Shown in pieces: positions 1 through 64,000 of a stretch of DNA of 64,000 nucleotides. Position numbers and translations under genes: made by a program. Within the stretch, counting starts at the first letter, position 1. Every line of letters begins with the position of its first letter. The DNA comes from Terriglobia bacterium (GTDB taxonomy: Bacteria > Acidobacteriota > Terriglobia > JAIQFV01). The notes under the pieces are model-generated. The model searched no databases. It was given only the letters and a program-made list of their open reading frames with translations, and was not told the DNA's origin. The stretch is from positions 9,586 through 73,585 of the forward strand of contig JAIQFV010000002.1 in NCBI GenBank assembly GCA_020073085.1. The letters run 5' to 3'.

Positions 1-175
1 AAGGTAACAGGCGCAAAGACCCGGGGTGCCGCGGGCATGCGTTCTTTGCATGCCTGCGAAGGAAGACAAATCAATCCTTGTTTCAACTTCAAAGTTCAAG
101 GTAACAGGCGCAAAGATCCGGGGTGCCGCGGGCATGTGTTCTTTGCATGCCTGCGAAGGAAGACAAATCAATCCT
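1..175. repeat. 97-bp direct repeat, two copies
   Basis: Positions 1-78 recur at 98-175 with only a few substitutions, a period of 97 bp. Each copy contains GGGTGCCGCGGGCATGC, a short GTTCTTT loop and GCATGCCTGCG, which can fold into a hairpin. The same core returns at about 1419-1460. The linker between the copies contains CTTCAAAGTTCAAGG, related to the heptamer repeats elsewhere. No gene is supported here; the window edge may hide further copies. Confidence 0.75.
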
Positions 176-249
176 CCGCCCCGTCCCGTTACCGAAATTC
201 CTCTCCTTAGATCCCACTTGGAGAAGGTCTCAAAACTTCTGATGTGAGC

Positions 250-276
250 GCAGGCATGCACACACCGCATGCCTGC
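250..276. repeat. 10-bp inverted repeat, hairpin
   Basis: GCAGGCATGC (250-259) and GCATGCCTGC (267-276) are perfect inverse complements with a 7-nt loop, using the same GCATGC core as the repeats at 1-175. The rest of 176-511 holds no gene or other signal that I can support. Confidence 0.6.
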
Positions 277-511
277 GGCACCCGAGCCATGTGCCGGAAG
301 AGGCTGGCTTTCGGAATCCCACTTTACAGGCTTATTCGGATTTGTGGTCTCGACGAAGGATCGCGCCGTATCCCCAAGGATCAAACTATGGGATAATGGG
401 ATTGCATTCGCCGTTCTTGTATAACCTTGGGTTTAGATTAAGGGGCTGCAAGTCCAGACTTGCAACCTCTTTTTTATTGCGGCTGGAGGCAGTGTAGGGC
501 AAGGAGCTACG

Positions 512-1351
512 ATGAGTGAGACTGCCGTTTGTGAGTTAAGGCCATGGGACCGTCCCTTTTGGAAGCCGGTCCGAGGCAAGGGTGCCGTTTTCTCTTATTT
601 GATCCTGATCCATGTGCTCGCAATCGTCGGGCTTCTCTTGTTTCCGCTCCCCAGCCTGAAGGTCCTGACCCTGACGCTTGTTCTCACGGGTCTCGGCGGG
701 TTGGGGACGACCGTGTGTTACCACCGGATGCTCGCCCACCGCACCCTGAAGGTGAACAAGGCCGTCGAACACCTGCTGATTTTCTGCGCTATGTGCAACG
801 GCTCGGGGGCCCCGGCAAGCTGGGTGGCCTACCACCGCCAGCATCATTATCGCGCTGATACGCCTGAAGACATTTCCAGCCCGAAGCAGGGGGGCTTCTG
901 GTGGGCGCACCTGCGCTGGCTCTACCAATCGGCCCGCGCCGACCGTAAGAAGTGGTGCCCGGAGCTTGACCGCGGTGCGTACAGGCTTTGGACTTATGCG
1001 GAGGGGCCGGTGCTCCTGCTGTCTCTATGTTCCGGTTGGGTGTTCGGGTGGCAGGGCTTCTTCTGGGTGGGCGCCATTCGTTTGATGTATTCGCTGCACA
1101 TGCAGTGCCTGGTGAACAGTCTCACGCATCTGGGTCATTCCGAAGAAGGGGATTCCAGCAGAAATGTCTGGTGGCTGGGGCCGCTGCAACTGACGGCCTG
1201 GGGCGAGAACTGGCACAAGAACCACCACTCCAACGCCGGTTCTGCACGGCTGGGGCTTCGCTGGTGGCAGACGGACATCGGATGGTATTTTATCTACGCG
1301 CTGGAAACTGTGGGGCTAGCCAGTCAAGTTAAGCGGCCAAGAGCGAGATGA
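512..1351 (+). CDS. Acyl-CoA / fatty acid desaturase
   Basis: Membrane di-iron desaturase expected to introduce a cis double bond into saturated acyl chains, adjusting membrane fluidity. The 279-residue protein shows the three histidine boxes of the stearoyl-CoA delta-9 desaturase family in order: HRMLAH (71-76), HRQHH (108-112) and HKNHH (235-239). Hydrophobic segments around 27-48, 51-68 and 165-198 fit the usual four-helix membrane topology. Length matches bacterial forms without a cytochrome b5 domain. ATG 512 follows AGGCAAGGAGC. Substrate (CoA or lipid-linked acyl chain) cannot be told from sequence. It stands alone, convergent to the next genes. Confidence 0.92.
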   Translation: MSETAVCELRPWDRPFWKPVRGKGAVFSYLILIHVLAIVGLLLFPLPSLKVLTLTLVLTGLGGLGTTVCYHRMLAHRTLKVNKAVEHLLIFCAMCNGSGAPASWVAYHRQHHYRADTPEDISSPKQGGFWWAHLRWLYQSARADRKKWCPELDRGAYRLWTYAEGPVLLLSLCSGWVFGWQGFFWVGAIRLMYSLHMQCLVNSLTHLGHSEEGDSSRNVWWLGPLQLTAWGENWHKNHHSNAGSARLGLRWWQTDIGWYFIYALETVGLASQVKRPRAR

Positions 1352-1404
1352 AGTTCAAAGTTCCAAGTTCAAAGATGTAAAGCCAAAGCGAGGATTTGTT
1401 GGGG

Positions 1405-1465
1405 TCATGACTTCTGCATGGGGTGCCGCATGCATGCGTTCTTTGCATGCTTGCGCGGCATGTCG
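1405..1465. repeat. Third copy of GCATGC hairpin repeat
   Basis: GGGGTGCCGCATGCATGCG, TTCTTT and GCATGCTTGCG closely match the core of the 97-bp repeat at 1-175, so the element is dispersed. The start of this gap (1351-1378) carries AAGTTCAAAGTTCC-type heptamer sequence directly behind the desaturase stop codon. The remainder of 1352-1735 shows no gene. Confidence 0.55.
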
Positions 1466-1560
1466 TATGAATCCGCGACTGTTCTGAACATGGAAGGGAT
1501 TTCACCGGAAGGCGGTTTCTGTCGCCCCCCAGGGGGCGGGGGCTCTATTCTCGAGCTTTC

Positions 1561-1580
1561 CCCCACCCTGACGGGTGGGG
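1561..1580. terminator. Hairpin between convergent genes
   Basis: CCCCACCC TGAC GGGTGGGG is a perfect 8-bp stem with a 4-nt loop; a second hairpin, GGCCC TGAC GGGCC, follows at 1593-1606. They lie between the desaturase (+) and the small basic protein gene (-), a natural place for a bidirectional terminator, but neither has a long T tract. Confidence 0.35.
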
Positions 1581-1735
1581 CCACAATCTTCCGGCCCTGA
1601 CGGGCCTGAACTCAGGCGCATCCTGAGATTCTCATACTCCTGAGCGAGTCCGCGGCACCCGACGTCATTCGAGGTCGAGTTTACGGCACGCGACGCAGGG
1701 GCGACTCCTCGAGTTTTCCGGATACCTTGAGCCAT

Positions 1736-1933
1736 TCAGATTTGGGGCGCCGACTGAACGGGCATGAGCTCGTTTTCGGTCGAGGTTTCGTCGTCTCTCG
1801 CGGTCTCGGTTTCTCTCGAACCCTCGTTTTCCACGCGCTTTGCGAGTTTCTTCTGCGCGCGGCGCTCCGCTTTCGTTCGTTGTTTTTCCAGTCTCTTCAT
1901 TTCTTTCTGACGCTTTTGAAATGTAGTTGGCAT
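1736..1933 (-). CDS. Small basic conserved protein (65 aa)
   Basis: Begins MPTTFQKRQKEMKRLEKQR; the first half is almost entirely Lys/Arg/Glu and predicted helical, the second half is acidic and polar. Small proteins with this start are, as I recall, frequent in Acidobacteriota genomes near RNA-binding protein genes, but no function is established. The start at 1933 is preferred over an upstream codon at 1975 because AAGGAG sits 7 nt before it. It lies 57 bp downstream of the RRM gene in the same direction and is probably cotranscribed. A nucleic-acid-associated role is only inferred from charge and context. Confidence 0.7.
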   Translation of the reverse strand: MPTTFQKRQKEMKRLEKQRTKAERRAQKKLAKRVENEGSRETETARDDETSTENELMPVQSAPQI

Positions 1934-1990
1934 CGGGTCTCCTTGAAATGGCTGTGGACGCTGACGTGGCCGCAACGGGGGTCTTTGAGG

Positions 1991-2338
1991 CTACCAGCGA
2001 GGTTCGCGCGGCCGGCGCACGGCTTCGCTGTAATCCTCGGTCGAGAATCCGCCCCGGCCGTGCCCGCTGCTGACCCGCGGGCCACTCCGCTCCGTCTTGG
2101 GCCGTGCTTCGTTCACCTTGAGGTTGCGCCCTCCCACTTCCTTCCCGTCCAGCGCGGCGATCGCTTTGACGGCCTCGTCGTCATTGGGCATTTCCACAAA
2201 GGCAAAGCCCCGGGCCCGGCCCGTCTCCCGATCGGTGACGACATGAACGCGGCCGACCTGCCCGAAGGGCTGGAACAGGGCGGTCAGTTCGCTTTCGGTG
2301 GTTTGAAAACTTATATTCCCTACAAATAGATTCTTCAT
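1991..2338 (-). CDS. RRM-domain RNA-binding protein
   Basis: Single RNA recognition motif in residues 2-80: RNP2 appears as LFVGNISF (4-11) and RNP1 as RGFAFVEM (43-50), followed by the typical NLKVNEARP end of the fold. The C-terminal 35 residues are Gly/Arg-rich and variable, as in cyanobacterial Rbp-type cold-regulated proteins. Probably binds single-stranded RNA in the cytoplasm and helps restructure mRNA at low temperature (inference from family). AAGGAG precedes the ATG. Adjacent genes encode a small basic protein, RpoD and, further upstream, a DEAD-box helicase. A second RRM protein is encoded at 24088-24360. Confidence 0.93.
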   Translation of the reverse strand: MKNLFVGNISFQTTESELTALFQPFGQVGRVHVVTDRETGRARGFAFVEMPNDDEAVKAIAALDGKEVGGRNLKVNEARPKTERSGPRVSSGHGRGGFSTEDYSEAVRRPREPRW

Positions 2339-2415
2339 TCTCTCTCCTTAACGATGCACCGTGACGGAGGCGCGAAGGATTCGAGCATCGGACGGTGCTT
2401 GAATTCAGACTTCGG

Positions 2416-4128
2416 TCACAAAGCGTTTTCCAAAAAGATCCGGAACTGGCCCGAGCGAGACGGATGACGCAGTTTTCTGAGCGCCTTGACTTCGATCTGG
2501 CGGATGCGTTCGCGAGTCACGGCGAACACCTGGCCCACTTCCTCGAGCGTATGCTGGCTGCCATCTTCCAGCCCAAAGCGCATCTTGATGATCCGTTCCT
2601 CGCGCGGAGTGAGCGTTTTCAGCATGGACGCCATGCGCTCCTTCAGGCTGAGCCGGATGGCCGCTTCCAGCGGAGACACCGCCCCCTTGTCCTCGACGAA
2701 GTCACCCAGGTGTGTCTCCTGGCCCTCGCCAATGGGCGTTTCGAAGGACACAGGGTGCTGCGCAATCTTCTTGGTCCGGCGCACCGTCTCCACAGGGATC
2801 TCCATCCGCGCGGCAATCTGCTCTGAAGTCGGCTCGCAACCCAGCTCCTGCGTCAGTTGCCGGCTGGTGCGGACCTGCTGGTTGATCGTCTCGATCATGT
2901 GCACGGGAACGCGGATCGTGCGCGCCTGGTCGGCGATGGCCCGGGTAATCGCCTGGCGAATCCACCACGTGGCGTAGGTGGAGAACTTGTACCCGCGACG
3001 CCAGTCGAACTTGTCGGCCCCTCTCATGAGGCCCATATTGCCCTCTTGGATCAAGTCGAGAAAATGCAGTCCGCGGTTGGTGTACTTCTTGGCGATGGAG
3101 ACCACGAGACGCAGGTTGGCTTCGGTGAGATCTTTCTTTGCTTGTCCGGCTTCAGCCTCGCCGCGCTGGATCAGGGCGAGAGAACGTTTCAGGACGGAGG
3201 GCTGGACCTCGATGGAATCCGGGATCGCCCTGAGTTCGGAGCGGCACGATCGCAAAGCCTTGCGCGCTTCGAGGGCGCCCTTGCCGCGAGCCGTGTCAGC
3301 GCGGCGTTCCAGCCGGGCGATCTCGCGCTCCAGGGAGTGCACCCGCTCGGCCCATTGCCGCGTCATGTCAATCAGGCGCTTCTTCTCGCGTTCCCTGAAA
3401 TCGATCGAGCGGACCAGCAGCGACATCGCCACCTGGGTCCGCGCCAACCGGTATCGGGCCCGCCGATGCGCGCGTTTGTTCGATCTTGCGGTGTTCTTCA
3501 GATGGGCCGCTTGCCGGAGCTCCGCCCCGTGAAGCTGCCCGATCTTCGCGATGATCCGCAGCGTCTGGCGGGTCTTGTTCTCAATTCTTTCCTCGGTCAG
3601 CTCTTCCTCGTCGAACCGGATGATTTCCTTGATCGACCGGGCGCCCTTGCGAACCTCTGCGCCCATCGTCATCAGTTCCTTGAGCACGATCGGGAAGCGG
3701 GAGATCGTCTTGAGCACGAGCCGCTGCCCGCGCTCCATGCGCTGGGCAATGGCGACCTCGCGCTCGCGCGTCAACAGGGGCACGACGCTCATGTGCCGGA
3801 GATACATGCGGACCGGATCGTCGGACCTCTCCATCGGGTGCGTGGCGCGGTTGAGGACGGGTTCTTCGGAGTGGACCGCCTCGTCCTGATCGATTCCGGT
3901 GGGTTCGGCCAATTCGTGCGCCGCCTTCGCCGCCGCACCGTCATCGTAAACGAGGTCCCGATCGAGCGTGGTGAACAGCGTATCGATCTCTTCCACCGGA
4001 TGCTCCTCGAGCGGGAGGATGTCGTTCACCTCGTCAGAGAGCAGATAGCCGCGCTCCTGAGGGGGGTTGATGAAATTCTCAACATGGTCGTGTTTTTCAT
4101 AGTTCGCTAGCGACAATGATCCCTCCAC
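2416..4128 (-). CDS. rpoD: Primary-type RNA polymerase sigma factor RpoD
   Basis: Sigma-70 group 1 factor of 570 residues. Region 1.1-like [12 protein letters not shown] is at 28-40, region 1.2 at 103-132 ([11 protein letters not shown]), a long non-conserved charged insert at about 135-330, regions 2.1-2.4 at 333-406 with [16 protein letters not shown], region 3 from about 408, and region 4.2 helix-turn-helix at 526-559 ([20 protein letters not shown]). The -10 and -35 reading residues look intact. The start is GTG at 4128; no ATG exists before region 1.2. Small differences from the canonical 2.2-2.3 segment ([14 protein letters not shown]) are notable, so it could be one of several RpoD paralogues; another copy elsewhere cannot be excluded. 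Confidence 0.94.
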
Positions 4129-4327
4129 TGGTCCCTGCCGGAATTGGCCGGGCCTTCCTCACAGCTGCCCGATTACCGGGGGAAAGCACCCGCATCCTCG
4201 ACGGGGCAGACCCTGTACGGATTGCAACCGTGATTCCCTGTGTTTCTCCCTGCCCGGTGAGGTTCGGACACTGATGATCCCGATCCCCCCGGGTGCCACG
4301 GTACGTCTTGTGACGGAATTCAAGTCT

Positions 4328-4336
4328 ATTCTAACA
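4328..4336 (-). promoter_or_regulatory. Possible extended -10 promoter of rpoD
   Basis: On the minus strand TGTTAGAAT has the TGn extension plus a near-consensus TAGAAT -10 box, about 190 nt before the rpoD start. No clear -35 box. The rest of the 4129-4490 gap holds no gene that I can support. Confidence 0.3.
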
Positions 4337-4490
4337 GGTTCTCGTCCAAAGCTGTTGATAAACATCTGCGGAGGGTCGGCAACGGGGCCGCTCCCCGCCG
4401 CGACCTCGCGGACATGCTCCGCCATCGCGCCAGCAATCGCCGCGGTCTTCGGACGGGGGATCCGTATGCTGTCCAGGGTTGTGGGCAGCG

Positions 4491-5717
4491 TTATCCCTCG
4501 ATCAGCGCCTGGAGAACTTCTCCTGGAAGGGGGACCATTCTGGACCTGGCCGATGCTCGCAGGGGATCCATGCCACCCCGGATTCCACTCCTCGGCTCCG
4601 AGATCTCAGCATCCACTTCCATCCTCTCCATTCGAATGCCGAGGGTGCGCTCCAATTCAAACAACTCCGAACGCTGCTCCCGAACGAAGAGGGTCGAAGC
4701 AAGGCCCTGTTTGCCCGCACGCCCAGTGCGCCCGACCCGGTGTATGAAGTTTTCGGCCCATTCCGGAAGGTCATAATTGATGACATGAGCGATATCCTGA
4801 ACGTGGATTCCACGCGAAGCCAGGTCGGTCGCGACCAGGACGCGGTAACGCCCCCGCTGAAACCCCTCGAGGGCCGCCGTACGCTGCGATTGGGAGCGGT
4901 CGCCGTGGATCATGGCCGCGTTGATGCCCTCGCGATTCAGGCTTTTGGCAATTCGCTCCGTGCCGCGCTTGGTGCGCGAGAAGACGAGGCACCGGCCGCT
5001 CTCCTGGGTGAGCAGGTGGTGCAGCATTCCCTGCTTGCCGTCCAGGGGCACCTCAATCGCCTGAAGCCGCACGTTCTCCGAAGGCTTCAGGGTGGATCCG
5101 AACGCCAGACGCGCCGGGTTCCGGGTGTAGTCTTTCACGAGGTCGGGCATATCGCCTTCCATGGTTGCGGAAAAACACATCGTCTGCCGTTCTTTGGGCA
5201 GGACCGCCGCGATCCTGCGAACCGCGGGAAGAAATCCCATGTCCAGCATACGATCCGCCTCATCCAGGACGAGGATTTGCAGTTCGCGAAACTGGATGAG
5301 TTTGCGGTCAAGAAGGTCTTCCAGCCGCCCCGGGGTAGCCACGACCATCCCGACTCCCTTGCGGATCGTGTTGAGTTGTTCGATCTCGGATAGGCCGCCG
5401 ACGACCAGTGCTGCCGGCGGGAGTTGTTTACCCCGTAAGGCGTGGTACTGATCCACGACCTGCATGGCGAGTTCGCGCGTGGGGACAAGCACCAGCGCCA
5501 CGATTCCCGGCTTGCTTCGCCGGAGGAGTTTTTCGGCCACCGGAACCAGGAACGCCAGGGTCTTGCCAGTCCCGGTGGGCGCGGTCGCGATCACATCGCT
5601 GCCTTCAAGGGCTTGCGGGATCACCGCCGCTTGAACCGGGGTGGGCGTCGAGAAATGAGCGGACGACAGCCGCTCCTTGACATAAGAAGAAATCGGAAGT
5701 TCTGAAAAATTCTGCAT
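4491..5717 (-). CDS. rhlE: DEAD-box ATP-dependent RNA helicase
   Basis: Unwinds RNA duplexes using ATP; RhlE/CsdA-type helicases assist ribosome assembly and RNA decay, especially in the cold. In the 408-residue protein: Q motif near PTPVQ (25-29), Walker A ATAPTGTGKT (44-53), PTRELA (79-84), TPGR (128-131), DEAD (152-155), SAT (183-185) and motif VI HRVGRTGRAG in the second RecA domain. The C-terminal extension is short, without the long basic tail of RhlB/CsdA. Start ATG 5717 is chosen because it begins the conserved MQNFSEL segment; an upstream start at 5771 adds 18 non-conserved residues. The symbol rhlE is by resemblance. Confidence 0.93.
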   Translation of the reverse strand: MQNFSELPISSYVKERLSSAHFSTPTPVQAAVIPQALEGSDVIATAPTGTGKTLAFLVPVAEKLLRRSKPGIVALVLVPTRELAMQVVDQYHALRGKQLPPAALVVGGLSEIEQLNTIRKGVGMVVATPGRLEDLLDRKLIQFRELQILVLDEADRMLDMGFLPAVRRIAAVLPKERQTMCFSATMEGDMPDLVKDYTRNPARLAFGSTLKPSENVRLQAIEVPLDGKQGMLHHLLTQESGRCLVFSRTKRGTERIAKSLNREGINAAMIHGDRSQSQRTAALEGFQRGRYRVLVATDLASRGIHVQDIAHVINYDLPEWAENFIHRVGRTGRAGKQGLASTLFVREQRSELFELERTLGIRMERMEVDAEISEPRSGIRGGMDPLRASARSRMVPLPGEVLQALIEG

Positions 5718-5903
5718 TTTGCTTTCTTGCTGGGGCCCTCGCAGCACGCATATGTGTTCACAGGCGGGCATGACGACAAGCGTTGCCAGTCTTTTTTTAG
5801 ATTACGCTGAAGACGTACGGAGGAGACTGAGGGCGGGTGTTCTCAGATCACAAACGGAACCAGAAGAACCGCACGACACAACCGCGGTATTAAGCGCAAA
5901 AGC

Positions 5904-5912
5904 AGTATATCA
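5904..5912 (-). promoter_or_regulatory. Possible extended -10 promoter, helicase gene
   Basis: Minus-strand TGATATACT gives TGn plus TATACT. It predicts a leader of about 180 nt before the helicase start, reminiscent of long cold-shock leaders, but no -35 box is evident. Nothing else is visible between 5718 and 6055. Confidence 0.35.
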
Positions 5913-6055
5913 CAAGTGGTAGAAAAGTGCTCGTGGAAAGAATAGGTGCCCAGGGAGAGAGGTTATAGGTAATAGGTCATAGGCTTTAGGGAATAGGTTT
6001 TAGTGGGTTGGGAAAAGCAGTTCAAGGTTCAAAACCTTCTTCAATGCCAAGCTTT

Positions 6056-6495
6056 GGTAGCCCCGCCGGCGCTCTTTGCCGGCGGGGGCTGGTGCTATCG
6101 GGCCGCCCGGAAACTTCGTTCTCTGCATCCTGCGCGCAAACGCCCCCGCCACATACCCCGTGGCGGGGCTACCAAACCGTTCCTCGATGCTCTGGTAGCC
6201 CCACCTGCGTTTTTTGCCGGCGGGGGCTGGTGCCAGCAGGCTGCCCAGAAACCTCGTTCTTTGCACCCTGCTCACAAACGCCCCCGCCACACACCCCGTG
6301 GCGGGGCTACCAAACCGTTCCCCCATGCTTTGGTAGCCCCGCCGGCGCTCTTTGCCGGCGGGGGCTGGTGCCAGCAGGCCGCCCAGAAACCTCGTTCTCT
6401 GCATCCGGCTCGCAAATGCCCCCGCCACACACCCCGTGGCGGGGCTACCAAACCGTTCCTCGATGCTCTGGTAGCCCCGCCGGCGCGGGGGGAGC
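6056..6495. repeat. GTAG-type REP/BIME tandem array, 138-bp units
   Basis: GGTAG recurs at 6056, 6194, 6332 and 6470, an exact 138-bp period: three full units and a partial fourth. Each unit begins GGTAG followed by a hairpin (CCCCGCCGGCGC, TCTT, GCCGGCGGGG) and ends with a second hairpin (CCCCGCCAC, ACACCCC, GTGGCGGGG) followed by CTACC, so the two ends are inverse copies as in a BIME. About 60 bp of linker separates the hairpins. All frames stay open across it by chance; there is no codon-like pattern and no gene. Related units occur at 7798-8650, 9302-9430 and 12536-12710. Confidence 0.9.
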
Positions 6496-6505
6496 TAATT
6501 TCCAC

Positions 6506-6536
6506 TTGACACACTATGTCGTGTCTCGCTATAGTG
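6506..6536 (+). promoter_or_regulatory. Consensus promoter with internal inverted repeat
   Basis: TTGACA (6506-6511) and TATAGT (6530-6535) are 18 bp apart. The inverted repeat CACTAT (6512-6517) / ATAGTG (6531-6536) overlaps the spacer and -10 box, an arrangement typical of auto-repressed promoters. The only downstream candidates are the doubtful ORFs at 6580-6720 and 6734-6838 and then the DJ-1/YHS gene. Confidence 0.55.
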
Positions 6537-6579
6537 CGTGGCGATATAATCATTCATCGGCACTGATATAAGGAACTTC

Positions 6580-6720
6580 ATGGATCCACATGAAGAGATG
6601 GCTGAGCCGCCTCGACCGCTGGCTTCTCCCCCGCTTCAGGCGGGGTTGTCGCCGACTGGCAAAGAGAGGCATGGCGAAGTCATCTTGATGGAAGTCAGAG
6701 GAGTCGAGGCCCATCAATGA
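6580..6720 (+). CDS. Doubtful small ORF (46 aa)
   Basis: ATG 6580 follows ATAAGGAAC, 44 nt after the consensus promoter at 6506-6535. The product starts MDPHEEMAEPPRPLASPPLQ, is Pro-rich and not recognised. Either a real leader or small protein or a remnant of an eroded operon whose regulator has been lost. Start, RBS and promoter are the only evidence. Confidence 0.25.
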   Translation: MDPHEEMAEPPRPLASPPLQAGLSPTGKERHGEVILMEVRGVEAHQ

Positions 6721-6733
6721 ACGCGAAATCGAG

Positions 6734-6838
6734 ATGTTGAAGACCCTGAAGGCCCAGCCGTACCCGGGTCTTCAACAGACGGTTAACCCCGCCGGTTTCG
6801 ACCGGCTCATCCCCGTGAAAGAAGGACAACCACGATGA
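6734..6838 (+). pseudogene. Possible C-terminal gene remnant
   Basis: A 34-codon frame reading MLKTLKAQPYPGLQQTVNPA and ending KEGQPR has its TGA overlapping the ATG of the DJ-1/YHS gene (ATGA), as in coupled operon genes. The frame continues upstream without a start as INEREIE to a stop near 6697. It looks like the end of a lost upstream gene, but its family is not recognised. Confidence 0.2.
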
Positions 6839-7773
6839 AAAGAAGAGAATTGCTTAAAAGAGCAGCGGCATTAGGTTTCATGGCTTCAATTCCCCAGACA
6901 GCTTTTGGCGCGCTTTCCGAGGGGTCTGGTCCTGTGGAAACGCCGGGTAATCCGGATGTGGGCACACCCACCGCGCGACCCAATCCGCTCAAGCCTCCAG
7001 CCAAGGGCGGTATCCCGGTGGCCTTTCTCGTTTCAGAGGGCGCCGTGGTCATCGACTTCTGCGGGCCGTGGGAAGTCTTCCAGGATGCCATGCTCCCCGG
7101 ACCGGCGATGGCCATGCCGTTCGAACTCTACACCGTTGCCGAAACGACGAAGCCTATCCACGCCAGCGGCGGGATGCAAATCGTCCCTGACTACACCTTT
7201 GAAACCGCCCCCGCTCCCAAGGTGCTTGTCATCCCTGCTCAAAGCGGGAAAGGCGAAGCCATGATGGAGTGGATTCGGAAGGTGACAAAAACCACCGACG
7301 TCACCATGTCGGTGTGCACCGGTGCGATTCAACTGGCCGCCACCGGCCTGTTGTCGGGCAAGTCCGCAACCACCCATCACGCTTCGTACAAAGTATTCGC
7401 AATGGATTTTCCGGATATCCACCTCAAGCGTGGAGCCCGGTTCGTTGAAGACGGCAATCTCGCCACTGCGGGTGGATTGTCCTCCGGCATTGATCTTGCC
7501 CTCCGCGTGGTTGAGCGCTATTTCGGCCGCGAGGTGGCCCAGGCCACGGCCTACCAGATGGAATACCAGGGCCAAGGTTGGTTGAACCCGGATTCGAACG
7601 AGGTTTATGCTAAGGCACTCATCTCAACGGACGAGCATCCTCTGTGTCCCGTGTGCGGGATGGATGTGGATCCGGGGTCTGCTTTGAAGTCTGTGTACAA
7701 AGAGAAGAATTATTACTTTTGTATGCCCGCACACAAGGCACGATTCGATGCGGCGCCGGAAAAGTGGATCTGA
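6835..7773 (+). CDS. Tat-exported DJ-1/PfpI domain fused to YHS domain
   Basis: Residues 1-25 form a twin-arginine-like signal (KRRELLKRAAALGF, then hydrophobic to TAFG). Residues about 58-255 are a class I glutamine amidotransferase-like DJ-1/PfpI domain with the nucleophile-elbow cysteine in SVCTGA (Cys161) and HH at 181-182. Residues 268-312 form a YHS domain, CPVCGMDVDPG with Cys271, Cys274 and Cys296, usually a metal (copper/heavy metal) binding module. Together these suggest an exported thiol or metal-stress protein; a reaction cannot be assigned. Export of a DJ-1 domain and its fusion to YHS are uncommon. It is followed at once by a REP array. Confidence 0.85.
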   Translation: MKRRELLKRAAALGFMASIPQTAFGALSEGSGPVETPGNPDVGTPTARPNPLKPPAKGGIPVAFLVSEGAVVIDFCGPWEVFQDAMLPGPAMAMPFELYTVAETTKPIHASGGMQIVPDYTFETAPAPKVLVIPAQSGKGEAMMEWIRKVTKTTDVTMSVCTGAIQLAATGLLSGKSATTHHASYKVFAMDFPDIHLKRGARFVEDGNLATAGGLSSGIDLALRVVERYFGREVAQATAYQMEYQGQGWLNPDSNEVYAKALISTDEHPLCPVCGMDVDPGSALKSVYKEKNYYFCMPAHKARFDAAPEKWI

Positions 7774-7797
7774 AACAAGCGAAATCTGCCATGCCTT

Positions 7798-8650
7798 GGT
7801 CGCCTCGCCGGCGTTTTTTGCCGGCGGGGGCTCTTCTTCACCCGTGTGCCAGTGAACCTGGTTCTCTGCATCCCGCCCGCAAAAGCCCCCCCGCATGAAA
7901 CCGCGGGGAGGCTACCAAACCTTTCTCCATCGCCTTGCTTTGGTAGCCTCGCCGGCGCTCTTTGCCGGCGGGGGCTCTTCTTCACCCGTGTGCCATTGAA
8001 CCTAGTTCTCTGCATCCCGCCCGCAAAAGCCCCCCCCCGCATGAAACCGCGGGGAGGCTACCAAACCTTTCTCCATCGCCATGCCTTGGTCGCCCCCCCG
8101 GCGTTTTTTGCCGGCGGGGGCTCTTCTTCACCCGTGTGCCAGTGAACCTGGTTCTCTGCATCCTGTTCGCAAATGCCCCCCCGCATGAAACCGCGGGGAG
8201 GCTACCAAACCTCTCCCCGCCGCCATGCCTTGGTCGCCTCGCCGGCGCTCTTTGCCGGCGGGGGCTCTTCTTTACCCGTGTGCCAGTGAACCTGGTTCTC
8301 TGCATCCTGTTCGCAAATGCCCCCCCCGCATGAAACCGCGGGGAGGCTACCAAACCTTTCCCCATCGCCATGCTTTGGTAGCCTCGCCGGCGCTCTTTGC
8401 CGGCGGGGGCTCTTCTTCACCCGTGTGCAGTGAACCTGGTTCTCTGCATCCCGCCCGCAAAAGCCCCCCCCGCATGAAACCGCGGGGAGGCTACCAAACC
8501 TTTCCCCATCGCCATGCCTTGGTAGCCTCGCCGGCGCTCTTTGCCGGCGGGGGCTCTTCTTTACCCGTGTGCCAGTGAACCTGGTTCTCTGCATCCCGTT
8601 CGCAAATGCCCCCCCCGCATGAAACCGCGGGGAGGCTACCAAACCTTTCC
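7798..8650. repeat. GTAG-type REP/BIME tandem array, ~144-bp units
   Basis: Six tandem units begin at 7798, 7942, 8088, 8232, 8377 and 8521 (spacing 144-146). Each starts GGTAG or GGTCG, then hairpin CGCCGGCG-CTCTTT-GCCGGCGGGG, a linker, and ends with a hairpin CCCCGC-ATGAAAC-CGCGGGG followed by GGCTACC. Length changes are confined to C-tracts and single bases. The linker resembles that of the 138-bp array but the second hairpin is different, so it is a sister family. It ends 56 bp from the transposase gene. ORFs across it are by-products of the repeat. Confidence 0.92.
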
Positions 8651-8705
8651 CCATCGCGACAAAATCTCCACATCCCGTCATGCGGGACGGGGCGATCAAA
8701 CCAAC

Positions 8706-9215
8706 TCAGCCGCGATAGTCATCTGACAAATTCACATAATCGATCTGAATGGGACAGGCTGTTACGACCGAGCGATCCAACGAGAAATTGTTGTAGCTCG
8801 ACCAGTGCCACAATTCGGGGGATGCTACCAATCCTTTTCGAACCGGATTGTGGTGCATGTACTCCAACCGTTCATTGAACTCGCGTTTGTTCCTCACAAA
8901 TCGGTCCCAGAATCGATGTTGCCAGAAATGACCTTCCATTCCTCGATATTCACCTATTCTGCTGGAGGATTCTGATTTCACCCGGTCCAAAACCTGCGAA
9001 ATGGTGAGCGGAGCGCGCGGCCAGATCAGGGCGTGCCAATGATCCGGCATAAAAACATATCCGCACAATGCAAATCCCAACTCTCGACGAGTCTCTTCGA
9101 ACACCTCAATGAGAATCCCAAATTCGGAGGGACCCATGAAACGGTGATGTCGAAGGAGGTTGGATGTGATGAAGAAGATACGATCTGTCAAACGCAAACG
9201 CCTAAGATTCGTCAT
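8706..9215 (-). CDS. REP-associated tyrosine transposase (RAYT, Y1 HUH family)
   Basis: 169-residue single-strand endonuclease of the IS200/IS605-related TnpA_REP family. The HUH motif is HWH (His59-Trp60-His61, in MPDHWHALI) and the catalytic tyrosine is Tyr119 in RLEYMHHNPVRKGLV, the most conserved block of this family. RAYTs are normally single-copy, lack terminal ends of their own and act on REP hairpins preceded by GTAG or related tetranucleotides. Here BIME units with GTAG/CTAC ends flank the gene directly: 8521-8650 on one side, 9302-9430 on the other. The frame is intact, so it is plausibly active in spreading these repeats. Confidence 0.92.
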   Translation of the reverse strand: MTNLRRLRLTDRIFFITSNLLRHHRFMGPSEFGILIEVFEETRRELGFALCGYVFMPDHWHALIWPRAPLTISQVLDRVKSESSSRIGEYRGMEGHFWQHRFWDRFVRNKREFNERLEYMHHNPVRKGLVASPELWHWSSYNNFSLDRSVVTACPIQIDYVNLSDDYRG

Positions 9216-9301
9216 GAAGAGGCCTCTGCGGGGGTAGGGTTAAAGGATTGGGGGTCAGCGCGGGAATTGTGACAGAATTCGCCTGCTCATTGCAATGCTT
9301 T

Positions 9302-9430
9302 GGTCGCCTCGCCGGCGCTCTTTGCCGGCGGGGGCTCTTCCCCTCAACCCGGGCACAACCGCTGATTCTGTGCATTCCGTTCGCAAATGCCCCCCCCGCA
9401 TGAAACCGCGGGGAGGCTACCAAACCTTTC
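9302..9430. repeat. Single BIME unit beside transposase
   Basis: One unit of the ~144-bp family: GGTCGCCTCGCCGGCGCTC at the start, CCGCGGGGAGGCTACCAAAC at the end, with a diverged linker. Together with the 8521-8650 unit it brackets the RAYT gene. Positions 9431-9576 show no further feature. Confidence 0.85.
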
Positions 9431-9576
9431 CACACCGAAAATGTTTTCCATCCTGGACGTGTCTATGCGATTATGAAATCTGTCGCCATTGTTGATGTGT
9501 GTTCACGCTAAAAGCGCGGACAACCCGATCCATCATCACACTCTCCGATCGACCGGAACGGGCGGCGCCCCACGGA

Positions 9577-10470
9577 ATGATGCGGTCTCGCTACAATCTT
9601 CTCGCGGTCGTACTTACCCTGGCAGCCGTCTCAACGACGATGGCCGGAGAGACGGCCGGGTTCAAGAGTGTGGTGTGGAAGCCGGCACGACTGCAAAGCG
9701 GCTCGGCCTGTTTGTTTACGGTCGAACTCGCCGGCGAGGCGTCGGCGCTTCACGCCAAGTGGATGGACCGTGACGTTGAATTCTTCCAGCGGGGCGGGCG
9801 CCGCACGTGGCAGGGGCTGGCCGGGGTCGACGTTGAAGCCAAACCGGGCGAGTACGATCTCACCCTGGAAGCCACCCTGCCCGATGGCGGGGTGCTCCGC
9901 TCAGTTCATTCCATACGGGTTTTGCCCTCCCCTTACAGGACGGTCAGGCTCCGCGTGCCGGAGAAGTTCGTGCAGCCGGATCCCGAGACGCTGCGGCGGA
10001 TCGAGGCCGACCGGGAAATCAAAAAGCAGGCATTCGCTCACACCACACTGGCGCCGGAATGGTCGGGCAGCTTTGTGGCCCCGCTGAAGTCCACCTTGTC
10101 CGAAGGGTTTGGAACACGCCGGACGTTCAACGGCCAGCTGGCCAGCATTCATCGCGGGCTGGACTATCGTGCCAGAAAGGGTACGCCCGTTCACGCGGCG
10201 AATTCGGGCGAGGTGGTGCTGGCGCGCGAGCTGTTCTACGAAGGCAACTGCGTGGTCATCGATCACGGCCAGCACGTCATGACGCTCTATATGCACCTGT
10301 CCAAGATTGAAGTGGGCGAGGGAGAAGGCGTGAAGAAGGGTCAGCAAATCGGTCTGAGCGGCGCGACCGGACGCGTCACCGGCCCGCACCTTCATCTGGC
10401 AGTGCGATGGGAGGGTGCGTACCTCAATCCCGCCAGCCTGTTGCGGTTAACATTGCCGGAGCTGAAATAA
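9577..10470 (+). CDS. Exported M23-family peptidase (peptidoglycan endopeptidase)
   Basis: Zinc metallopeptidase of the LytM/M23 type, expected to cut peptide cross-links of peptidoglycan in the periplasm or to act as an amidase activator. The N-terminus (MMRSRYNLLAVVLTLAAV...TMAG) is a signal peptide, followed by a beta-rich domain of about 120 residues and the M23 fold with HRGLD (first zinc ligands HxxxD), YMHLSKI and the second motif HLH in GPHLHLAVRW. ATG 9577 begins the signal peptide; an upstream in-frame ATG at 9499 adds 26 residues of poor signal quality. No operon partner: REP units lie upstream and a heptamer array directly downstream. Confidence 0.9.
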   Translation: MMRSRYNLLAVVLTLAAVSTTMAGETAGFKSVVWKPARLQSGSACLFTVELAGEASALHAKWMDRDVEFFQRGGRRTWQGLAGVDVEAKPGEYDLTLEATLPDGGVLRSVHSIRVLPSPYRTVRLRVPEKFVQPDPETLRRIEADREIKKQAFAHTTLAPEWSGSFVAPLKSTLSEGFGTRRTFNGQLASIHRGLDYRARKGTPVHAANSGEVVLARELFYEGNCVVIDHGQHVMTLYMHLSKIEVGEGEGVKKGQQIGLSGATGRVTGPHLHLAVRWEGAYLNPASLLRLTLPELK

Positions 10471-10473
10471 AAC

Positions 10474-10767
10474 CAGTCCAAAGTCCAAAGTCCAAAGTCC
10501 AAAGTTCAAAGTCCAAAGTTCAAAGTCCAAAGTTCAAAGTCCAAAGTTCAAGGTTCAAGGTTCAAGGTTCAAAGTTCAAAGTCCAAAGTCCAAAGTTCAA
10601 AGTTCAAGGTTCAAAGTCCAAAGTTCAAAGTCCAAAGTTCAAAGTCCAAAGTTCAAAGTTCAAAGTCCAAAGTCCAAAGTCCAAAGTTCAAAGTTCAAAG
10701 TTCAAAGTTCAAAGTTCAAAGTTCAAAGTTCAAAGTCCAAAGTTCAAGGTTCCAAGTTCAAGGTCCA
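10474..10767. repeat. Heptamer tandem array, unit YCAAAGT
   Basis: About 40 head-to-tail copies of a 7-bp unit CCAAAGT/TCAAAGT, with occasional TCAAGGT variants, starting 4 bp after the M23 gene stop codon. Because 7 is not a multiple of 3, a stop-free array stays open in several frames and yields meaningless periodic ORFs. Similar sequence is scattered at other gene ends (1351, 37366, 44951, 49826). Confidence 0.95.
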
Positions 10768-10802
10768 CAATTCTACCCTTTTCAGGTCTGACTTCCGGTC
10801 TC

Positions 10803-11232
10803 TTGCTTCCGGCTTCTGGCTTCTGGCTTCTGGCTTCTTGCTTCCGGCTTCTTGCTTCCGGCTTCTGGCTTCTGGCTTCTGGCTTCTGGCTTCTGGCTTC
10901 TGGCTTCTGGCTTCCAGCTTCCGGCTTCCGGCTTCCGGCTTCCGGCTTCCGGCTTCTGGCTTCTGGCTTCTGGCTTCTGGCTTCTGGCTTCCGGCTTCCA
11001 GCTTCCAGCTTCCAGCTTCCAGCTTCCAGCTTCTGGCTTCCAGCTTCCAGCTTCCGGCTTCCGGCTTCCGGCTTCTGGCTTCCGGCTTCCGGCTTCCGGC
11101 TTCTGGCTTCCGGCTTCTGGCTTCCAGCTTCCAGCTTCCGGCTTCCGGCTTCCGGCTTCCGGCTTCCGGCTTCCGGCTTCTGGCTTCCGGCTTCCAGCTT
11201 CCAGCTTCCGGCTTCTGGCTTCCGGCTTCCGG
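10803..11232. repeat. Heptamer tandem array, unit RGCTTCY
   Basis: About 60 copies of GGCTTCT/GGCTTCC/AGCTTCC, one base pattern per 7 bp, separated from the YCAAAGT array by about 35 bp of unique sequence (CACAATTCTACCCTTTTCAG). It lies between the convergent M23 gene and the SHOCT-like gene. It is free of stops on both strands by composition only. Confidence 0.95.
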
Positions 11233-11281
11233 TTATTCCCTCTGGCAACTGGCAACCGAGAACTGACAACTGCTTTTACGT

Positions 11282-11722
11282 CTACTCACAAAAGACCCGC
11301 ACCTTGATGTCCTTGTCATCGACATCGATGGTGAGGTCGTTGAGGTGGTCGATCAGTTCCTCGAGATTCTCGGGCTTGATCTGGGTCAAATCAAAGTTCA
11401 TGCCATGCCCGTGCAGGGCCTCGTTGACGTGGATCCGGGCCTGGTCCGGGATCAGGCTTCCCAGTTTCACTCCCGCCCGGAGCAACTGGACGGGCACGCG
11501 GATGTTCACCTTGGGACCTCGGGCGCCGCCCTGGCCTTCTTTTTCCGGCTCCACCACAACACGGAGGTACTTGGGTTTCGCCTTCGGGTTGGTGTCGAAA
11601 CCGATGGGCGGTGGAGAGACGGGCGGCTCTTTTTCCAGGGCTGCAATCAGCCGTTCCGCCTCATCGGCGGTGATCTGGCCCGCGGAAAGCATTTGCAGGA
11701 TCTTCAAGCGGTTTTCATTCAT
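11282..11722 (-). CDS. SHOCT-like domain protein
   Basis: 146 residues. Residues 4-32 (RLKILQMLSAGQITADEAER) form the SHOCT-like helical hairpin found at the N-terminus of YvlB/LiaX-type proteins linked to envelope stress. The remainder is a predicted beta/alpha domain with IRVPVQLLRAGVKLGSL and an acidic end (LNDLTIDVDDKDIKVRVF). Third gene of the operon DUF2089 protein - small membrane protein - this protein, 9 bp after the second. A role in sensing or buffering envelope stress is inferred from family and context only. Confidence 0.75.
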   Translation of the reverse strand: MNENRLKILQMLSAGQITADEAERLIAALEKEPPVSPPPIGFDTNPKAKPKYLRVVVEPEKEGQGGARGPKVNIRVPVQLLRAGVKLGSLIPDQARIHVNEALHGHGMNFDLTQIKPENLEELIDHLNDLTIDVDDKDIKVRVFCE

Positions 11723-11731
11723 GATGTCCTC

Positions 11732-11992
11732 CTAAGAAATGTCGATTAAAACGGAGTGTTCGCCCTCTCCGACCTCGACGTGCGTTCCCTTCAAGGCAGC
11801 GAGGATCCGCACGAAGGCCGTGAGTGGCCGGAAAGGATTCACCCACTGAACCAGGCAGGCGATCAGAATCACCGGTAAGAGCAGGAGCGCGACCGGCAAA
11901 AGCAGAAGCCACACCAGCAGCAGCGGGATCCGGAGACGGAAGACGCTGCCGCGTTCATGGCGAATGTCGATGGTGGCGATTTGGAAGATCAT
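11732..11992 (-). CDS. Small membrane protein of DUF2089 operon
   Basis: 86 residues with a long hydrophobic stretch at about 22-48 (LLLVWLLLLPVALLLLPV...), enough for one long or two short membrane helices, flanked by a charged N-terminus and an acidic C-terminus. Its ATG overlaps the stop of the upstream DUF2089 gene by 4 bp (ATGA), so translation is coupled. No named family recognised; membrane anchor or partner of the SHOCT-like protein is an inference. Confidence 0.75.
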   Translation of the reverse strand: MIFQIATIDIRHERGSVFRLRIPLLLVWLLLLPVALLLLPVILIACLVQWVNPFRPLTAFVRILAALKGTHVEVGEGEHSVLIDIS

Positions 11993-12375
11993 TTCACCTC
12001 CTCTAACTTCCGGATGGCATCCTGTGCGGTGATCTCGCCGCGCTGCAGTCGATCCAAAACCTCAGCCCGCGACGGGGTGGGATTGGTGTCGACGAAATGA
12101 AGCTTCTCTGCGATCCGGTTGAGCCGGGACTTAATGGTGGGGTAACTGACCCCGAAAATACGCTCCATCTCCTTGATGGATCCATGACAGCGGACGAAGG
12201 CGGTGATGAAGACCTGGTCTTCCAGATTCAACCGTGCCATTTCGGGGAGCTCAAAACACCCCTCGATGACAATGTCTTTCTCTGTCATGCGGACCCGCTC
12301 GACGACAATCGGCCCACCTTGCGTCAAGCGCGTCAGTTCCTGCCAATCCTTACATCCATTATTCTCGATCGCCAT
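11989..12375 (-). CDS. DUF2089-family DNA-binding-like protein
   Basis: 128 residues matching the DUF2089 pattern: a beta-rich N-terminal part, then LNLEDQVFITAFVRCHGSIK and VSYPTIKSRLNRI, which read as a sigma/HTH-like helix-turn-helix, then a second SHOCT-like piece RAEVLDRLQRGEITAQDAIR. Likely a transcription regulator of its own operon. ATG 12375 is preferred over a TTG at 12390. A strong consensus promoter lies just upstream at 12416-12445. Confidence 0.8.
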   Translation of the reverse strand: MAIENNGCKDWQELTRLTQGGPIVVERVRMTEKDIVIEGCFELPEMARLNLEDQVFITAFVRCHGSIKEMERIFGVSYPTIKSRLNRIAEKLHFVDTNPTPSRAEVLDRLQRGEITAQDAIRKLEEVK

Positions 12376-12415
12376 AAACTTAACAACCAACCTTCTATTT
12401 ATTTAATATAGTTAA

Positions 12416-12445
12416 TTTATAAATCATTTTTATTAATATTGTCAA
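12416..12445 (-). promoter_or_regulatory. Consensus promoter of the DUF2089 operon
   Basis: On the minus strand TTGACA (12445-12440) and TATAAA (12421-12416) are 18 bp apart, about 40 bp before the ATG. The surrounding 12391-12493 is extremely AT-rich (long runs of AATATT/TTTATT), very unlike the rest of the window, and upstream of the -35 box would act as an UP element. Confidence 0.65.
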
Positions 12446-12535
12446 TATAAAATTTAAATATTATTAATAAAATTAATTATGTTATTGTTTTTTGGATGTT
12501 TAAGCCGGCCAAACCCTTCCTCACCGCCATACTCT

Positions 12536-12710
12536 GGTGGCCCCGCCGGCGCTCTCTGTCGGCGGGGGCTTGTGCCCTCCACGCGCTAAGGAACATGGTT
12601 TTTGCATCTCGCGCGCAAAAGCCCCCCCCGCAAAAATCGCGGGGAGGCTACCAAACCCTTCCTCACCTCGATGCTTTGGTCGCCCCGCGGTCAAAGAACG
12701 CACCCGCACA
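12536..12710. repeat. BIME unit plus partial second unit
   Basis: GGTGGCCCCGCCGGCGCTC at 12536 starts a unit ending CGCGGGGAGGCTACC near 12652; a new start (GGTCGCCCCGCGG) follows at 12678, 142 bp on, and is cut off by about 12710. More diverged than the arrays at 6056 and 7798 (GCTCTCTGTCGGCG instead of GCTCTTTGCCGGCG). Confidence 0.75.
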
Positions 12711-12720
12711 TTTAGTGCAC

Positions 12721-12736
12721 ATGCTAGAATGTTCGG
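12721..12736 (+). promoter_or_regulatory. Extended -10 giving a leaderless start
   Basis: TGCTAGAAT (12722-12730) is TGn plus TAGAAT. The expected +1 base, 7 nt after the -10 box, is 12737, the A of the next gene's ATG, and no ribosome binding site precedes that ATG. Confidence 0.4.
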
Positions 12737-13720
12737 ATGCCACCAAGAACTCGATATCCATTTCTGATTGTTGTTGTGATCCTGTTGTCGTTCCTGTGTG
12801 CGGCTCATGCTGTCGGGGCCGCTCCGCAGGAGCAGGCAAAACCGGCGCGGTTCACCGTGCACCCCATTGGTGATGGGGTATATGCGGTGATTGCCGCCCG
12901 CGACGGAAACACCGGATTTGTTGTGGGGGATGATGGCGTCGCGGTGATTGACACCCTGACGACCACGGACGCGGCGCGAGAACTGCTGGCAGAGATCCGG
13001 AAGGTCACGAAGCTGCCGGTGCGGTTTGTCGTGAACACGCACTATCATCTCGACCACACCGGCGGGAACGCGGTCTTTGCGGCGGAGGGCGCAGTGATCG
13101 TGGCGCACCGCAACGTACGGACCTGGGCGCGAACCGAGAACTTGAAGTTTTTCGGGCCGAACCCGAAACCGGAGCAGAAGGCGATGGTCGAAGCAATTGC
13201 GCTGCCGACCATTGTTTACGACGATGGCATTGAACTGTTTCTCGGCTCCAGGCGACTGGTGGTTCGCTATTTTCCGGGGCACACCGGAGGGGATTCCATC
13301 GTCGTCGTGCCGAAGGACCCTTCGCATGGAGGAATGGTGTTTTGTGGCGACCTGTTGTGGAAGACACATCTCCCGAATCTGATCGATGCCTCCACCGGGT
13401 TGTGGATAGAGACGCTTGCCCGCCTTACCAAGGATTATGAAGGATCAACCTTCGTACCGGGGCATGGAGAGGTGGCAGAGACGGCCGATGTGGGCGTGTT
13501 CCGCACTTACTTGATGACGTTGCGAGACTCCGTCGCGAAGGCCCAAGCCGCAGGCAAGTCGGGGGATGGGCTGGTCGATGCCGTGTTGCCGGGATTGAAA
13601 GAGAAGTATGGGGAGTGGGGTTTCTTCACGAACTTTTCGAAGACAAACATTCTCCAGACCGGCGAAGAGCTCACCGGCAAGAAGCGGTTGCCCGGAACGA
13701 CACGAGGCAACGCCCCGTGA
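12737..13720 (+). CDS. Exported metallo-beta-lactamase-fold hydrolase
   Basis: 327 residues with an N-terminal signal peptide (FLIVVVILLSFLCAAHAVGA). The MBL fold is complete: HYHLDHTGGN zinc motif, a further His in PGHTGGD, Asp in FCGDLLW and the terminal GHG. This is the broad SoxH/quinoprotein-relay-like MBL group of secreted hydrolases; it lacks features specific for glyoxalase II or for a true beta-lactamase, so substrate is unknown. There is no ribosome binding site before the ATG; the promoter geometry suggests a leaderless mRNA. Confidence 0.88.
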   Translation: MPPRTRYPFLIVVVILLSFLCAAHAVGAAPQEQAKPARFTVHPIGDGVYAVIAARDGNTGFVVGDDGVAVIDTLTTTDAARELLAEIRKVTKLPVRFVVNTHYHLDHTGGNAVFAAEGAVIVAHRNVRTWARTENLKFFGPNPKPEQKAMVEAIALPTIVYDDGIELFLGSRRLVVRYFPGHTGGDSIVVVPKDPSHGGMVFCGDLLWKTHLPNLIDASTGLWIETLARLTKDYEGSTFVPGHGEVAETADVGVFRTYLMTLRDSVAKAQAAGKSGDGLVDAVLPGLKEKYGEWGFFTNFSKTNILQTGEELTGKKRLPGTTRGNAP

Positions 13721-13784
13721 CGGAATGGCAAGAGGTCAACGGATGAGGATCGATGGAACTCGTTCGAAGGCCCTCTCACCTTGT

Positions 13785-14954
13785 TCAAATACCTGTCTTC
13801 AAGAAACCCTTAATGCCTCTTGCCGCTTGGCGGATTCTTTCTTCATTCTCCACCAGGGCGAACCGAACGTGTCCGTCGCCGCTCTCCCCGAAACCGATGC
13901 CCGGTGAGACGGCGACCTGGGCCCGCTCGAGCAGCACCTTCGCAAATTCCAGGGAGCCCAGCGCCTTGAACGGTTCGGGGATGGCCGCCCACAGAAACAT
14001 GGAACCGGCCGGCCTCTCCACCGGCCATCCTGCCTCGTTCAGCAGTTTCACCAGCACGTCGCGCCGCCGGCGATACTCTTCGCGGATGAGTTCCACATGC
14101 CCTTCGCACTTCCGCAACGCCACGGTCGCAGCGATCTGGATGGGCTGAAAGATGCCGTAATCCATGTAGCTTTTCAGGCGCGCCAGCGCCCCGACCATTT
14201 CCGGATTCCCCACACAGAAACCGACTCGCCAGCCTGCCATGCTGTAGCTTTTCGAAAGTGAATAAATTTCGACGGCCACCTCGCGGCTTCGCTCCACTTG
14301 CAGGATACTGGGGGGCCGGGGATTCTCGAAGCACAGGTCGGCGTAAGCAAAATCGTGGATGATCGAAAACCCGTGCTCAAGCGCGAGGCCCACCACCTCT
14401 TCAAAAAACGGCTTGTCCACGCAGACCCCGGTCGGATTGTGAGGGAAAGAGAGAAGCACAAGCCGGGGAGGATCCACCTTCACGGCCGCGCGCAGCTTCT
14501 CCAACAACTGGTCCGCCGACGTCCACGGCACCCGCTCCAGCCGGCCTCCTGCAATGACCACCGAAAACGCATGAATGGGATAACAGGGCTCCGGTACCAG
14601 GGCCCGGTCGTTGGGAGCAAGCAGTGTCAGGACCAGGTGCGAGATGCCTTCCTTGGCGCCGATGGTAGCCACCACTTCCCGTTCCGGATCGAGCTTGACT
14701 CCCCACATTCGCTCGTATCGCTCCGCAAGCGCCAACCTCAAGCCGGCAATGCCCCGCGAAACCGAATAGCGGTGATTCCGGGGGTTGCGGACCGCTTCAA
14801 CGAGTTTTTCCACAATCGGCTCGGGCGTCGCCAGGTCGGGGTTCCCCATTCCCAGATCCACAATGTCAACGCCCCGGGACCGCGCGTCGGCTTTCAGGCG
14901 GTTGATCTGCTCGAACACGTAGGGTGGAAGCTTGCTGCTCAGATAATATGACAT
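13785..14954 (-). CDS. alaC: PLP aminotransferase, AlaC/LL-DAP type
   Basis: Fold-type I aminotransferase, 389 residues, best fitting the alanine/glutamate-pyruvate (AlaC) group: MSYYLSSKLPPYVFEQINRLK at the start, NPDLATP substrate loop, FPHNPTG, YADLCFEN and the PLP-lysine motif SLSKSYSMAGWRVGF. Expected to make alanine from pyruvate and glutamate in the cytoplasm; the closely related LL-diaminopimelate aminotransferase activity cannot be excluded by reading alone. Monocistronic, convergent with the MBL gene. Confidence 0.88.
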   Translation of the reverse strand: MSYYLSSKLPPYVFEQINRLKADARSRGVDIVDLGMGNPDLATPEPIVEKLVEAVRNPRNHRYSVSRGIAGLRLALAERYERMWGVKLDPEREVVATIGAKEGISHLVLTLLAPNDRALVPEPCYPIHAFSVVIAGGRLERVPWTSADQLLEKLRAAVKVDPPRLVLLSFPHNPTGVCVDKPFFEEVVGLALEHGFSIIHDFAYADLCFENPRPPSILQVERSREVAVEIYSLSKSYSMAGWRVGFCVGNPEMVGALARLKSYMDYGIFQPIQIAATVALRKCEGHVELIREEYRRRRDVLVKLLNEAGWPVERPAGSMFLWAAIPEPFKALGSLEFAKVLLERAQVAVSPGIGFGESGDGHVRFALVENEERIRQAARGIKGFLKTGI

Positions 14955-15011
14955 GGTGATGTGTCCTCCTTGTGACGAGCAGTCACGAGAATGGCGCGGC
15001 TCTCCCGTTTC

Positions 15012-15107
15012 TTACTTGATGGTCACCTGTAGATCATCGAAATAGATGACTGAATCGGCATGACGACGTTTGCCTCGCCCTGACCAGTCCGCCTGAGTCT
15101 CTTGAGA
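15012..15107 (-). pseudogene. C-terminal fragment of a secreted protein gene
   Basis: A 31-codon frame with no start ends ADSVIYFDDLQVTIK then TAA. The [IV]YFDD[LV]QVT end is common in carbohydrate-binding or jelly-roll domains of exported proteins, so this may be the tail of a deleted gene. An in-frame stop lies just upstream. The rest of the 14955-15490 gap has no supported feature. Confidence 0.35.
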
Positions 15108-15490
15108 TCAAGACGGGCCGTTGCCCAAATCAATTAGCGCGGTCACCCCCGACGGATCGGGGCGGCCTACGACGCAGAATTATGCGGTCATGTTGTAGGT
15201 CCTCCCACAGGTGCGGGATCGACGGGCGCTTTCGGATTTGACCAACAGCCCGAAGAGTTTAAACCCTGCCGGATGCGCCGCGGAATACCTAATTTCATAG
15301 AAAGGCCATTATGTAAATGAAGGGGAATCTCGGGCAAGGGTCTCGAGCCAGGGGGAAAAGATCATCCGTCTTCCGAATGCGAGAATCCCAGGGGCTGGCA
15401 GAGACCTTGAGGAAGAAATAGTGCAGCCAGACTCTCCATCGAATGGGAAATGCAGCCTCTCACCGGTAAATCATGGAAATCCTGTTCAAT

Positions 15491-17065
15491 TCAGGGGTGG
15501 GGTGATTTCAATATTGCATCCGCGACTGTAATCAATGCGATGAGTCTCAGGTTCTTATCTTTGATCCCTTCTGCTCGAGTTTTGGCCTCTTCGATGTCCA
15601 ATTTTACAAGTGTGTAGATTAATTGTTGGTAGAGCGACCGGGAGTGCAAAAACTCTGGCTGAGCGCGACCTTCGTCAGAGGAGGGTAAAGAGTGATGGCT
15701 TTCCTCTTCGAAGAGTTTGTCCGCAATGGCGAAAGCCGCATTCAGGAGATTCTTGGCCCGCTCTCGATCAAATTTCAAATAAAGGTTGGCCATGTTGCGG
15801 TAGACCACGCCACGCGAGAAAGGATCAATAAGTTTCTCTGCCGCGGAAGAGGCCTCGGAAAGGAAGCTCTTGGCTTGCTGGGGGGCGGAGTCGTACAGAG
15901 AGGAAGCCTTTCGCACCAAATTCATGGCGGCCATAGCCGGGTCAACCGGGGCGGCTGCGGGTGGAGCGGTAAGAAGATCCAACGGTTCCCACGAAATAAT
16001 GCCCCCGTATTGTGCGAATCTCGTCTCGAGAGCCCTTGCGCGGTCCGGGTCCAATCGACGCTCCATCTCGACGAGCTTCTTGGTTGCATGCTGCCAGGTC
16101 CCGCTGTAAATGGTGCGCTTCTTCCCGTCATCGAGGATTGTTAAGTTTTCTTCGGGAAGTGGTTCTCGCTCCAGATCATCGATGACTCTCACGATCAGTC
16201 CCACGGCTTGCTCCGTCAAAGTGGGGCTCAGATCCCAAAGCTGGTCTGCCATTTGGACGAAGGCGTCGATCTGGAGCATGTCGTGCGTGGAATTCTCGAA
16301 GCCACGGATGGCATCGATATAGAGTTTCTCGGCAAGAGCGGGGCGCTGGGTTTTGAGCAAGATCGTCAATCGTGCGACAAACGGAAAGTCAAGGTTCCCT
16401 TTTCTTGCCTCTTCTGAAGCGATTTCATAGGCCCGGTCGGGGTTCTTTCCGGCCAGGCGGGTTAAAACAGTGCCCAGGACGTTTCGGGGGCGATAGGTCA
16501 GCAGTCGAAGGGATGGATCGTTCCATGCGTATGCGCGGTCAATCTTCAACGCCAGATCGGCGCCCTTCTCCACGTTGAGCCCGGAGATGCCCAACACGAT
16601 GTTACCCTGGGCCAGCAGTCTGATTTTGCGCGACTCCGGTGTTTGAAGTTCTAGAGTGGCGTCGAACGCTTGCTCATAAACCTTCACGGCGCGCTCAGGG
16701 TTGAGCTTCTGCATCGACTCCGCGACAAATATAAGTGCCTCCAGTTTCCACCGAGACTCCGAGGTGAGTGCTTCCTCGTAACAACGATTTAACAGGTCGT
16801 CTGCCACTGTTGTTCTCGCATCAAGTGGCTTCACCGCCTGCGACTTCTCCCGGTCCGGGGTTTCCGTCCCGGTAGGGCGAGGCGGTGCCGCTTGTTGTTC
16901 CAACAGCATCCGAATCGGTTCGATGGGTCTTCTGCCTTGATCCTCAACCACAAAAGGAAGTGCAATCTGCGGCAAGAGGAGAGCATGAAGACCTGGCCAA
17001 ACACACAAAATAAAGATGGCAAGTTTCTTTCGTGCTGCTGGATTTCCAAGCATTCTGGGTGGCAT
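15491..17065 (-). CDS. Exported helical-repeat protein, unknown function
   Basis: 524 residues. A signal or anchor segment (KKLAIFILCVWPGLHALLLP) is followed by a low-complexity linker and about 400 residues of alternating amphipathic helices of TPR/SEL1-like character (AVKVYEQAFDATLEL, RAYEIASEEARKGN, RAKNLLNAAFAIADKLF), ending EEAKTRAEGIKDKNLRLIAL. Proteins of this sort occur in Acidobacteriota as scaffolds of unknown role. ATG 17065 has GGAGG at the right distance; a start at 17176 would add 37 residues that do not look coded. No named family recognised. Confidence 0.75.
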   Translation of the reverse strand: MPPRMLGNPAARKKLAIFILCVWPGLHALLLPQIALPFVVEDQGRRPIEPIRMLLEQQAAPPRPTGTETPDREKSQAVKPLDARTTVADDLLNRCYEEALTSESRWKLEALIFVAESMQKLNPERAVKVYEQAFDATLELQTPESRKIRLLAQGNIVLGISGLNVEKGADLALKIDRAYAWNDPSLRLLTYRPRNVLGTVLTRLAGKNPDRAYEIASEEARKGNLDFPFVARLTILLKTQRPALAEKLYIDAIRGFENSTHDMLQIDAFVQMADQLWDLSPTLTEQAVGLIVRVIDDLEREPLPEENLTILDDGKKRTIYSGTWQHATKKLVEMERRLDPDRARALETRFAQYGGIISWEPLDLLTAPPAAAPVDPAMAAMNLVRKASSLYDSAPQQAKSFLSEASSAAEKLIDPFSRGVVYRNMANLYLKFDRERAKNLLNAAFAIADKLFEEESHHSLPSSDEGRAQPEFLHSRSLYQQLIYTLVKLDIEEAKTRAEGIKDKNLRLIALITVADAILKSPHP

Positions 17066-17226
17066 GGGACGCCTCCATGGGAAACTTCCATTAAACAGTT
17101 GGACGCGGTGGGAGCTGCGGGAGTTGCCAACTCGGCCGGAATCAATATTTGAAATTTGAGCCTCTGACTCCCGCATGCATGCCGGAGGAATTTTGTTTCT
17201 GGATTGTGAACAGAGTTTGAGGGTGC

Positions 17227-17853
17227 CTACTGGAGAGCGGCCATGATCCGCTGGCTGACCTCGTCGGGCGGGCCGTTTCCATCGACGCGGCGGAGCAACC
17301 CCTTTTGCTGATAGAACGGAATCATCAATGCCGTCACGGAATAGTATTTGGCGAGCCGTGCGCTAACGGCCTCGGCGGTGTCATCGGCGCGCTCGACCAC
17401 ACGGGGGGCGACATCGGGAGGCGGAGGATTGAAGGTGACATGGTAAATGGTTCCGGTCACCGGGTCCATGCGCCGACCGGTGATGCGCTCAAGGATGAGT
17501 TCGTCACTGACCTCAATGACCAGCACGATGTCGAGCGAGAGGTGGTGCTTTTCGAGTTCGGCATCGAGGCCTTCCGCCTGCGGCCGGGTGCGTGGAAAGC
17601 CGTCGAGGATGAAACCGTTGCGGCAGTCGGGCTTGGATAAACGCCCGATGGCCATCGGGATCACCAGATCATCGGGTACGAGCTGTCCCGCCTCCATGAA
17701 GGCGGCGGCCTTCTCGCCCAGCGGTGTATGCCCTTCCACCGCGTCGCGCAGCATCTCACCGGTTGAAATGTGGGCAATTCGATAGCGTTCGACCAGCCGG
17801 GCCGCTTGCGTTCCCTTTCCGGCGCCGGGCGGACCCATCAGGACCATTCGCAT
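17227..17853 (-). CDS. adk: Adenylate kinase
   Basis: Interconverts ATP + AMP and 2 ADP. Walker A GPPGAGKGTQ (7-16), the AMP-binding STGEMLRD, GFILDGFPRT, the LID with RITGRRMDPVTGTIYHV and RVVERADDTAEAVSARL are all present; 208 residues is the long form. The LID has no zinc-binding cysteines (Pro-rich FNPPPPDV instead). It is not in the ribosomal-protein cluster where adk often sits, but beside a glucan phosphorylase gene. Confidence 0.96.
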   Translation of the reverse strand: MRMVLMGPPGAGKGTQAARLVERYRIAHISTGEMLRDAVEGHTPLGEKAAAFMEAGQLVPDDLVIPMAIGRLSKPDCRNGFILDGFPRTRPQAEGLDAELEKHHLSLDIVLVIEVSDELILERITGRRMDPVTGTIYHVTFNPPPPDVAPRVVERADDTAEAVSARLAKYYSVTALMIPFYQQKGLLRRVDGNGPPDEVSQRIMAALQ

Positions 17854-17888
17854 GGAGTGCTTTCCTCGGGGTCAGACCGCTAGGCGAC

Positions 17889-19616
17889 TCACCTTGTCGT
17901 CCGGGTCAGTGTCTCGGGAAAATAAGCATTCGCTTCGTACTGCATCAACATCCTCTGGGTATTGAAGAAGCTCCCATTCACGGCGATGGCCGATCGCATG
18001 ACCTCGGCATAGGCATCACGCTGCTGATAAAAGAGCGGGATGATTTTTTCCTCGAGCTTCTGATAAAGGGACTCGGTCTCCGTCCGAGTGTCCTCTCTCC
18101 CCATCGGGTCTCGATGCCCGATCGCCCAGCCGGTCACATCTTCAAAGCAGCCTTCAATCCACCAGCCGTCAAGCACGCTCAGGCTGGGAACCCCGTTGAG
18201 AGCCGCCTTCATTCCACTCGTTCCGGATGCTTCCTGCGGCCGCTGGGGCGTATTCAACCAGAGGTCAACCCCGGAGATCATGAATCGAGCCAAAGCCATG
18301 TCGTAATTCTCCAAATAGACGACGCGGATGTTGTGATCCACCTGGACCGCCGCCTCATAGACCCGCCGGATCAGGGCCTTGCCTTCGGGATCATTGGGAT
18401 GGGCCTTCCCTCCGAAGATGATTTGGAACGGACCTGCTTTTTTCGCGATCGCGCTCAACCGCTGGGGGTCTGAAAAGAGAAGGTCGGCGCGCTTGTATGC
18501 GGCCGCGCGGCGTGCGAATCCAAAAGTCAGAACCGACGCCTCCAGCGACACGCCGGTCCGCTGTTTTAGCTCCTGGAACAATGCGGCCTTGGCGCGTGTG
18601 TGCGCCTCGAGAAGCTCTTCCAGCGGAATCCCGACGGCATAGCGAAGATAAGCATTATCGCGGCGCCATTCCGGAATGTGGCGATCGTACAGATCTTGCA
18701 ACGAAGGCGATGTCCATGTGACGGCATGCACTCCATTGGTGATAGCGTGAATGGGGTAACGGGGAAACATGCCATGAGAGACCTCCCCATGACGCATCGC
18801 CACTCCGTTGATGTAATGGGAGAACCTCAAGGCGAGGGAGGTCATGTTCAACACGTCCTCACGGGAACATCCCGCCTGTTCAAGGAGCGTGGCCCGGGGC
18901 TCACCGAGGACTCGTCTCACCAGATCCAGAGGGAACCTGTCAAAGCCGGCAGGAACCGGCGTATGCGTTGTGAAAATGCACTGCCGCCGGACCGCCTCAA
19001 TGTCCTTGTCCGAGGGCGATGAGGCGTTGTGACGTCGGAGTTGTTCTTCGAGAAGGGCCAGCGTGAGAAAGGAGGAGTGCCCCTCGTTCATGTGATAGTT
19101 CTCCAGGCGGGCCAGGCCGAGGCTTTGCAGCAGGCTGATCCCGCCAATTCCCAGCAGGGCTTCCTGACAGATCCGATAACGGGTGTCCCCGCCGTAAAGC
19201 GTGTCGGTCAGGGTTCGATCCCAAGCGTCATTCTCCGGAAGATCGGCGTCCAGCAGATAGACGGGAACCGTGTGCCCGGACATCCCGACGAGGTCGAAGC
19301 GCCACGCCTGAAGCTGCACGGCGCGACCTTCAAGGACCACCAGGGCGGATCCTTTGACGGGTTGGAGCCGGGTCTTGGGGTCCCATGAATCCGGTTCTTC
19401 GGTCTGATTTCCCTGAGCATCCAGCCGTTGCCGGAAATAACCTTTCCGGTGGACCAGGGTGACCGCCACCATCGGCAGTTCGAGGTCCGCGGCGGAGCGA
19501 AGCATGTCGCCGGCAAGGATGCCGAGCCCCCCGCTGTAGGTAGGGATGGTGGGATCGAGCGCAATCTCCATCGAGAAGTACGCTACCTTCGCCAGGGATT
19601 GAATGGAGGTCATCAA
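17889..19616 (-). CDS. glgP: Alpha-glucan phosphorylase, short form
   Basis: Releases glucose-1-phosphate from glycogen or maltodextrin by phosphorolysis, using PLP. Family signatures: YFSMEIALDPTIPTYSGGLG at 13-32, HMNEGHSSF, GFARRAAAYKRADL, FGGKAHPNDPEGK, and the PLP-lysine region EASGTSGMKAALNG. At 575 residues it belongs to the shorter bacterial/archaeal alpha-glucan family phosphorylases without the DUF3417 N-terminal domain. The adk gene follows 36 bp downstream, so both may be cotranscribed. Confidence 0.93.
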   Translation of the reverse strand: MMTSIQSLAKVAYFSMEIALDPTIPTYSGGLGILAGDMLRSAADLELPMVAVTLVHRKGYFRQRLDAQGNQTEEPDSWDPKTRLQPVKGSALVVLEGRAVQLQAWRFDLVGMSGHTVPVYLLDADLPENDAWDRTLTDTLYGGDTRYRICQEALLGIGGISLLQSLGLARLENYHMNEGHSSFLTLALLEEQLRRHNASSPSDKDIEAVRRQCIFTTHTPVPAGFDRFPLDLVRRVLGEPRATLLEQAGCSREDVLNMTSLALRFSHYINGVAMRHGEVSHGMFPRYPIHAITNGVHAVTWTSPSLQDLYDRHIPEWRRDNAYLRYAVGIPLEELLEAHTRAKAALFQELKQRTGVSLEASVLTFGFARRAAAYKRADLLFSDPQRLSAIAKKAGPFQIIFGGKAHPNDPEGKALIRRVYEAAVQVDHNIRVVYLENYDMALARFMISGVDLWLNTPQRPQEASGTSGMKAALNGVPSLSVLDGWWIEGCFEDVTGWAIGHRDPMGREDTRTETESLYQKLEEKIIPLFYQQRDAYAEVMRSAIAVNGSFFNTQRMLMQYEANAYFPETLTRTTR

Positions 19617-19718
19617 TTTAATCTCCAGTCTGTCACTCCGTGGAATCGCTACCTCGGGCAGGGTCCCGCGCGTGTGCGTTCGAGACCGCCGCTGAGGATT
19701 TACGCAGAAGCGGGCCCG

Positions 19719-20423
19719 CTATGCTTTGGCTCCTCGTCCGGGTTGACCTTCCTGCTTTCCCCAGCCGGAATATGCCACAAAGGATTTGGTAAGCCCAAGG
19801 AACCGTTCCTCGAAAATTTCCGCTTCAGGAAACATCTGTTCCAGGTCCCGCCGGGTCAGCAAGCGGATCGTTTGGACGGCGAGTTTTGCGCTCGGATAAT
19901 CCGGGACTCTGGCAATCCAACCCAGATTGAACTTTTGCAGAAGTTTCGCCCGGAATGAAACCGGCAAAAACTGAAAAAACGGGAACATGAAGTGCGGTTC
20001 GAGGGGAAAGCCACGGTTCGGAGTTTGCACAAAGTAGGACTTTCCCACCCGCCGGATTTCCCCGGCCATCTTTCGCTGATCGTCGATACTCCCCACATGT
20101 TCGATGACCGAGTTCGAAAAGACCACGTCGAACTCATGGTCGGCAAAGCGCGACAAGTTCCGCGCATCGCCCACGGCACTTTGCATATGCGGACGAGACA
20201 CCCCGGCCGGGAAGGTGTTGAGCAACGTGATCTGGACCTGCTCGCTGGCCTCAAATTTCATCATGTCCCAGAACTGCTCCGTTCCTCCCACGTCCAGGAT
20301 TCGGATGGGCGGGTCCAGCCGCTCGATCAAATCCCGAAAGAGGACAAATCGTTTTCTCCTCAACGCAGTCGCCACCGACCGGTCGACCGTGTTGTCCATC
20401 GATTCCCTGATCGGGTTCTTCAT
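19719..20423 (-). CDS. Class I SAM-dependent methyltransferase
   Basis: About 234 residues. Motif I IRILDVGGTEQFW, motif II/III region ALVGDARNL-like (SAVGDARNLSRFADHEFDVV) and VFSNSVIEHV follow the Methyltransf_11/25 pattern. The C-terminal half resembles methyltransferases acting near cell-surface glycan or lipid synthesis genes (FVQTPNRGFPLEPHFMFP). Substrate unknown. ATG 20423 is chosen for MKNPIRES; no strong RBS decides between it and ATG 20399. The open frame runs further upstream without coding character. Confidence 0.82.
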   Translation of the reverse strand: MKNPIRESMDNTVDRSVATALRRKRFVLFRDLIERLDPPIRILDVGGTEQFWDMMKFEASEQVQITLLNTFPAGVSRPHMQSAVGDARNLSRFADHEFDVVFSNSVIEHVGSIDDQRKMAGEIRRVGKSYFVQTPNRGFPLEPHFMFPFFQFLPVSFRAKLLQKFNLGWIARVPDYPSAKLAVQTIRLLTRRDLEQMFPEAEIFEERFLGLTKSFVAYSGWGKQEGQPGRGAKA

Positions 20424-20646
20424 CGCGTTTGGACAGGAAGAGAGGTTGAACTTGAGTAAAGGGGTGGAACCCTGGATGAAACGATCAACCAATGGAGGGA
20501 CCTTGATTCTTAAGGTGAAGCCTAACTCCTGGCAGCACCCTACTGCCAGTGGGCACCATCGCGAGGCCTGCTTCGATCTCAAATGTGAAATTTCAGATTA
20601 TGCCTGATGATCCGCAAAGTTTCCTGAGCGCGGTGCAACAGCCCGC

Positions 20647-21117
20647 TCAGACCGCCCGTGTCCGGATGTTGATTTCAGAAGTAAGTGTGCGGTGGACCGG
20701 GCATTTGTCTGCAATCTCCATCAGGCGCGAACGCTGCTCCGTCGTCAAAGATCCTGTGAACTGAATATCGCGCTCGATCCGGTCGAGCATCCCCTCCCGG
20801 GTTTCACACTCGGCGCAGTCTGTGGCGTGGATCTTGGAATGTCGAAGGGATACGGTCACCCGCTCCAACGGCCAGCCTTTGCGCCTGGCATACATGGCAA
20901 CCGTCATCGATGTGCACGCGCCTAGCGCAGCCAGCAGAAGTTCGTAAGGGGATGGCCCCGCGTCCGTACCTCCCACTGCCGGCATTTCATCGGCTGTCAG
21001 CCGGTGTGCGCCGGCATGAATCTCCTGCGCGAATCCCGTGGCACTGCCCGTGACGACCACGGCGGGTTCGTGAACATTCTCAGGCGGGGTGGTCGATGAC
21101 GGATGTGGTTCGGTCAT
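20647..21117 (-). CDS. OsmC-family peroxiredoxin
   Basis: Thiol-dependent hydroperoxide reductase of the OsmC/YhfA type. Reactive cysteines are Cys68 (ALGACTSMT) and Cys139 (ADKCPVHRTL); Cys101 and Cys104 (DCAEC) form the additional pair common in the YhfA subgroup. 156 residues is normal. ATG 21117 is preceded by AAGGAG within ACAAGGAGAATTAA. Expected to remove organic or lipid hydroperoxides in the cytoplasm. Confidence 0.92.
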   Translation of the reverse strand: MTEPHPSSTTPPENVHEPAVVVTGSATGFAQEIHAGAHRLTADEMPAVGGTDAGPSPYELLLAALGACTSMTVAMYARRKGWPLERVTVSLRHSKIHATDCAECETREGMLDRIERDIQFTGSLTTEQRSRLMEIADKCPVHRTLTSEINIRTRAV

Positions 21118-21317
21118 TTAATTCTCCTTGTAGTTTTCTTCACCCCTCCAACAGAGAGGGCACCTAATGGGTCAGGAGTTTTCTCCGCAAGTCGGTTGTG
21201 ATGGAAAGAAGGATGCACAATCCTGTTCCACCATGGAAGGGTTCGGACCTAATGCGACGGACGACTGTCCTCGTTCTGTCGGGCATAGCCGTTCGACCAA
21301 CGTGACTGTCCCTCTAG

Positions 21318-21713
21318 GCCCGGCGGGCCACCAGATTGTAGCCCCATCTGAGCCCCGTGCTTTTTACGGGGCGAGGGTGGGGTGTAAAGGTCCGCCAAAA
21401 ATCATCCCAGAGGGCCGGAGGGCCGACAGAAAAATGGATTGGCATCCTTCCATTTTTAATTGGTTCAATTAATCCGTATGAGGCCGGACATCTCCACAAA
21501 TCCGGATGATTCAGTGTACCTCTCACTCACATGATGGCCCAACCTCCACTTTGGAAAATGGGACGACGCGACCAATCAGGCGGAGGCGATCCTTTCGCCC
21601 CGCGAGCGGGGCTCTCACAAATTCTCACATCGCTGCCCCCACCCTCGCTCCGTCCCGCAAAGAACACGGGACGGAGCTCAGATGGGGCTACAATCTGTTG
21701 GCCCTCCGGGCCT
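21318..21713. repeat. Pair of inverted GTAG hairpin elements
   Basis: Element 21318-21382 runs GGCCCGGCGGGCCACCAGAT, TGTAGCCCCATCTGAGCCCC, then a hairpin to CGAGGGTGGGG. Element 21637-21713 is its diverged inverse complement (CCCCACCCTCGCTCCGTCCC ... GAGATGGGGCTACAATCTG in the other sense). The two point towards each other with about 250 bp between, like a BIME with GTAG/CTAC termini but with different stems from those at 6-12 kb. No gene is seen in 21118-21748. Confidence 0.65.
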
Positions 21714-21748
21714 ATTTTGAGCCTTTTTTCCATCCTCCGCTTAACCGG

Positions 21749-22018
21749 TCATGCCCTCGCAGACTGTTGCCCCCTTTCGGGGCTTTCCGTGGAATTAAAC
21801 AATTGCAGTCGCTCCCGAACGACTTTCTTTACGGCCTCAAGCGCCGCCGGGAGGATCTTGTAGGGAACGACCTCTTGAGGCGCTTTGGCAAGGGCGGTCT
21901 CCAACCCCTGCCGCCAGGCCACACGCAATTCCGTATTGATATGAACAATGGTCATCCCAGCCCGGATCGCTTTCTTCAAATCTTCGTCATGAGTCCCCGA
22001 AGCGCCATGGAGCGTCAT
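21749..22018 (-). pseudogene. Truncated class II ketose-bisphosphate aldolase, C-terminal part
   Basis: 89 residues, [20 protein letters not shown], then INTELRVAWRQGLETAL, then ILPAALEAVKKVVRERL. This matches the last third of class II fructose/tagatose-bisphosphate aldolases (LVLHGASG, NxxTELRxAF, GPAREAVKEVVK). The active-site histidines and metal ligands of the N-terminal two thirds are missing. The aldolase frame continues upstream under the end of rpiB for about 20 more codons ([17 protein letters not shown]) with no start. Its ATG overlaps the rpiB stop by 4 bp. It could still be translated, but as an inactive remnant. Confidence 0.75.
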
Positions 22019-22506
22019 AAAGATTCCCGTGGGGTTCTTGGTTTCACAGGGGACAGCAAAAACCGGGTCTCCAGGTTTTTCACTTTTGTCACGCGACGCA
22101 CATGGCGCTCTTCGCCGGTGAATTTTGCGCCCAGGAAACTGCGCACCAATTCGTGGGCGAGCTCCGCAGCGATCACCCGCGATCCCAGGACCAGGACATT
22201 CATATCGTCGTGCTCGACGCCCTGGTGAGCGGAGTAGGTGTCGTGACAGAGACCGGCGCGGATGCCCGGGATCTTGTTGGCGGCAACAGAGGCCCCCACG
22301 CCGCTTCCGCAGATGAGGATCCCCCGCTCCCCCTGGCGGTTTCGCACCGCCCGTCCCAGGGCTTCGGCAAAATCAGGATAATCATCGGGCTCGGTGCTGC
22401 TGAACGCGCCGACATCCACTACCTCGTATCCCAGTTCGTGGACGTAGGCAGCCACATTTTGTTTCAGGTCGAACCCGGCATGATCGGCGCCGACAACCAA
22501 GCGCAT
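22015..22506 (-). CDS. rpiB: Ribose-5-phosphate isomerase B
   Basis: Interconverts ribose-5-phosphate and ribulose-5-phosphate (pentose phosphate pathway). [15 protein letters not shown] starts the LacAB/RpiB fold; the catalytic Cys is in [16 protein letters not shown] and the catalytic His in [17 protein letters not shown] 22506 follows GGGAGG at a good distance; an ORF start at 22593 would add 29 spurious residues. The last dozen residues ([14 protein letters not shown]) go beyond the normal end after KVKNLE and lie where the frame runs onto an aldolase remnant, suggesting a deletion joined the two. Confidence 0.93.
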
Positions 22507-22766
22507 AGGGGCCTCCCGTCCAAAGATTAAGCAGATTCCCCAGACGACAGTGATGGTTCCGTCCCGACCCTCACTGGCGTTTTTCGGCTTCAATAAGCCG
22601 CAGCAACCTGCTCCAGGAATAAGCTAAGCCCCTATTCTACAACTCTCATCAGAATGAATCAAAACATCCCCTGCCACGATGACGCCTGTTCGGTTTTGTA
22701 CATGAACTAAAGAGTGGGCCCGGGGAGAGAAGGTTCTGAAACTGTGCGAGAACCCCAGCATTGTCC

Positions 22767-22796
22767 TTGGTCGCCGGATCATAATGTCATTATACT
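22767..22796 (+). promoter_or_regulatory. Possible trpS promoter with palindrome
   Basis: TTGGTC (22767-22772), 18 bp, TATACT (22791-22796). The perfect palindrome ATAATG-T-CATTAT (22781-22793) covers the spacer and the start of the -10 box and could be an operator. No T-box features were seen in 22507-22842, which is otherwise empty. Confidence 0.4.
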
Positions 22797-22842
22797 TAGC
22801 TTGGTGAATCGAATGCTAGGAATCTGAACGGGACAATGGGTC

Positions 22843-23877
22843 ATGACACAAATCAATCCAAAGAAGCGCGTCTTTTCAGGGATTCAGCCAACCGGCAAGG
22901 TCCACCTTGGAAACTATCTGGGCGCCGTCAAGCATTGGGTGGAGAATCAGTCCAAATACGACAGCATCTTCTGCATTGTTGACCTCCATGCCCTAACGAT
23001 TCCGGAAACTGTAAAGCCGAACAACCTTAAGAGGAAGATTTTAGAAGTGGCCGCTCTCTTTATGGCTTGCGGGATCGATTCCCAGCAGTCGGCCATTTTC
23101 ACGCAGTCTCACATCTCCGCGCACGCGGAGCTCACCTGGCTTCTCAATTGTGTCACCCCGGTTGGATGGCTCGAGCGGATGACTCAATACAAATCGAAGG
23201 CGGACCGATTGACCTCGGTCAGCACCGGTTTGTTCGATTATCCCGTCCTCCAGGCCGCCGACATCCTCCTCTACAGGGCAGACGGGGTGCCCGTGGGGGA
23301 AGATCAAAAGCAGCACGTTGAATTGGCCCGTGACATCGCACAGCGGTTCCACAGTCTATTTGGGGAGGCTTTTGTTCTACCGGAACCCATGATTCGGAGC
23401 GCAGGGGCACGCATCATGGGATTGGATGATCCCACCGTCAAGATGAGCAAGAGCCTGGGAGAGGTAAAAAAGGGGCACTCCATTGGGCTGACGGATGCCC
23501 CGGAGGCCATCCGAGAATCGATCCTGCGGGCGGTCACAGATTCAGGGAATGAGGTCCGGTACGATCATGCCTCCGCGGGCGTGAGAAATCTTCTGGAAAT
23601 CTTTGAAGTCATCTCGGGAAAGACTCGAGAGGAAATCGAATCGAAGTTCCACGGGAAGGGATACAACTTCTTGAAGCGTGAAGTGGCTGACTTGGTCATA
23701 GCCACCCTTCAGCCGATTCAAGACCAGTACTTCCGGCTCATGGCGGATCCGGGACATCTCCAGCGAATACTTCGTGAGGGCGCCGACCGTGTGCGTCCGA
23801 CGGCCGAAGAGACACTCCGTCATGTCAAGAGGTTAATGGGGTTGGATGCGTTGCTGCTCTGGGATCAACCGGGGTGA
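22843..23877 (+). CDS. trpS: Tryptophan--tRNA ligase
   Basis: Class I aminoacyl-tRNA synthetase charging tRNA-Trp. The HIGH-type motif is PTGKVHLGNY (16-25) and the KMSKS loop is VKMSKSLG; GEDQKQHVELARDIA is the family-specific ATP/Trp site segment. 344 residues is the normal bacterial length. A single copy in the window, with its own promoter candidate. Confidence 0.97.
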   Translation: MTQINPKKRVFSGIQPTGKVHLGNYLGAVKHWVENQSKYDSIFCIVDLHALTIPETVKPNNLKRKILEVAALFMACGIDSQQSAIFTQSHISAHAELTWLLNCVTPVGWLERMTQYKSKADRLTSVSTGLFDYPVLQAADILLYRADGVPVGEDQKQHVELARDIAQRFHSLFGEAFVLPEPMIRSAGARIMGLDDPTVKMSKSLGEVKKGHSIGLTDAPEAIRESILRAVTDSGNEVRYDHASAGVRNLLEIFEVISGKTREEIESKFHGKGYNFLKREVADLVIATLQPIQDQYFRLMADPGHLQRILREGADRVRPTAEETLRHVKRLMGLDALLLWDQPG

Positions 23878-24047
23878 GAAGGTATCTGACACCGCCGCCC
23901 GTCATCGGAACAATCTTGAAATCCGATGTTCCATTAACCGGGGATTCAATCGTGTCCCAGCGCGGAGAGTTAAAATCTTGAGAACCCGATGATGCGTCAA
24001 AGGCTGAGCCAGAAATTGCCTGTATTCGATTTGAATTCTGAATCGGA

Positions 24048-24077
24048 AAAGGGACAGTCCCCGGGGACTGTCCCTTT
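24048..24077. terminator. Perfect 30-bp palindrome between convergent genes
   Basis: AAAGGGACAGTCCCC is followed directly by GGGGACTGTCCCTTT, a perfect inverse copy. With A-rich sequence on one side and CCCTTT on the other it should stop transcription from both trpS (+) and the RRM gene (-), although without a loop it would form a hairpin only by opening the central bases. Confidence 0.6.
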
Positions 24078-24087
24078 GGGATGAGGT

Positions 24088-24360
24088 TTAAGGACGCACA
24101 GAGCTCGTCCGCTGGGGCTTAGCCTCGTTTACGGTCAAGGCGCGGCCTTCCAGGGATTGACCGTTCAATCCCGTGATAGCTCGCTGGATGTCTTCGCCTT
24201 CAGCCAGCTCGACAAAGCCGAATCCCCGCGGTGCACCCGTCATCTTGTCGCAAATCACCACCGCGGTCGAAACGCGAAACCCCGCGGTAGTTACAAAATC
24301 GTTCAGGGCACGGTCGGTTGTGCTATGGGGCAGATTACCTACAAAAAGCTTAGAAACCAT
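24088..24360 (-). CDS. RRM-domain RNA-binding protein
   Basis: 90 residues, essentially one RRM: RNP2 LFVGNLPH (5-12), RNP1 RGFGFVEL (45-52), ending ALTVNEAKP. No Gly-rich tail, unlike the paralogue at 1991-2338. Likely a small cold- or stress-responsive RNA chaperone. ATG 24360 is preceded by GGAGG. Confidence 0.93.
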   Translation of the reverse strand: MVSKLFVGNLPHSTTDRALNDFVTTAGFRVSTAVVICDKMTGAPRGFGFVELAEGEDIQRAITGLNGQSLEGRALTVNEAKPQRTSSVRP

Positions 24361-24466
24361 TGAATCCTCCGGTTAAAGGCGGCCTGCTTGAGAGTCCACC
24401 CGAATGTACTTACATGAAAAGCGGGCCTGCGCAAAATGCGATGGCCGCTCGCTAAGCCGGGGCGCC

Positions 24467-25288
24467 CTAATAATGAAACTTCGGTTTGTTCAGTGCCCTG
24501 GCCTTCTCTTGCGCGGCTCGGTCGTCGGCCGCTTGTTTCTTTTGACGCTCGATTTCTCTTTGGGGAGCCTCTCGCTCATCCACCCGGATTGCTTCGGCGA
24601 CTGCCGTCCGTGCCCGGGCATCCAGCTTCTTCGAAAATGCAATTACTCCAAAAGTAGGTTTGTAGGAGGAATGAAAGAGGTTGAACGAGTACTGCAGGTC
24701 TTCCCAGCGCGCAATGACCGCCTCTTTATCGTTATAGACCTCGCTGGTTGAGACAGTGATTCCCGCAGCAGGCTTCGTCGCCGGTCCGTATACCGAGGAA
24801 ATGACCTCGACCATGTCATCAACGGTCATCCCTTCGGTTTTGTAAGAATCATAATCGATGACTATTCGAAAGAGCTCGCCGTTATAAAAAGTGAAGAGGA
24901 CTCCATTCACCGAGTCGGCCTGCGGCGAACTGCGAGCGAAGTCACGTGGCTGCCACTCCAGTTCTTGGATGATTGCCGGACGGCTGTGAACCACTCGTAC
25001 AGTCGAAGCTTCCACGCCTGCCAGTTTCGCAATCTCAGGGACAGTCATTCCAAATTGAAAATTGCGGTATCGGGAAAGATCGGGGGAGACCTTCGGGGGT
25101 GGCGAAGGGGCAACCCAGGAAAGTGATGCCCCGACAAGGCTCCGGGACTGCCACGGAAGTTCTTGAATAGCCGCCAGACGCGGGTCCATTGTCTTGACGT
25201 CGAGCGGTCTCAGTTCCTGAGCACCCATCAGGGATGCCGAAAGCAAGGCCATGGAAAATGAAATTGTCATAGAGCGAATGCTGATCAT
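24467..25288 (-). CDS. Exported protein of unknown function
   Basis: About 273 residues with a signal peptide (MISIRSMTISFSMALLSASLMGA). The segment SRYRNFQFGMTVPEIAKLAG is a recognisable block in secreted proteins of unknown function that I associate with Acidobacteriota. A short motif occurs twice: IQELPWQSRS near residue 40 and IQELEWQPRD near 106. The middle is predicted alpha/beta; the C-terminus is highly charged (REIERQKKQAADDRAAQEKA). ATG 25288 is chosen because AGGAG lies just before it; ATG 25300 has no RBS. Function not inferable. Confidence 0.78.
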   Translation of the reverse strand: MISIRSMTISFSMALLSASLMGAQELRPLDVKTMDPRLAAIQELPWQSRSLVGASLSWVAPSPPPKVSPDLSRYRNFQFGMTVPEIAKLAGVEASTVRVVHSRPAIIQELEWQPRDFARSSPQADSVNGVLFTFYNGELFRIVIDYDSYKTEGMTVDDMVEVISSVYGPATKPAAGITVSTSEVYNDKEAVIARWEDLQYSFNLFHSSYKPTFGVIAFSKKLDARARTAVAEAIRVDEREAPQREIERQKKQAADDRAAQEKARALNKPKFHY

Positions 25289-25321
25289 GGGGCTCCTCAT
25301 TTCTTTAGCCGACTTCTTGTG

Positions 25322-25636
25322 TCATGAGCTCGTACCAACTTCTCTCTTACCTGAATGCTTGCGGGGGTAATGCTTTTTCAAATATTCCAGGATGTCCTGG
25401 TCCTTGATCTGCAAAGGGGTCACGGCGCGCGTTTCTTCCGTCTCCCGTCCCAGTTCCTCCACCATCCGGTCATAACAGATTCCCGGACCATCCTGGGCCT
25501 TCAAATCAGACCGGCGGAACGCCTCCAAGGGGAGGATCACGCTGAATTCGCGGCTTTTGCCCACCGCATCGATGACGTCAAAGGTGTATCGCCGGGTGCT
25601 GTCTGAAAGAACGTAATCCACGTATTGGATGTGCAT
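25322..25636 (-). CDS. Conserved hypothetical protein (104 aa)
   Basis: Starts MHIQYVDYVLSDSTRRYTFD and continues with a predicted small beta-sheet plus helices (SREFSVILPLEAF, YDRMVEELGRE, ILEYLKKHYPRK). ATG 25636 is chosen because the longer frame upstream (to 25837) is an out-of-frame shadow of the small gene at 25713-25850. No family recognised. It may form a unit with the downstream secreted protein gene. Confidence 0.6.
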   Translation of the reverse strand: MHIQYVDYVLSDSTRRYTFDVIDAVGKSREFSVILPLEAFRRSDLKAQDGPGICYDRMVEELGRETEETRAVTPLQIKDQDILEYLKKHYPRKHSGKREVGTSS

Positions 25637-25712
25637 TGAGCTCACTCTCTGGAAAGTAACGTCCTTCATGGAGCCAGACCATCGGTCCGCCCGCCACAGG
25701 TAGAATTCTCTT

Positions 25713-25850
25713 TTAGACGGGCTCGGGGATCGTCTTCTTGGCACCCGTGTTTTCCAGTACTTTGCGCACCTCTCGAGTCCGCTTCCGCTGGAGAATCCTA
25801 TGCTTTCGTTCACGTCCAAACCTGGCTTTGTCACCATTTTGCTCTGACAT
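25713..25850 (-). CDS. Small highly basic protein (45 aa)
   Basis: Reads MSEQNGDKARFGRERKHRIL, then QRKRTREVRKVLENTGAKKT and IPEPV, then TAA. GAGGAGG lies 5 nt before the ATG. The pattern M-x-E-Q-N-G-D-K-A-R-F-x-R-E-R-K is familiar from short Acidobacteriota proteins of unknown role (recollection, not a search). Very basic, no Cys, predicted helical; a nucleic-acid or ribosome association is only inferred. Too short for usual ORF length cut-offs. Confidence 0.65.
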   Translation of the reverse strand: MSEQNGDKARFGRERKHRILQRKRTREVRKVLENTGAKKTIPEPV

Positions 25851-25906
25851 GGTTCCTCCTCTGCTCGCTTCTAACATAAGTGTTCAGGGCTCTTGTTCGC
25901 CCGTTC

Positions 25907-26257
25907 CTAGAATGATTCTCTTCCCGGCTTCAGGTTCGCAATAGAGGGCATCGAGATGACGGGCTGTCTTTTCACTGCGGCCATAGACGTCAGAAACGCC
26001 GCCATAGAGATCAAAACCAGTCCAAAAAACATCCCGCGGGAAAGGGCAAAAGGCGCAACGGGATTGAAAAGCACGGCTATGGCCATGAATCCTGCGCCCC
26101 ATACGTACTTGCGCGCGCGCATGGCTTGGCCGATGACCAGCAGGGCCCCCACAGAAACTACCAATTCAACCGCTATGAGCAAGCCCGCGGAGGAGCGCCA
26201 TAGCAACGCTAAAAACAACGCGGCAAGGGAAACCCACTTCATGATATTCGTAAGCAT
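25907..26257 (-). CDS. Small integral membrane protein
   Basis: About 116 residues with four hydrophobic segments: IMKWVSLAALFLALLW, GLLIAVELVVSVGALLV, YVWGAGFMAIAVLF and MFFGLVLISMAAFLT, separated by short basic loops and ending in a charged tail. ATG 26257 has GAGG upstream; ATG 26287 (10 residues longer) is the alternative. It resembles DUF6804-type small membrane proteins, function unknown. Confidence 0.65.
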   Translation of the reverse strand: MLTNIMKWVSLAALFLALLWRSSAGLLIAVELVVSVGALLVIGQAMRARKYVWGAGFMAIAVLFNPVAPFALSRGMFFGLVLISMAAFLTSMAAVKRQPVISMPSIANLKPGRESF

Positions 26258-26357
26258 TTGAGAACCTCGTTTCTTTTTGATGTTCATAGATTCTTCTTCG
26301 CTGGAGTTGGAAAAAGTGGACCCGGCCGCCCTTGCCGGAAAGAGCCACGGCCCGCCA

Positions 26358-26678
26358 TCAAAAGGTACCGGTGAGCGCAGGGATCTTGTGGAAGGTCGAG
26401 TTGCACACCTCGAAGGTTCGAACCTGAGGGGTACCCTCAACCACTTTTGCCAGACCCTTTAGCACTTCCGGATACGTTCTACGGCTGTAAGCCTCCACAT
26501 CCTCTTTGTTCTCCCACAGGCTGATTTCAATCCCTTCCAATTTCTCCGGATCGACGAACGTGATCTCGTCCTGGAAGCCCCTCTGCTTTCGCAGGAGAGG
26601 GACTATGTTGTCAATGGTCTGCACAAACTCCACAACGCTGTTGGGTTTTAGATGGAAGGAAACATTTCGTGCAAACAT
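26358..26678 (-). CDS. ABM-domain (antibiotic biosynthesis monooxygenase-like) protein
   Basis: 106 residues with the dimeric alpha/beta barrel pattern: MFARNVSFHLKPNSVVEF, LLRKQRGFQDEITFVD, EGIEISLWENKEDVEAYSR. These small cofactor-free domains are found in haem-degrading and quinone-oxidising enzymes and in many uncharacterised proteins. No active-site residues diagnostic of haem degradation seen. Divergent from the XRE regulator gene. Confidence 0.8.
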   Translation of the reverse strand: MFARNVSFHLKPNSVVEFVQTIDNIVPLLRKQRGFQDEITFVDPEKLEGIEISLWENKEDVEAYSRRTYPEVLKGLAKVVEGTPQVRTFEVCNSTFHKIPALTGTF

Positions 26679-26772
26679 GGGACACCTCGGGGGCAGTATT
26701 CTAAGAGGCCGAATTCAGATAACCTGACTTAGTTCAGATCATTTGGAGAGTCGAGGTTGTTCCTCACTATCG

Positions 26773-26790
26773 TTAACCACATTAGGTTAA
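26773..26790. promoter_or_regulatory. Candidate operator between divergent genes
   Basis: TTAACC (26773-26778) and GGTTAA (26785-26790) form a perfect inverted repeat with 6 bp between, midway between the ABM gene and the XRE regulator gene, the place expected for an autoregulator's site. Direct binding is inferred. Confidence 0.4.
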
Positions 26791-26879
26791 TTCACTTTTC
26801 TTGTCAAGTGGAATCTGATATATTCTCAGAAGACTGGAGGAACTTAATCAAACAGAGTTAATTGGAAGGGAGCTGTTCC

Positions 26880-27737
26880 GTGAATCTTGCTCTGGTTATC
26901 CGGAAGCGGTTGGATCAGATGGGTCTCGAGCAAAGGGGTTTGGCGACTGCCGCACAAGTCACAGAGTCTTACATCTCGCAGTTACTGACGGGGAAAAAAA
27001 CGCCCCCCACCCCGAGCCGGACCGACATCTATGAAAAAATGGGGAGGTTTCTCAAGCTCCCGGGAAGCAAGCTCTCGAAGCTGGCTGAGCTTCAGCGCCA
27101 GGAGGAATTGAAGAGAAGACTGGCCGATCCACCCGCGCCCTTGTTCAAAGAGGTTCGAGAATTGGTCCTCCGCAAATGCAGGCCCGCCAAATTGAAACAG
27201 ATGCGCGCGATCTTTGAGAAGCAGCCCTTCGGCGAACTGGAGCGCCTGGTGACCCAGAAGCTCCTGGACGTCGTCAAGCGAGTGGCCCAGGAAGAACTGG
27301 AAAGTGAAAACTGGCTCCGCCTCATGGCGCGACTCAGCCAGCGAAGTTATGAGGAGATGCGGGTCATCATCCTTGAATTCCTGGACGCGGATATCTTTAA
27401 TGTGTCCATTGAAAGCTGCATTTCGTTCCTGGATCCGTTGATCGAGTCCTGGGACATCGACCTCGCCACATTCGGTATGGAAATTATCTTGAACCGCAGG
27501 GTGGCGCCGGGGCACCCCAAGAGATTCGAGTTTGTTGAGAAGAAACCCGAGCCGCCCGTCAGCGAAGAGCCGGGATTCAAAGAGTTCCTCCGGGAGGCCT
27601 CCCTGAGCGGCACTGCGACCGAGGAGGAGATTGAGTTTCTCAGGAAGCTGCGATTTAAAGGAAAGCGACCCACCCCGCTCTATTATTACCGGGAGCTACA
27701 GAATCTCAGAGACCCTCTCCATTTCCGCCCCCGGTGA
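26880..27737 (+). CDS. XRE-type HTH transcription regulator
   Basis: 285 residues. N-terminal helix-turn-helix of the Xre/Cro type at about 5-60 (LVIRKRLDQMGLEQRGLATA, QVTESYISQLLTGKK), then a long helical domain of about 220 residues of unknown type rich in Leu/Arg/Glu, ending RPTPLYYYRELQNLRDP. GTG 26880 is preferred to a TTG at 26862 because GGAAGGGAG precedes it by about 7 nt. It sits next to the convergent NO reductase gene, but whether it controls that gene cannot be told. Confidence 0.82.
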   Translation: MNLALVIRKRLDQMGLEQRGLATAAQVTESYISQLLTGKKTPPTPSRTDIYEKMGRFLKLPGSKLSKLAELQRQEELKRRLADPPAPLFKEVRELVLRKCRPAKLKQMRAIFEKQPFGELERLVTQKLLDVVKRVAQEELESENWLRLMARLSQRSYEEMRVIILEFLDADIFNVSIESCISFLDPLIESWDIDLATFGMEIILNRRVAPGHPKRFEFVEKKPEPPVSEEPGFKEFLREASLSGTATEEEIEFLRKLRFKGKRPTPLYYYRELQNLRDPLHFRPR

Positions 27738-27765
27738 GTGGAAGCGGGAGCAGGGTGAAGTCAAA

Positions 27766-30051
27766 TCACACTCGGTTTGAGGGTCCCGCCTCATAGGTGA
27801 ATAAAGGAACAGGCAGTTCGGTTTCCGGCGTGCTCCGCCCGGGGTTTGGATACCTTATCGCGCGCCAACAAAGCCAACACAGAGGCAAGGCCCCGCCCAG
27901 AATGAAAATCGCATCGCCGGGCAGGCGCGCCCATTCCAGGACATGCACCCACTTCGTCATCACGAAATTCAGGCTTCGCGCATGCCAGTAACCCCGGCTC
28001 ACGGCGTCGTTGAGTTGAACGATCCCGATGGGGAAAAGATTGAAGAACGCCATCCAGGTCAATCCCAGGTTGAGGGACCAGAAGGAGATCTTGGCGGCGC
28101 GATCGCTCCATTTGGCGGGCTGCATCAGGTAACGCAGGCAGAACAGCAAGAGTCCGATCGCGAGCATCCCGTAGACCCCCATCATCGCGGTGTGAGCATG
28201 ATTGGCAGTCAGGTTCGTTCCAATCTCGTAATAACTCACGACAGGGAGATTGACCAAAAATCCGAAGATGCCCGCGCCGACAAAATTCCACACGCCCACC
28301 GCCACGAGAAACCAAACCGCCCAGCGGTGGATATGGTCCTTCCCCACCATGGATTGCTCCCCCGATCTCATGAACCCCCAGGCTTCGAGCGTCAGCAACA
28401 CCAGGGGGACGACTTCCAGCGCTGAAAATGCAGCTCCGAGGGCCATGTGCACCGCAGGAGTCCCGCTAAAGTAAAGATGGTGCATCGTGCCCACCACACC
28501 GCCCAGGGAATACAAGATGACGTCGAGATAAATGACTCGGATGGCAGTCTTTTCCCGAACCGTGCCCATCAGAACGAACATGTACGCCACCATGACGGTG
28601 GTGAATAGCTCCAGAAAATCCTCCACCCAGAGGTGGACCACCCAGAATCGCCAGAAATCGGTGATCACAAAACCCCGTTCCGGGCTGGTGAGAAGTCCCA
28701 CCGCATAAAACGCGGGGATGGTCAGCGCGGCGTAAAACAGGAGCCAGGGCATCGTCCCATGGTGTTGCTCCCGCAATTTTCCTTTCAATCCCCGGTACAG
28801 GATGAAGACCCACAAAAACAGCCCGATCACGAGCAGGATCTGCCAAACTCGACCGAGGTCGAGGTACTCCCATCCCTGATCGCCGAACCAGAACCACCCT
28901 TTGTTCAGCCAGCCTTTGATGCTTGCATACTCACCCGCCAGGCTCCCAAACACCACCACGACGAGCGCCAGGAGGAGGGCGATCGTCAGCGGCGCCTGAC
29001 CGCGCCGCTCACGTCCGGCGATGAGTGGGACCAGGAAGATTCCCGTGGCCAGGTAGGACGCTGAAACCCAGAAGATAGAAAGCTGGACATGCCACGTTCG
29101 GGCGATGTTGTAAGGTAGAATTCGGGAAATGTCGAATCCGAAAAAATTTCCGGGCTCGGCCCGGAAATGGGCAACGAGGCCTCCACATAGGGTTTGGAGG
29201 AAGAAAAGAACCGAGGTCACCACGAGAAACCACACCACCGCTCGTTGAGCGGGGGCCAGAGCAACTTCGTCCACGGGGCGCAGCCACACCTGCCGCGGCG
29301 CCTCACTCCATCCCAGCCAGTCGTATTTCCCGAAACAAAACAGGACCAATCCTGTTCCGCCAAACAGGCCGATGATGGAGATGACGCTCCAGGTGACGGC
29401 CTCGGGAGTCACCGTATTTCCGGCGAGCGGTTCCGGAGGCCAGTTGTTGGTGTAGGAACTGCTCTCACCGGGACGATTTGTGGTTCCGGTCCAGGCGGTC
29501 CAGGCAAAAAATGCGGTGAGTTGCCGGATCTGTTTCCGATCCGCAATCCAGAGTGCCTGCGCGCCCCCCTGGCTGTCTTTGTTGTAAAACACGGACTGGT
29601 AGTGGTTTTCCATCATGCGGTGGGCGGAGGCCCGTGTCTCGCTCCAAATGACAGTGTCCGTCTCGGGATCAAATGTATTTTCGTGCAGCTCGGCAGCCAC
29701 CCGGGATGGTGCCGGCACGCGGCCCTGCAGGTCTGATTCATACCGCCGCAGCAGAATTTCGGCCGTTTTATGGAGATATTCGGCCGTGAAGTCAGGGCCG
29801 AGATAGGCTCCGTGACCATAGACCGAACCGTATTCCATGAGTCCATAGCGCTGAAAGACGTTCATCCCCTCCATAATATCTTCCCGGGTGAACAACACTT
29901 CCCCGCCTGCACTGACCACTTGGCCAGGAATCGGCGGCTGTCGCTGGTAGACCAGGTAGGCCAGAACACCCAGAATAGAAAAGCCCACGATGTAGGTGAG
30001 GATCGCCCCTTGAAGCCATCTCGGGGAGATCGGCATTGATTGTCGTTCCAT
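27766..30051 (-). CDS. norB: Quinol-dependent nitric oxide reductase (qNOR)
   Basis: Reduces 2 NO to N2O with electrons from quinol in the cytoplasmic membrane. 761 residues is the fused qNOR length: an N-terminal membrane helix and a periplasmic cytochrome-c-like but haem-free domain (about 40-220; no CXXCH), then 12 or so transmembrane helices of the haem-copper oxidase family. Haem/FeB ligands are seen in TWHVQLSIFWVS, RFWVVHLWVEDFLE and NHAHTAMMGVYGML. ATG 30051 is chosen over GTG 30075. No norD/norQ or nitrite reductase neighbours, so detoxification of NO is as likely as denitrification. Confidence 0.94.
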   Translation of the reverse strand: MERQSMPISPRWLQGAILTYIVGFSILGVLAYLVYQRQPPIPGQVVSAGGEVLFTREDIMEGMNVFQRYGLMEYGSVYGHGAYLGPDFTAEYLHKTAEILLRRYESDLQGRVPAPSRVAAELHENTFDPETDTVIWSETRASAHRMMENHYQSVFYNKDSQGGAQALWIADRKQIRQLTAFFAWTAWTGTTNRPGESSSYTNNWPPEPLAGNTVTPEAVTWSVISIIGLFGGTGLVLFCFGKYDWLGWSEAPRQVWLRPVDEVALAPAQRAVVWFLVVTSVLFFLQTLCGGLVAHFRAEPGNFFGFDISRILPYNIARTWHVQLSIFWVSASYLATGIFLVPLIAGRERRGQAPLTIALLLALVVVVFGSLAGEYASIKGWLNKGWFWFGDQGWEYLDLGRVWQILLVIGLFLWVFILYRGLKGKLREQHHGTMPWLLFYAALTIPAFYAVGLLTSPERGFVITDFWRFWVVHLWVEDFLELFTTVMVAYMFVLMGTVREKTAIRVIYLDVILYSLGGVVGTMHHLYFSGTPAVHMALGAAFSALEVVPLVLLTLEAWGFMRSGEQSMVGKDHIHRWAVWFLVAVGVWNFVGAGIFGFLVNLPVVSYYEIGTNLTANHAHTAMMGVYGMLAIGLLLFCLRYLMQPAKWSDRAAKISFWSLNLGLTWMAFFNLFPIGIVQLNDAVSRGYWHARSLNFVMTKWVHVLEWARLPGDAIFILGGALPLCWLCWRAIRYPNPGRSTPETELPVPLFTYEAGPSNRV

Positions 30052-30283
30052 GTTGTTTGAGGCCAATTCTCTCACTCATGCAGTTCAAGATCAATAAGTG
30101 GTTTATCCCGGAGATCATGACCCGGATAATGGCATTTCCCGGTGTGGGGAGCGGGCTCGGCTGAGAAAGTCCGGAGGGCTGCGATCGTGATTGGAATTCT
30201 CAAAAATCCGGAGGGGGCGCAAGGTTCGCCAAGACCCGGAACCCCGGGGTCGTTTCGCCTTGCCGGCGGGGCCGGAGGCCGCG

Positions 30284-30292
30284 TGGTATAAT
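30284..30292 (+). promoter_or_regulatory. Perfect extended -10 element, leaderless start
   Basis: TGGTATAAT is a full TGn extension plus consensus TATAAT. The expected +1 falls on 30299, the A of the following ATG. The other part of the 30052-30298 gap shows nothing else. Confidence 0.6.
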
Positions 30293-30298
30293 TTATGG

Positions 30299-31237
30299 AT
30301 GTACCGCCGGAGAGATTCCAGCCTGAGCGGGCGTCTGCTGAAAAGCCTTCACTTTCCTCAGCGCTTACGGTTCGTCTTCTTAGGTTTTTGTGTGCTCGCG
30401 ATGGCGGCGTGTTCCCGAAGCGAGTCGCACCTGTTCGGCAGGGCGGAGGGGGCGCAGCGCGTCGGGAGTTACGACCAGGCCGTCCTTCTTTACGAATCCT
30501 ATCTGCAGAAGTATCCCAATGGAGAGTTTGCGGAGAAGGGGCTGTACAATCTCGGAAATATTTATTACCTCAACCTCCGGAACCCGGGTAAGGCGCAGGC
30601 CGCTTACGAACGCTTTCTGGAAAAATACCCAAGCAGCCAGTACGCATTTACGGCGGGCGATCGTCTTGCCGAGTTATATGAGCGCGACATTCAGGATTAT
30701 CGAAAAGCCATCGATGTCCTCGAACAGATTTCCTTGCACACGCCGAGCCGGGACGAATGGCGTAGGATCCGATACAAGATCGCCACGGACTACTTTCATC
30801 TCGACCAGTTTGACCAGGCGATCATTGAATTCAAGAAGTTGATCCAGGACCAGCCCGAAGAGCATCGGTCGGACGAGGCGCGGATCAAGCTGGCGGCCAT
30901 TTACGAGATTCGCAAGCAGTGGCACGAGGCTGTGGTTCAGCTTCAGGACATCATCGACCATTCGAAGTGCGAGGAATGCCGTCGTCACGCCCAGCTCGAG
31001 ATTGTCGATTGTTATGTCTCCCAGGACCGGCTCGATCAGGCCATCGCCGCGTTAAAGAAGATCACCCCCCACCCTGAGGATCGCGATTACGTGGCCCAGC
31101 AGCTCGCGGAGCTTGAGAGGCGGAAGATCGACCGGCGATCTCCCCACGAGGTGAACTGGATCAGGAAGTCGCCACCCAAGCGAAAAATCTCCTCGGCGTC
31201 CCGTCACCGGCCCGCCGAACCGGCGCCGAACAAATAA
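30299..31237 (+). CDS. TPR lipoprotein, BamD-like
   Basis: 312 residues. Basic N-terminus, hydrophobic segment FVFLGFCVLAMAAC and a lipobox cysteine at 38. Then five or six TPR-like units (GSYDQAVLLYESYLQKYPNG, NPGKAQAAYERFLEKYPSSQ, DQFDQAIIEFKKLIQDQPEE, QWHEAVVQLQDI, DRLDQAIAALKKI). YfiO/BamD proteins of outer membrane assembly have this layout, but general TPR scaffolds do too. Two CxxC-type residues (CEECRRH) are unusual. The gene has no RBS and its ATG coincides with the predicted transcription start. Confidence 0.83.
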   Translation: MYRRRDSSLSGRLLKSLHFPQRLRFVFLGFCVLAMAACSRSESHLFGRAEGAQRVGSYDQAVLLYESYLQKYPNGEFAEKGLYNLGNIYYLNLRNPGKAQAAYERFLEKYPSSQYAFTAGDRLAELYERDIQDYRKAIDVLEQISLHTPSRDEWRRIRYKIATDYFHLDQFDQAIIEFKKLIQDQPEEHRSDEARIKLAAIYEIRKQWHEAVVQLQDIIDHSKCEECRRHAQLEIVDCYVSQDRLDQAIAALKKITPHPEDRDYVAQQLAELERRKIDRRSPHEVNWIRKSPPKRKISSASRHRPAEPAPNK

Positions 31238-31247
31238 TTGGACTGCC

Positions 31248-32480
31248 ATGCCTCACCCTGCATACACATTTCCTCCCGAACTGGAGAGGTGCATTGAATC
31301 GCTCTTGCACGGTTTAAAGGCGGCTGGCGTGGCTCGATCCGTCGCGGAACTGTCCGCCTTCTTCACCTCTCACCGCAGGGCCCGGCCGGGAAACTACCTT
31401 GCCGACCCAGAAAGCCGTGCTGCTTACATCGCCTATTTTCTGCCCGCCAATTACAGCAAGCTGCATGCGGTCTTCGAAGAGATGAAACCGCTGCTCGTGG
31501 AGCATTTCGAGCAGGTCGCCCGGGAACGCCCGAACGATCAGCGGGCATTTCGGGTTCTGGACGTCGGCGCCGGTCCCGGAACGATGACTCTGGCCGCGCT
31601 GGAATATCTGCACGCCCTCTCACCCCACGGGGCATTTCAGTTTTCTGCGGTCGATCCGAATCGCGAGATGCTGAAGATATGCCGGCAGCTTTTTCATTGT
31701 CTGCGAGACCGGATCGGGATTAAAGAGGGACAGGCAGGCTTGAAGACCCATGTGGCATCCCTCCAGGGGCTGTTCTCCCGCCCGGCGGCTCATGCCGGCC
31801 CCGGCAGTCCGTTTGACATCATAATTCTGGCCAACGTTTGGAATGAACTGGAGGATTCGGGGCCGATGTCTCTCCCGGCTCAAGTCAGTCTGATCAGGGG
31901 ACTGCTCGACCAATTAGGGGATCACGGGGCCTTGATTCTGATTGAGCCCGCACTTCGCGAATCCTCCCGAACAATCCACCAGTTGCACGACGCCGTTCTC
32001 GAACAGATTGAAGGCGCAAATGTTTTCGCCCCCTGTGTCCACCAAGGCCTGTGTCCCTGTGTGGCCGCCGGGAACGAGAAAGACTGGTGCCATACCGAGT
32101 TTGCGTGGCAGCCGACCGGGCAGATCACGGCAATTGACCGGATCATTGGAAACCGCAAAGACGCGCTGAAATTTTCCTATCTCGTCCTTCGAAAAGATGG
32201 TAAAAATGTTCTGGATTTAAATCCTTTATCCATGGGATGCGAAGGACAGTCCGCCTCTTGGCGCGTGGTGAGTGAACTGATTGTCGAGAAGGGGAAGCGG
32301 CGCGCATACCTGTGCGGCGAACCCGGAAGGTTCCAGTTCACGCGCCTCGACCGCCACGAAAGCCCGGCCAATCGGGTGTTCGGTGATTTGAATCGAGGCG
32401 ATATCGTCAGGATCAGCGGCGCGGAATCCCGCAACGAGGATTGGCGCCTCTCTGACGCGACCGCCGTAGAGAGAATTTGA
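31248..32480 (+). CDS. Rsm22-like small-subunit methyltransferase family protein
   Basis: 410 residues. A SAM-binding Rossmann fold is evident (VLDVGAGPGTMTLAAL at about 103-118; FSAVDPNREML; LANVWNELED). The pattern fits the Rsm22/METTL17 family linked to mitochondrial and bacterial small ribosomal subunit assembly. The cysteine set CVHQGLCPC followed by DWCH matches the 4Fe-4S site described for METTL17-type proteins. It lies 10 bp after the lipoprotein gene and is probably cotranscribed. Whether it methylates rRNA or acts as an assembly factor is open. Confidence 0.85.
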   Translation: MPHPAYTFPPELERCIESLLHGLKAAGVARSVAELSAFFTSHRRARPGNYLADPESRAAYIAYFLPANYSKLHAVFEEMKPLLVEHFEQVARERPNDQRAFRVLDVGAGPGTMTLAALEYLHALSPHGAFQFSAVDPNREMLKICRQLFHCLRDRIGIKEGQAGLKTHVASLQGLFSRPAAHAGPGSPFDIIILANVWNELEDSGPMSLPAQVSLIRGLLDQLGDHGALILIEPALRESSRTIHQLHDAVLEQIEGANVFAPCVHQGLCPCVAAGNEKDWCHTEFAWQPTGQITAIDRIIGNRKDALKFSYLVLRKDGKNVLDLNPLSMGCEGQSASWRVVSELIVEKGKRRAYLCGEPGRFQFTRLDRHESPANRVFGDLNRGDIVRISGAESRNEDWRLSDATAVERI

Positions 32481-32584
32481 AGGGCGGATCCCTTCTTGGA
32501 ATCATCCCTTGAGGCTGGAGAAATAGGCCCGCAGGGGCTCCGGACACGCACGTATCAGAGGGCTTGAATTCGACGGAGGCATAC

Positions 32585-33058
32585 TTGAGAAAATCAATCA
32601 CGTTATTTCTTCTGGGCCTGTTGATCATGGCGGGAGCATGCAACAAGGCCCCCCAGGGATCGACGGAGGAGAAAGCCATCCGGGAATCGCTGGAGAAGTA
32701 CCTCACCACCAAGAAGAACATCAACTTGCAGGCCTTGAAGGTGGAATACAGCAACTTCCAGATCGCTCAGAACCAGGCCACGGTCGACGTCCTGTTCAAG
32801 AGTGGCAGTTCCAATGACATGACCATTGGATTCAAATACTCATTGAAGAAGACGGCGAACGGTTGGGAAGTGGAAAAGGGCGACCCGACCAGTGGTTCGA
32901 TGTTTGGAGGCCATGCAGGCAGCGCGCCGGCCACCTCTGCGACCCCACTGCCTCCCGGACATCCCAGCGTGACGCCGCCCGCGGGCAGTGGCACGCCGGC
33001 GCCCCCGCCGCCGGGTCCAATGGAACCGGCCCACAGCAAGGATGCCCCAAAGAAGTGA
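32585..33058 (+). CDS. Small lipoprotein, unknown function
   Basis: 157 residues. Signal MRKSITLFLLGLLIMAGAC with Cys19 as lipidation site, then about 75 residues predicted alpha/beta (KAIRESLEKYLTTKKNINLQ) similar to small nuclear-transport-factor-like folds, then a Pro/Gly-rich disordered tail to SKDAPKK. The start is TTG 32585: CGGAGGC lies 5 nt upstream and the signal peptide begins exactly there. No family recognised. Confidence 0.75.
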   Translation: MRKSITLFLLGLLIMAGACNKAPQGSTEEKAIRESLEKYLTTKKNINLQALKVEYSNFQIAQNQATVDVLFKSGSSNDMTIGFKYSLKKTANGWEVEKGDPTSGSMFGGHAGSAPATSATPLPPGHPSVTPPAGSGTPAPPPPGPMEPAHSKDAPKK

Positions 33059-33154
33059 GCCGATTCATCGTATTGAACCGCGATTGGACACCGCTCCGGT
33101 AGCCTTCACCGCACTCCGCCGCAGAGCGTTTCTCCCTTTGACGAATACCATCGC

Positions 33155-34354
33155 ATGAACAGGTCCACAGTTCAACTCATCCCCGGGCTCGCGCTGGGGC
33201 ATTACACGGATGCCCAGGCCCGGACCGGCTGTACCGTGTTGGTTTGCGAACAGGGCGCAGTCCCGGGGGTTGACATCCGCGGCTCCGCCTCGGGAACACG
33301 GGAGATCGCCTCCTGTCAGCCCGGTCATCTGATCGACCGGATCCACGCGATTGCCCTTGCCGGGGGCAGCGCCTTTGGTCTAGCTGCTGCGGACGGGGTG
33401 ATGGAGTACCTGGAGCAGCGCGGGATCGGTTTTGATGTGGGGGTGACCCATGTCCCCATCGTTGCCTCCGCCATCGTGTATGATCTGTCCGTCGGAAATC
33501 CCTGGGTGAGGCCGGATAAGCAGGCGGGATTCAGCGCCACCGCCTCAGCACGGTCGGATCGCGTGGAACAGGGGGCCGTCGGCGCGGGGACGGGTGCTAC
33601 GGTTGGAAAACTGTTTGGGGCGGAATGCGCCTCGCCCGGCGGGTTCGGATTCAGCATGCTGCGATTCGCCGGAACCGACACCAAACGCCACGTCGGTCCG
33701 AAACGTTTCCCGAGCAGCCGCAAGTCATCGCCCGGGAATCTGATCACGGTGCAGGCTTTTGCGGTTGTGAATGCTTTTGGGGACGTGGTCGACCCGCGAA
33801 GCGGACGAATTCTCGCGGGCACCCGCGTCTCGCCCGGTTCGAAGAAATTCGCGGATACGGTGGTCCAGATGAAGCGGGGAATCCTGTGGAAGGGTTTCAA
33901 GACAGGCATGGAAGGATCATCCGGGGGCCTGGCCAGCGGCAGACGGCGCAGAGTGAGCGCACGCCGGGTCGACCATGCCCCGTCCCGCATGAGTGAGTCG
34001 GCCCGGGCGTCCCGTCGTATGCTTGCCGAGCAGATGCCGGAAGCCACTCGAAAAATGTTTGAACGGGAGGGCGCAGACACCGCCTCCCGTTGGAGACCCC
34101 AGAGCACGACCCTGGTGGTGGTCGCAACCGATGCGGCATTCGACAAGATTCAAATGCAGAAAATCGCCCAGATGGCACAGAACGGCCTGGCGCGCGTGCT
34201 CCGGCCGGCCCATACCCTGCTGGACGGCGATACTGTGTTTGCTTTGTCCGTCTTCGATGAGCGCCACTCGAGGGAGGCCGATGTTAATGTCGTGGGCGAA
34301 GTGGCGGCAGAAGCAGCCGCCGAGGCGATTCTGGCGGCCGTAAGACGAGCGTGA
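33155..34354 (+). CDS. P1-family (S58) aminopeptidase
   Basis: 399 residues of the DmpA/P1 peptidase family, N-terminal nucleophile enzymes that process themselves into two chains before a Ser/Thr. Recognisable blocks: GLALGHYTDAQARTGCTVLV, ALAGGSAFGLAAADGVMEYL, GAVGAGTGATVGKLFG, TVQAFAVVNAFGDVVD and the STTLVVVATDAAFDK motif around the likely cleavage serine/threonine. A 60-residue insertion rich in Arg/Ser sits at about 245-310. No signal peptide, so cytoplasmic. Released substrates (N-terminal amino acids or beta-peptides) are unknown. Confidence 0.9.
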   Translation: MNRSTVQLIPGLALGHYTDAQARTGCTVLVCEQGAVPGVDIRGSASGTREIASCQPGHLIDRIHAIALAGGSAFGLAAADGVMEYLEQRGIGFDVGVTHVPIVASAIVYDLSVGNPWVRPDKQAGFSATASARSDRVEQGAVGAGTGATVGKLFGAECASPGGFGFSMLRFAGTDTKRHVGPKRFPSSRKSSPGNLITVQAFAVVNAFGDVVDPRSGRILAGTRVSPGSKKFADTVVQMKRGILWKGFKTGMEGSSGGLASGRRRRVSARRVDHAPSRMSESARASRRMLAEQMPEATRKMFEREGADTASRWRPQSTTLVVVATDAAFDKIQMQKIAQMAQNGLARVLRPAHTLLDGDTVFALSVFDERHSREADVNVVGEVAAEAAAEAILAAVRRA

Positions 34355-34506
34355 GCGGGTGGGGTCAAGCTGAGAAAACAGTTCGATCAGGGACACGCGT
34401 CTTTTGAATCTGATTTGCCGGTCATGGCGGGTGTCCCGCAAAAACCGCAGAGGCAAAAGGCTCGGGAACACAAACTCGGATATTTGATTTTGGCCCAAGA
34501 AATCGT

Positions 34507-37134
34507 CTATGGTTTCTTGGCGACTGCCAGCGCGGAACCATTATCCGTGAAAAAATTGAGAGTCGTGTTGGCGCCGGCACCGGCACCCAGCAGGATGAAC
34601 TGGGTTTTAAATCCCCCTCCATCGGCAATCTGCGGAAAGACGATCGGGAAGGGCGCCGCCTGGTTGAAGTCCGCAACAGGAAATGTCGTCAGGAGTTGAT
34701 CGCCGCGGGGATTGTCCAGGGAGCGAAGTGTCAGGGCCACAAAAGGCACGGACGAAGCAATATCCAGCACCCCGATGAAGCCCGCAGGGAGTCCAGGGAC
34801 CAACTGGCCGGCGAAGGCCGCCGTATGGCCGCCTCCGGGAAGAACTGGAAAGCCCGGTGCGGGGGCAGCAGGAGTGGTGCCGTCGGTCTGGACGGCTGTC
34901 ACCGTCAGGCTGAGGGCCGCGAAAGGCGCCGGGTTTGCGATTGCCAATCCCGTGTCATGTCTGCCCGCAGCGGTCGTGGATGTATCCACGAAGATCCGGG
35001 CATGAGTCGTCGGGGTAGTGGACGCGATGCCTGATTCCGTGACCAGCACGTTTTCCCGCGTAAATCTGAAGATCCCTGCCGCCACCGGAGTGAAATTGCC
35101 GTTCCGAACAATCTGTACCGAGCCCGTGTTGACCGTCTGCACCAGGCCGGTCGTCTGGAAGATGAAGAATCCACCGGGCGGGATGGAGTAAGGGAAGGAT
35201 GATCCCGCCTGGCCATTGACGAGGGCTGTGTTGAGCGGAAAACCGTCATTGCCCAGGATCTTGATTGTCCCATTGGCAAAAACGCTGGAGGTATTGAGCA
35301 GGTAGAAATCGGTCTGATAGCCGCCCCCGTCGACGAACTGTGGGAAGAACACGGGGTCGGTGGAGGGCGCCTTGGTCAAGTCGGCGATGGGGGTACTGGT
35401 AATGAGGGTTTCACCCCGCTGGTTGGTGGTCAGCCGCAACGCCAGGACGGAAAGGGGTTGGTCACTGCGGAGCTCGAGCGTCGCGAACTGGTGACCGACG
35501 AGGAGTGTGGCCGGCAACACGAAGTCGGGCGCGATGTCGGGAAGCTGGTTGATGAACTTGGCGAGGTGCGCGCCGGCCGGCAAGAGGGCGTGCCCGATGG
35601 CCGTCGGCTGCCCGCTGACCTCGCGCAGGGTGAAGGTGACATTCGCGGTCGCGCCTCCCCGGTTCACGATCGCAAAGCCCGTGTTGATGGTGATTGCCGA
35701 TGCTTCAAGGCGACCGGACTTGGCCGTGTCCCCCGTCTGAAGATCAATGAAGATGCGGGCGGACGTCGTAGGCGGAGAGGCAGGGACCCCCGCTTCGGCG
35801 ACCACGACCCCATTCTGCGTGACGCTGAAGACGGCGGTACCAAAAGGCGCGGTGCCGGAGGTGAGATTGACTACCGCGTCACCCGCTTGAACGAGCCCCT
35901 CGCTCCCCGGGGTCGATGTGGTGTTGGCTCCTCCCGGAAAGACGGGAAGATTGACCGCGTTGGACGGCGTGTTGCAGTTATTGAACAACAGTGCGACGGC
36001 GTTGGAGGACTTGTTGACTACCATCAGGTCGGCCTTGCCGTCGCCCGTGAACACAGCGGTGACGATGGCCTGGGGGCTGGGTCCAGTGGGGAAAGGAACC
36101 GCAACCTGGAAGGTGCCGTCCCCATCGCCCAGCAGAACCGAGACGGAATCGGAGTCTTCATTCGCCACGGCAAGGTCAAGTTTGCCGTCCCCGTTGAAGT
36201 CGGCCACGGCGATGAAATGCGGGGAGACCCCCTGAGTCGAATACTCCACGTGGGATTGGAAAGTGCCGTCCCCCTTGCCCAGCAGAACAGAAACGTTGTT
36301 GGAAAACCGGTTGGCCACTACCAGGTCGATCTTGCCATCTCCATCGAGGTCGGCCGCCGTGACGAATTCCACCCCGGCGCCGGCAATCTGGTTGACAGCA
36401 GTCTTAAAAGTGCCATCGCCATTGCCCAGCAAGATGGATACGGTGTTCGAAGTCTCGTTGGCAACGGCCAGATCCGCCTTACCGTCCCCGTTGAAATCCC
36501 CCACGACCAGGCCCTCGGGACTGGCTCCTGCACTGAATCCGACCGCCTTCTGAAAGGTTCCGTCGCCGTTGCCCAGCAGGATGGTCGCATTGCCATCGTC
36601 TTCGGTGGCCAGAGCGAGATCAGGCCTTCCATCTCCGTTAAAATCGCCTAACACAATGAACACCGGATGGCCGCCCGTGATGAAATCCACCCGGGGCCGA
36701 AACGTGCCGTCTCCATTCCCCAACAGGATGGAAACGCTGTTGGAAAGGCGGTTGGCCACGACCAGATCCAGTTTGCCATCGCCATCAACATCCCCGACCG
36801 CCAGGGAGCGGGGGCCCAATCCGATGACGAAGCTTTGGAACAGGAGGAAGGTCCCGTCGCCGTTGCCCAGGAGAACTGCCACGGTGGAGGTATCCTCGTT
36901 GACCACTGCCAGATCAGCTTTGCCATCAGCGTTGAAGTCCCCAACGGCTATGGAACGAGGGGTCAGACCCGCTGAAGTAACGGTCGGACCATTAAATAAG
37001 GTAGGAGCAGCACAGCTGCCGAGTGTCCTCGATGTCGCCGATACAAAGGCGACGCATAGCATCGCAAAGATGATCAGGGGCGAGCCCGGGCGATTGCATT
37101 TGATACGCATGAGATCTTGCCCAGCGGTGGTCAT
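34507..37134 (-). CDS. Exported VCBS/FG-GAP repeat protein
   Basis: 875 residues. After a signal peptide (SPLIIFAMLCVAFVSA) come seven FG-GAP/VCBS repeats at about 55-390, each with a calcium-type loop such as GDFNADGKADLAV, GDVDGDGKLDLVV or ADLDGDGKIDLVV, and GNGDGTF spacers, forming a beta-propeller. The C-terminal half consists of two similar beta-rich modules (VVAEAGVPASPPTTSARIF versus LVTESGIASTTPTTHARIF; FFPQFVDGGGYQTDFYLLN versus FPQIADGGGFKTQFILLG). Probably a cell-surface adhesion or binding protein. ATG 37134 is preceded by AGGAGG. Confidence 0.9.
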   Translation of the reverse strand: MTTAGQDLMRIKCNRPGSPLIIFAMLCVAFVSATSRTLGSCAAPTLFNGPTVTSAGLTPRSIAVGDFNADGKADLAVVNEDTSTVAVLLGNGDGTFLLFQSFVIGLGPRSLAVGDVDGDGKLDLVVANRLSNSVSILLGNGDGTFRPRVDFITGGHPVFIVLGDFNGDGRPDLALATEDDGNATILLGNGDGTFQKAVGFSAGASPEGLVVGDFNGDGKADLAVANETSNTVSILLGNGDGTFKTAVNQIAGAGVEFVTAADLDGDGKIDLVVANRFSNNVSVLLGKGDGTFQSHVEYSTQGVSPHFIAVADFNGDGKLDLAVANEDSDSVSVLLGDGDGTFQVAVPFPTGPSPQAIVTAVFTGDGKADLMVVNKSSNAVALLFNNCNTPSNAVNLPVFPGGANTTSTPGSEGLVQAGDAVVNLTSGTAPFGTAVFSVTQNGVVVAEAGVPASPPTTSARIFIDLQTGDTAKSGRLEASAITINTGFAIVNRGGATANVTFTLREVSGQPTAIGHALLPAGAHLAKFINQLPDIAPDFVLPATLLVGHQFATLELRSDQPLSVLALRLTTNQRGETLITSTPIADLTKAPSTDPVFFPQFVDGGGYQTDFYLLNTSSVFANGTIKILGNDGFPLNTALVNGQAGSSFPYSIPPGGFFIFQTTGLVQTVNTGSVQIVRNGNFTPVAAGIFRFTRENVLVTESGIASTTPTTHARIFVDTSTTAAGRHDTGLAIANPAPFAALSLTVTAVQTDGTTPAAPAPGFPVLPGGGHTAAFAGQLVPGLPAGFIGVLDIASSVPFVALTLRSLDNPRGDQLLTTFPVADFNQAAPFPIVFPQIADGGGFKTQFILLGAGAGANTTLNFFTDNGSALAVAKKP

Positions 37135-37365
37135 AACATCCTCCTGTTGAGCCCGCAGTACGTCGCGGCGGATGCTCATTTCATATCGTTCAGTCCGTGT
37201 CATTCACGCGCAAAAATCAAGGCCTTGCACACGTGTTTTGATGAGTTCAGCGCTGAGAGATTGGCTACAAAATTTAGTTGGTCTCGGCTATTCGCGATCT
37301 GGTGAAAATTATAGGGCGGTCGTCCGTGAACATGCAAAGAGTTTTATTGCAGGCAACGGGAGATC

Positions 37366-37425
37366 ACGTTCAAGTCCAAAGTTCAAGGTTCAAATTCCAA
37401 GGCCGAAAAGCCCCCGGGGGGGCTT
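37366..37425. repeat. Heptamer-type remnant and GC hairpin
   Basis: TTCAAGTCCAAAGTTCAAGG and TTCAAATTCCAAGG (37371-37401) are isolated heptamer-family sequence. AAGCCCCC (37408-37415) and GGGGGCTT (37418-37425) make a perfect 8-bp inverted repeat right after it. The remainder of 37135-37602 shows no gene. Confidence 0.5.
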
Positions 37426-37602
37426 GGCTCAAGGTGAGCGGGTTAATGGATGGCTCCACCCCCCTTGACTTCCTGTAAAGAGAGACGATTTGACCGCCGG
37501 CCGATGAAAATGGGATGGCCGAACTCTTCGTCCTGCATGCGTTGCGTTTGAGTTCGTTCAATGCGATGAGCCCATCATGCGTGTAGGAATTCAGGACGTA
37601 CA

Positions 37603-37619
37603 TGTTGGAAATTCCAACA
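37603..37619. promoter_or_regulatory. Perfect 17-bp palindrome, candidate activator site
   Basis: TGTTGGAAATTCCAACA is perfectly symmetric about 37611. It lies about 110 bp upstream of the -24/-12-like element at 37720-37733, the usual distance for an NtrC-class enhancer site. A weaker half match (TGTAGGAATTC) precedes it at 37582-37592. Binding by the response regulator encoded at 45127-46485 is inferred. Confidence 0.55.
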
Positions 37620-37718
37620 CGATGGTTGCCACCCAAGGGTTCATTGCAGATTAATGGCGAACTAATATCATCATAAGAATCAGTTAAATAAAGCGTCGTT
37701 GATTCAATTCTGCATATT

Positions 37719-37734
37719 CGGAATTAGATTTGCA
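37719..37734 (+). promoter_or_regulatory. Candidate sigma-54 (-24/-12) promoter
   Basis: GG (37720-37721) and GC (37732-37733) are separated by exactly 10 bp, with TTGCA matching the -12 consensus; the -24 half (CGGAATT) keeps only the GG and one other base of TGGCACG. The predicted start near 37745 gives a leader of about 67 nt before the first operon gene. Confidence 0.45.
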
Positions 37735-37811
37735 TACTTCATTTGTGCGGGACTTCCTCTTTAATGTGTGACGAGGGAGACTTCACAAGGAAAGATAGAA
37801 GGAGGCACACC

Positions 37812-38126
37812 GTGTTTGAATTTGGCGATCCAAAAACGTTTTGGCTCAATGTCACAAACATTGCGCTCGGAGTGGTGACCGGGATCTGTGTACTGATCCT
37901 TGGAAAAGCGGTGTTTCAGGAAGTCGTCCTGCGCATCCGGGCCACCCGGCGCGCGACCGTCAAGCTCGACGACTATTCCTATATGGTTCCCGAACTGGGA
38001 CTGACGATGGCCGATGGTGGCGAACGTCTTGATAAGGACCGATGGAGTCTGAGGGAAGAGAAGCATTGGGATCCTCCGCTCGAGCGATTCGGTGAAGATC
38101 CCAACATTCATCGTTCCGTCAATTAA
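37812..38126 (+). CDS. Small membrane-anchored protein, first gene of oxidoreductase operon
   Basis: 104 residues starting MFEFGDPKTFWLNVTN, one membrane helix at about 14-34 (IALGVVTGICVLILGKAVF) and a hydrophilic 70-residue tail (VKLDDYSYMVPELGLTMADG ... FGEDPNIHRSVN). GTG 37812 is chosen because AAGGAGG is 6 nt upstream; an ORF start at 37743 is not supported. Not recognised. It heads a seven-gene operon for a Qrc-like quinone oxidoreductase and its topology resembles the N-terminal anchor of the last protein of that operon, so a structural subunit or anchor is plausible. Confidence 0.7.
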   Translation: MFEFGDPKTFWLNVTNIALGVVTGICVLILGKAVFQEVVLRIRATRRATVKLDDYSYMVPELGLTMADGGERLDKDRWSLREEKHWDPPLERFGEDPNIHRSVN

Positions 38127-38187
38127 CCGAAGGAAGGAATTCCGAGATCTTGGACCTTTCGGAATTCTGAGGATGACAGGGGGTGTT

Positions 38188-39162
38188 ATGAGATGTCCAT
38201 TTCTCAGGGAAGCGCAAGTGAAATTCTGCAAGTCCTCGGCATATAAGAAGATGATCCTGCGAACTGCGGCCAATGCAAATGGAGAGAAGTGTTCCTTGCC
38301 TGACTATGTGACCTGCCCGGATGCCAAGACGTTGCACGAGGAGCAACCGAGCCAGTCGCACTGCCCTTTCCTCCACGAATCGCTCGTTCAATATTGCTCC
38401 GCCGCTTCCGTAACCAAGTACATCCCTTACAGCGAGTCCCTGCTTTCCCGGTGTGGCAACGAAAGTCACCTTCATTGCGAACTGTACCTGGCGATGGCGG
38501 AACCGGAGGGGCATGACACATCGGCAGCGACCACGTCTCAAAAGGGGTCACAGGAGGTTGCTATGGATGAATGGGTGGAAGGAATCAGGGTGCCTCTCGA
38601 GTTGGGGTACTCGGGAAATCACATGTGGATGGAGACCAACAAAGATGGTGTATGTCACGTGGGGGTCGATGCTTTTCTCACCCGGATGATTGCGGGGGTG
38701 GACAAGTTAAGTTTTCTGACCGCGAACGGCGTCCAACGGCCGACCGCCGTCCTCACCGTGAACGGGGCCGATCTGCACATGGTCTTCCCGTACTACATGC
38801 ACATCACGGGAACCAACAATTACCTGCGGGCCAATCCAGAAAGGCTGGTCGCGGATCCCTATGGTCCGGGATGGTTGTTTGAAGGGGTCGAGCCGAAGGC
38901 TGCGCTTTCAGGGGCGGAGATCGGGGCGCGGGCTGGTCTGGTTCGGGGGAAGGGGGCCGTGGAATGGATGAAGAAGGAAGTGGAGCGGGCTTCGGAATTT
39001 GTCCACGAGCACATTGCCCGGTCGCAACCCGAAGACAAAAGGCTGGTCATGGATGGTGGCATCTTTACCGGTGAGTTGATCCACCACCTGAACCGGGAAG
39101 AGGTGCTGAACCTGTTCAATCAATTCTTCTCTCCCTATGCGAGTTGGAGGCGATGGTGGTAA
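38188..39162 (+). CDS. Cys-rich protein with GcvH-like domain
   Basis: 324 residues. Residues 1-100 are a tandem duplication with four cysteines each: C3-x10-C14-x20-C35-x7-C43 and C59-x10-C70-x18-C89-x7-C97, each starting CPFLxExxVxxC, so two metal or Fe-S sites are likely. Residues about 138-235 are a GcvH fold (NHMWMET, VCHVGVDAFLTRMIAGVDKL, NNYLRANPERLVADPYGPGW). The lipoyl-lysine position aligns with Gly193, so it is not lipoylated there. The C-terminus (DGGIFTGEL...FFSP) matches its paralogue at 44096. No signal peptide. ATG 38188 follows AGGGGG. Confidence 0.75.
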   Translation: MRCPFLREAQVKFCKSSAYKKMILRTAANANGEKCSLPDYVTCPDAKTLHEEQPSQSHCPFLHESLVQYCSAASVTKYIPYSESLLSRCGNESHLHCELYLAMAEPEGHDTSAATTSQKGSQEVAMDEWVEGIRVPLELGYSGNHMWMETNKDGVCHVGVDAFLTRMIAGVDKLSFLTANGVQRPTAVLTVNGADLHMVFPYYMHITGTNNYLRANPERLVADPYGPGWLFEGVEPKAALSGAEIGARAGLVRGKGAVEWMKKEVERASEFVHEHIARSQPEDKRLVMDGGIFTGELIHHLNREEVLNLFNQFFSPYASWRRWW

Positions 39163-39746
39163 AGAACCGCGGAAAACTGATTTTCTTGGCAGGCGTTTTT
39201 GTGATGCTGGTGGTGGGCTGGTTCGGATTTCCACGCATGCTCTACCAAAAGACCAACCAGCCGATCCAATTCAGCCACCGCGTACATACCGGGGACAAGG
39301 CCGGATTGACCTGTGAAGACTGCCACTCGTTCCAGGCGGACGGCCGGTTCAACGGAATCCCTTCCATTAGCAAATGTGCCGGATGTCATGCGGCCCTCCT
39401 GGGCAATTCATCGGAGGAGAAGGTTCTCGTTGAGAAGTACGTGGCGACGAACACAGAAATTCCATGGCTGGTCTATTCGCGCCAGCCCGAAAATGCCTAT
39501 TTTTCTCACGTCCAGCACGTGAGGCTCGCCAAGATCCAATGCGAGCGATGTCATGGACCCCATGGCACGACCGACACCCTCCGGCCCTACGAGAACAACC
39601 GTCTGACCGGGTACAGCCGGGACATCTGGGGCCATTCCCTCTCGCGGATTCATTCCGAGGTGTGGGATGGCAAGAAGATGGATAACTGCGCCTCGTGCCA
39701 TGAGCAGCGGGGGGTCGCGAACAGCTGTCTGCTATGCCACAAATGA
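39153..39746 (+). CDS. Membrane-anchored pentahaem cytochrome c, QrcA-like
   Basis: 197 residues. N-terminal uncleaved anchor (KLIFLAGVFVMLVVGWFGF) exports a periplasmic domain with five CXXCH haem sites: CEDCH, CAGCH, CERCH, CASCH, CLLCH, plus extra His in FSHRVH and FSHVQH that fit distal ligands of bis-His haems. QrcA of sulfate reducers is similar with six haems and is the electron entry of the Qrc complex. Start ATG 39153 overlaps the upstream stop by 10 bp, with GGAGG immediately upstream. Order cytochrome, molybdopterin-family protein, ferredoxin, NrfD is that of qrcABCD. Confidence 0.85.
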   Translation: MVVKNRGKLIFLAGVFVMLVVGWFGFPRMLYQKTNQPIQFSHRVHTGDKAGLTCEDCHSFQADGRFNGIPSISKCAGCHAALLGNSSEEKVLVEKYVATNTEIPWLVYSRQPENAYFSHVQHVRLAKIQCERCHGPHGTTDTLRPYENNRLTGYSRDIWGHSLSRIHSEVWDGKKMDNCASCHEQRGVANSCLLCHK

Positions 39747-39796
39747 GAGCCGCATTCTATGAGACAAGAATCAACTGAAAGGGACTCATTAAACCC

Positions 39797-42022
39797 ATGA
39801 AGATATCGCGTCGGGATTTATTCAAATTCGTGGGGGGATCGGCGGTGGGCGCCTTCCTGACGCCGGTTCCCTGGAAGCTCATCGATGATGCCGCCATCTG
39901 GTCGCAGAACTGGTCGTGGATTCCCCGGCCGCTGCACGGTGAGATTCGCACGAAATTCACCACCTGCACCTTGTGTCCCGCGGGGTGCGGGGTGCGAGCG
40001 CGATGTGTTGGCGACCAGCCCGTCATGCTGACCGGGGTGGCCCAACATCCGGTCAGCCGCGGAGCTCTGTGCCCGGCCGGACTAGGTGGGCATCATCTCC
40101 CCTATCATCCGAGGCGCACAACGCAGCCGCTCCAACGAGTTCAGAAGAACGGAAAGGTCGAGTTTGCGCCGGTGAGTCGAGACGAGGTCGAGACTGCCCT
40201 GGCCGCGGCGATTTCAAAGATGAAAGCGGGCAGTTCCTCCGAGTCCATCGCCGTACTCGATCAACAGCCCGGGCGAACCATTTCGGGGGTTTATCGCGGA
40301 TTCCTGGGTGGAGTGCCGAACGGGGTTTATGTGACCAGTTCGGCCCCCGGCGGTGACACCCTGAGCGCTTTCAAGGAAATCCTGGAGAAGCCTTATGGAC
40401 CGCTCGGCTATGACCTGGAGAACGCGCGGGTGATCCTGAGCTTCGGAGTTCCTCTCCTGGATGGTTGGGGAACGCCCGGCCGGCTGATGGAGATTATCAG
40501 GAATCAAGAATCCAAAAACGCGGAAAAGCGATTGAAAATCATCCAGGTGGAGACGCGGCAATCTCGAACCGCCTCATTCGCCCACGAGTGGGTGCCCATC
40601 AACCCGGGCACCGAAGCGGCATTTGCCCTCGCAGTAGCCCATGTCCTCATTCATGAGAATCTTTACGACCAGGATCTCATCCGACGCAAGGCCATTGAAT
40701 TTCGAAAGAATGATGGCCGCTCGTACCTCGACCTGGTGGAGCATTTCACCCCGGAGAATGCGGCTGCCATCAGCGGGATCGCCCCCGACCGGATCATCGC
40801 GACGGCCCGGACTGTGGCGCAAAGCGGGCCGGCGATTGTCATCGGCGGCGGGGACCCCGGCGGCGGGCCATTGGGGAAAGAAGAAGAGACCGCTATCGCG
40901 GGATTGAACCTTCTCCTCGGCAGCTTCGCGCGTCCCGGCGGGATCGTTCCAAGGCGGAATGTCCCGGATGTTCAGGCGGCCGGCAATCATCCCACGGCGC
41001 CCGCATTGGAAATCCGCGATGTGCCGGACCATTCGATCCGGATTCTCATCCTGGACGCAGCGGAGTCCGGAAACGCGATTCCCTGGGCGCTTTTAGAAAG
41101 GAAACTGGTTCCGCAAGGGGCTCTTGTCGTGAGCCTGTCTCCGTACCTGACAGACCTGACAAAGCACGCCGGCTACATTATTCCGGCGCCAACCTACCTC
41201 GAATCGATCCAGGATGTTCCCGCGCCGGTTGATGCGGCGACCGCTTCTTTCAGCTTGTCAACGGCACTACTGACCGCGCCCGTGGGAACGACTGAACCTT
41301 TTGAATGGGTCAGGCGTCTGGCGAGTGTGGTCGGCGTACCCTTTAGCGATGATGCGCCAGCAAACACCTATGAGTCGCATCTGAAACGCCGTGTGGAGAC
41401 CATTTATCAGAGCAAGCGCGGAACGGTATTCAACTCCAATGATGGAAAGACCGTGCCCATTGCTGAACTCGGTTCTGCCGACCAGCTCTGGAAACTCCTT
41501 TCCGAGGGTGGCTGCTGGATCGATTCCAAAACAGAGACCAAACCCGTGCCAAACTTCTCGCTGCTGGGAAGAATAAAGGACAATTTCGAGCGGCTGCAGA
41601 GCGCGGGGCAGGGGCGGATGATGACGGCACCCGGGCCTGTCGCCGCATTTGGTTTCATCCTCATGCCGTTCGGATGGCGCGGAGCGACCGGAAATGGCCA
41701 GATGTCTCCCCTGATGACCAAGGTATTTCAGGAGTCCGGCCTCCGCAAGCTCTCGGGCCAGGCGGCTGTGAATCCGGAAACCGGCAGGGCGTCTGGACTG
41801 ACCGACGGGGGAAAGGCGTGGATCGAGACCGAAAAGGGTGCCATGCAAGTGGAGATCCGGTTTGACGCTGCCGTCATGCCGAGGGTGATCGAGGTGGCCG
41901 TCGGACCGACGGTTGAGGCATTTAGCATCACAGAAACGCCGGGCACACGGAACATTTTAGATCTGTGCAGCCTTGATGATGCCTGTTCATGGCGAGTGAC
42001 CAGAGCCAGGGTGACAACGTAG
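39797..42022 (+). CDS. Tat-exported molybdopterin oxidoreductase-family subunit, QrcB-like
   Basis: 741 residues. Twin-arginine signal SRRDLFKFVGGSAVGAFL at 4-21. The N-terminal Fe-S motif is C57-x2-C60-x3-C64-x27-C92 (TTCTLCPAGCGV ... GALCPAG). The middle keeps the DMSO-reductase-family framework (VVSLSPYLTDLTKHAGYIIP, IRILILDAAESGNAIP), but I do not see the usual Mo-ligand Ser/Cys segment or strong dinucleotide-binding motifs, as in QrcB and ActB, which lack Mo. It probably connects the cytochrome to the ferredoxin on the periplasmic face. Catalytic molybdenum activity cannot be ruled out from reading. Confidence 0.85.
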   Translation: MKISRRDLFKFVGGSAVGAFLTPVPWKLIDDAAIWSQNWSWIPRPLHGEIRTKFTTCTLCPAGCGVRARCVGDQPVMLTGVAQHPVSRGALCPAGLGGHHLPYHPRRTTQPLQRVQKNGKVEFAPVSRDEVETALAAAISKMKAGSSSESIAVLDQQPGRTISGVYRGFLGGVPNGVYVTSSAPGGDTLSAFKEILEKPYGPLGYDLENARVILSFGVPLLDGWGTPGRLMEIIRNQESKNAEKRLKIIQVETRQSRTASFAHEWVPINPGTEAAFALAVAHVLIHENLYDQDLIRRKAIEFRKNDGRSYLDLVEHFTPENAAAISGIAPDRIIATARTVAQSGPAIVIGGGDPGGGPLGKEEETAIAGLNLLLGSFARPGGIVPRRNVPDVQAAGNHPTAPALEIRDVPDHSIRILILDAAESGNAIPWALLERKLVPQGALVVSLSPYLTDLTKHAGYIIPAPTYLESIQDVPAPVDAATASFSLSTALLTAPVGTTEPFEWVRRLASVVGVPFSDDAPANTYESHLKRRVETIYQSKRGTVFNSNDGKTVPIAELGSADQLWKLLSEGGCWIDSKTETKPVPNFSLLGRIKDNFERLQSAGQGRMMTAPGPVAAFGFILMPFGWRGATGNGQMSPLMTKVFQESGLRKLSGQAAVNPETGRASGLTDGGKAWIETEKGAMQVEIRFDAAVMPRVIEVAVGPTVEAFSITETPGTRNILDLCSLDDACSWRVTRARVTT

Positions 42023-42081
42023 GGGCATCCTGCTGTACGCCCCGACGAGAACGGTAATGCGAGTAGAGAGGGACGACCTCA

Positions 42082-42858
42082 ATGGACACCAAAAACAAGA
42101 AACAACATCGCTACGGAATGGTGATCGATTTGGACAAGTGCACGGGCTGTGGCGCTTGCATGGTGGCATGTGCGGTTGAAAACAACATTCCGCCGGCCGC
42201 AGCCAAGGCGACGGATCGCACCGGGATCACCTGGGTCAGGGTTTACAAGTTCGATAATGGGCTTCCTTTCCCCAACAACCGCAGCGCCTACATCCCGGTG
42301 CCTTGCCAGCAGTGCGGGGAACACACTCCCTGTGTATCGGTCTGTCCGCAGAAGGCGGTCGAAGTCGATGCCGCCAGCGGGATCGTGGCTCAAATCCCGG
42401 TGCGATGCCTGGGCTGCCGGTACTGCATGACGGCGTGTCCATACCATGCCCGTTACTTCAACTGGTGGGACCCCGTGTGGCCGGCAGGAATGGAAAAGAC
42501 GCTGAACCCGGACGTCTCTCCCCGCATGCGCGGGGTGGTGGAAAAGTGCAACTTCTGTCATGAACGGTTGCAGGCCGCGAGGGCGAAGGCCGCCGCCTCG
42601 GGCCGGGACGAAATCGAGTCCGCCGACTACCAGCCTGCCTGCGTTGAGGCTTGTCCGGCCGGAGCGATCACTTTTGGCGACCTGGCCGATCCGGAGAGCG
42701 AAGTCGCCCGGCTGGCCCAAAGCGGGCATGCATTTCGTATGCTCGAATCGCTGGGGACCGAGCCGAAGGTCTACTACCGGTCCGAACAGGCCTGGGTCCG
42801 CCAAGTCGCCCAGCGTGAAGTTCAGAAACCGAAAGCGAAGGAGAAGGTCCATGGATAA
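42082..42858 (+). CDS. Four-cluster ferredoxin subunit, QrcC/NrfC-like
   Basis: 258 residues with four Cys groups: CTGCGACMVAC near 20-30, CQQCGEHTPCVSVCP, CLGCRYCMTACPY and CNFCHERL followed by CVEACPAG. This is the NrfC/DmsB/QrcC layout with up to four [4Fe-4S] clusters carrying electrons from the molybdopterin-family subunit to the NrfD subunit. No signal of its own; such subunits are co-exported with the Tat-bearing partner. The stop overlaps the next start by 8 bp. Confidence 0.93.
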   Translation: MDTKNKKQHRYGMVIDLDKCTGCGACMVACAVENNIPPAAAKATDRTGITWVRVYKFDNGLPFPNNRSAYIPVPCQQCGEHTPCVSVCPQKAVEVDAASGIVAQIPVRCLGCRYCMTACPYHARYFNWWDPVWPAGMEKTLNPDVSPRMRGVVEKCNFCHERLQAARAKAAASGRDEIESADYQPACVEACPAGAITFGDLADPESEVARLAQSGHAFRMLESLGTEPKVYYRSEQAWVRQVAQREVQKPKAKEKVHG

Positions 42859-44083
42859 ACAACTCATCATCCGCGGCGTCAGGAGGAGCCCTCTCTCAAA
42901 GTTCCTGCTGTGGGTTCTTCCCTGGGTCGCCCTTTTGGGATTGGGACTGTATGCCGGGTATCTTTGCCTGGCCAGGGGCCTCAACCAGACCAACATGGAC
43001 AATCGCTTTGCTTTCGGGCTGTGGATCTACCTCGACCTCACCGTCATCGCATTGGGCGCCGGGGCATTTTTTACCGGATTCTTACTCTATATCTTAAAGA
43101 AGGAAGAGTTGAAAGCGGTCATCAACAGCGCGGTGGTCCTGGGACTCATCTGTTACAGCGGGGCGATCGTGGTCCTCATGGTGGACGTGGGGCAGCCGCT
43201 GCGGGCGTGGTTCACGTTCTGGCATCCCAATATTCACTCCATGTTGACCGAAGTGACCTTCTGCATCACGTGCTACCTGGCGGTGCTGTTGTTTGAATAT
43301 GCCCCGCTGGTGTTGCGCAACCGCAAGCTCCGTCAGATTCCTTCTCTCCTGGTGTTCGAGTTCCATTTGCACAAAGTCATGTATGTCCTGGCGGGCGTCG
43401 GGACCTTCTTGTCGTTCTTCCACCAGGGTTCCCTGGGCGGATTGTATGGGGTGCTCCGGGGACGTCCCTTTGCTTTCCGGGAGGGGATCGGGATCTGGCC
43501 CTCGACTTTTTTTCTGTTCATTCTTTCGGCGATTGCCGCGGGCCCGAGCTTCATCCTGTTGACGACGTGGCTTGTCTCCAAGCTGTCCAAGAAGGAACTC
43601 GTGAAGCGGGAGGTGCTCAACCTGCTGGGACGCATCTCCGGTATCCTCTTGGTGGTCTACGTCCTCTTCAAAACGATCGACACTCTCGTCTGGATCAATC
43701 GGACCGCTCCTGCCTCCGGCTTTAATCCCTTCGATTTCTATTCCTGGGAGCCGTTTGGCACCTGGCTCCTATTCGCTGAGATTGTGGTGTGTGGACTGTT
43801 GCCGGCGATCATTCTGCTCGACCGGAAGAGGCGCGAGAAGACCGGCTGGCTCATGTCGGCCGCGTTTCTGGTGTGTGCCGGCGTCATGCTGAACAGGTTT
43901 GTCTTCACCATTCAGACGCTGGCGCTGCCGACACTCCCCTTTGACCGCTTCCTCTCGTATGTTCCAAGCTGGCAGGAAACGGCCACGTTTCTCGCGGTGG
44001 TGGCTTATGGCGTTTTGATCTATTCGCTCTCGTTCAGGTACCTGCCTCTGTTTCCGCAGGAAAAGGAACTCCGGCAATCGTAA
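42851..44083 (+). CDS. NrfD-family membrane subunit, QrcD-like
   Basis: 410 residues, about ten transmembrane helices (WVLPWVALLGLGLYAGYLCL, LDLTVIALGAGAFFTGFLLY, AVVLGLICYSGAIVVLMVDV and so on). PSR/NrfD family quinone-binding subunit; in Qrc and ACIII this subunit exchanges electrons and possibly protons with menaquinone. Conserved polar residues in helices (HPNIHSMLTEVTF, FEFHLHKVMYVL) look like quinone-site candidates. ATG 42851 is inside the preceding gene's end, so translation is coupled. Confidence 0.92.
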   Translation: MDKQLIIRGVRRSPLSKFLLWVLPWVALLGLGLYAGYLCLARGLNQTNMDNRFAFGLWIYLDLTVIALGAGAFFTGFLLYILKKEELKAVINSAVVLGLICYSGAIVVLMVDVGQPLRAWFTFWHPNIHSMLTEVTFCITCYLAVLLFEYAPLVLRNRKLRQIPSLLVFEFHLHKVMYVLAGVGTFLSFFHQGSLGGLYGVLRGRPFAFREGIGIWPSTFFLFILSAIAAGPSFILLTTWLVSKLSKKELVKREVLNLLGRISGILLVVYVLFKTIDTLVWINRTAPASGFNPFDFYSWEPFGTWLLFAEIVVCGLLPAIILLDRKRREKTGWLMSAAFLVCAGVMLNRFVFTIQTLALPTLPFDRFLSYVPSWQETATFLAVVAYGVLIYSLSFRYLPLFPQEKELRQS

Positions 44084-44095
44084 GGGAGGATTTAA

Positions 44096-44941
44096 ATGTT
44101 TCCAGGGGTTTATGGATTCACATGGGAACCCGGCAATCTTATCTTTCTCGGCATCTTTTATTCGGTTTTAGCCACCATTTTTGGCACGGTGGGCATCGCC
44201 CTGGTCCGTACGTTGAAAGATTTTCATGCCCGCAAGGCCGACCATATCCGGTGGGAGCTGGACTTTAAAGATCTGCCGGAGGGCATCCGCACCTGTCGGC
44301 ACGAACTGACCGGCGAATTCAAGCATCGGACCTGCGAAAAAGGCTTTGATTGCCGCTCGTGCCCCGAACACGCGAAGCTCGTGGCCTCAGGGATTCAGAC
44401 CATCCGCCCCCGCTTTGAGAATGAGGACGAAGAAGGGCGCATTCTCGGGTGTGATATGCCGTTGGACCGCCTGTACCACAGGGGCCACACCTGGGTCATG
44501 ACCGAACCGGATGGAACGGCCACCGTGGGGCTGGATGATTTTGGATCGCGCCTCCTCGGTGAACCGGACGAAGTCCGATTGCCCGCTGCCGGAGCCTTGC
44601 TCCATGTGAATGGAACGGCGTGGCATTTCAAAAAGAACGGCTCGGACCTGCGCATTCTGTCGCCGGTGGATGGGGAGGTGATTCAGACAGGTGGAACCAA
44701 GGCGGGATGGTACCTCAAGCTGAAGCCGCTCGGGGAAAAAATGGATACACGGCACTTGCTGCGGGGTGCGGAGATCCGGCCGTGGTTGGCTCGCGAAATG
44801 GAGCGGCTGGAGTTCTCTCTGGCGGCTGATGGCGTGGGAATGAGCCTCGCCGATGGCGGTGCGATGGTGGACGATCTTTCGAAGGAATACCTGTCTGTCG
44901 ACTGGGATGCGGTGTGGGGGGAGATGTTTTTGGAACCGTAG
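44096..44941 (+). CDS. Membrane-anchored GcvH-like protein with Cys cluster
   Basis: 281 residues. One membrane helix at about 14-38, then a Cys segment with C67-x12-C80-x5-C86-x2-C89 (RTCRHELTGEFKHRTCEKGF), then a GcvH-like fold at about 126-215 (YHRGHTWVMTEPDGTATVGL, LRILSPVDGEVIQTGG). The lipoyl-lysine position aligns with Gly182; Lys179 and Lys180 are displaced by two residues or more. The C-terminus (LADGGAMVDDL...WGEMFLEP) matches the paralogue at 38188, so both have Cys domain, GcvH-like domain and the same tail. It closes the operon 12 bp after the NrfD gene. Confidence 0.75.
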   Translation: MFPGVYGFTWEPGNLIFLGIFYSVLATIFGTVGIALVRTLKDFHARKADHIRWELDFKDLPEGIRTCRHELTGEFKHRTCEKGFDCRSCPEHAKLVASGIQTIRPRFENEDEEGRILGCDMPLDRLYHRGHTWVMTEPDGTATVGLDDFGSRLLGEPDEVRLPAAGALLHVNGTAWHFKKNGSDLRILSPVDGEVIQTGGTKAGWYLKLKPLGEKMDTRHLLRGAEIRPWLAREMERLEFSLAADGVGMSLADGGAMVDDLSKEYLSVDWDAVWGEMFLEP

Positions 44942-44950
44942 CTTAAGAAG

Positions 44951-45087
44951 CAAATTCCAAAGTCCAAAGTCCAAATTCCAAATAAAGCCCAAATTCCAAC
45001 GAATCAAACAAAAGCCGGGACGCGCTTCATTGGAACTTGGGTGTTGGAATTTATTTGGACCTTGGAATTTGGGATTTGGATTTTCTT
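44951..45087. terminator. Heptamer-derived imperfect hairpin between convergent operons
   Basis: CAAATTCCAAAGTCCAAAGT and AAATTCCAAATAAAGCCC on the left arm face TTGGAATTTATTTGGACCTT and GGAATTTGGGATTTGG on the right arm, giving a long, interrupted stem. It separates the oxidoreductase operon (+) from the regulatory operon (-), so a bidirectional terminator is likely. Confidence 0.6.
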
Positions 45088-45126
45088 AGCGTTTACTCCC
45101 CCCGTGCTATCCATGAAACCTGAGAA

Positions 45127-46485
45127 TTATCGCGGTATCTCGAATTTCTTGATGCGTTCATACAGAGTGGACCGATCGATCCCCAGCGCCGCAGCCGCTT
45201 CCTTGATATTGCCATGGGTCCGCTGGATGGTTGCGGCAATCACCTCTTTTTCCAGCTCTTGCAAGGTGACATTGGTCGGGATGGCCCAGCCACGTTTTTC
45301 TTCGACCCGTGGGGTCAGGAAGGTGAAATCCTCTTCTGTGAGGACTCTCCCCCGGCAGGTGACGATGGCGCGCTCCACGGCATTTTCCAATTCACGAACG
45401 TTGCCCGGCCAGTTGTGGTCCAGCAGAAGTTTGAGGGACCCTTCGGAGATATCGCTGACCTCCTTGCCCAGTTCATGGGCGATGCGTTCCACGAAACTCC
45501 GGGCCAGGAGCGGGATGTCCTCGAGGCGATCCCGCAGGGCGGGGATGCGGATATTGATGACATTCAAGCGGTAAAAGAGATCGTCGCGGAACTTGCCGTC
45601 GAGGACCGCTTGCTCGAGGTTGAGGTTGGTCGCCGCGATGACGCGCACATCCACCTTAATCTCCTCGGATCCGCCGACGCGATAGAAGCAACGCTCCTGC
45701 AGCACCCGGAGCAGGTCCATCTGCAGTTTGGGAGAAATATCGCCGATCTCGTCCAGAAAGATGGTTCCGCCATCGGCCATCTCAAATTTGCCCTTCTTCT
45801 GCGAGACCGCCCCGGTGAACGATCCTTTTTCATGACCGAACAGTTCGGACTCCAGCAGGGTCTCGGCAAGGGCGGCGCAGGAGACGCCGATGAAAGGCTG
45901 ATCGGCGCGGTCCCCGGAAAAGTGAATGGCGCGGGCGATCAGTTCCTTCCCGGTGCCGCTCTCCCCCTGCAGAAGCACCGTGCTCCGCAGGCTGGCGATC
46001 TCCTGGATCAGCTGAAAGATCTCGAGCATCTTCGAGTTCTTGCTGATGATGTCGTGGAAGCGGTACTGCTTGGTCAGTTTCTTTCTCAGGATCGTATTCT
46101 CCCGCTGGAGGTTCTTGATCTTGATGATGCGATTGACGAGCAGCGAGATTTCCTCGGGATTGCAGGGCTTGACGATATACTCCTGCGCCCCTTCCTTCAT
46201 GGCGGTGATGGCGGTGTCGACCGTGGCATAGGCCGTGATGATAATGATGGAGGCTTCGGAGTGGATCTTGCGCACCTCCATCATGGTCTCGATGCCGTCG
46301 ATTCCCCCCGGCATTTTCAAATCGATGAAATAGATGGCATAGTCCTTCTGGCGTGCCTTTTCGATGGCGTCGCGTCCGGAGGCGGCCGTATTGACGTCGT
46401 AACCGTCCTCGCGGAGCCAGGCGGCCAGGGATTCGCGCATCACTTCTTCATCATCGACCACAAGAATTTCCCAGTGTGTTTTCAT
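45127..46485 (-). CDS. Sigma-54-dependent response regulator (NtrC class)
   Basis: 452 residues: receiver domain 1-120 with phosphoacceptor Asp55 (FIDLKMPG), AAA+ domain at about 145-375 with Walker A GESGTGKE (174-181), the sigma-54-contact loop GSFTGA at 221-226 (Ser for the usual Ala), and a Fis-type helix-turn-helix at the C-terminus (GNIKEAAAALGIDRSTLYER). ATG 46485 follows GGAGG that lies inside the end of the protease gene. Third gene of the operon kinase - archaemetzincin - regulator. Probable target is the oxidoreductase operon upstream region at 37603-37734. Confidence 0.93.
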   Translation of the reverse strand: MKTHWEILVVDDEEVMRESLAAWLREDGYDVNTAASGRDAIEKARQKDYAIYFIDLKMPGGIDGIETMMEVRKIHSEASIIIITAYATVDTAITAMKEGAQEYIVKPCNPEEISLLVNRIIKIKNLQRENTILRKKLTKQYRFHDIISKNSKMLEIFQLIQEIASLRSTVLLQGESGTGKELIARAIHFSGDRADQPFIGVSCAALAETLLESELFGHEKGSFTGAVSQKKGKFEMADGGTIFLDEIGDISPKLQMDLLRVLQERCFYRVGGSEEIKVDVRVIAATNLNLEQAVLDGKFRDDLFYRLNVINIRIPALRDRLEDIPLLARSFVERIAHELGKEVSDISEGSLKLLLDHNWPGNVRELENAVERAIVTCRGRVLTEEDFTFLTPRVEEKRGWAIPTNVTLQELEKEVIAATIQRTHGNIKEAAAALGIDRSTLYERIKKFEIPR

Positions 46486-46487
46486 GA

Positions 46488-47063
46488 TCAATCCTCCGCA
46501 CCCATAAAATTTGCGGCTTGTTCGTATGTGGCGCCGATGCTCTCGCGCAGAAGCGCGCGGCAACCGGTGCAGAATTCGCTGCCTTTGGTATCAACCTGAT
46601 GAATATTGGTGGAGAGAGACATGGGGCACGTCCGCTCGGGACAATGGATCAGGCCGAAGGTGTGGCCTATCTCATGGAGCGCTTCCTTGACGACCCGGGC
46701 GAGCAGGAGCATCCGGTTGGCCGGAAGTCCGTAGAACTCCTGTCGAAGACGGGCAAGGGAAATGATGGCGACCGTTCCATTCAGCTGGGCCTGTCCAAAG
46801 ATAAAGCTGAGCATGGGAATGAACAGGTCCTTTTCGGTGACCGCCAGGATGCGGGCGGCATCAGGAGGACATTTCCCCACCAGTTGGCGCAGGATGAGGG
46901 TAGAGCCGTACTGCCGGCGCCGCAGGTCGAGCGCGTACTCGGGCTCGGCCGACGGGCCTAAGCGGCGTATCTCAAAACCAAAGTTGGCCCAAAGGCACGT
47001 CTCGATGATGGCGAGTACCTCATCATCCACCGCGCCCAGGGGCGCCAAATAAAGGAAGGTCAC
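46488..47063 (-). CDS. amzA: Archaemetzincin-type zinc metalloprotease
   Basis: 191 residues. The family signature is complete: HEIGHTFGLIHC (H130, E131, H134, H140, C141), C146, M148 in CPM, then C165-x2-C168 (FCTGC), that is HExxHxxGxxHC-x4-C-x-M followed by a CxxC, the second zinc site of archaemetzincins. No signal peptide, hence cytoplasmic. GTG 47063 overlaps the kinase stop (GTGA), and the stop is 2 nt before the regulator ATG, so the protease is locked between the partners of a two-component system. Substrates of bacterial archaemetzincins are unknown; cleaving the kinase, regulator or a subunit of the oxidoreductase is a possibility only. Confidence 0.9.
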   Translation of the reverse strand: MTFLYLAPLGAVDDEVLAIIETCLWANFGFEIRRLGPSAEPEYALDLRRRQYGSTLILRQLVGKCPPDAARILAVTEKDLFIPMLSFIFGQAQLNGTVAIISLARLRQEFYGLPANRMLLLARVVKEALHEIGHTFGLIHCPERTCPMSLSTNIHQVDTKGSEFCTGCRALLRESIGATYEQAANFMGAED

Positions 47064-48700
47064 ATTTTGCTTCCTTTTTCCGCAGTGGCCGCGGGAGCGA
47101 CCTCAGCCACCTTTTGCTCGGGGGTGAGTGGAAGAACCACTCGGAACATGGAGCCTTCCCCCCGCTTGCTCTTCACTTCAATGTCGCCTCCGTGCGAGTC
47201 CACAATGCCGTACACCACGGCCAGTCCCAGGCCAACACTCTTCCCTTCTTCCTTGGTGGAGAAAAAGGGATCAAAGATCTTCGACATGTTTTCCGGGGCG
47301 ATCCCCTCTCCGTTGTCTGCCACTTCCAGAACCGCTTTCGAGCCATTCCCCTGGACCTGGGTCGTGATCGTGACACTGCCCTGGCCCTTCCGGTAGGTTG
47401 CTTCCGCGGCGTTCATTATAAGATTCATCACCACCTGCTGCATCTGAGAGCTGTCACAAGGCACCACGGGAAGGTTCTCCGCAAGGTTCAAATTGACTCC
47501 GACGTTTCCCAGCGCCAGTTTATGGGAGACCAGGGAGAGGGTGGTCTTCACAATGGCATTCAAATCTGCTCGCTTGCTTTGGGGCTTGGAGCGCCGCGAA
47601 AAAGCCAGAAGGTCGGACACGATCCGACCCACCCGAGTTGTCTCGTTCACGACCTGTGAAAGGAACCGCCGGAATTCCTCGATCCGGTTGGGGGGAATGC
47701 CGTCGTCCTTGAGGATGCGCTGCATCAGTTTGGACAGGTTCAGGACTCCCGAGAGCGGATTGTTAATCTCATGCGCCACACTGGCCGAGAGTTGCCCCAG
47801 GGAGGCAAGACGATCGGTCTGCATGAGCTTCTGGTTCGCCGCCTTCAACTGCTCAGTCCTTTCTTCCACCTTGGCTTCCAGGGACTGAAGGAATTGCTCG
47901 TTTTCGGCCATGGATTGCTTTAAGCGTTCTCGCATGACATCAAAGGAGCGGGCCAGCTCTCCCAATTCTTCACTCGATTCCACTTTAATGGGTTTGTCGA
48001 GTTGCATGGCGCTGACCGCTTTGGTCGCGTCAATCAGTTTCCGAATCGGAGCATCGACGAAGTGTTGCGTGAAAAAAATGATGAACAAGCTGACCAACAG
48101 GATGTGGATGCCTGTCGCCAGGTACCCCCGGATTTTAATGTTCGCGACTTCGCGGTCGACGCGATCGAGGTCCAAAGTGACGTCGAGAACGCCCAGGACC
48201 TTCATCTTTTCCGGATGCGCGTGACAGGCTGCCTGGCTGCAGGCCGGTTCATTGTAGATCGGGGTCACCATGGCGAGTTTGCGGCTCCCCTCCGGTCCCT
48301 TAAAAATGCGTGCTCGAGAGGGCACATCCACCTTGACCAGGGGCTGCAAAGAGGAATGGCACAACGCACAGGTCTCGGACCGCCGATCCACTTGCTTGGT
48401 CTCGCCCGGTTGAGTGGAAAACATGACCCGGCCTTCGCGGTTGAAAATCTGAATCGTGTTGATGCCTTGTTTCAGGGCAATAGTCTGCATCATTTCGTAA
48501 GCGGTGTCGCGGTGGTCTGCCAGCATGGCATGCCATGTGGAGCTGGTAATGGCTTTGGAGAGTTGATCGGCACCCTCGATCATCGCGTCGAGAAGCTGAC
48601 GCTCCTGGCTCTTGACATTGATCAGGCCGGAGATGCCCTCCGTCACCCCGACCAATATCATTAGTGAAACAATCAGCTTAAGGGCCAGTCGTCTTCGCAT
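47060..48700 (-). CDS. Membrane histidine kinase with periplasmic haem c sensor domain
   Basis: 546 residues. TM1 at about 8-27, periplasmic domain 28-190, TM2 at about 194-212, HAMP 213-265, coiled coil, HisKA with His310 (SVAHEINNPLSG) and an HATPase (NAAEATYR, DNGEGIAPENM, GLGLAVVYGIV). The periplasmic domain carries CALCH at 111-115 and a C-x4-CH motif (CSQAACH) at 154-160, so two covalent haems are possible, as in redox-sensing kinases of metal and sulfur reducers. ATG 48700 has GGAGG upstream. It should sense redox state or a gas and signal to the sigma-54 regulator two genes on. Confidence 0.92.
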   Translation of the reverse strand: MRRRLALKLIVSLMILVGVTEGISGLINVKSQERQLLDAMIEGADQLSKAITSSTWHAMLADHRDTAYEMMQTIALKQGINTIQIFNREGRVMFSTQPGETKQVDRRSETCALCHSSLQPLVKVDVPSRARIFKGPEGSRKLAMVTPIYNEPACSQAACHAHPEKMKVLGVLDVTLDLDRVDREVANIKIRGYLATGIHILLVSLFIIFFTQHFVDAPIRKLIDATKAVSAMQLDKPIKVESSEELGELARSFDVMRERLKQSMAENEQFLQSLEAKVEERTEQLKAANQKLMQTDRLASLGQLSASVAHEINNPLSGVLNLSKLMQRILKDDGIPPNRIEEFRRFLSQVVNETTRVGRIVSDLLAFSRRSKPQSKRADLNAIVKTTLSLVSHKLALGNVGVNLNLAENLPVVPCDSSQMQQVVMNLIMNAAEATYRKGQGSVTITTQVQGNGSKAVLEVADNGEGIAPENMSKIFDPFFSTKEEGKSVGLGLAVVYGIVDSHGGDIEVKSKRGEGSMFRVVLPLTPEQKVAEVAPAATAEKGSKM

Positions 48701-49406
48701 GGCCTGCCTCCCACAATAGCTTGAATCGAAACCTCAGTCCCCGGCGCATTCAAGAGGCTGACCTCCCGGGTGCCTTGTCCCACGACCAAGCATATGACAA
48801 GTGCCTCATGACCAGAATCTTCGTATCCTTCTTGCCTGGTTCGACTGTCCCGGTGAACGGGCCCCGCCCGACGGCTCCCTTCCGGGCCAGAAAGAAAGCC
48901 TTGGGCGCAAGAACGCACCTGAATCCACTGGACAGATCTGGATTTCTTGCGAATCCATGGGAGGGCACTGACACCACTCGAGCTCCATTTGCTCCCCTCC
49001 GGGCATTACCCGTCAGGAAAATTTGAGAGGCACTTCGGTTGGCAGGGGCAAGCGGCCGAGGGATTTTACTTCCCTGAGGGTCAGGGTAATGATCTAAGAG
49101 AGCAACCAACAGTATGAAAACATCTAGCTTCTGATAGGCGTCATCCTTCGGGGAAGAGACCGACGACTCCCTGGCAAACACCACTCAGCCTCCGACCTCA
49201 TTGTCGCACATTTTGTGAAAGAAGTTACATGTTTTTGGACTTGGTGGACTCTAAAAGTCCGGTATCCATATGACAGCAAAGGCGGTAATTAGCCAGAGAA
49301 GTCGATTCAATCTGTCTGGGGATTTTGTGCCTGTATTTTTGGGTAAGAGGTCAGCTATACTTTTACCTGGAGTTTCAAAAATCAGACAAGCCGGGGAAAA
49401 TTGCAT
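48701..49406. other. Non-coding gap upstream of kinase operon
   Basis: Seven hundred bases with no gene I can support. A minus-strand frame at 48750-49184 contains SSGFRCVLAP, faintly like the end of a formylglycine-generating-enzyme domain, but nothing else agrees. Promoter of the kinase operon should lie here; no convincing box was seen. Confidence 0.4.
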
Positions 49407-49853
49407 ATGGCAGGCAAACGGACCCAGTCACCCACCGATCCCATCTCGCAATTGAAGGCAGCGGGATTTGAGGTACGCCCTTCCAACATTTCGCCATCGT
49501 GGATGCAGGCGAGCCGGGGGGGATGTGCTGTTTTCTTTCGAGAGACCCTTGCCAACCGCGTTGAAATGCTGCGATCGCCGGGGCTGCTCCGAAACGGGAA
49601 GATCTTCCGGGTGCTCGACAAGGGGTACCAGAAGTTCCTCACCGATGACCAGCTGGAGGTCCCCGCCACCGCTTTACACCTTCAACAAATCAATTTCTTC
49701 TACCAGGATTTCAAGGACGCCATCGGTTTGCCCGTCCTGTTCAATGAATCCCTGGGGGCCCTGACGGCGGTGACGCGGCTGGATGGGGTTGAAAGACCGG
49801 TGCTCGCGCAGGGCGCGAGAAATCCCAAAGTCCAAAATCCAAATTCCAAATAA
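49407..49853 (+). CDS. Conserved hypothetical protein with repeat-derived tail
   Basis: 148 residues from ATG 49407. The body has codable, non-repetitive sequence (LKAAGFEVRPSNISPSWMQA, GKIFRVLDKGYQKFLTDDQL), predicted alpha/beta. Residues from about 140 on (NPKVQNPNSK) are encoded by CCAAAGTCCAAAATCCAAAT, the dispersed repeat, which also supplies the TAA stop. The original end of the gene has therefore probably been replaced or shortened. No family recognised. Confidence 0.65.
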   Translation: MAGKRTQSPTDPISQLKAAGFEVRPSNISPSWMQASRGGCAVFFRETLANRVEMLRSPGLLRNGKIFRVLDKGYQKFLTDDQLEVPATALHLQQINFFYQDFKDAIGLPVLFNESLGALTAVTRLDGVERPVLAQGARNPKVQNPNSK

Positions 49854-50092
49854 ATTCCACCTTCCAAATTCCAAACAAAACCCAAAACACAAATTCCAAC
49901 CGCTCAATGAAGCGCCAAGGCATGCCATGCCCTAATCCGTTACTTGGAATTCACTCGACCGTTGAATCTTGAACTTGAAATCGCAATTTGAATCTTACTT
50001 GAGTACCGGAATTTGGGGTTTGTTTGGGCTTTGGATTTTGGCCTTTGGATTTTATTTGGAATTTGGACTTTGGAATTTGGACTTTCCCCTCG
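49826..50092. terminator. Heptamer-derived long imperfect inverted repeat
   Basis: Left arm CCCAAAGTCCAAAATCCAAA, TTCCAAATAAATTCC; right arm GGATTTTATTTGGAATTTGG and ACTTTGGAATTTGGACTTT. The arms are inverse copies around a 150-bp centre. It lies between convergent genes (49407 + and cysE -), and its left end is within the coding end of the first. Same sequence family as 44951-45087. Confidence 0.6.
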
Positions 50093-50096
50093 GGCT

Positions 50097-51035
50097 CTAT
50101 TTCTTCTTTCCTGAGGCTGCTTTCTTATCCAGCGTCAATCGCGGCGTGATGGTGTGGCGAGCGGGTTCAGCCATCACCTTGGAACCGGGCGGCACGCTTT
50201 CCATCAAACGGACGTTGGATCCGATGATGGAGCCCCTCCCCACCACGGTATCTCCACCCAGCACCGTCGCACTGGCGTAAATGATGCAATCATCTTCGAC
50301 GGTGGGATGCCGTTTCTGTCCTCGGATGAGGCGCCCTTCCGCGTCGCGCGGAAAGTTCACGGCGCCCAGGGTAACCCCCTGGTAGAGGCGTACTCGATTG
50401 CCGATCTCTGTGGTTTCCCCGATAACCACCCCGGTCCCGTGGTCGATGAAAAAATGGTCTCCGATTTTGGCTCCCGGATGGACGTCAATTCCCGTCCGTG
50501 AATGCGCCACTTCAGTGAGGATCCGGGGCAGCAGCGGGACATGGAGCAGTTCCAGCTCATGGGCGATGCGGTAAATGGTGATCGCATAAACACCGGGATA
50601 GCTGAAAATGATCTCATCGATGCTCTTGGCGGCGGGATCGCCGTCGTAGGCCGCTTCGACATCGTCGTGGAGAAACTCCCGCAGCCGGGGGATCTTTTCA
50701 AGAAAGGTCTGGGTGGCCCCGCGCGCCGCTTCGTCACAATGCGGGCATGCGGGTCCCGACCGCTCGCAGAAATGACGAAAACTCAAATAGATCTGCTGCT
50801 GCAGCTTCTCGAAGATGATGTCGACCCGCGTGTGCACTTGATTTGTCACATCGGGGATGTCCGTGACGGTGCCGCCGAAGTAGCCGGGATAGAGTAGGGC
50901 GAGGAGGTCCTCCAGGAGTCCCTCTAGAATCTCCTTGGACGGCAAGGGGAGGGGATTCACGTGATGGAGACGAATCTCTTCGCGTGTATATGTTGCGAGA
51001 ATGGCCTGTTTGATGCGTTCGAGATCTGTGTCCAT
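50097..51035 (-). CDS. cysE: Serine O-acetyltransferase
   Basis: Makes O-acetylserine from serine and acetyl-CoA, the first step of cysteine synthesis. 312 residues: an N-terminal helical domain including a 4-Cys/His segment (CERSGPACPHCDEA) typical of the longer EpsC/CysE forms, then the left-handed beta-helix with hexapeptide repeats: IDVHPGAKIGDHFFIDHGTG (catalytic His region), GVVIGETTEIGNRVRLYQGV, and HPTVEDDCIIYASATVLGG. A basic tail (KKAASGKKK) ends it. Followed by no cysK in the window. Confidence 0.93.
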   Translation of the reverse strand: MDTDLERIKQAILATYTREEIRLHHVNPLPLPSKEILEGLLEDLLALLYPGYFGGTVTDIPDVTNQVHTRVDIIFEKLQQQIYLSFRHFCERSGPACPHCDEAARGATQTFLEKIPRLREFLHDDVEAAYDGDPAAKSIDEIIFSYPGVYAITIYRIAHELELLHVPLLPRILTEVAHSRTGIDVHPGAKIGDHFFIDHGTGVVIGETTEIGNRVRLYQGVTLGAVNFPRDAEGRLIRGQKRHPTVEDDCIIYASATVLGGDTVVGRGSIIGSNVRLMESVPPGSKVMAEPARHTITPRLTLDKKAASGKKK

Positions 51036-51102
51036 GGGATTCCTCTCAGGCTCGCCAGCCTGTGGTCACGTCCTCCCAACTTCAGCTGAAGGGTTGCCGG
51101 AT

Positions 51103-51912
51103 CTACCGATAAAGGCGCTCCAGGAACGCGGGAAGAATTCTATCACCTTCCAGTTGATGGTCGTGTTGGTAAGCATGGGTGTGGCCATGCCAGTCACTCC
51201 CCAGCGTGGTCACCAGGTGGTTCTTCCTAGCGGCCTTAAGAAACTGCTTTGAGGCCTTATTCTGACGGCGAAGGTTGAGAACCTCGACGCCTGACAGTCC
51301 AGACTTCATCAACAACTTGAGATTCCGGTCAAAATTCTCGACGTCCGGATGTGCCCAGACCGCCACGCCGCCCTCGCCGGTGATGGTCGCAACCACCTCC
51401 TTGGCTTGCATGCTGAACTTCGGCAAAACGCGGTCGGTCAGGTACACCTGCCGTGCTTCGGCCACCGTGGAGGCGTGCTTCTTTTCGATGAGCAGAAAGG
51501 CCAGGTGCAATTGAGTCAGGCTCTGACATCCGGCATGGGCCGGAATGTCGTCCATGGAGGCCTTCACGCCGACCTTGGCGAGGTTTTCGAGGGCGCGCTC
51601 GATGCGAACCCGGCGCTCCGCCTGCACTTCTCGAGCATGCTGCTGAAGGCGAGCGGAGGGGAATTCTTTGAAGTAGCCGAGCACGTGGATTTCCTCGCCG
51701 TTCAACATAGCGGTGAACTCGGCTGCCGGAATCAGCTTCAACGCCAGTCCACGCCTGGCGATGGCTTGGCTGGCGGCTTCGTAAGCGGCGAAGCAATCAT
51801 GATCGGTAATGGCCAGGTAATCCAGGCGCTGCTGTTCGGCCAGTTCGATAAGCCTCTCCGGCGGGAAAGAGCCGTCGGAATGATGGGTGTGAATATGCAG
51901 GTCCGCTCGCAT
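51103..51912 (-). CDS. PHP-domain phosphoesterase
   Basis: 269 residues of the TrpH/YciV (RNase AM) type PHP family: metal ligands in ADLHIHTHHSDGSF (2-15), ITDHDCFAAY, AEFTAMLNGEEIHVLGYF, VWAHPDVENF, and LGSDWHGHTH. Members hydrolyse 3',5'-nucleoside bisphosphates or trim RNA 5' ends with Mn2+. Substrate not determinable here. Cytoplasmic. The gap 51913-52277 upstream holds nothing I can identify. Confidence 0.9.
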   Translation of the reverse strand: MRADLHIHTHHSDGSFPPERLIELAEQQRLDYLAITDHDCFAAYEAASQAIARRGLALKLIPAAEFTAMLNGEEIHVLGYFKEFPSARLQQHAREVQAERRVRIERALENLAKVGVKASMDDIPAHAGCQSLTQLHLAFLLIEKKHASTVAEARQVYLTDRVLPKFSMQAKEVVATITGEGGVAVWAHPDVENFDRNLKLLMKSGLSGVEVLNLRRQNKASKQFLKAARKNHLVTTLGSDWHGHTHAYQHDHQLEGDRILPAFLERLYR

Positions 51913-52277
51913 CGTTCCTCTTGCAATCCATACGTTCCCGGCTCTAACCCCGAGCCTCGCCCCGTGAGGGAAGTAAGGGCGTCATTGTACTCAAAGTTCT
52001 CTCGAGGGGCAAATGTCGGGCAAATAGAAAACTGATGCACGAGGAACTTCAAGGTTCTCTCGGACGCGGATGAACGCGGGCGGATTCCGGAACGAATCAC
52101 CGCAGAGCACGCCATGGAAGAACCACGCCTGCTGGCGGGAGTTGATTCCCCACCTTCTCCGGGGCGCCACTTCGCACCAAGAGGGATGACCCCGTTGTCT
52201 TGACGGGACTTCTCGGGCAACGATCCGATTTCAGCGGTCTTGAGGAGACTGGATGAGCTCCCGGCCTCCCAGCCGGC

Positions 52278-53978
52278 TTATATCACCGCGCGGCGTTCGC
52301 CGAGGAGCAGTTCACGCAGCAGGGGGATAGGAGGAAAGCCATTTTGCACGCAGGCATTGTGAAACTTTTTGAGCGAGAATCCGGCGCCTTGTCTTCTTTG
52401 AAGTTCTTCGCGGAGTCGAAGCAGTTGCATCTTTCCGAGGGTGTAGACGAGATAAGTGGGGTCGACGACGCCCCGCTTGGCCTCGCGGTCGGCGTTGACG
52501 GGCTGCATATGGGCATTGCGGATGAAGAAATTTTTGGCCTGACGGAAGGACATGCTTCCCGCGTGCATCTCAATCCCCACAATAAAGCGGCACAAGCGCA
52601 GCTGGGCTTCGTGGAGTTGCGCCATGTGGAGTCGCGGATCGCCCTCTCCAAAGCCCTGCTCGATCATCATCTGCTCACAATAGTGCGCCCATCCTTCCAC
52701 GTGCGAAGTGGCGCCAAAGAGCCGCCGCACCTTGGACGGATGCCGGTTGACCCAAAGGAAGTGAACGAGGTGCCCGGGATAGGCTTCGTGGATCGACGTG
52801 GTGAGAATCAGGTGGTGTGAAAAGAATCGCAGATGCTGCTCTCTCGCTTCTGGGCTCCACTTTGGATCCGGAAGCGTGACGTAATAATAATATTCGCGCG
52901 CCTTCTTCTCAAACGGACCGGGCACGTCAAGGGATGCGAAGGTCAGCTCCCTCAGGAATTCCGGGCTTTCGTTGACGGTACAAAGAGTTCCTTGCCCCGA
53001 CGCGCGGGAGATCGGGGGAAGCGAGATCAGGTCGCGCTGCACCAGAAAATCCTGCAGTTGGCCGAGCACCCCGGCCGTGACGGCGAGCACCTGATCGCCG
53101 GCGGGATGATCACGGGTGATGAGGTCGAGGATTTCTTCGGGATCTTTCCGGCGATCAATAGAAGAACCCAGGCGGTGAAACATCTCGTGGTTTTCTTTTA
53201 ATGATTCGTGCGCTTTCGCGAGCAGGTGTTCGAGGGGTAGATCGACCCACTCCTCCAGCCAGAGCTTTCTGCGATAGCGATATTCACCGATCCCAAACCG
53301 TTCCGGACCGCGGGGGAGAAGCCGTTCCCTCAAAAAGCTGATAAACCCGGAAAAGGCTGCCATGGCCTCGCGGTTTGAATCTTCAAACTCGGCGAGAAGC
53401 CCGGGGTCCCGGGTCTCAGTTGCAACCGCGGGCAGTGTGTGTTCCAGGAAATGCAGGGTCCCTTCAAATTGCCGGATGGCCAGCTGTACCATCATCCGGG
53501 GCACCCGGCGCAGGTTCTTGCGGGCGGCCGCCAGGGCCCCGGGGATCTGTCGCTCGCGTTCAATAATCGCCCGGACCCGGGTGCGCAAGGGAGCGAACGC
53601 CCTTTTCATGAGCAGGAAAAGCGAGGCATTGAGGAGGTCATTGTAGACGCTGGGATTGCGCTCCCAAGAGCGCATTTCTTCGAGCTCGAATAAAGCAGCC
53701 TCCAGCGTCCCTTTCATTATTTGAAAGTCGAGTCGCAACTGAGGCGGGAGACCTTCGACCGAACCTTCGCCGGTCCGAGCTCCAATCCTGTTCAATCGGG
53801 AGAGGGCGTGTTTCAGCCGTGAGCTATCCCGAGCAATGCCGCTCTGGCTGAAATCAGATATTCGGTGATCATGCGTGTGAATCCCCGAGGCGGTTGCAAT
53901 CTCAGGATGAAATGCAAAGTACTCTTTAAGAAAATCATCGACAAAGCAGTGGAATTCATTTCGAATTGTTTGAGTCAT
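52278..53978 (-). CDS. DUF885-family metallohydrolase-like protein
   Basis: 566 residues, all helical, of the DUF885 family, which resembles M2/M3-type zinc carboxypeptidases. The HEAYPGHLVHF zinc motif and the downstream Glu ligand in HVEGWAHYCEQMM are intact, followed by DPTYLVYTLGKMQLLRLREE. No signal peptide is visible, unlike many DUF885 proteins that are exported. A peptidase or dipeptidase is likely, substrate unknown. Confidence 0.88.
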   Translation of the reverse strand: MTQTIRNEFHCFVDDFLKEYFAFHPEIATASGIHTHDHRISDFSQSGIARDSSRLKHALSRLNRIGARTGEGSVEGLPPQLRLDFQIMKGTLEAALFELEEMRSWERNPSVYNDLLNASLFLLMKRAFAPLRTRVRAIIERERQIPGALAAARKNLRRVPRMMVQLAIRQFEGTLHFLEHTLPAVATETRDPGLLAEFEDSNREAMAAFSGFISFLRERLLPRGPERFGIGEYRYRRKLWLEEWVDLPLEHLLAKAHESLKENHEMFHRLGSSIDRRKDPEEILDLITRDHPAGDQVLAVTAGVLGQLQDFLVQRDLISLPPISRASGQGTLCTVNESPEFLRELTFASLDVPGPFEKKAREYYYYVTLPDPKWSPEAREQHLRFFSHHLILTTSIHEAYPGHLVHFLWVNRHPSKVRRLFGATSHVEGWAHYCEQMMIEQGFGEGDPRLHMAQLHEAQLRLCRFIVGIEMHAGSMSFRQAKNFFIRNAHMQPVNADREAKRGVVDPTYLVYTLGKMQLLRLREELQRRQGAGFSLKKFHNACVQNGFPPIPLLRELLLGERRAVI

Positions 53979-54248
53979 TACCCTTCCTCATGGGGGGAAA
54001 GTGGAGGACCGGCTGCGCTTAGACTATCGCCGATCATTATTACGACAAGTTTACAACAAATCGGGTCAAGTGGGGCAAAATTCATCCTGAACTCCGAAGT
54101 TAAAGGCTCACGGCCATCCTCTAAGACAGGGCGGAGAATATAGTTTTTCTCTGATCCTTGAGGCGGGACCTGAACGGGACATCGCTGGTCCGTCGAGTGT
54201 CTTGAAGAGGGGGCCTCGCCCAGGCCGATCGAGGAGGTAAACCTCAGT

Positions 54249-55013
54249 TTAGAACTCGTGTTTAGTCACCCGCGAATCTGCGGGTGCAAATTCGCAGACA
54301 AAATCGCCGATCCGGTTTGTGGCCGCACCGTCGACTCCCAGCTGTTCCAGTTTTTTCAAGCGGGGAAGATCATCCACGGTGTACACACCCAACTCCATTC
54401 CCCGGCGGTGGGTTTCATGGATGACTTCAGGATGTTTCTCGACAAGATCCACGCGCCCCATCAGGAAGCGGGCGTCCAGGCTTTTTGAGACCGCAAACAT
54501 TCTGTGGGGACGGTAACGATCAAAGAGCAAGCCCAAGCGCACGTCGGTGCACATCGACCGCATCTCTTCGAGGGCGGGCCACTCAAAGGAGATGAAAGTG
54601 ACCTCGTCCACGAGCGCCAACTCACGCACCAGCCGGATCATTTCACGGCGATCGCTTCCGTCTCGTGCCAGCCCCTCCCGTTTGAGCTCAGCGAAAAGAT
54701 GGGCGCGGTGCTGGACTTGGAGCAGCAGCTCTTTGAATGTGGGGATGCGCTCGGAGACAAAGCGTGATCCGAACTTCCTGGCATACCCTGCGGAAAGAGG
54801 GCGCAATTCCTCCAGGGTTTTCGACCGGACCGCGCCACGACCCGTCGAGGTCCGGTTCAGCGTCCCGTCATGTAGAATCACCAGCTGGCCGTCGCGGGTC
54901 CGTTGCAGGTCACATTCCACGGCGGTTGCCCCGCACTCGAGCGCGAGTTCAAAGGCCGCCGGGGTATTCTCAGGAGCGAGGGAGGAGTAGCCGCGATGAG
55001 CAATCAGGCGCAT
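54249..55013 (-). CDS. Glycerophosphodiester phosphodiesterase
   Basis: Hydrolyses glycerophosphodiesters to glycerol-3-phosphate and an alcohol. 254 residues with IAHRGYSSLAPENTPAAF (catalytic His), AVECDLQRTRDGQLVILHDG (metal ligands Glu/Asp and His), and C-terminal GVYTVDDLPRLKKLEQLGVD. No signal peptide, UgpQ-like cytoplasmic form. Start is ATG 55013; no clear RBS, and TTG 55022 is possible. The gap 53979-54248 before the next gene is empty. Confidence 0.92.
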   Translation of the reverse strand: MRLIAHRGYSSLAPENTPAAFELALECGATAVECDLQRTRDGQLVILHDGTLNRTSTGRGAVRSKTLEELRPLSAGYARKFGSRFVSERIPTFKELLLQVQHRAHLFAELKREGLARDGSDRREMIRLVRELALVDEVTFISFEWPALEEMRSMCTDVRLGLLFDRYRPHRMFAVSKSLDARFLMGRVDLVEKHPEVIHETHRRGMELGVYTVDDLPRLKKLEQLGVDGAATNRIGDFVCEFAPADSRVTKHEF

Positions 55014-55109
55014 GGTTTTCAAAAGGAGGTTTGCGGGCAGGTGACCACTCCCGCCAGGGCCTTCGGCAGGGAGGAGGGAAGAAAAGTCACTGTCTCGACG
55101 GCTGGCGTT

Positions 55110-55544
55110 TCATTTGGGAGGCACATAATGGATGTAGGCGGTCATCATCTTGAGTTCATGGTCCTTTTCGTCCAAATCCACCATTAACAAATCGCGCAAT
55201 GAGACCAGTCCGAGCAATTCGCCCGCCCGAACGATCGGCAGATGGCGAACATTGAGCTGCTTCATCTTTCGCAGGCAGTTTTCGTAAGTCTCGTCGGCAT
55301 CCGCGGATACCACCTCCCGCGTCATCACCTCTTCGATCTTCGTTTTAGCCGGGTCCAGTCCCCGCATCACGACGCGCTTCATCAGATCCCGTTCCGAGAA
55401 AATCCCCGCCAGGCGATCCGCTTCCAGGACAACCACGGCGCCGACATTCCGGCTCCCCATGTAGTTCGCCGCTTCCTGGACAGTCTGGCCCGTGCGGACA
55501 AAGTACACCTCACGATTGGCCACAAGTTCAGCGATCTTTTTCAT
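55110..55544 (-). CDS. Tandem CBS-domain protein
   Basis: 145 residues made of two CBS motifs: VRTGQTVQEAANYMGSRNVG with VVVLEADRLAGIFSERDLM, and VSADADETYENCLRKMKQLN with LPIVRAGELLGLVSLRDLL. Such stand-alone pairs bind adenine nucleotides and regulate partner proteins. ATG 55544 with AAGGAG upstream is preferred to a longer ORF start at 55694. Partner not known. Confidence 0.92.
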   Translation of the reverse strand: MKKIAELVANREVYFVRTGQTVQEAANYMGSRNVGAVVVLEADRLAGIFSERDLMKRVVMRGLDPAKTKIEEVMTREVVSADADETYENCLRKMKQLNVRHLPIVRAGELLGLVSLRDLLMVDLDEKDHELKMMTAYIHYVPPK

Positions 55545-55701
55545 GTACGCTTCTCCTTGAGAGAATTCAGCTAAAATGAATGCGAACCGCGCGAGCTTGG
55601 AGCGACCGCGGGCCCTCCAGGACAAGGACCGGCTTCCCAAAACGCCGCCACCTGACCTGATGAATCGACGCGAGACGGCACACCGACGCGCCATGGCCGT
55701 C

Positions 55702-56844
55702 CTAGGACTCCGGCGAATCCAGCGCGGCGATGGCGGCCGCGGGCTTCAGATCGACTTGCTCCTGGGTCTGTAAAGTCTGGTCTAACCGGCCTTGCAGTTT
55801 GTCGAGGCGTTTTTCGGCGTCTGTATAACTGGACTGGGCGTGCCCGAGATGTTTTCCCATCAACTGGAAGGCGTCCTCGAACTTTGCAAAATCGCCCCGC
55901 AGCTGCTGGAGACTTCGAATGATTTCATGCGCGCTCTCCTCGACATGCAAACCGCGCAACCCGAGCAGGATCGCCTGCAAATAGGCATAAAAGCTGTTGG
56001 GAGAGACCGGGACGACGTGTTTCTGGAGTGCGTAACTCGCAATGCTTTTATCGTCGCCGAAGTTTTCGTCCTTGATGATGGTTTCGTAGTACACGTTTTC
56101 AGCCGGAATGTACATCAAGGCAAAATCAAAGGTCTTCTCCTCGGGGACGATGTACTTGTTGGCGATCGAGTCGATGTGTCTCTTAACGTCCTGGACAAAG
56201 CTGCGATGGGTGGACCGACGGTCCTCGTCGGTGGCCGCTTCCATCAATCGCTTGAAGCCCTCCAGGGGAAATTTGGAATCCACGGGGACAATCCCGTTCA
56301 TCACATGGAGCGCGGCGTCCACCCGTTCTCCTCTTTTGAAGGGGTATTGCATGGTGTAACAGTGGGGTGGAAAAATCTGCTGGAGCAGGTCCTCCAGGAA
56401 CAATTCGCCCAAGCCCCCTCGCAACTTGGGGGCTCGAAGGATGTTCTGCAATTCGGTCAGGTTCTTTCCCATTTCGTAGATCCGCTTGGACGCCTCGTCG
56501 AGGGCCCCCAGCCGGTTCTGAACTTCTCCCACGACCCGGGCCGCATTATCGAGCCTCTGACCGATCGCTCCCTGTGATGACTGGATCTGAGACGTCATTT
56601 GATTCAGGTTGGTGTTCACGGTCGTCATCGTCTGGGACATCTGCTGCGAGATCAGCTGGGTGTTGGCCGCGAGCGTCTCCTGCAATTGTTGTCTCAAGGC
56701 ATCGACTTGCTGCTGCATCAACTGCAAAGCCGGGGAAGGGTCACTGGCGGGGTGGAGGGCCTGGAATTGAGCCCGGAGATAGAACCCCAAAGCCACGATG
56801 GCGATGGCAAGAAACAACGCAATGAAAACCGTCTCAGTGGACAT
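55702..56844 (-). CDS. rmuC: RmuC-family DNA recombination protein
   Basis: 380 residues: one membrane helix (VFIALFLAIAIVALGFYL), a coiled coil of about 100 residues (LQLMQQQVDALRQQLQETLA), and the RmuC nuclease-like domain (LRAPKLRGGLGELFLEDLLQ, YPFKRGERVDAALHVMNGIV, VDSKFPLEGFKRL). RmuC limits inversions and is thought to be a nuclease acting on DNA structures. ATG 56844 is chosen over a TTG at 56865. Confidence 0.93.
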   Translation of the reverse strand: MSTETVFIALFLAIAIVALGFYLRAQFQALHPASDPSPALQLMQQQVDALRQQLQETLAANTQLISQQMSQTMTTVNTNLNQMTSQIQSSQGAIGQRLDNAARVVGEVQNRLGALDEASKRIYEMGKNLTELQNILRAPKLRGGLGELFLEDLLQQIFPPHCYTMQYPFKRGERVDAALHVMNGIVPVDSKFPLEGFKRLMEAATDEDRRSTHRSFVQDVKRHIDSIANKYIVPEEKTFDFALMYIPAENVYYETIIKDENFGDDKSIASYALQKHVVPVSPNSFYAYLQAILLGLRGLHVEESAHEIIRSLQQLRGDFAKFEDAFQLMGKHLGHAQSSYTDAEKRLDKLQGRLDQTLQTQEQVDLKPAAAIAALDSPES

Positions 56845-57171
56845 CAGAATTCCCGGCGAATTCAAACGGGCTTGCTCACAAGATCATCAACGTAAGGAGA
56901 GCCCCGATTATACTAAAGATTGGCCCCCTCTGCGAAATTAGTTCGGGGTTAGCCGGGCGGATCACCCGGCGCAATCCGCCGGTTACCCTCTCATTTTCTC
57001 CGCATACCCGATTTCGGTCGCGAAGAAGAAAAGAACTCAGGAGAATGTGTCCTGCAACCTCGGTGAGTGAAAACACAGAGATCCTGTCTAGGAAGCAACT
57101 GGAGCGGTTTGAGAAACAATTTGCCGGATTCGCCGATAAACGTCCCCTGAACGACCGGCCAGTGGTAGATT

Positions 57172-57177
57172 TATAAT
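57172..57177 (+). promoter_or_regulatory. Candidate -10 box of the LytS-type kinase gene
   Basis: TATAAT at 57172-57177 is consensus and about 55 bp before the kinase ATG; only a poor -35 match (CTGAAC) lies upstream. Nothing else is seen in 56845-57230. Confidence 0.4.
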
Positions 57178-57230
57178 ATCGGAAAAAGCGTTGCCACCCC
57201 GGCACTAGAACGACCCATGAAGGCAAACCG

Positions 57231-59408
57231 ATGAACGAATTATCCATTCTTCCCGCAGGTTTGTTGTTTCTGGCAGCGATGGCCTGTCTTGGGCTGGGGG
57301 TGGCCATTTATCGTCGCACGGAACGAAGCACAGAGATGACCGTTCTGCTCCTCATGCTGGTCAGTCTCATCGGCCTCTATCTGACCCTCGGCACAAACAG
57401 TGTCTTGTATGGCGCATTGCGCCTCATCGACATCAAGACTCATTACGTCCTGCTCGTCTCGGGAGACCTGTGGCGCTTAGTGTTCTTTGCGCTCCTCGGT
57501 CATTTCCTCGCATTATCCTACCGGCGGCTGGTTTGCGATACGGAAGGGATTTCCCGCGGGGATTGGCCGATCCTGCAAAGCTCCCCGGATCCGCGGATGG
57601 CCTATGGTCTCTTGCTATTTTTTACTTATGGCGCCGCCCTGTTCGCCATCGCCGTCTATACCCAGTCATTCATTGAGAACTTGCGAAACTTTCAAAGCTG
57701 GCGGGGGGCCAGCCTCCCCGAACCACCCAGTTTTGTGACTGGTTTCTTCACTGGTTTCAGCAGTACCCTGTGGCTCGTTATTCAAATTCAGATCCTCTCC
57801 TCGATCTATCGGCACTTGCCGGAAGGCCATAAGAAATCGCGTTTCGCCCGCTGGATTTTTGAGGAATACGCATCCCCCACCAAGTGGGGCTTGATCCAGC
57901 TTCACCTTTCTGAACGACCCCCCACGGATTCCAAGGCCCGGGGACAGACGGACCCTGCGGCCAAAGTCTATACCAGCCCCGACGAGTGGAAGGCCTTTTT
58001 GACGCTGGTGATCGGCACTCTCGTTGGGGTGATCCTGAGTGCGTATCGAAGTGAAGGCAACCTGCTCCGTCAGAAATTCGAGCTCCTTTTCAACCTCCTG
58101 TTGCTCCTCGTGGTGTTACCCCTGATTTATTACAAGACCCGATTCATCTTCTTCGACGTCCTCATCAAGCGGGGAGTCCTCGCCGTGGTCTTGCTCGTCT
58201 CGGGCGGCTTCTACTTCATCGGGTTTCTTTATCCCCTGGCTGAGGTCATGGACACGCGGATCGCCAGGGCGGGTTCGTTCACGGTGGGGGTGGGCGGCGT
58301 TGTCTTTGTCTTGTTCTGGACCCTGCTTTCCAACCGCATGAATGCCATGATGGACCGCTGGCTCTTCCGACGGCCTGACTATCCTCAATCCATCCTTGAG
58401 ATCAACACGGGGATGAGGCGGTTCACCAATCGTCACACCCTGGTCGACTATGTGACTCACCGTCTTCAAACCATCTTGAGCGCAGCGTACGTCCAACTGG
58501 TTGCTTCCTCCATCTCTGACTCCCTCAACGGCACTGACATTCCCGTTGACCCTGTGTCTAACCTGGCGGCGGCCTCCGATGAATTTCATGAGCGGGGGGC
58601 CTCGGTGGAAGTGGAGACCTCAGAACGTCATTTTGGATGTCTCATCTTCGGCAAGCGTCCGCGGGGACTACAATACCAAAGCGAGGACTTGAATTTCCTG
58701 ATGACCATCAGCAGTCAGTTGGCCGGAATGCTTCAGAATCTTGAACTGCACGAGGAACAGGAGGCCCAAGCCCGCCGGGAGCAGGCATTGCGAGAGTTGG
58801 CGGCCCAGGCTGAGGTTAAGGCGTTGCGGGCCCAGATCAACCCGCATTTTCTCTTCAATGCCCTCAACACACTTGCTGAACTCGTCCAAGAGGATCCTTC
58901 CGCTGCGGAGGCCACGATTCTGAATCTTTCCAAGGTCTTTCGTTTTGCGCTCGATTCGACCCACCGCGAGAAGGTCCCCCTGGGCGAGGAGATCGAATTT
59001 GTGCAGTCCTATCTCGAGGTCGAACGTGTCCGCTTTGAGGACAAGTTGAATTACGAAATCACTGTACCGGACGAGCTGAGATCCGTTCCCATCCCTGCGA
59101 TGCTCATCCAGCCTCTTGTGGAAAACGCCGTCAGGCACGGAATCTCTCACAAGCTGGATGGCGGAACCATCCGTATTGGTGCGAGCCTCCAGGAAGGTAA
59201 GATCAGGTTCGACATCGAGGACAACGGGGTGGGATTCCGGCCGGAGGTGACGCTGCGGGGAAATCATCGTAGTATAGGCCTGTCCAACGTCCGCCAGCGT
59301 CTCGAGACATTGTATGGTCCCGGCCATTTCGCGATCTCATCGACCCCGGGCGTGGGAACCACAGTCCGACTCGAGTTAGAGTTGGAAAAGCAGTTTCATC
59401 ACGAGTGA
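57231..59408 (+). CDS. LytS/YehU-type membrane histidine kinase
   Basis: 725 residues. About eight or nine transmembrane helices in the first 380 residues (PAGLLFLAAMACLGLGVAIY, MTVLLLMLVSLIGLYLTLG and so on), a GAF-like domain at about 400-500, and the HisKA_7TM-independent His_kinase (PF06580) domain with phospho-acceptor His539 in INPHFLFNALN and the HATPase motif ENAVRHG with DNGVGF. Paired with the LytTR regulator 160 bp downstream. Membrane-embedded signal is unknown. Confidence 0.93.
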   Translation: MNELSILPAGLLFLAAMACLGLGVAIYRRTERSTEMTVLLLMLVSLIGLYLTLGTNSVLYGALRLIDIKTHYVLLVSGDLWRLVFFALLGHFLALSYRRLVCDTEGISRGDWPILQSSPDPRMAYGLLLFFTYGAALFAIAVYTQSFIENLRNFQSWRGASLPEPPSFVTGFFTGFSSTLWLVIQIQILSSIYRHLPEGHKKSRFARWIFEEYASPTKWGLIQLHLSERPPTDSKARGQTDPAAKVYTSPDEWKAFLTLVIGTLVGVILSAYRSEGNLLRQKFELLFNLLLLLVVLPLIYYKTRFIFFDVLIKRGVLAVVLLVSGGFYFIGFLYPLAEVMDTRIARAGSFTVGVGGVVFVLFWTLLSNRMNAMMDRWLFRRPDYPQSILEINTGMRRFTNRHTLVDYVTHRLQTILSAAYVQLVASSISDSLNGTDIPVDPVSNLAAASDEFHERGASVEVETSERHFGCLIFGKRPRGLQYQSEDLNFLMTISSQLAGMLQNLELHEEQEAQARREQALRELAAQAEVKALRAQINPHFLFNALNTLAELVQEDPSAAEATILNLSKVFRFALDSTHREKVPLGEEIEFVQSYLEVERVRFEDKLNYEITVPDELRSVPIPAMLIQPLVENAVRHGISHKLDGGTIRIGASLQEGKIRFDIEDNGVGFRPEVTLRGNHRSIGLSNVRQRLETLYGPGHFAISSTPGVGTTVRLELELEKQFHHE

Positions 59409-59570
59409 GGCCTCTCCGGGGGTGGACTTGTTCCTGCGGTCTCCCCGCCCTGCCCTTGCGGCGGCCGGAAATGTCCTAGGAGGATGGAATCTTGAACTCA
59501 TCCAGAGAGCGAGGGGCCGATCCCCCGTGGTGGCCTTGTCAATCGCGTCTCGTGAAGGAAGGAAAGAATC

Positions 59571-60332
59571 ATGCGGCTCCTGTTAGTCGATGATGAAAGG
59601 AGAGCGCGCAACCGTTTGCGTCAGCTGGTGGCCGGGCTGCCCGGGGTTGAGATCATGGGGGAAGCCGGCGACGGCATTACCGCCCTGGAAATTATCGCCA
59701 GGGGAAAGCCGGATGTCGTGTTGCTGGACGTCCAAATGCCGGGACTCAACGGCATCGAGATGGTGGGCGAATTAAGGGGGCCTCATGTTCCCTTGATCAT
59801 TTTTGTCACCGCTTATGACCGTTACGCCCTTCAGGCGTTTGAAGTCAGTGCCGTGGATTACCTGCTCAAGCCCGTTTCGACAGATCGGCTGCAGACGGCA
59901 TTGTCGAAGGCGGGCGATCACCTGCAGGCACGGGCTCTTCCCGCTTTTGCCCTCGAGCAGATGACTCGCCTTATGACCACCCTGGAATCGAGCCGGCGGC
60001 TGTCGGTTGAACGTGTGGTGGGAAGACGCGGAGCCAAGCTCCAGGTCATCCCGGTCGAAAGCGTTCAAGCCTTCGTGGCCGACAACGAACTGGTTTTCGC
60101 ACTGACTGAGAACGACCGCGTGCCCGTCAATCACACGCTCAGAGAACTCGAGGGCAGATTGGATCCGGGTCACTTTGTGCGGGTGCATAAGCAGACGATC
60201 GTCAACCTGCTCCAGATCGTGGAGGTCGAACCCATGTTCAAAGGCGGGGCGGTCGCGAGACTGCGGTCCGGCAGGCGCATCGACATCAGCCGCCGTTATG
60301 CCGCCGGATTAAGAGAGAAACTGGGCGGGTAA
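59571..60332 (+). CDS. LytTR-family response regulator
   Basis: 253 residues. Receiver domain 1-120 with acceptor Asp53 (LLDVQMPG) and Lys in YLLKPVS, then the LytTR DNA-binding domain at about 145-250 (VERVVGRRGAKLQVIPVESV, LRELEGRLDPGHFVRVHKQT, RSGRRIDISRRYAAGL). ATG 59571 follows GAAGGAAAG. Partner of the LytS-type kinase immediately upstream. Confidence 0.95.
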   Translation: MRLLLVDDERRARNRLRQLVAGLPGVEIMGEAGDGITALEIIARGKPDVVLLDVQMPGLNGIEMVGELRGPHVPLIIFVTAYDRYALQAFEVSAVDYLLKPVSTDRLQTALSKAGDHLQARALPAFALEQMTRLMTTLESSRRLSVERVVGRRGAKLQVIPVESVQAFVADNELVFALTENDRVPVNHTLRELEGRLDPGHFVRVHKQTIVNLLQIVEVEPMFKGGAVARLRSGRRIDISRRYAAGLREKLGG

Positions 60333-60415
60333 GAATTGCGTATAACCAGCAAGGATGCCCCTCCTCACCCGTCCTGAAAGGCCCGGCCAGGTATTTTGGA
60401 ATGAGAGAGGGTCCC

Positions 60416-60435
60416 CCGAAGTCGACCGACTTCGG
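60416..60435. promoter_or_regulatory. 9-bp perfect inverted repeat before M16 operon
   Basis: CCGAAGTCG (60416-60424) and CGACTTCGG (60427-60435) with 2 bp between, in the 215-bp gap between the LytTR regulator and the first M16 gene. Either terminator of the regulator gene or an operator; no T tract follows, which favours the latter slightly. Confidence 0.35.
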
Positions 60436-60547
60436 AAGTTGCGGTCCTGCTGGGGCGTCGTGAATCTGTGGCATCGTACCGAGTCAAGAGTGCACCGCAC
60501 GCTGCTGGAAGCATTCTCTTGCAGTCATTCACTTTCCGGAGGGTTCT

Positions 60548-62779
60548 ATGAAAAGGTTTTCGAGTATTACCGCGCATGCCGCCGCGACAGTTCTTGCCCT
60601 GGTGATGATCTCATCGGGGCTGGGGGCGCAAGGGCTGAAGGGGCTGGAGACACGGGTCACGAGGCATACCCTCAAGAATGGCATGAAGGTCTTGCTGATG
60701 GAACGCCACGCCAATCCGACGATCGCGTTTCATGTTTACTATGATGTGGGTTCGGTCGACGAGGAGATTGGAAAGACCGGACTGGCCCATTTGTTCGAGC
60801 ACATGGCCTTCAAAGGAACCCCGACCCTGGGGACAAAGGATTACGCCAAGGAGAAGCTGCTCTTCCCCAGGATCGATGACCTGGAAGCCCGATTGACTGC
60901 CGCGCGGGACCGGGGTGAGGACGCGGCCAAGATCAAAGCGATATCCGACGAACTGGAAAAAGTCCAGAAGGAAGCCGACGCTTTCGTGGTCTCCAATGAG
61001 GTAGGCCAGCTTTATGAAAAAAATGGCGGGACCGGCCTCAATGCCAACACGGGACGCGACGCCACCGAGTATTATGTCAGTTTCCCCGCCAACAAGTCGG
61101 AACTCTGGGCGGCCGTGGAATCGGACCGCATGGCCCACACCGTCTTCCGGCAATTCTACAAGGAGCGGGACGTGGTGATGGAAGAGCGCCGACGCTCCGT
61201 GGACACCAACCCGATCGGGAAACTGTTTGAAAAGTTCCTCGTGAATTCCTTCGAAGCCCATCCTTATGGTTTGCATGCCGGTTGGGGGTGGCCTTCGGAC
61301 CTGATGCACCTGACAAGGCAGGACGGGGAGGAATTCTTCCGAAAGTATTATTCCCCGTCCAGTACGACCATCGCAATTGTGGGGGACTTCCATAGCGCGG
61401 ACATGATCCGCCTGGTGGAGAATTATTTCGGTTCCATCCCTTCATCCCCCAAGCCGCCGCGCATTCATACCGTGGAGTTACCCCAGCAAGGCGAGCGACG
61501 GGTCGAGGTCGAATTTGACACCAATCCTTATCTCTTTCTCGGCTGGCATCGTCCCGACGCCCGGGACAAAGACGATGTGGTCCTCGACGTTATCCAGGAC
61601 CTTCTATCGTCCGGACGAACCTCGCGGTTATACCGCAGCCTCGTGCTGGAGAAGAAGATTGCCGCCGCGGCTCAGGCCCTTTCCAATACTCCTCTCATTT
61701 ACGGAAAATATCCCACCCTCTTTCTGGTCGTGGGCGTTCCTTTGGCCGGCCATACCACCGGGGAGGTGGAAAAAGGGATTGAGGAGGAACTCGACAAGTT
61801 GAAGACTTCGCCCGTAACCCCCCGGGAATTGCAGAAAGTCGTCAACCAGATTGATGCGCAACTGATTCGCAACTTGCGCTCGAACTCGGGGATGGCTTCT
61901 TTGTTGGCCCAGACAGAAGTGATCCAGGGGGATTGGAAGGAGATCATTGCCTATCGAGAGAAGCTGCAGAAGGTAACCCCCGCTGACGTGCAGCGAGTCG
62001 CCCAGGACATTTTCAAGAAGGGCAACCGCACCGTCGCTTACCACGTGCCGGTAAAAGCGGAGAAGGCCGCGGAAGGACCGGCCACTCCGGCGGCTCCGGC
62101 AAGCGCTGAATCCGTGGCTCGGGCCAAGCAGATTGTTGCCGAGGTGACAAAAGCCAAAGGGGGCCTTGAGGCTTTAAAGTCAGTAAAGGATGTCTTGACC
62201 AAAGCGACTGCGAAGGTGACGTCACCCATGGGGGAACAGGAGGTGACTGTGACCGGCAGCATTCTTTATCCGGACAAATTCAGGCTGGAGATCACCGTGC
62301 CCCAGGGGACCATCACACAGGCGACCAACGGTACCATGGGGTGGATCCAGTTCGGCCCGAATACCCAGGAGATGCCACCGGCTTCATTGGCCAGCTTTAA
62401 GGATGCCCTGAAGCATGATTCCATCCAGATCATCATGAGTCTGAATGATCCCAACACGAAAGTTCAAGCCCTTGATGACGAACCCGTCGAAGAAAAACCC
62501 ACCGACGTGGTCCTGGCTACCGATGCCGAGGGAGCGCAAACCAAGCTGCTCTTTGATAAGTCGAGCCACCTCCTGCTCAAAATGTCTTATTCCTCAAAAA
62601 ATCAATTCGGCGCGGACGCCGCCGTTGAAGATTTTTTCTCAGACTATCGGGTGGTGAAAGGAATTGCAGTGCCGTTCCATCATGTGCAGAACCAGAACGG
62701 GAAGAAACTCAACGAATCCAGGACGACCGATTTGGAGATCAACAAGGGCATCGATGCAAAGGTATTTGAAAAACCGTAG
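60548..62779 (+). CDS. Exported M16 zinc peptidase with C-terminal extension
   Basis: 743 residues. Signal peptide (ATVLALVMISSGLGAQG), then two M16 domains. The inverted zinc motif HLFEH is at His81-Glu84-His85 with the downstream Glu in the ERRRSVD region. An insertion of about 60 charged residues separates this from the second part of domain one. Residues about 520-743 are an additional alpha/beta domain resembling the LolA-like or outer-membrane sorting fold (EVTKAKGGLEALKSVKDVLT, GSILYPDKFRLEITVPQGT, FFSDYRVVKGIAVPFHHVQN). Expected to degrade peptides in the periplasm with the next gene's product. Confidence 0.93.
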   Translation: MKRFSSITAHAAATVLALVMISSGLGAQGLKGLETRVTRHTLKNGMKVLLMERHANPTIAFHVYYDVGSVDEEIGKTGLAHLFEHMAFKGTPTLGTKDYAKEKLLFPRIDDLEARLTAARDRGEDAAKIKAISDELEKVQKEADAFVVSNEVGQLYEKNGGTGLNANTGRDATEYYVSFPANKSELWAAVESDRMAHTVFRQFYKERDVVMEERRRSVDTNPIGKLFEKFLVNSFEAHPYGLHAGWGWPSDLMHLTRQDGEEFFRKYYSPSSTTIAIVGDFHSADMIRLVENYFGSIPSSPKPPRIHTVELPQQGERRVEVEFDTNPYLFLGWHRPDARDKDDVVLDVIQDLLSSGRTSRLYRSLVLEKKIAAAAQALSNTPLIYGKYPTLFLVVGVPLAGHTTGEVEKGIEEELDKLKTSPVTPRELQKVVNQIDAQLIRNLRSNSGMASLLAQTEVIQGDWKEIIAYREKLQKVTPADVQRVAQDIFKKGNRTVAYHVPVKAEKAAEGPATPAAPASAESVARAKQIVAEVTKAKGGLEALKSVKDVLTKATAKVTSPMGEQEVTVTGSILYPDKFRLEITVPQGTITQATNGTMGWIQFGPNTQEMPPASLASFKDALKHDSIQIIMSLNDPNTKVQALDDEPVEEKPTDVVLATDAEGAQTKLLFDKSSHLLLKMSYSSKNQFGADAAVEDFFSDYRVVKGIAVPFHHVQNQNGKKLNESRTTDLEINKGIDAKVFEKP

Positions 62780-62924
62780 CCCGGAGCGCCTGCAATCCGC
62801 CGCCACCGAATCCTTGCAGAATCCCTGCACAGAAAAGCGTGGCCCGGTTTGTTCGACTCAACGTTTCCAATAGGAGTCCACCCTGACTATTCGATTGGAG
62901 TTGAAACTTATGAGGAGAGATCCC

Positions 62925-64000
62925 ATGGCATTCTTAAAGAAAGTTTTGATTGGATTCACTCTTGCCGGCCTGCTGGTTGGGGGAACGGTTCTTGCCCAGG
63001 GCAGCAAGGCTGCAGCGGCCCCCGTGGGCCAAGGCGCAAAACAGACGCCGCCGTCCACGTTTCATCGCAAGGATCCCCGCACCATGAAGTTTGGGGAATT
63101 GAAGTTTATTCCTCCCAAACCCGAGCGGGTGACCCTGGAAAACGGGATGACAGTGTTTCTGTTGGAGGATCACGAGTTGCCCACTGTGGACGCCGTTGCG
63201 GTCATTCGTACCGGGTCGATCTATGAACCCGCAGAAAAGCTGGGGTTGGCTTCGCTGACGGGGACGGTGATGCGCTCCGGAGGAACCAAAAACGTTTCCG
63301 CAGACAAGCTCGATGAAGAACTCGAGTACCTTGCCGCTTCCCTTGAGACGTCGATCTCAGCGGAAGAGGGCACAGCTTCCCTCTCCTTGATGAAAAAAGA
63401 CCTCGACCGGGGGCTCCAACTCTTGGCCGATGTGCTCCGCAACCCGGCCTTCACGGAGGACCGGTTGACCGTGGCTAAGAATCAGCTCAAGGAAGCCATT
63501 CGCCGCCGAAACGACATCCCCTCACAACTGACGGGAATTGAGTTCAACAAATTGCTTTACGGGCCCGATCATCCCCTGGCCCGCATTCCCACCGCTGAAA
63601 CCGTTGACCGCATTACCCGCGAGGACCTGGTCCAGTTTCATCAGAAGTATTTTCATCCCAACACGATGGTCCTGGGGGTAACCGGCGATTTCAATACCTC
63701 CGAAATGCTTGCAAAGCTCCGGGAGACATTCAAAGGCTGGGAGAAAGTGGACGTCTCCTACCCGCCGGTGGAAGCGGTAAAGCTCGGGTTCAAGAAGTCT
63801 GTCAACCTGATCGAACGTCCGATCGATCAAACGAATGTTCGCCTGGGGCAGCTGGGAATCAAATTGAACGATCCCGACTTCTTCCCGCTCAGCGTCATGA
63901 ACTCCATCCTCGGCAGTGGATTCCACTCGCGGCTGGTCAACGAAATCCGAACCAAGATGGGCCTGGCTTACAGCGTGGGGAGCACCCTCAATCCGGGTGT
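62925..64000 (+). CDS. Exported M16 peptidase-like partner, lacking zinc motif, cut by window end
   Basis: Open to the window end (at least 358 residues, no stop). Starts MAFLKKVLIGFTLAGLLVGG, a signal peptide; ATG 62925 has AGGAGA 6 nt upstream while ATG 62910 does not. The first M16 domain is recognisable (RVTLENGMTVFLLEDHELPT, GSIYEPAEKLGLASLTGTVM) but where the zinc motif HxxEH should be it reads LASLTGTV, so it is the catalytically inactive partner type. The following sequence (HPLARIPTAETVDRI, HPNTMVLGVTGDFNTSEM) is normal. Active/inactive M16 pairs work as heterodimers. Confidence 0.92.
   Translation, partial: MAFLKKVLIGFTLAGLLVGGTVLAQGSKAAAAPVGQGAKQTPPSTFHRKDPRTMKFGELKFIPPKPERVTLENGMTVFLLEDHELPTVDAVAVIRTGSIYEPAEKLGLASLTGTVMRSGGTKNVSADKLDEELEYLAASLETSISAEEGTASLSLMKKDLDRGLQLLADVLRNPAFTEDRLTVAKNQLKEAIRRRNDIPSQLTGIEFNKLLYGPDHPLARIPTAETVDRITREDLVQFHQKYFHPNTMVLGVTGDFNTSEMLAKLRETFKGWEKVDVSYPPVEAVKLGFKKSVNLIERPIDQTNVRLGQLGIKLNDPDFFPLSVMNSILGSGFHSRLVNEIRTKMGLAYSVGSTLNPG

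Follow-up and report, generated by a model that had tools for sequence, protein, structure and literature searches.

A variant Qrc-type quinone oxidoreductase gene cluster with three conserved companion genes, two of them GcvH-like, in a Terriglobia bacterium

The window analysed here, a 64-kb stretch of DNA in which neither Rfam matches nor tRNAs were found, holds seven genes that run in the same direction and, beside them on the opposite strand, an operon for a histidine kinase, an archaemetzincin-like peptidase and an NtrC-type regulator. The features are as follows.

37719..37734, + strand: candidate sigma-54 (-24/-12) promoter CGGAATTAGATTTGCA, 93 nt ahead of g1
37812-44941, + strand: seven-gene cluster g1-g2-qrcA-qrcB-qrcC-qrcD-g7
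37812..38126, + strand: g1, small single-pass membrane protein of 104 aa, without a Pfam or NCBIfam family
38188..39162, + strand: g2, soluble Cys-rich GcvH-like protein, predicted to be cytoplasmic
39153..39746, + strand: qrcA-like, membrane-anchored pentahaem cytochrome c (NF041781 match)
39797..42022, + strand: qrcB-like, Tat-exported molybdopterin-family protein with a [4Fe-4S]-type cysteine motif (NF041783 best match)
42082..42858, + strand: qrcC-like, four-cluster ferredoxin (NF041782 match)
42851..44083, + strand: qrcD, NrfD/PsrC-type quinone-reactive membrane subunit (NF041784 match)
44096..44941, + strand: g7, anchored Cys-rich GcvH-like protein with an N-terminal TM helix
45127..46482, - strand: NtrC-type sigma-54 response regulator, encoded last in the kinase-M54-NtrC operon
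46488..47063, - strand: archaemetzincin-like peptidase (Pfam M54), overlapping the kinase gene
47060..48700, - strand: histidine kinase, the extracytoplasmic sensor part of which has CxxCH and CxxxxCH motifs

All seven genes listed in the earlier note on this DNA are present on the + strand. That several of them overlap was upheld for g2 with qrcA, which starts at about 39153, and for qrcC with qrcD, which starts at 42851; for g1 with g2 no overlap is required, the latter most probably starting at ATG 38188 (MRCPFLREAQ). The start codon of g1 is the GTG at 37812, with AGGAGG ahead of it.

QrcABCD of sulfate reducers is a periplasmic-cytochrome:menaquinone oxidoreductase. The four central gene products were compared with the NCBIfam equivalog models for its subunits, the cut-offs of which are 180 bits for QrcA (NF041781), 440 for QrcB (NF041783), 400 for QrcC (NF041782) and 570 for QrcD (NF041784). 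QrcA (214 bits) and QrcD (592.5 bits, with matches to NrfD models as well) pass, and the genes lie in the Qrc order qrcA-qrcB-qrcC-qrcD, which bears out the Qrc-type complex proposed earlier. QrcB (297.6 bits) and QrcC (381.7 bits) fall below their cut-offs, and the cluster is therefore classed as a Qrc variant and not as a canonical member. The QrcB model is nevertheless the best NCBIfam match of the pterin-family protein, which did not group with a known dehydrogenase or reductase; with PhsA reaching 157.6 bits, a periplasmic enzyme of that kind was rejected.

The Qrc of Nitratidesulfovibrio vulgaris is encoded by these four genes in this order, and residues that matter there are kept at equivalent places. 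D70, Y110, S138 and Y150 of N. vulgaris QrcD, like Tyr113 of its QrcC, are essential to the quinone site and the proton path (PMC13059093); the four in QrcD correspond to the invariant D62, Y102, S130 and Y142 of the QrcD described here, matched by a constant offset of 8 and not by direct alignment. QrcC keeps all 16 cluster cysteines, which are conserved among its homologues, and the CxGCRYC motif that contains the equivalent of Tyr113 was present in 80/80 homologues. QrcA has five CxxCH motifs, as do 65 of 66 homologues, whereas the canonical QrcA of Desulfobacterota has six haems (PMC8076601). A Tat-type signal (SRRDLFK) is present in QrcB, as is a C-x2-C-x3-C-x27-C motif, of the [4Fe-4S] type found in 59/61 homologues, whereas N. 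vulgaris QrcB has been described as cofactor-less. A single-sequence search of solved structures with QrcD found no relative, and a QrcD search of plasmids returned only distant HybB/NrfD proteins. Alternative complex III resembles the cluster in having related pterin-like, ferredoxin and NrfD modules and a multihaem cytochrome, but it acts as a quinol:cytochrome c oxidoreductase and its ActB fuses the pterin-like and ferredoxin parts, which here are separate genes with Qrc proteins as their best matches.

The Desulfobacterota arrangement is here extended by the three proteins g1, g2 and g7. Two four-Cys modules (C-x10-C-x18/20-C-x7-C), a GcvH-like domain and a DGG tail make up g2, the eight cysteines being invariant across 45 sequences; g7 consists of a TM helix, a four-Cys module (C-x12-C-x5-C-x2-C) with cysteines that are also invariant, a GcvH-like domain and an LADGG tail. 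Both score slightly over the Pfam GCV_H cut-off of 22.2 bits (22.6 for g2, 27.9 for g7) and far under the NCBIfam GcvH cut-offs. An H-protein fold is predicted for both from AlphaFold2 models (pLDDT 83.9 for g2; pLDDT 89.4 and pTM 0.83 for g7), the Foldseek matches of which were H-proteins in each case (E 1e-7). The host genome encodes a GcvH of its own, with a lysine in the lipoyl-lysine column. That column holds a lysine in 0/45 g2 homologues and in 5/61 sequences when g7 homologues are aligned together with wider relatives, and the absence of the lysine from g2 and g7 themselves agrees with their earlier description as non-lipoylated.

An (M/L)ADGG tail motif is common to all three proteins, that of g1 reading ELGLTMADGGE. 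ADGG or DGG tails were found in 72/73 g7, 54/55 g1 and 52/52 g2 sequences, while ADGG is rare in the Qrc subunits (4/334 sequences). A TM helix whose C-terminal flank is positively charged is present in 73/73 g7 and 55/55 g1 sequences, g2 having none; by the positive-inside rule g1 would lie N-out/C-in, and all three proteins are predicted to face the cytoplasm. Searches of g1, g2 and g7 against Pfam and NCBIfam linked none of them to a known chaperone family.

Conservation of the arrangement is wide. The complete order g1-g2-A-B-C-D-g7 recurs in 47 of the 49 named loci with sufficient contig, which excludes a chance neighbourhood, and its carriers include Acidobacteriota, Ignavibacteria/Bacteroidota and other phyla, in all dozens of unrelated bacteria from soil and sediment. 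Among testable loci g7 was found in 76/76, g1 in 49/51 and g2 in 53/56; both g1 and g2 are absent from two Myxococcota loci and are thus dispensable to some carriers. A strong QrcD, detected with the independent NCBIfam model, occurs in 5 of 396 Acidobacteriota genomes, in 2 of 169 from the phylum of the Myxococcota locus and in 20 of 178 from the class of the Ignavibacteria locus, and in all 27 cases g7 adjoins it. Independent occurrence of g7 was not seen, orthologues of at least 460 bits being confined to exactly those five of the 396 Acidobacteriota genomes that have a strong QrcD. The earlier note had treated the extra proteins as fixed, and the recurrence of the seven-gene order supports this for all three, g1, g2 and g7, as companions of the Qrc genes. 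Divergence of g7 also correlates with that of QrcB (Spearman 0.70) and QrcD (0.52, the same as QrcB with QrcD), although joint inheritance of an operon would by itself produce such correlations. A literature search found no paper linking GcvH-like proteins with Qrc, NrfD or HybB, in keeping with the claim that the extra proteins are new to Qrc, and g1, g2 and g7 appear to be undescribed as its companions.

The association of Qrc with sulfate reducers does not hold for most carriers. A dsrA above the cut-off was detected in 2 of 13 carrier genomes and was absent from the other 11, among them the window's own genome (98.7% complete), in contrast to Desulfobacterota Qrc. One relative does come from a sulfate-reducing acidobacterium, MAG CO124, in which qrcABCD is reported to be transcribed under anoxia (PMC10564751); the available part of the paper makes no mention of genes of the g1, g2 or g7 type. 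The CO124 locus (L063) belongs to the same clade and has the identical seven-gene order with M54 and NtrC genes adjoining, but its genome, unlike that of the window, contains dsrA.

A further difference from Desulfobacterota Qrc is the adjoining kinase-M54-NtrC cassette. The archaemetzincin scores 90.3 bits against an M54 cut-off of 24.4, its motif HExxHxxGxxHCx4CxM...CxxC is intact, and the gene adjoins the Qrc cluster, within the same cassette, in 33/80 relatives. A sigma-54-like site scoring at least 16.5 lies at the place of the promoter in 36/55 relatives, against 2% of shuffles and 8% of the regions ahead of g2 and g7; the window's own site scores 15.5, which is weak against the near-consensus sites of many relatives. 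No paper on archaemetzincin that mentions a histidine kinase was found in a literature search.

The reading that we prefer, to which we give an even chance, is that of a Qrc-type cytochrome c:menaquinone oxidoreductase with a cytoplasm-facing accessory module that tunes QrcD or couples the complex to kinase/NtrC control. Periplasmic c-type cytochromes would deliver electrons to the five haems of QrcA, from which they would pass to the clusters of QrcC, and perhaps also to a cluster in QrcB, and menaquinone would be reduced in QrcD; the conserved essential residues suggest that protons are drawn from the cytoplasm. Membrane helices would hold g1 and g7 on the cytoplasmic side with g2 as a soluble partner, and the combination in g2 and g7 of a non-lipoylated H-protein fold with Cys modules that look metal-binding suggests a domain for docking or switching. 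All three ADGG tails probably bind one common partner. The three proteins would most likely be accessory subunits that tune the cytoplasmic face of QrcD or tie the complex to the c-haem kinase and NtrC, which probably turn on the operon from the sigma-54 promoter. They are unnecessary for the basic reaction, as the four subunits suffice in Desulfovibrio Qrc (PMC13059093, PMC6303296).

The wider GcvH-like family also adjoins ferredoxin and NrfD modules other than Qrc. At most of the non-Qrc loci read the cassette lies alongside, and genes there for proteins of about 530, 450 and 180 aa, considered as a cytochrome bc set, proved by Pfam to encode the histidine kinase, NtrC and M54. Among the GcvH-like matches listed, 88/114 have an NrfD or M54 match no more than 10 kb away. 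At three loci (L156, L165 and L166) GcvH-like genes sit beside the cassette with NrfD absent from the stretch read, the L156 kinase having an Fe-hydrogenase-like domain, and at a fourth (L173) a receiver-GcvH fusion adjoins NrfD and a kinase. These associations and the fusion make a regulatory role a serious third option beside the fixed subunits or maturation factors of the earlier note, of which the fixed association stands and the choice of roles needs widening. The GcvH-like proteins could be signalling adaptors which, with the c-haem (or hydrogenase-like) kinase, M54 and NtrC, make up a redox sensor that reports on the quinone complex and controls how much of it is expressed or turned over; docking or cleavage could take place at the ADGG tails. 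The loci without NrfD fit this better than they fit a subunit, and the cassette beside Qrc clusters and the sigma-54-like site ahead of g1 point the same way. However, g1, g2 and g7 sit in fixed order within the structural operon, while the cassette is on the opposite strand and unseen at some loci (in part explained by contig ends), and about half of the M54 matches are solitary, so that archaemetzincin is not invariably tied to GcvH-like genes. We consider this explanation possible but the less probable outcome. Equally tentative is a broader proposal, that non-lipoylated GcvH-fold Cys/DGG proteins are membrane-side partners of an undescribed redox signalling system of kinase (c-haem or hydrogenase-like), archaemetzincin and NtrC that would monitor and control several NrfD-type complexes including Qrc, in which the ADGG-tailed proteins may be targets of archaemetzincin.

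A part in assembly or maturation, through cluster or metal insertion or through quality control ahead of Tat export, is unlikely for g1, g2 and g7. The Cys-rich modules with their invariant cysteines, the predicted cytoplasmic location and the position in the operon would suit such a role, but as far as the literature goes Desulfovibrio Qrc is made without them, g1 and g7 are membrane-anchored in all homologues, no kinship with a chaperone family emerged and the GcvH-like family accompanies NrfD modules with very different neighbours. That g2 and g7 resemble GcvH or the LbpA-type lipoate-binding proteins in being lipoyl carriers, ordinary or degenerate, of electrons or acyl groups is barely credible, for although the Pfam match and predicted H-protein fold are shared, the lysine is missing, GcvH scores are poor, the genome has its own GcvH, and Cys modules, a DGG tail (with a TM helix in g7) and a place alongside quinone complexes set the two apart.

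Qrc is regarded as a hallmark of sulfate respiration and is, to our knowledge, the only NrfD-type complex that has been shown experimentally to be electrogenic. A form of Qrc that is widespread among bacteria other than sulfate reducers and has three further conserved proteins on its proton-uptake side would alter both the presumed role of the complex and its composition. The variant also gives reason to study what the non-lipoylated H-protein domain does, and it assigns archaemetzincin to a defined operon that also encodes a redox sensor and a sigma-54 regulator, a setting in which the function of the peptidase becomes testable.

The window comes from a 5.79-Mb acidobacterial genome (G000 in the genome collection, contig C2) and carries a cluster of seven genes, g1, g2, qrcA, qrcB, qrcC, qrcD and g7, adjoined by a group of three.

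37812-44941, + strand: the seven-gene cluster
45127-48700, - strand, downstream of the cluster: the trio, encoding a kinase (motifs CxxCH and CxxxxCH), an archaemetzincin (M54) and an NtrC regulator

Against the NCBIfam models QrcA scored 214 bits (cut-off 180), QrcB 297.6 (440), QrcC 381.7 (400) and QrcD 592.5 (570). Both g2 and g7 gave a marginal match to Pfam GCV_H and no other family name, and g1 received no family name from Pfam or NCBIfam. Terriglobia bacterium SRVP_39 (locus L045), also in the collection, is closely related, its QrcD being 96% identical. Directly upstream of the cluster (34507-37203, - strand) is a gene whose large product looks exported and contains many FG-GAP/VCBS-like repeats.

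Scanning of the genome contigs with a QrcD alignment yielded 118 relatives, 80 of which were kept, from Acidobacteriota, Ignavibacteria/Bacteroidota, Kryptoniota, KSB1, Eisenbacteria and Myxococcota. Profile annotation revealed the order g1-g2-qrcA-qrcB-qrcC-qrcD-g7, with all seven genes in 47 of the 49 loci with enough room; g7 was found in 76/76 loci, g1 in 49/51 and g2 in 53/56. The exceptions to the full set were two Myxococcota loci without g1 and g2 (L083, L118) and loci L094 and L102, but single gene absences are weak evidence as most of the genomes are metagenome-assembled. Two consecutive g7-type genes were seen in ignavibacterial Qrc loci (L115, 5594-6307; L117, 3268-3990; L232-L234). 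Since the alignment was derived from the same clade, the association was retested with the NCBIfam QrcD model, which found a strong QrcD in 5 of 396 Acidobacteriota genomes, 2 of 169 belonging to the phylum of L083 and, in the class that includes the Ignavibacteria locus L050, 20 of 178; g7 adjoined it in 27/27 cases. QrcD scores in the Acidobacteriota sample were bimodal (at least 569 bits, then 176) and strong g7 orthologues (at least 460 bits, the next 130) occurred in exactly the same five genomes. The cluster described in the earlier note is confirmed, and the association of its GcvH-like genes with qrcABCD is real and broad.

The g7 protein has a transmembrane helix followed by an H-protein domain and a LADGG tail, and the four cysteines of its C-x12-C-x5-C-x2-C motif are all invariant or nearly so. 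No transmembrane helix is present in g2, which combines eight invariant cysteines in two repeats with an H-protein domain and a DGG tail, while g1 consists of a transmembrane helix and a short tail carrying T(M/L)ADGG. By the positive-inside rule the bulk of g1 and g7 would lie on the cytoplasmic side. AlphaFold2 models were good (pLDDT 89.4 for g7, 83.9 for g2) and, with these predicted structures, H-proteins were the top Foldseek matches in the PDB for both (E 1e-7). The lipoyl-lysine column holds lysine in the genome's own GcvH, in 0/45 g2 sequences and in 5/61 of the g7 alignment. Phylogenetic analysis placed g2 and g7 as separate clades within a wider non-lipoylated family, with a support of 1.0 for g2 but only 0.39 for g7. 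ADGG or DGG stood in the tails of 72/73 g7, 54/55 g1 and 52/52 g2 sequences; among 334 Qrc subunit sequences used for comparison, ADGG was present in 4. As ADGG also occurs within NtrC AAA+ domains, the motif alone should not be over-read. A 152-aa GcvH-like protein elsewhere in the window's genome (C2:123.7 kb; L041, 9226-9684) keeps the lysine; its neighbours appear to be low-molecular-weight phosphatase-like and OsmC-like ORFs and ABC-type export genes.

The reading frames of the trio overlap or abut and its archaemetzincin motif is intact. Of 80 loci, 33 have the trio next to the Qrc cluster and many of the remainder end too early to tell; the trio recurs beside NrfD loci of both Qrc and non-Qrc type. 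In 36 of 55 relatives g1 has a sigma-54-like site upstream that scores at least 16.5; this score was reached in 2% of shuffles, which preserve base composition only, and in 8% of regions before g2 or g7. The site in the window scores lower, at 15.5.

Genomes lacking Qrc encode GcvH-like proteins of the same type, next to a QrcC-like ferredoxin and NrfD and usually also next to the trio. Among the 114 GcvH-like matches listed, at least 70 had a listed NrfD match no more than 10 kb away, and at least 88 had either NrfD or M54 within that range; among the 113 M54 matches listed, at least 50 had a GcvH-like or NrfD match within it. Three loci (L156, L165, L166) had the trio and GcvH-like genes with no NrfD within the stretch read. 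In L156 (2328-7731) a kinase with an Fe-hydrogenase-like domain adjoins M54, NtrC and a GcvH-like protein combining the cysteine modules of g2 and g7. At L173 (5374-6492, - strand) a response-regulator receiver domain and a non-lipoylated GcvH domain are fused in one membrane-anchored protein, whose gene has NrfD and a haem kinase as neighbours. Many genomes of one genus have ~376-aa open frames at their GcvH-like matches, which suggests that the fusion is common there. The window's genome has a second locus with GcvH-like, QrcC-like ferredoxin and NrfD genes (C8:139855-142677; L040); its flanking genes encode multihaem cytochromes, with 16 and 5 CxxCH, and a Rieske-like protein.

The earlier note had taken the extra proteins for fixed subunits or maturation factors. 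Of these, a structural role for g1, g2 and g7 leads, at about an even chance. The gene neighbourhoods strengthen a role in signalling beyond what could be seen in the window, and that role is now a tentative second possibility. Maturation, the other half of the original proposal, seems improbable.

Among 13 carrier genomes, dsrA was above cut-off only in those of L063 (CO124) and L085, and PF00374, a [NiFe] hydrogenase/Nuo49-type model, matched in 12, the match in the window's genome being a full-length large subunit. In CO124, whose locus has all seven genes, qrcABCD is reported as transcribed in anoxia (PMC10564751). The complex differs from the Desulfovibrio type in its QrcA, of which 65 of 66 homologues carry five haem motifs; six are stated for Qrc (PMC8076601). 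A C-x2-C-x3-C-x(20-36)-C motif is kept in 59/61 QrcB sequences, although the QrcB of N. vulgaris is without redox cofactor (PMC13059093). The qrc of Desulfobacterota, according to the literature, has four genes. Invariant D62, Y102, S130 and Y142 of QrcD match, at a constant offset of 8, the essential D70, Y110, S138 and Y150 of N. vulgaris (PMC13059093), and the tyrosine within the CRYC motif of QrcC is present in 80/80. From this conservation the likely reaction would be menaquinone reduction with protons taken up from the cytoplasm. The cluster is a new Qrc variant carrying an undescribed accessory module.
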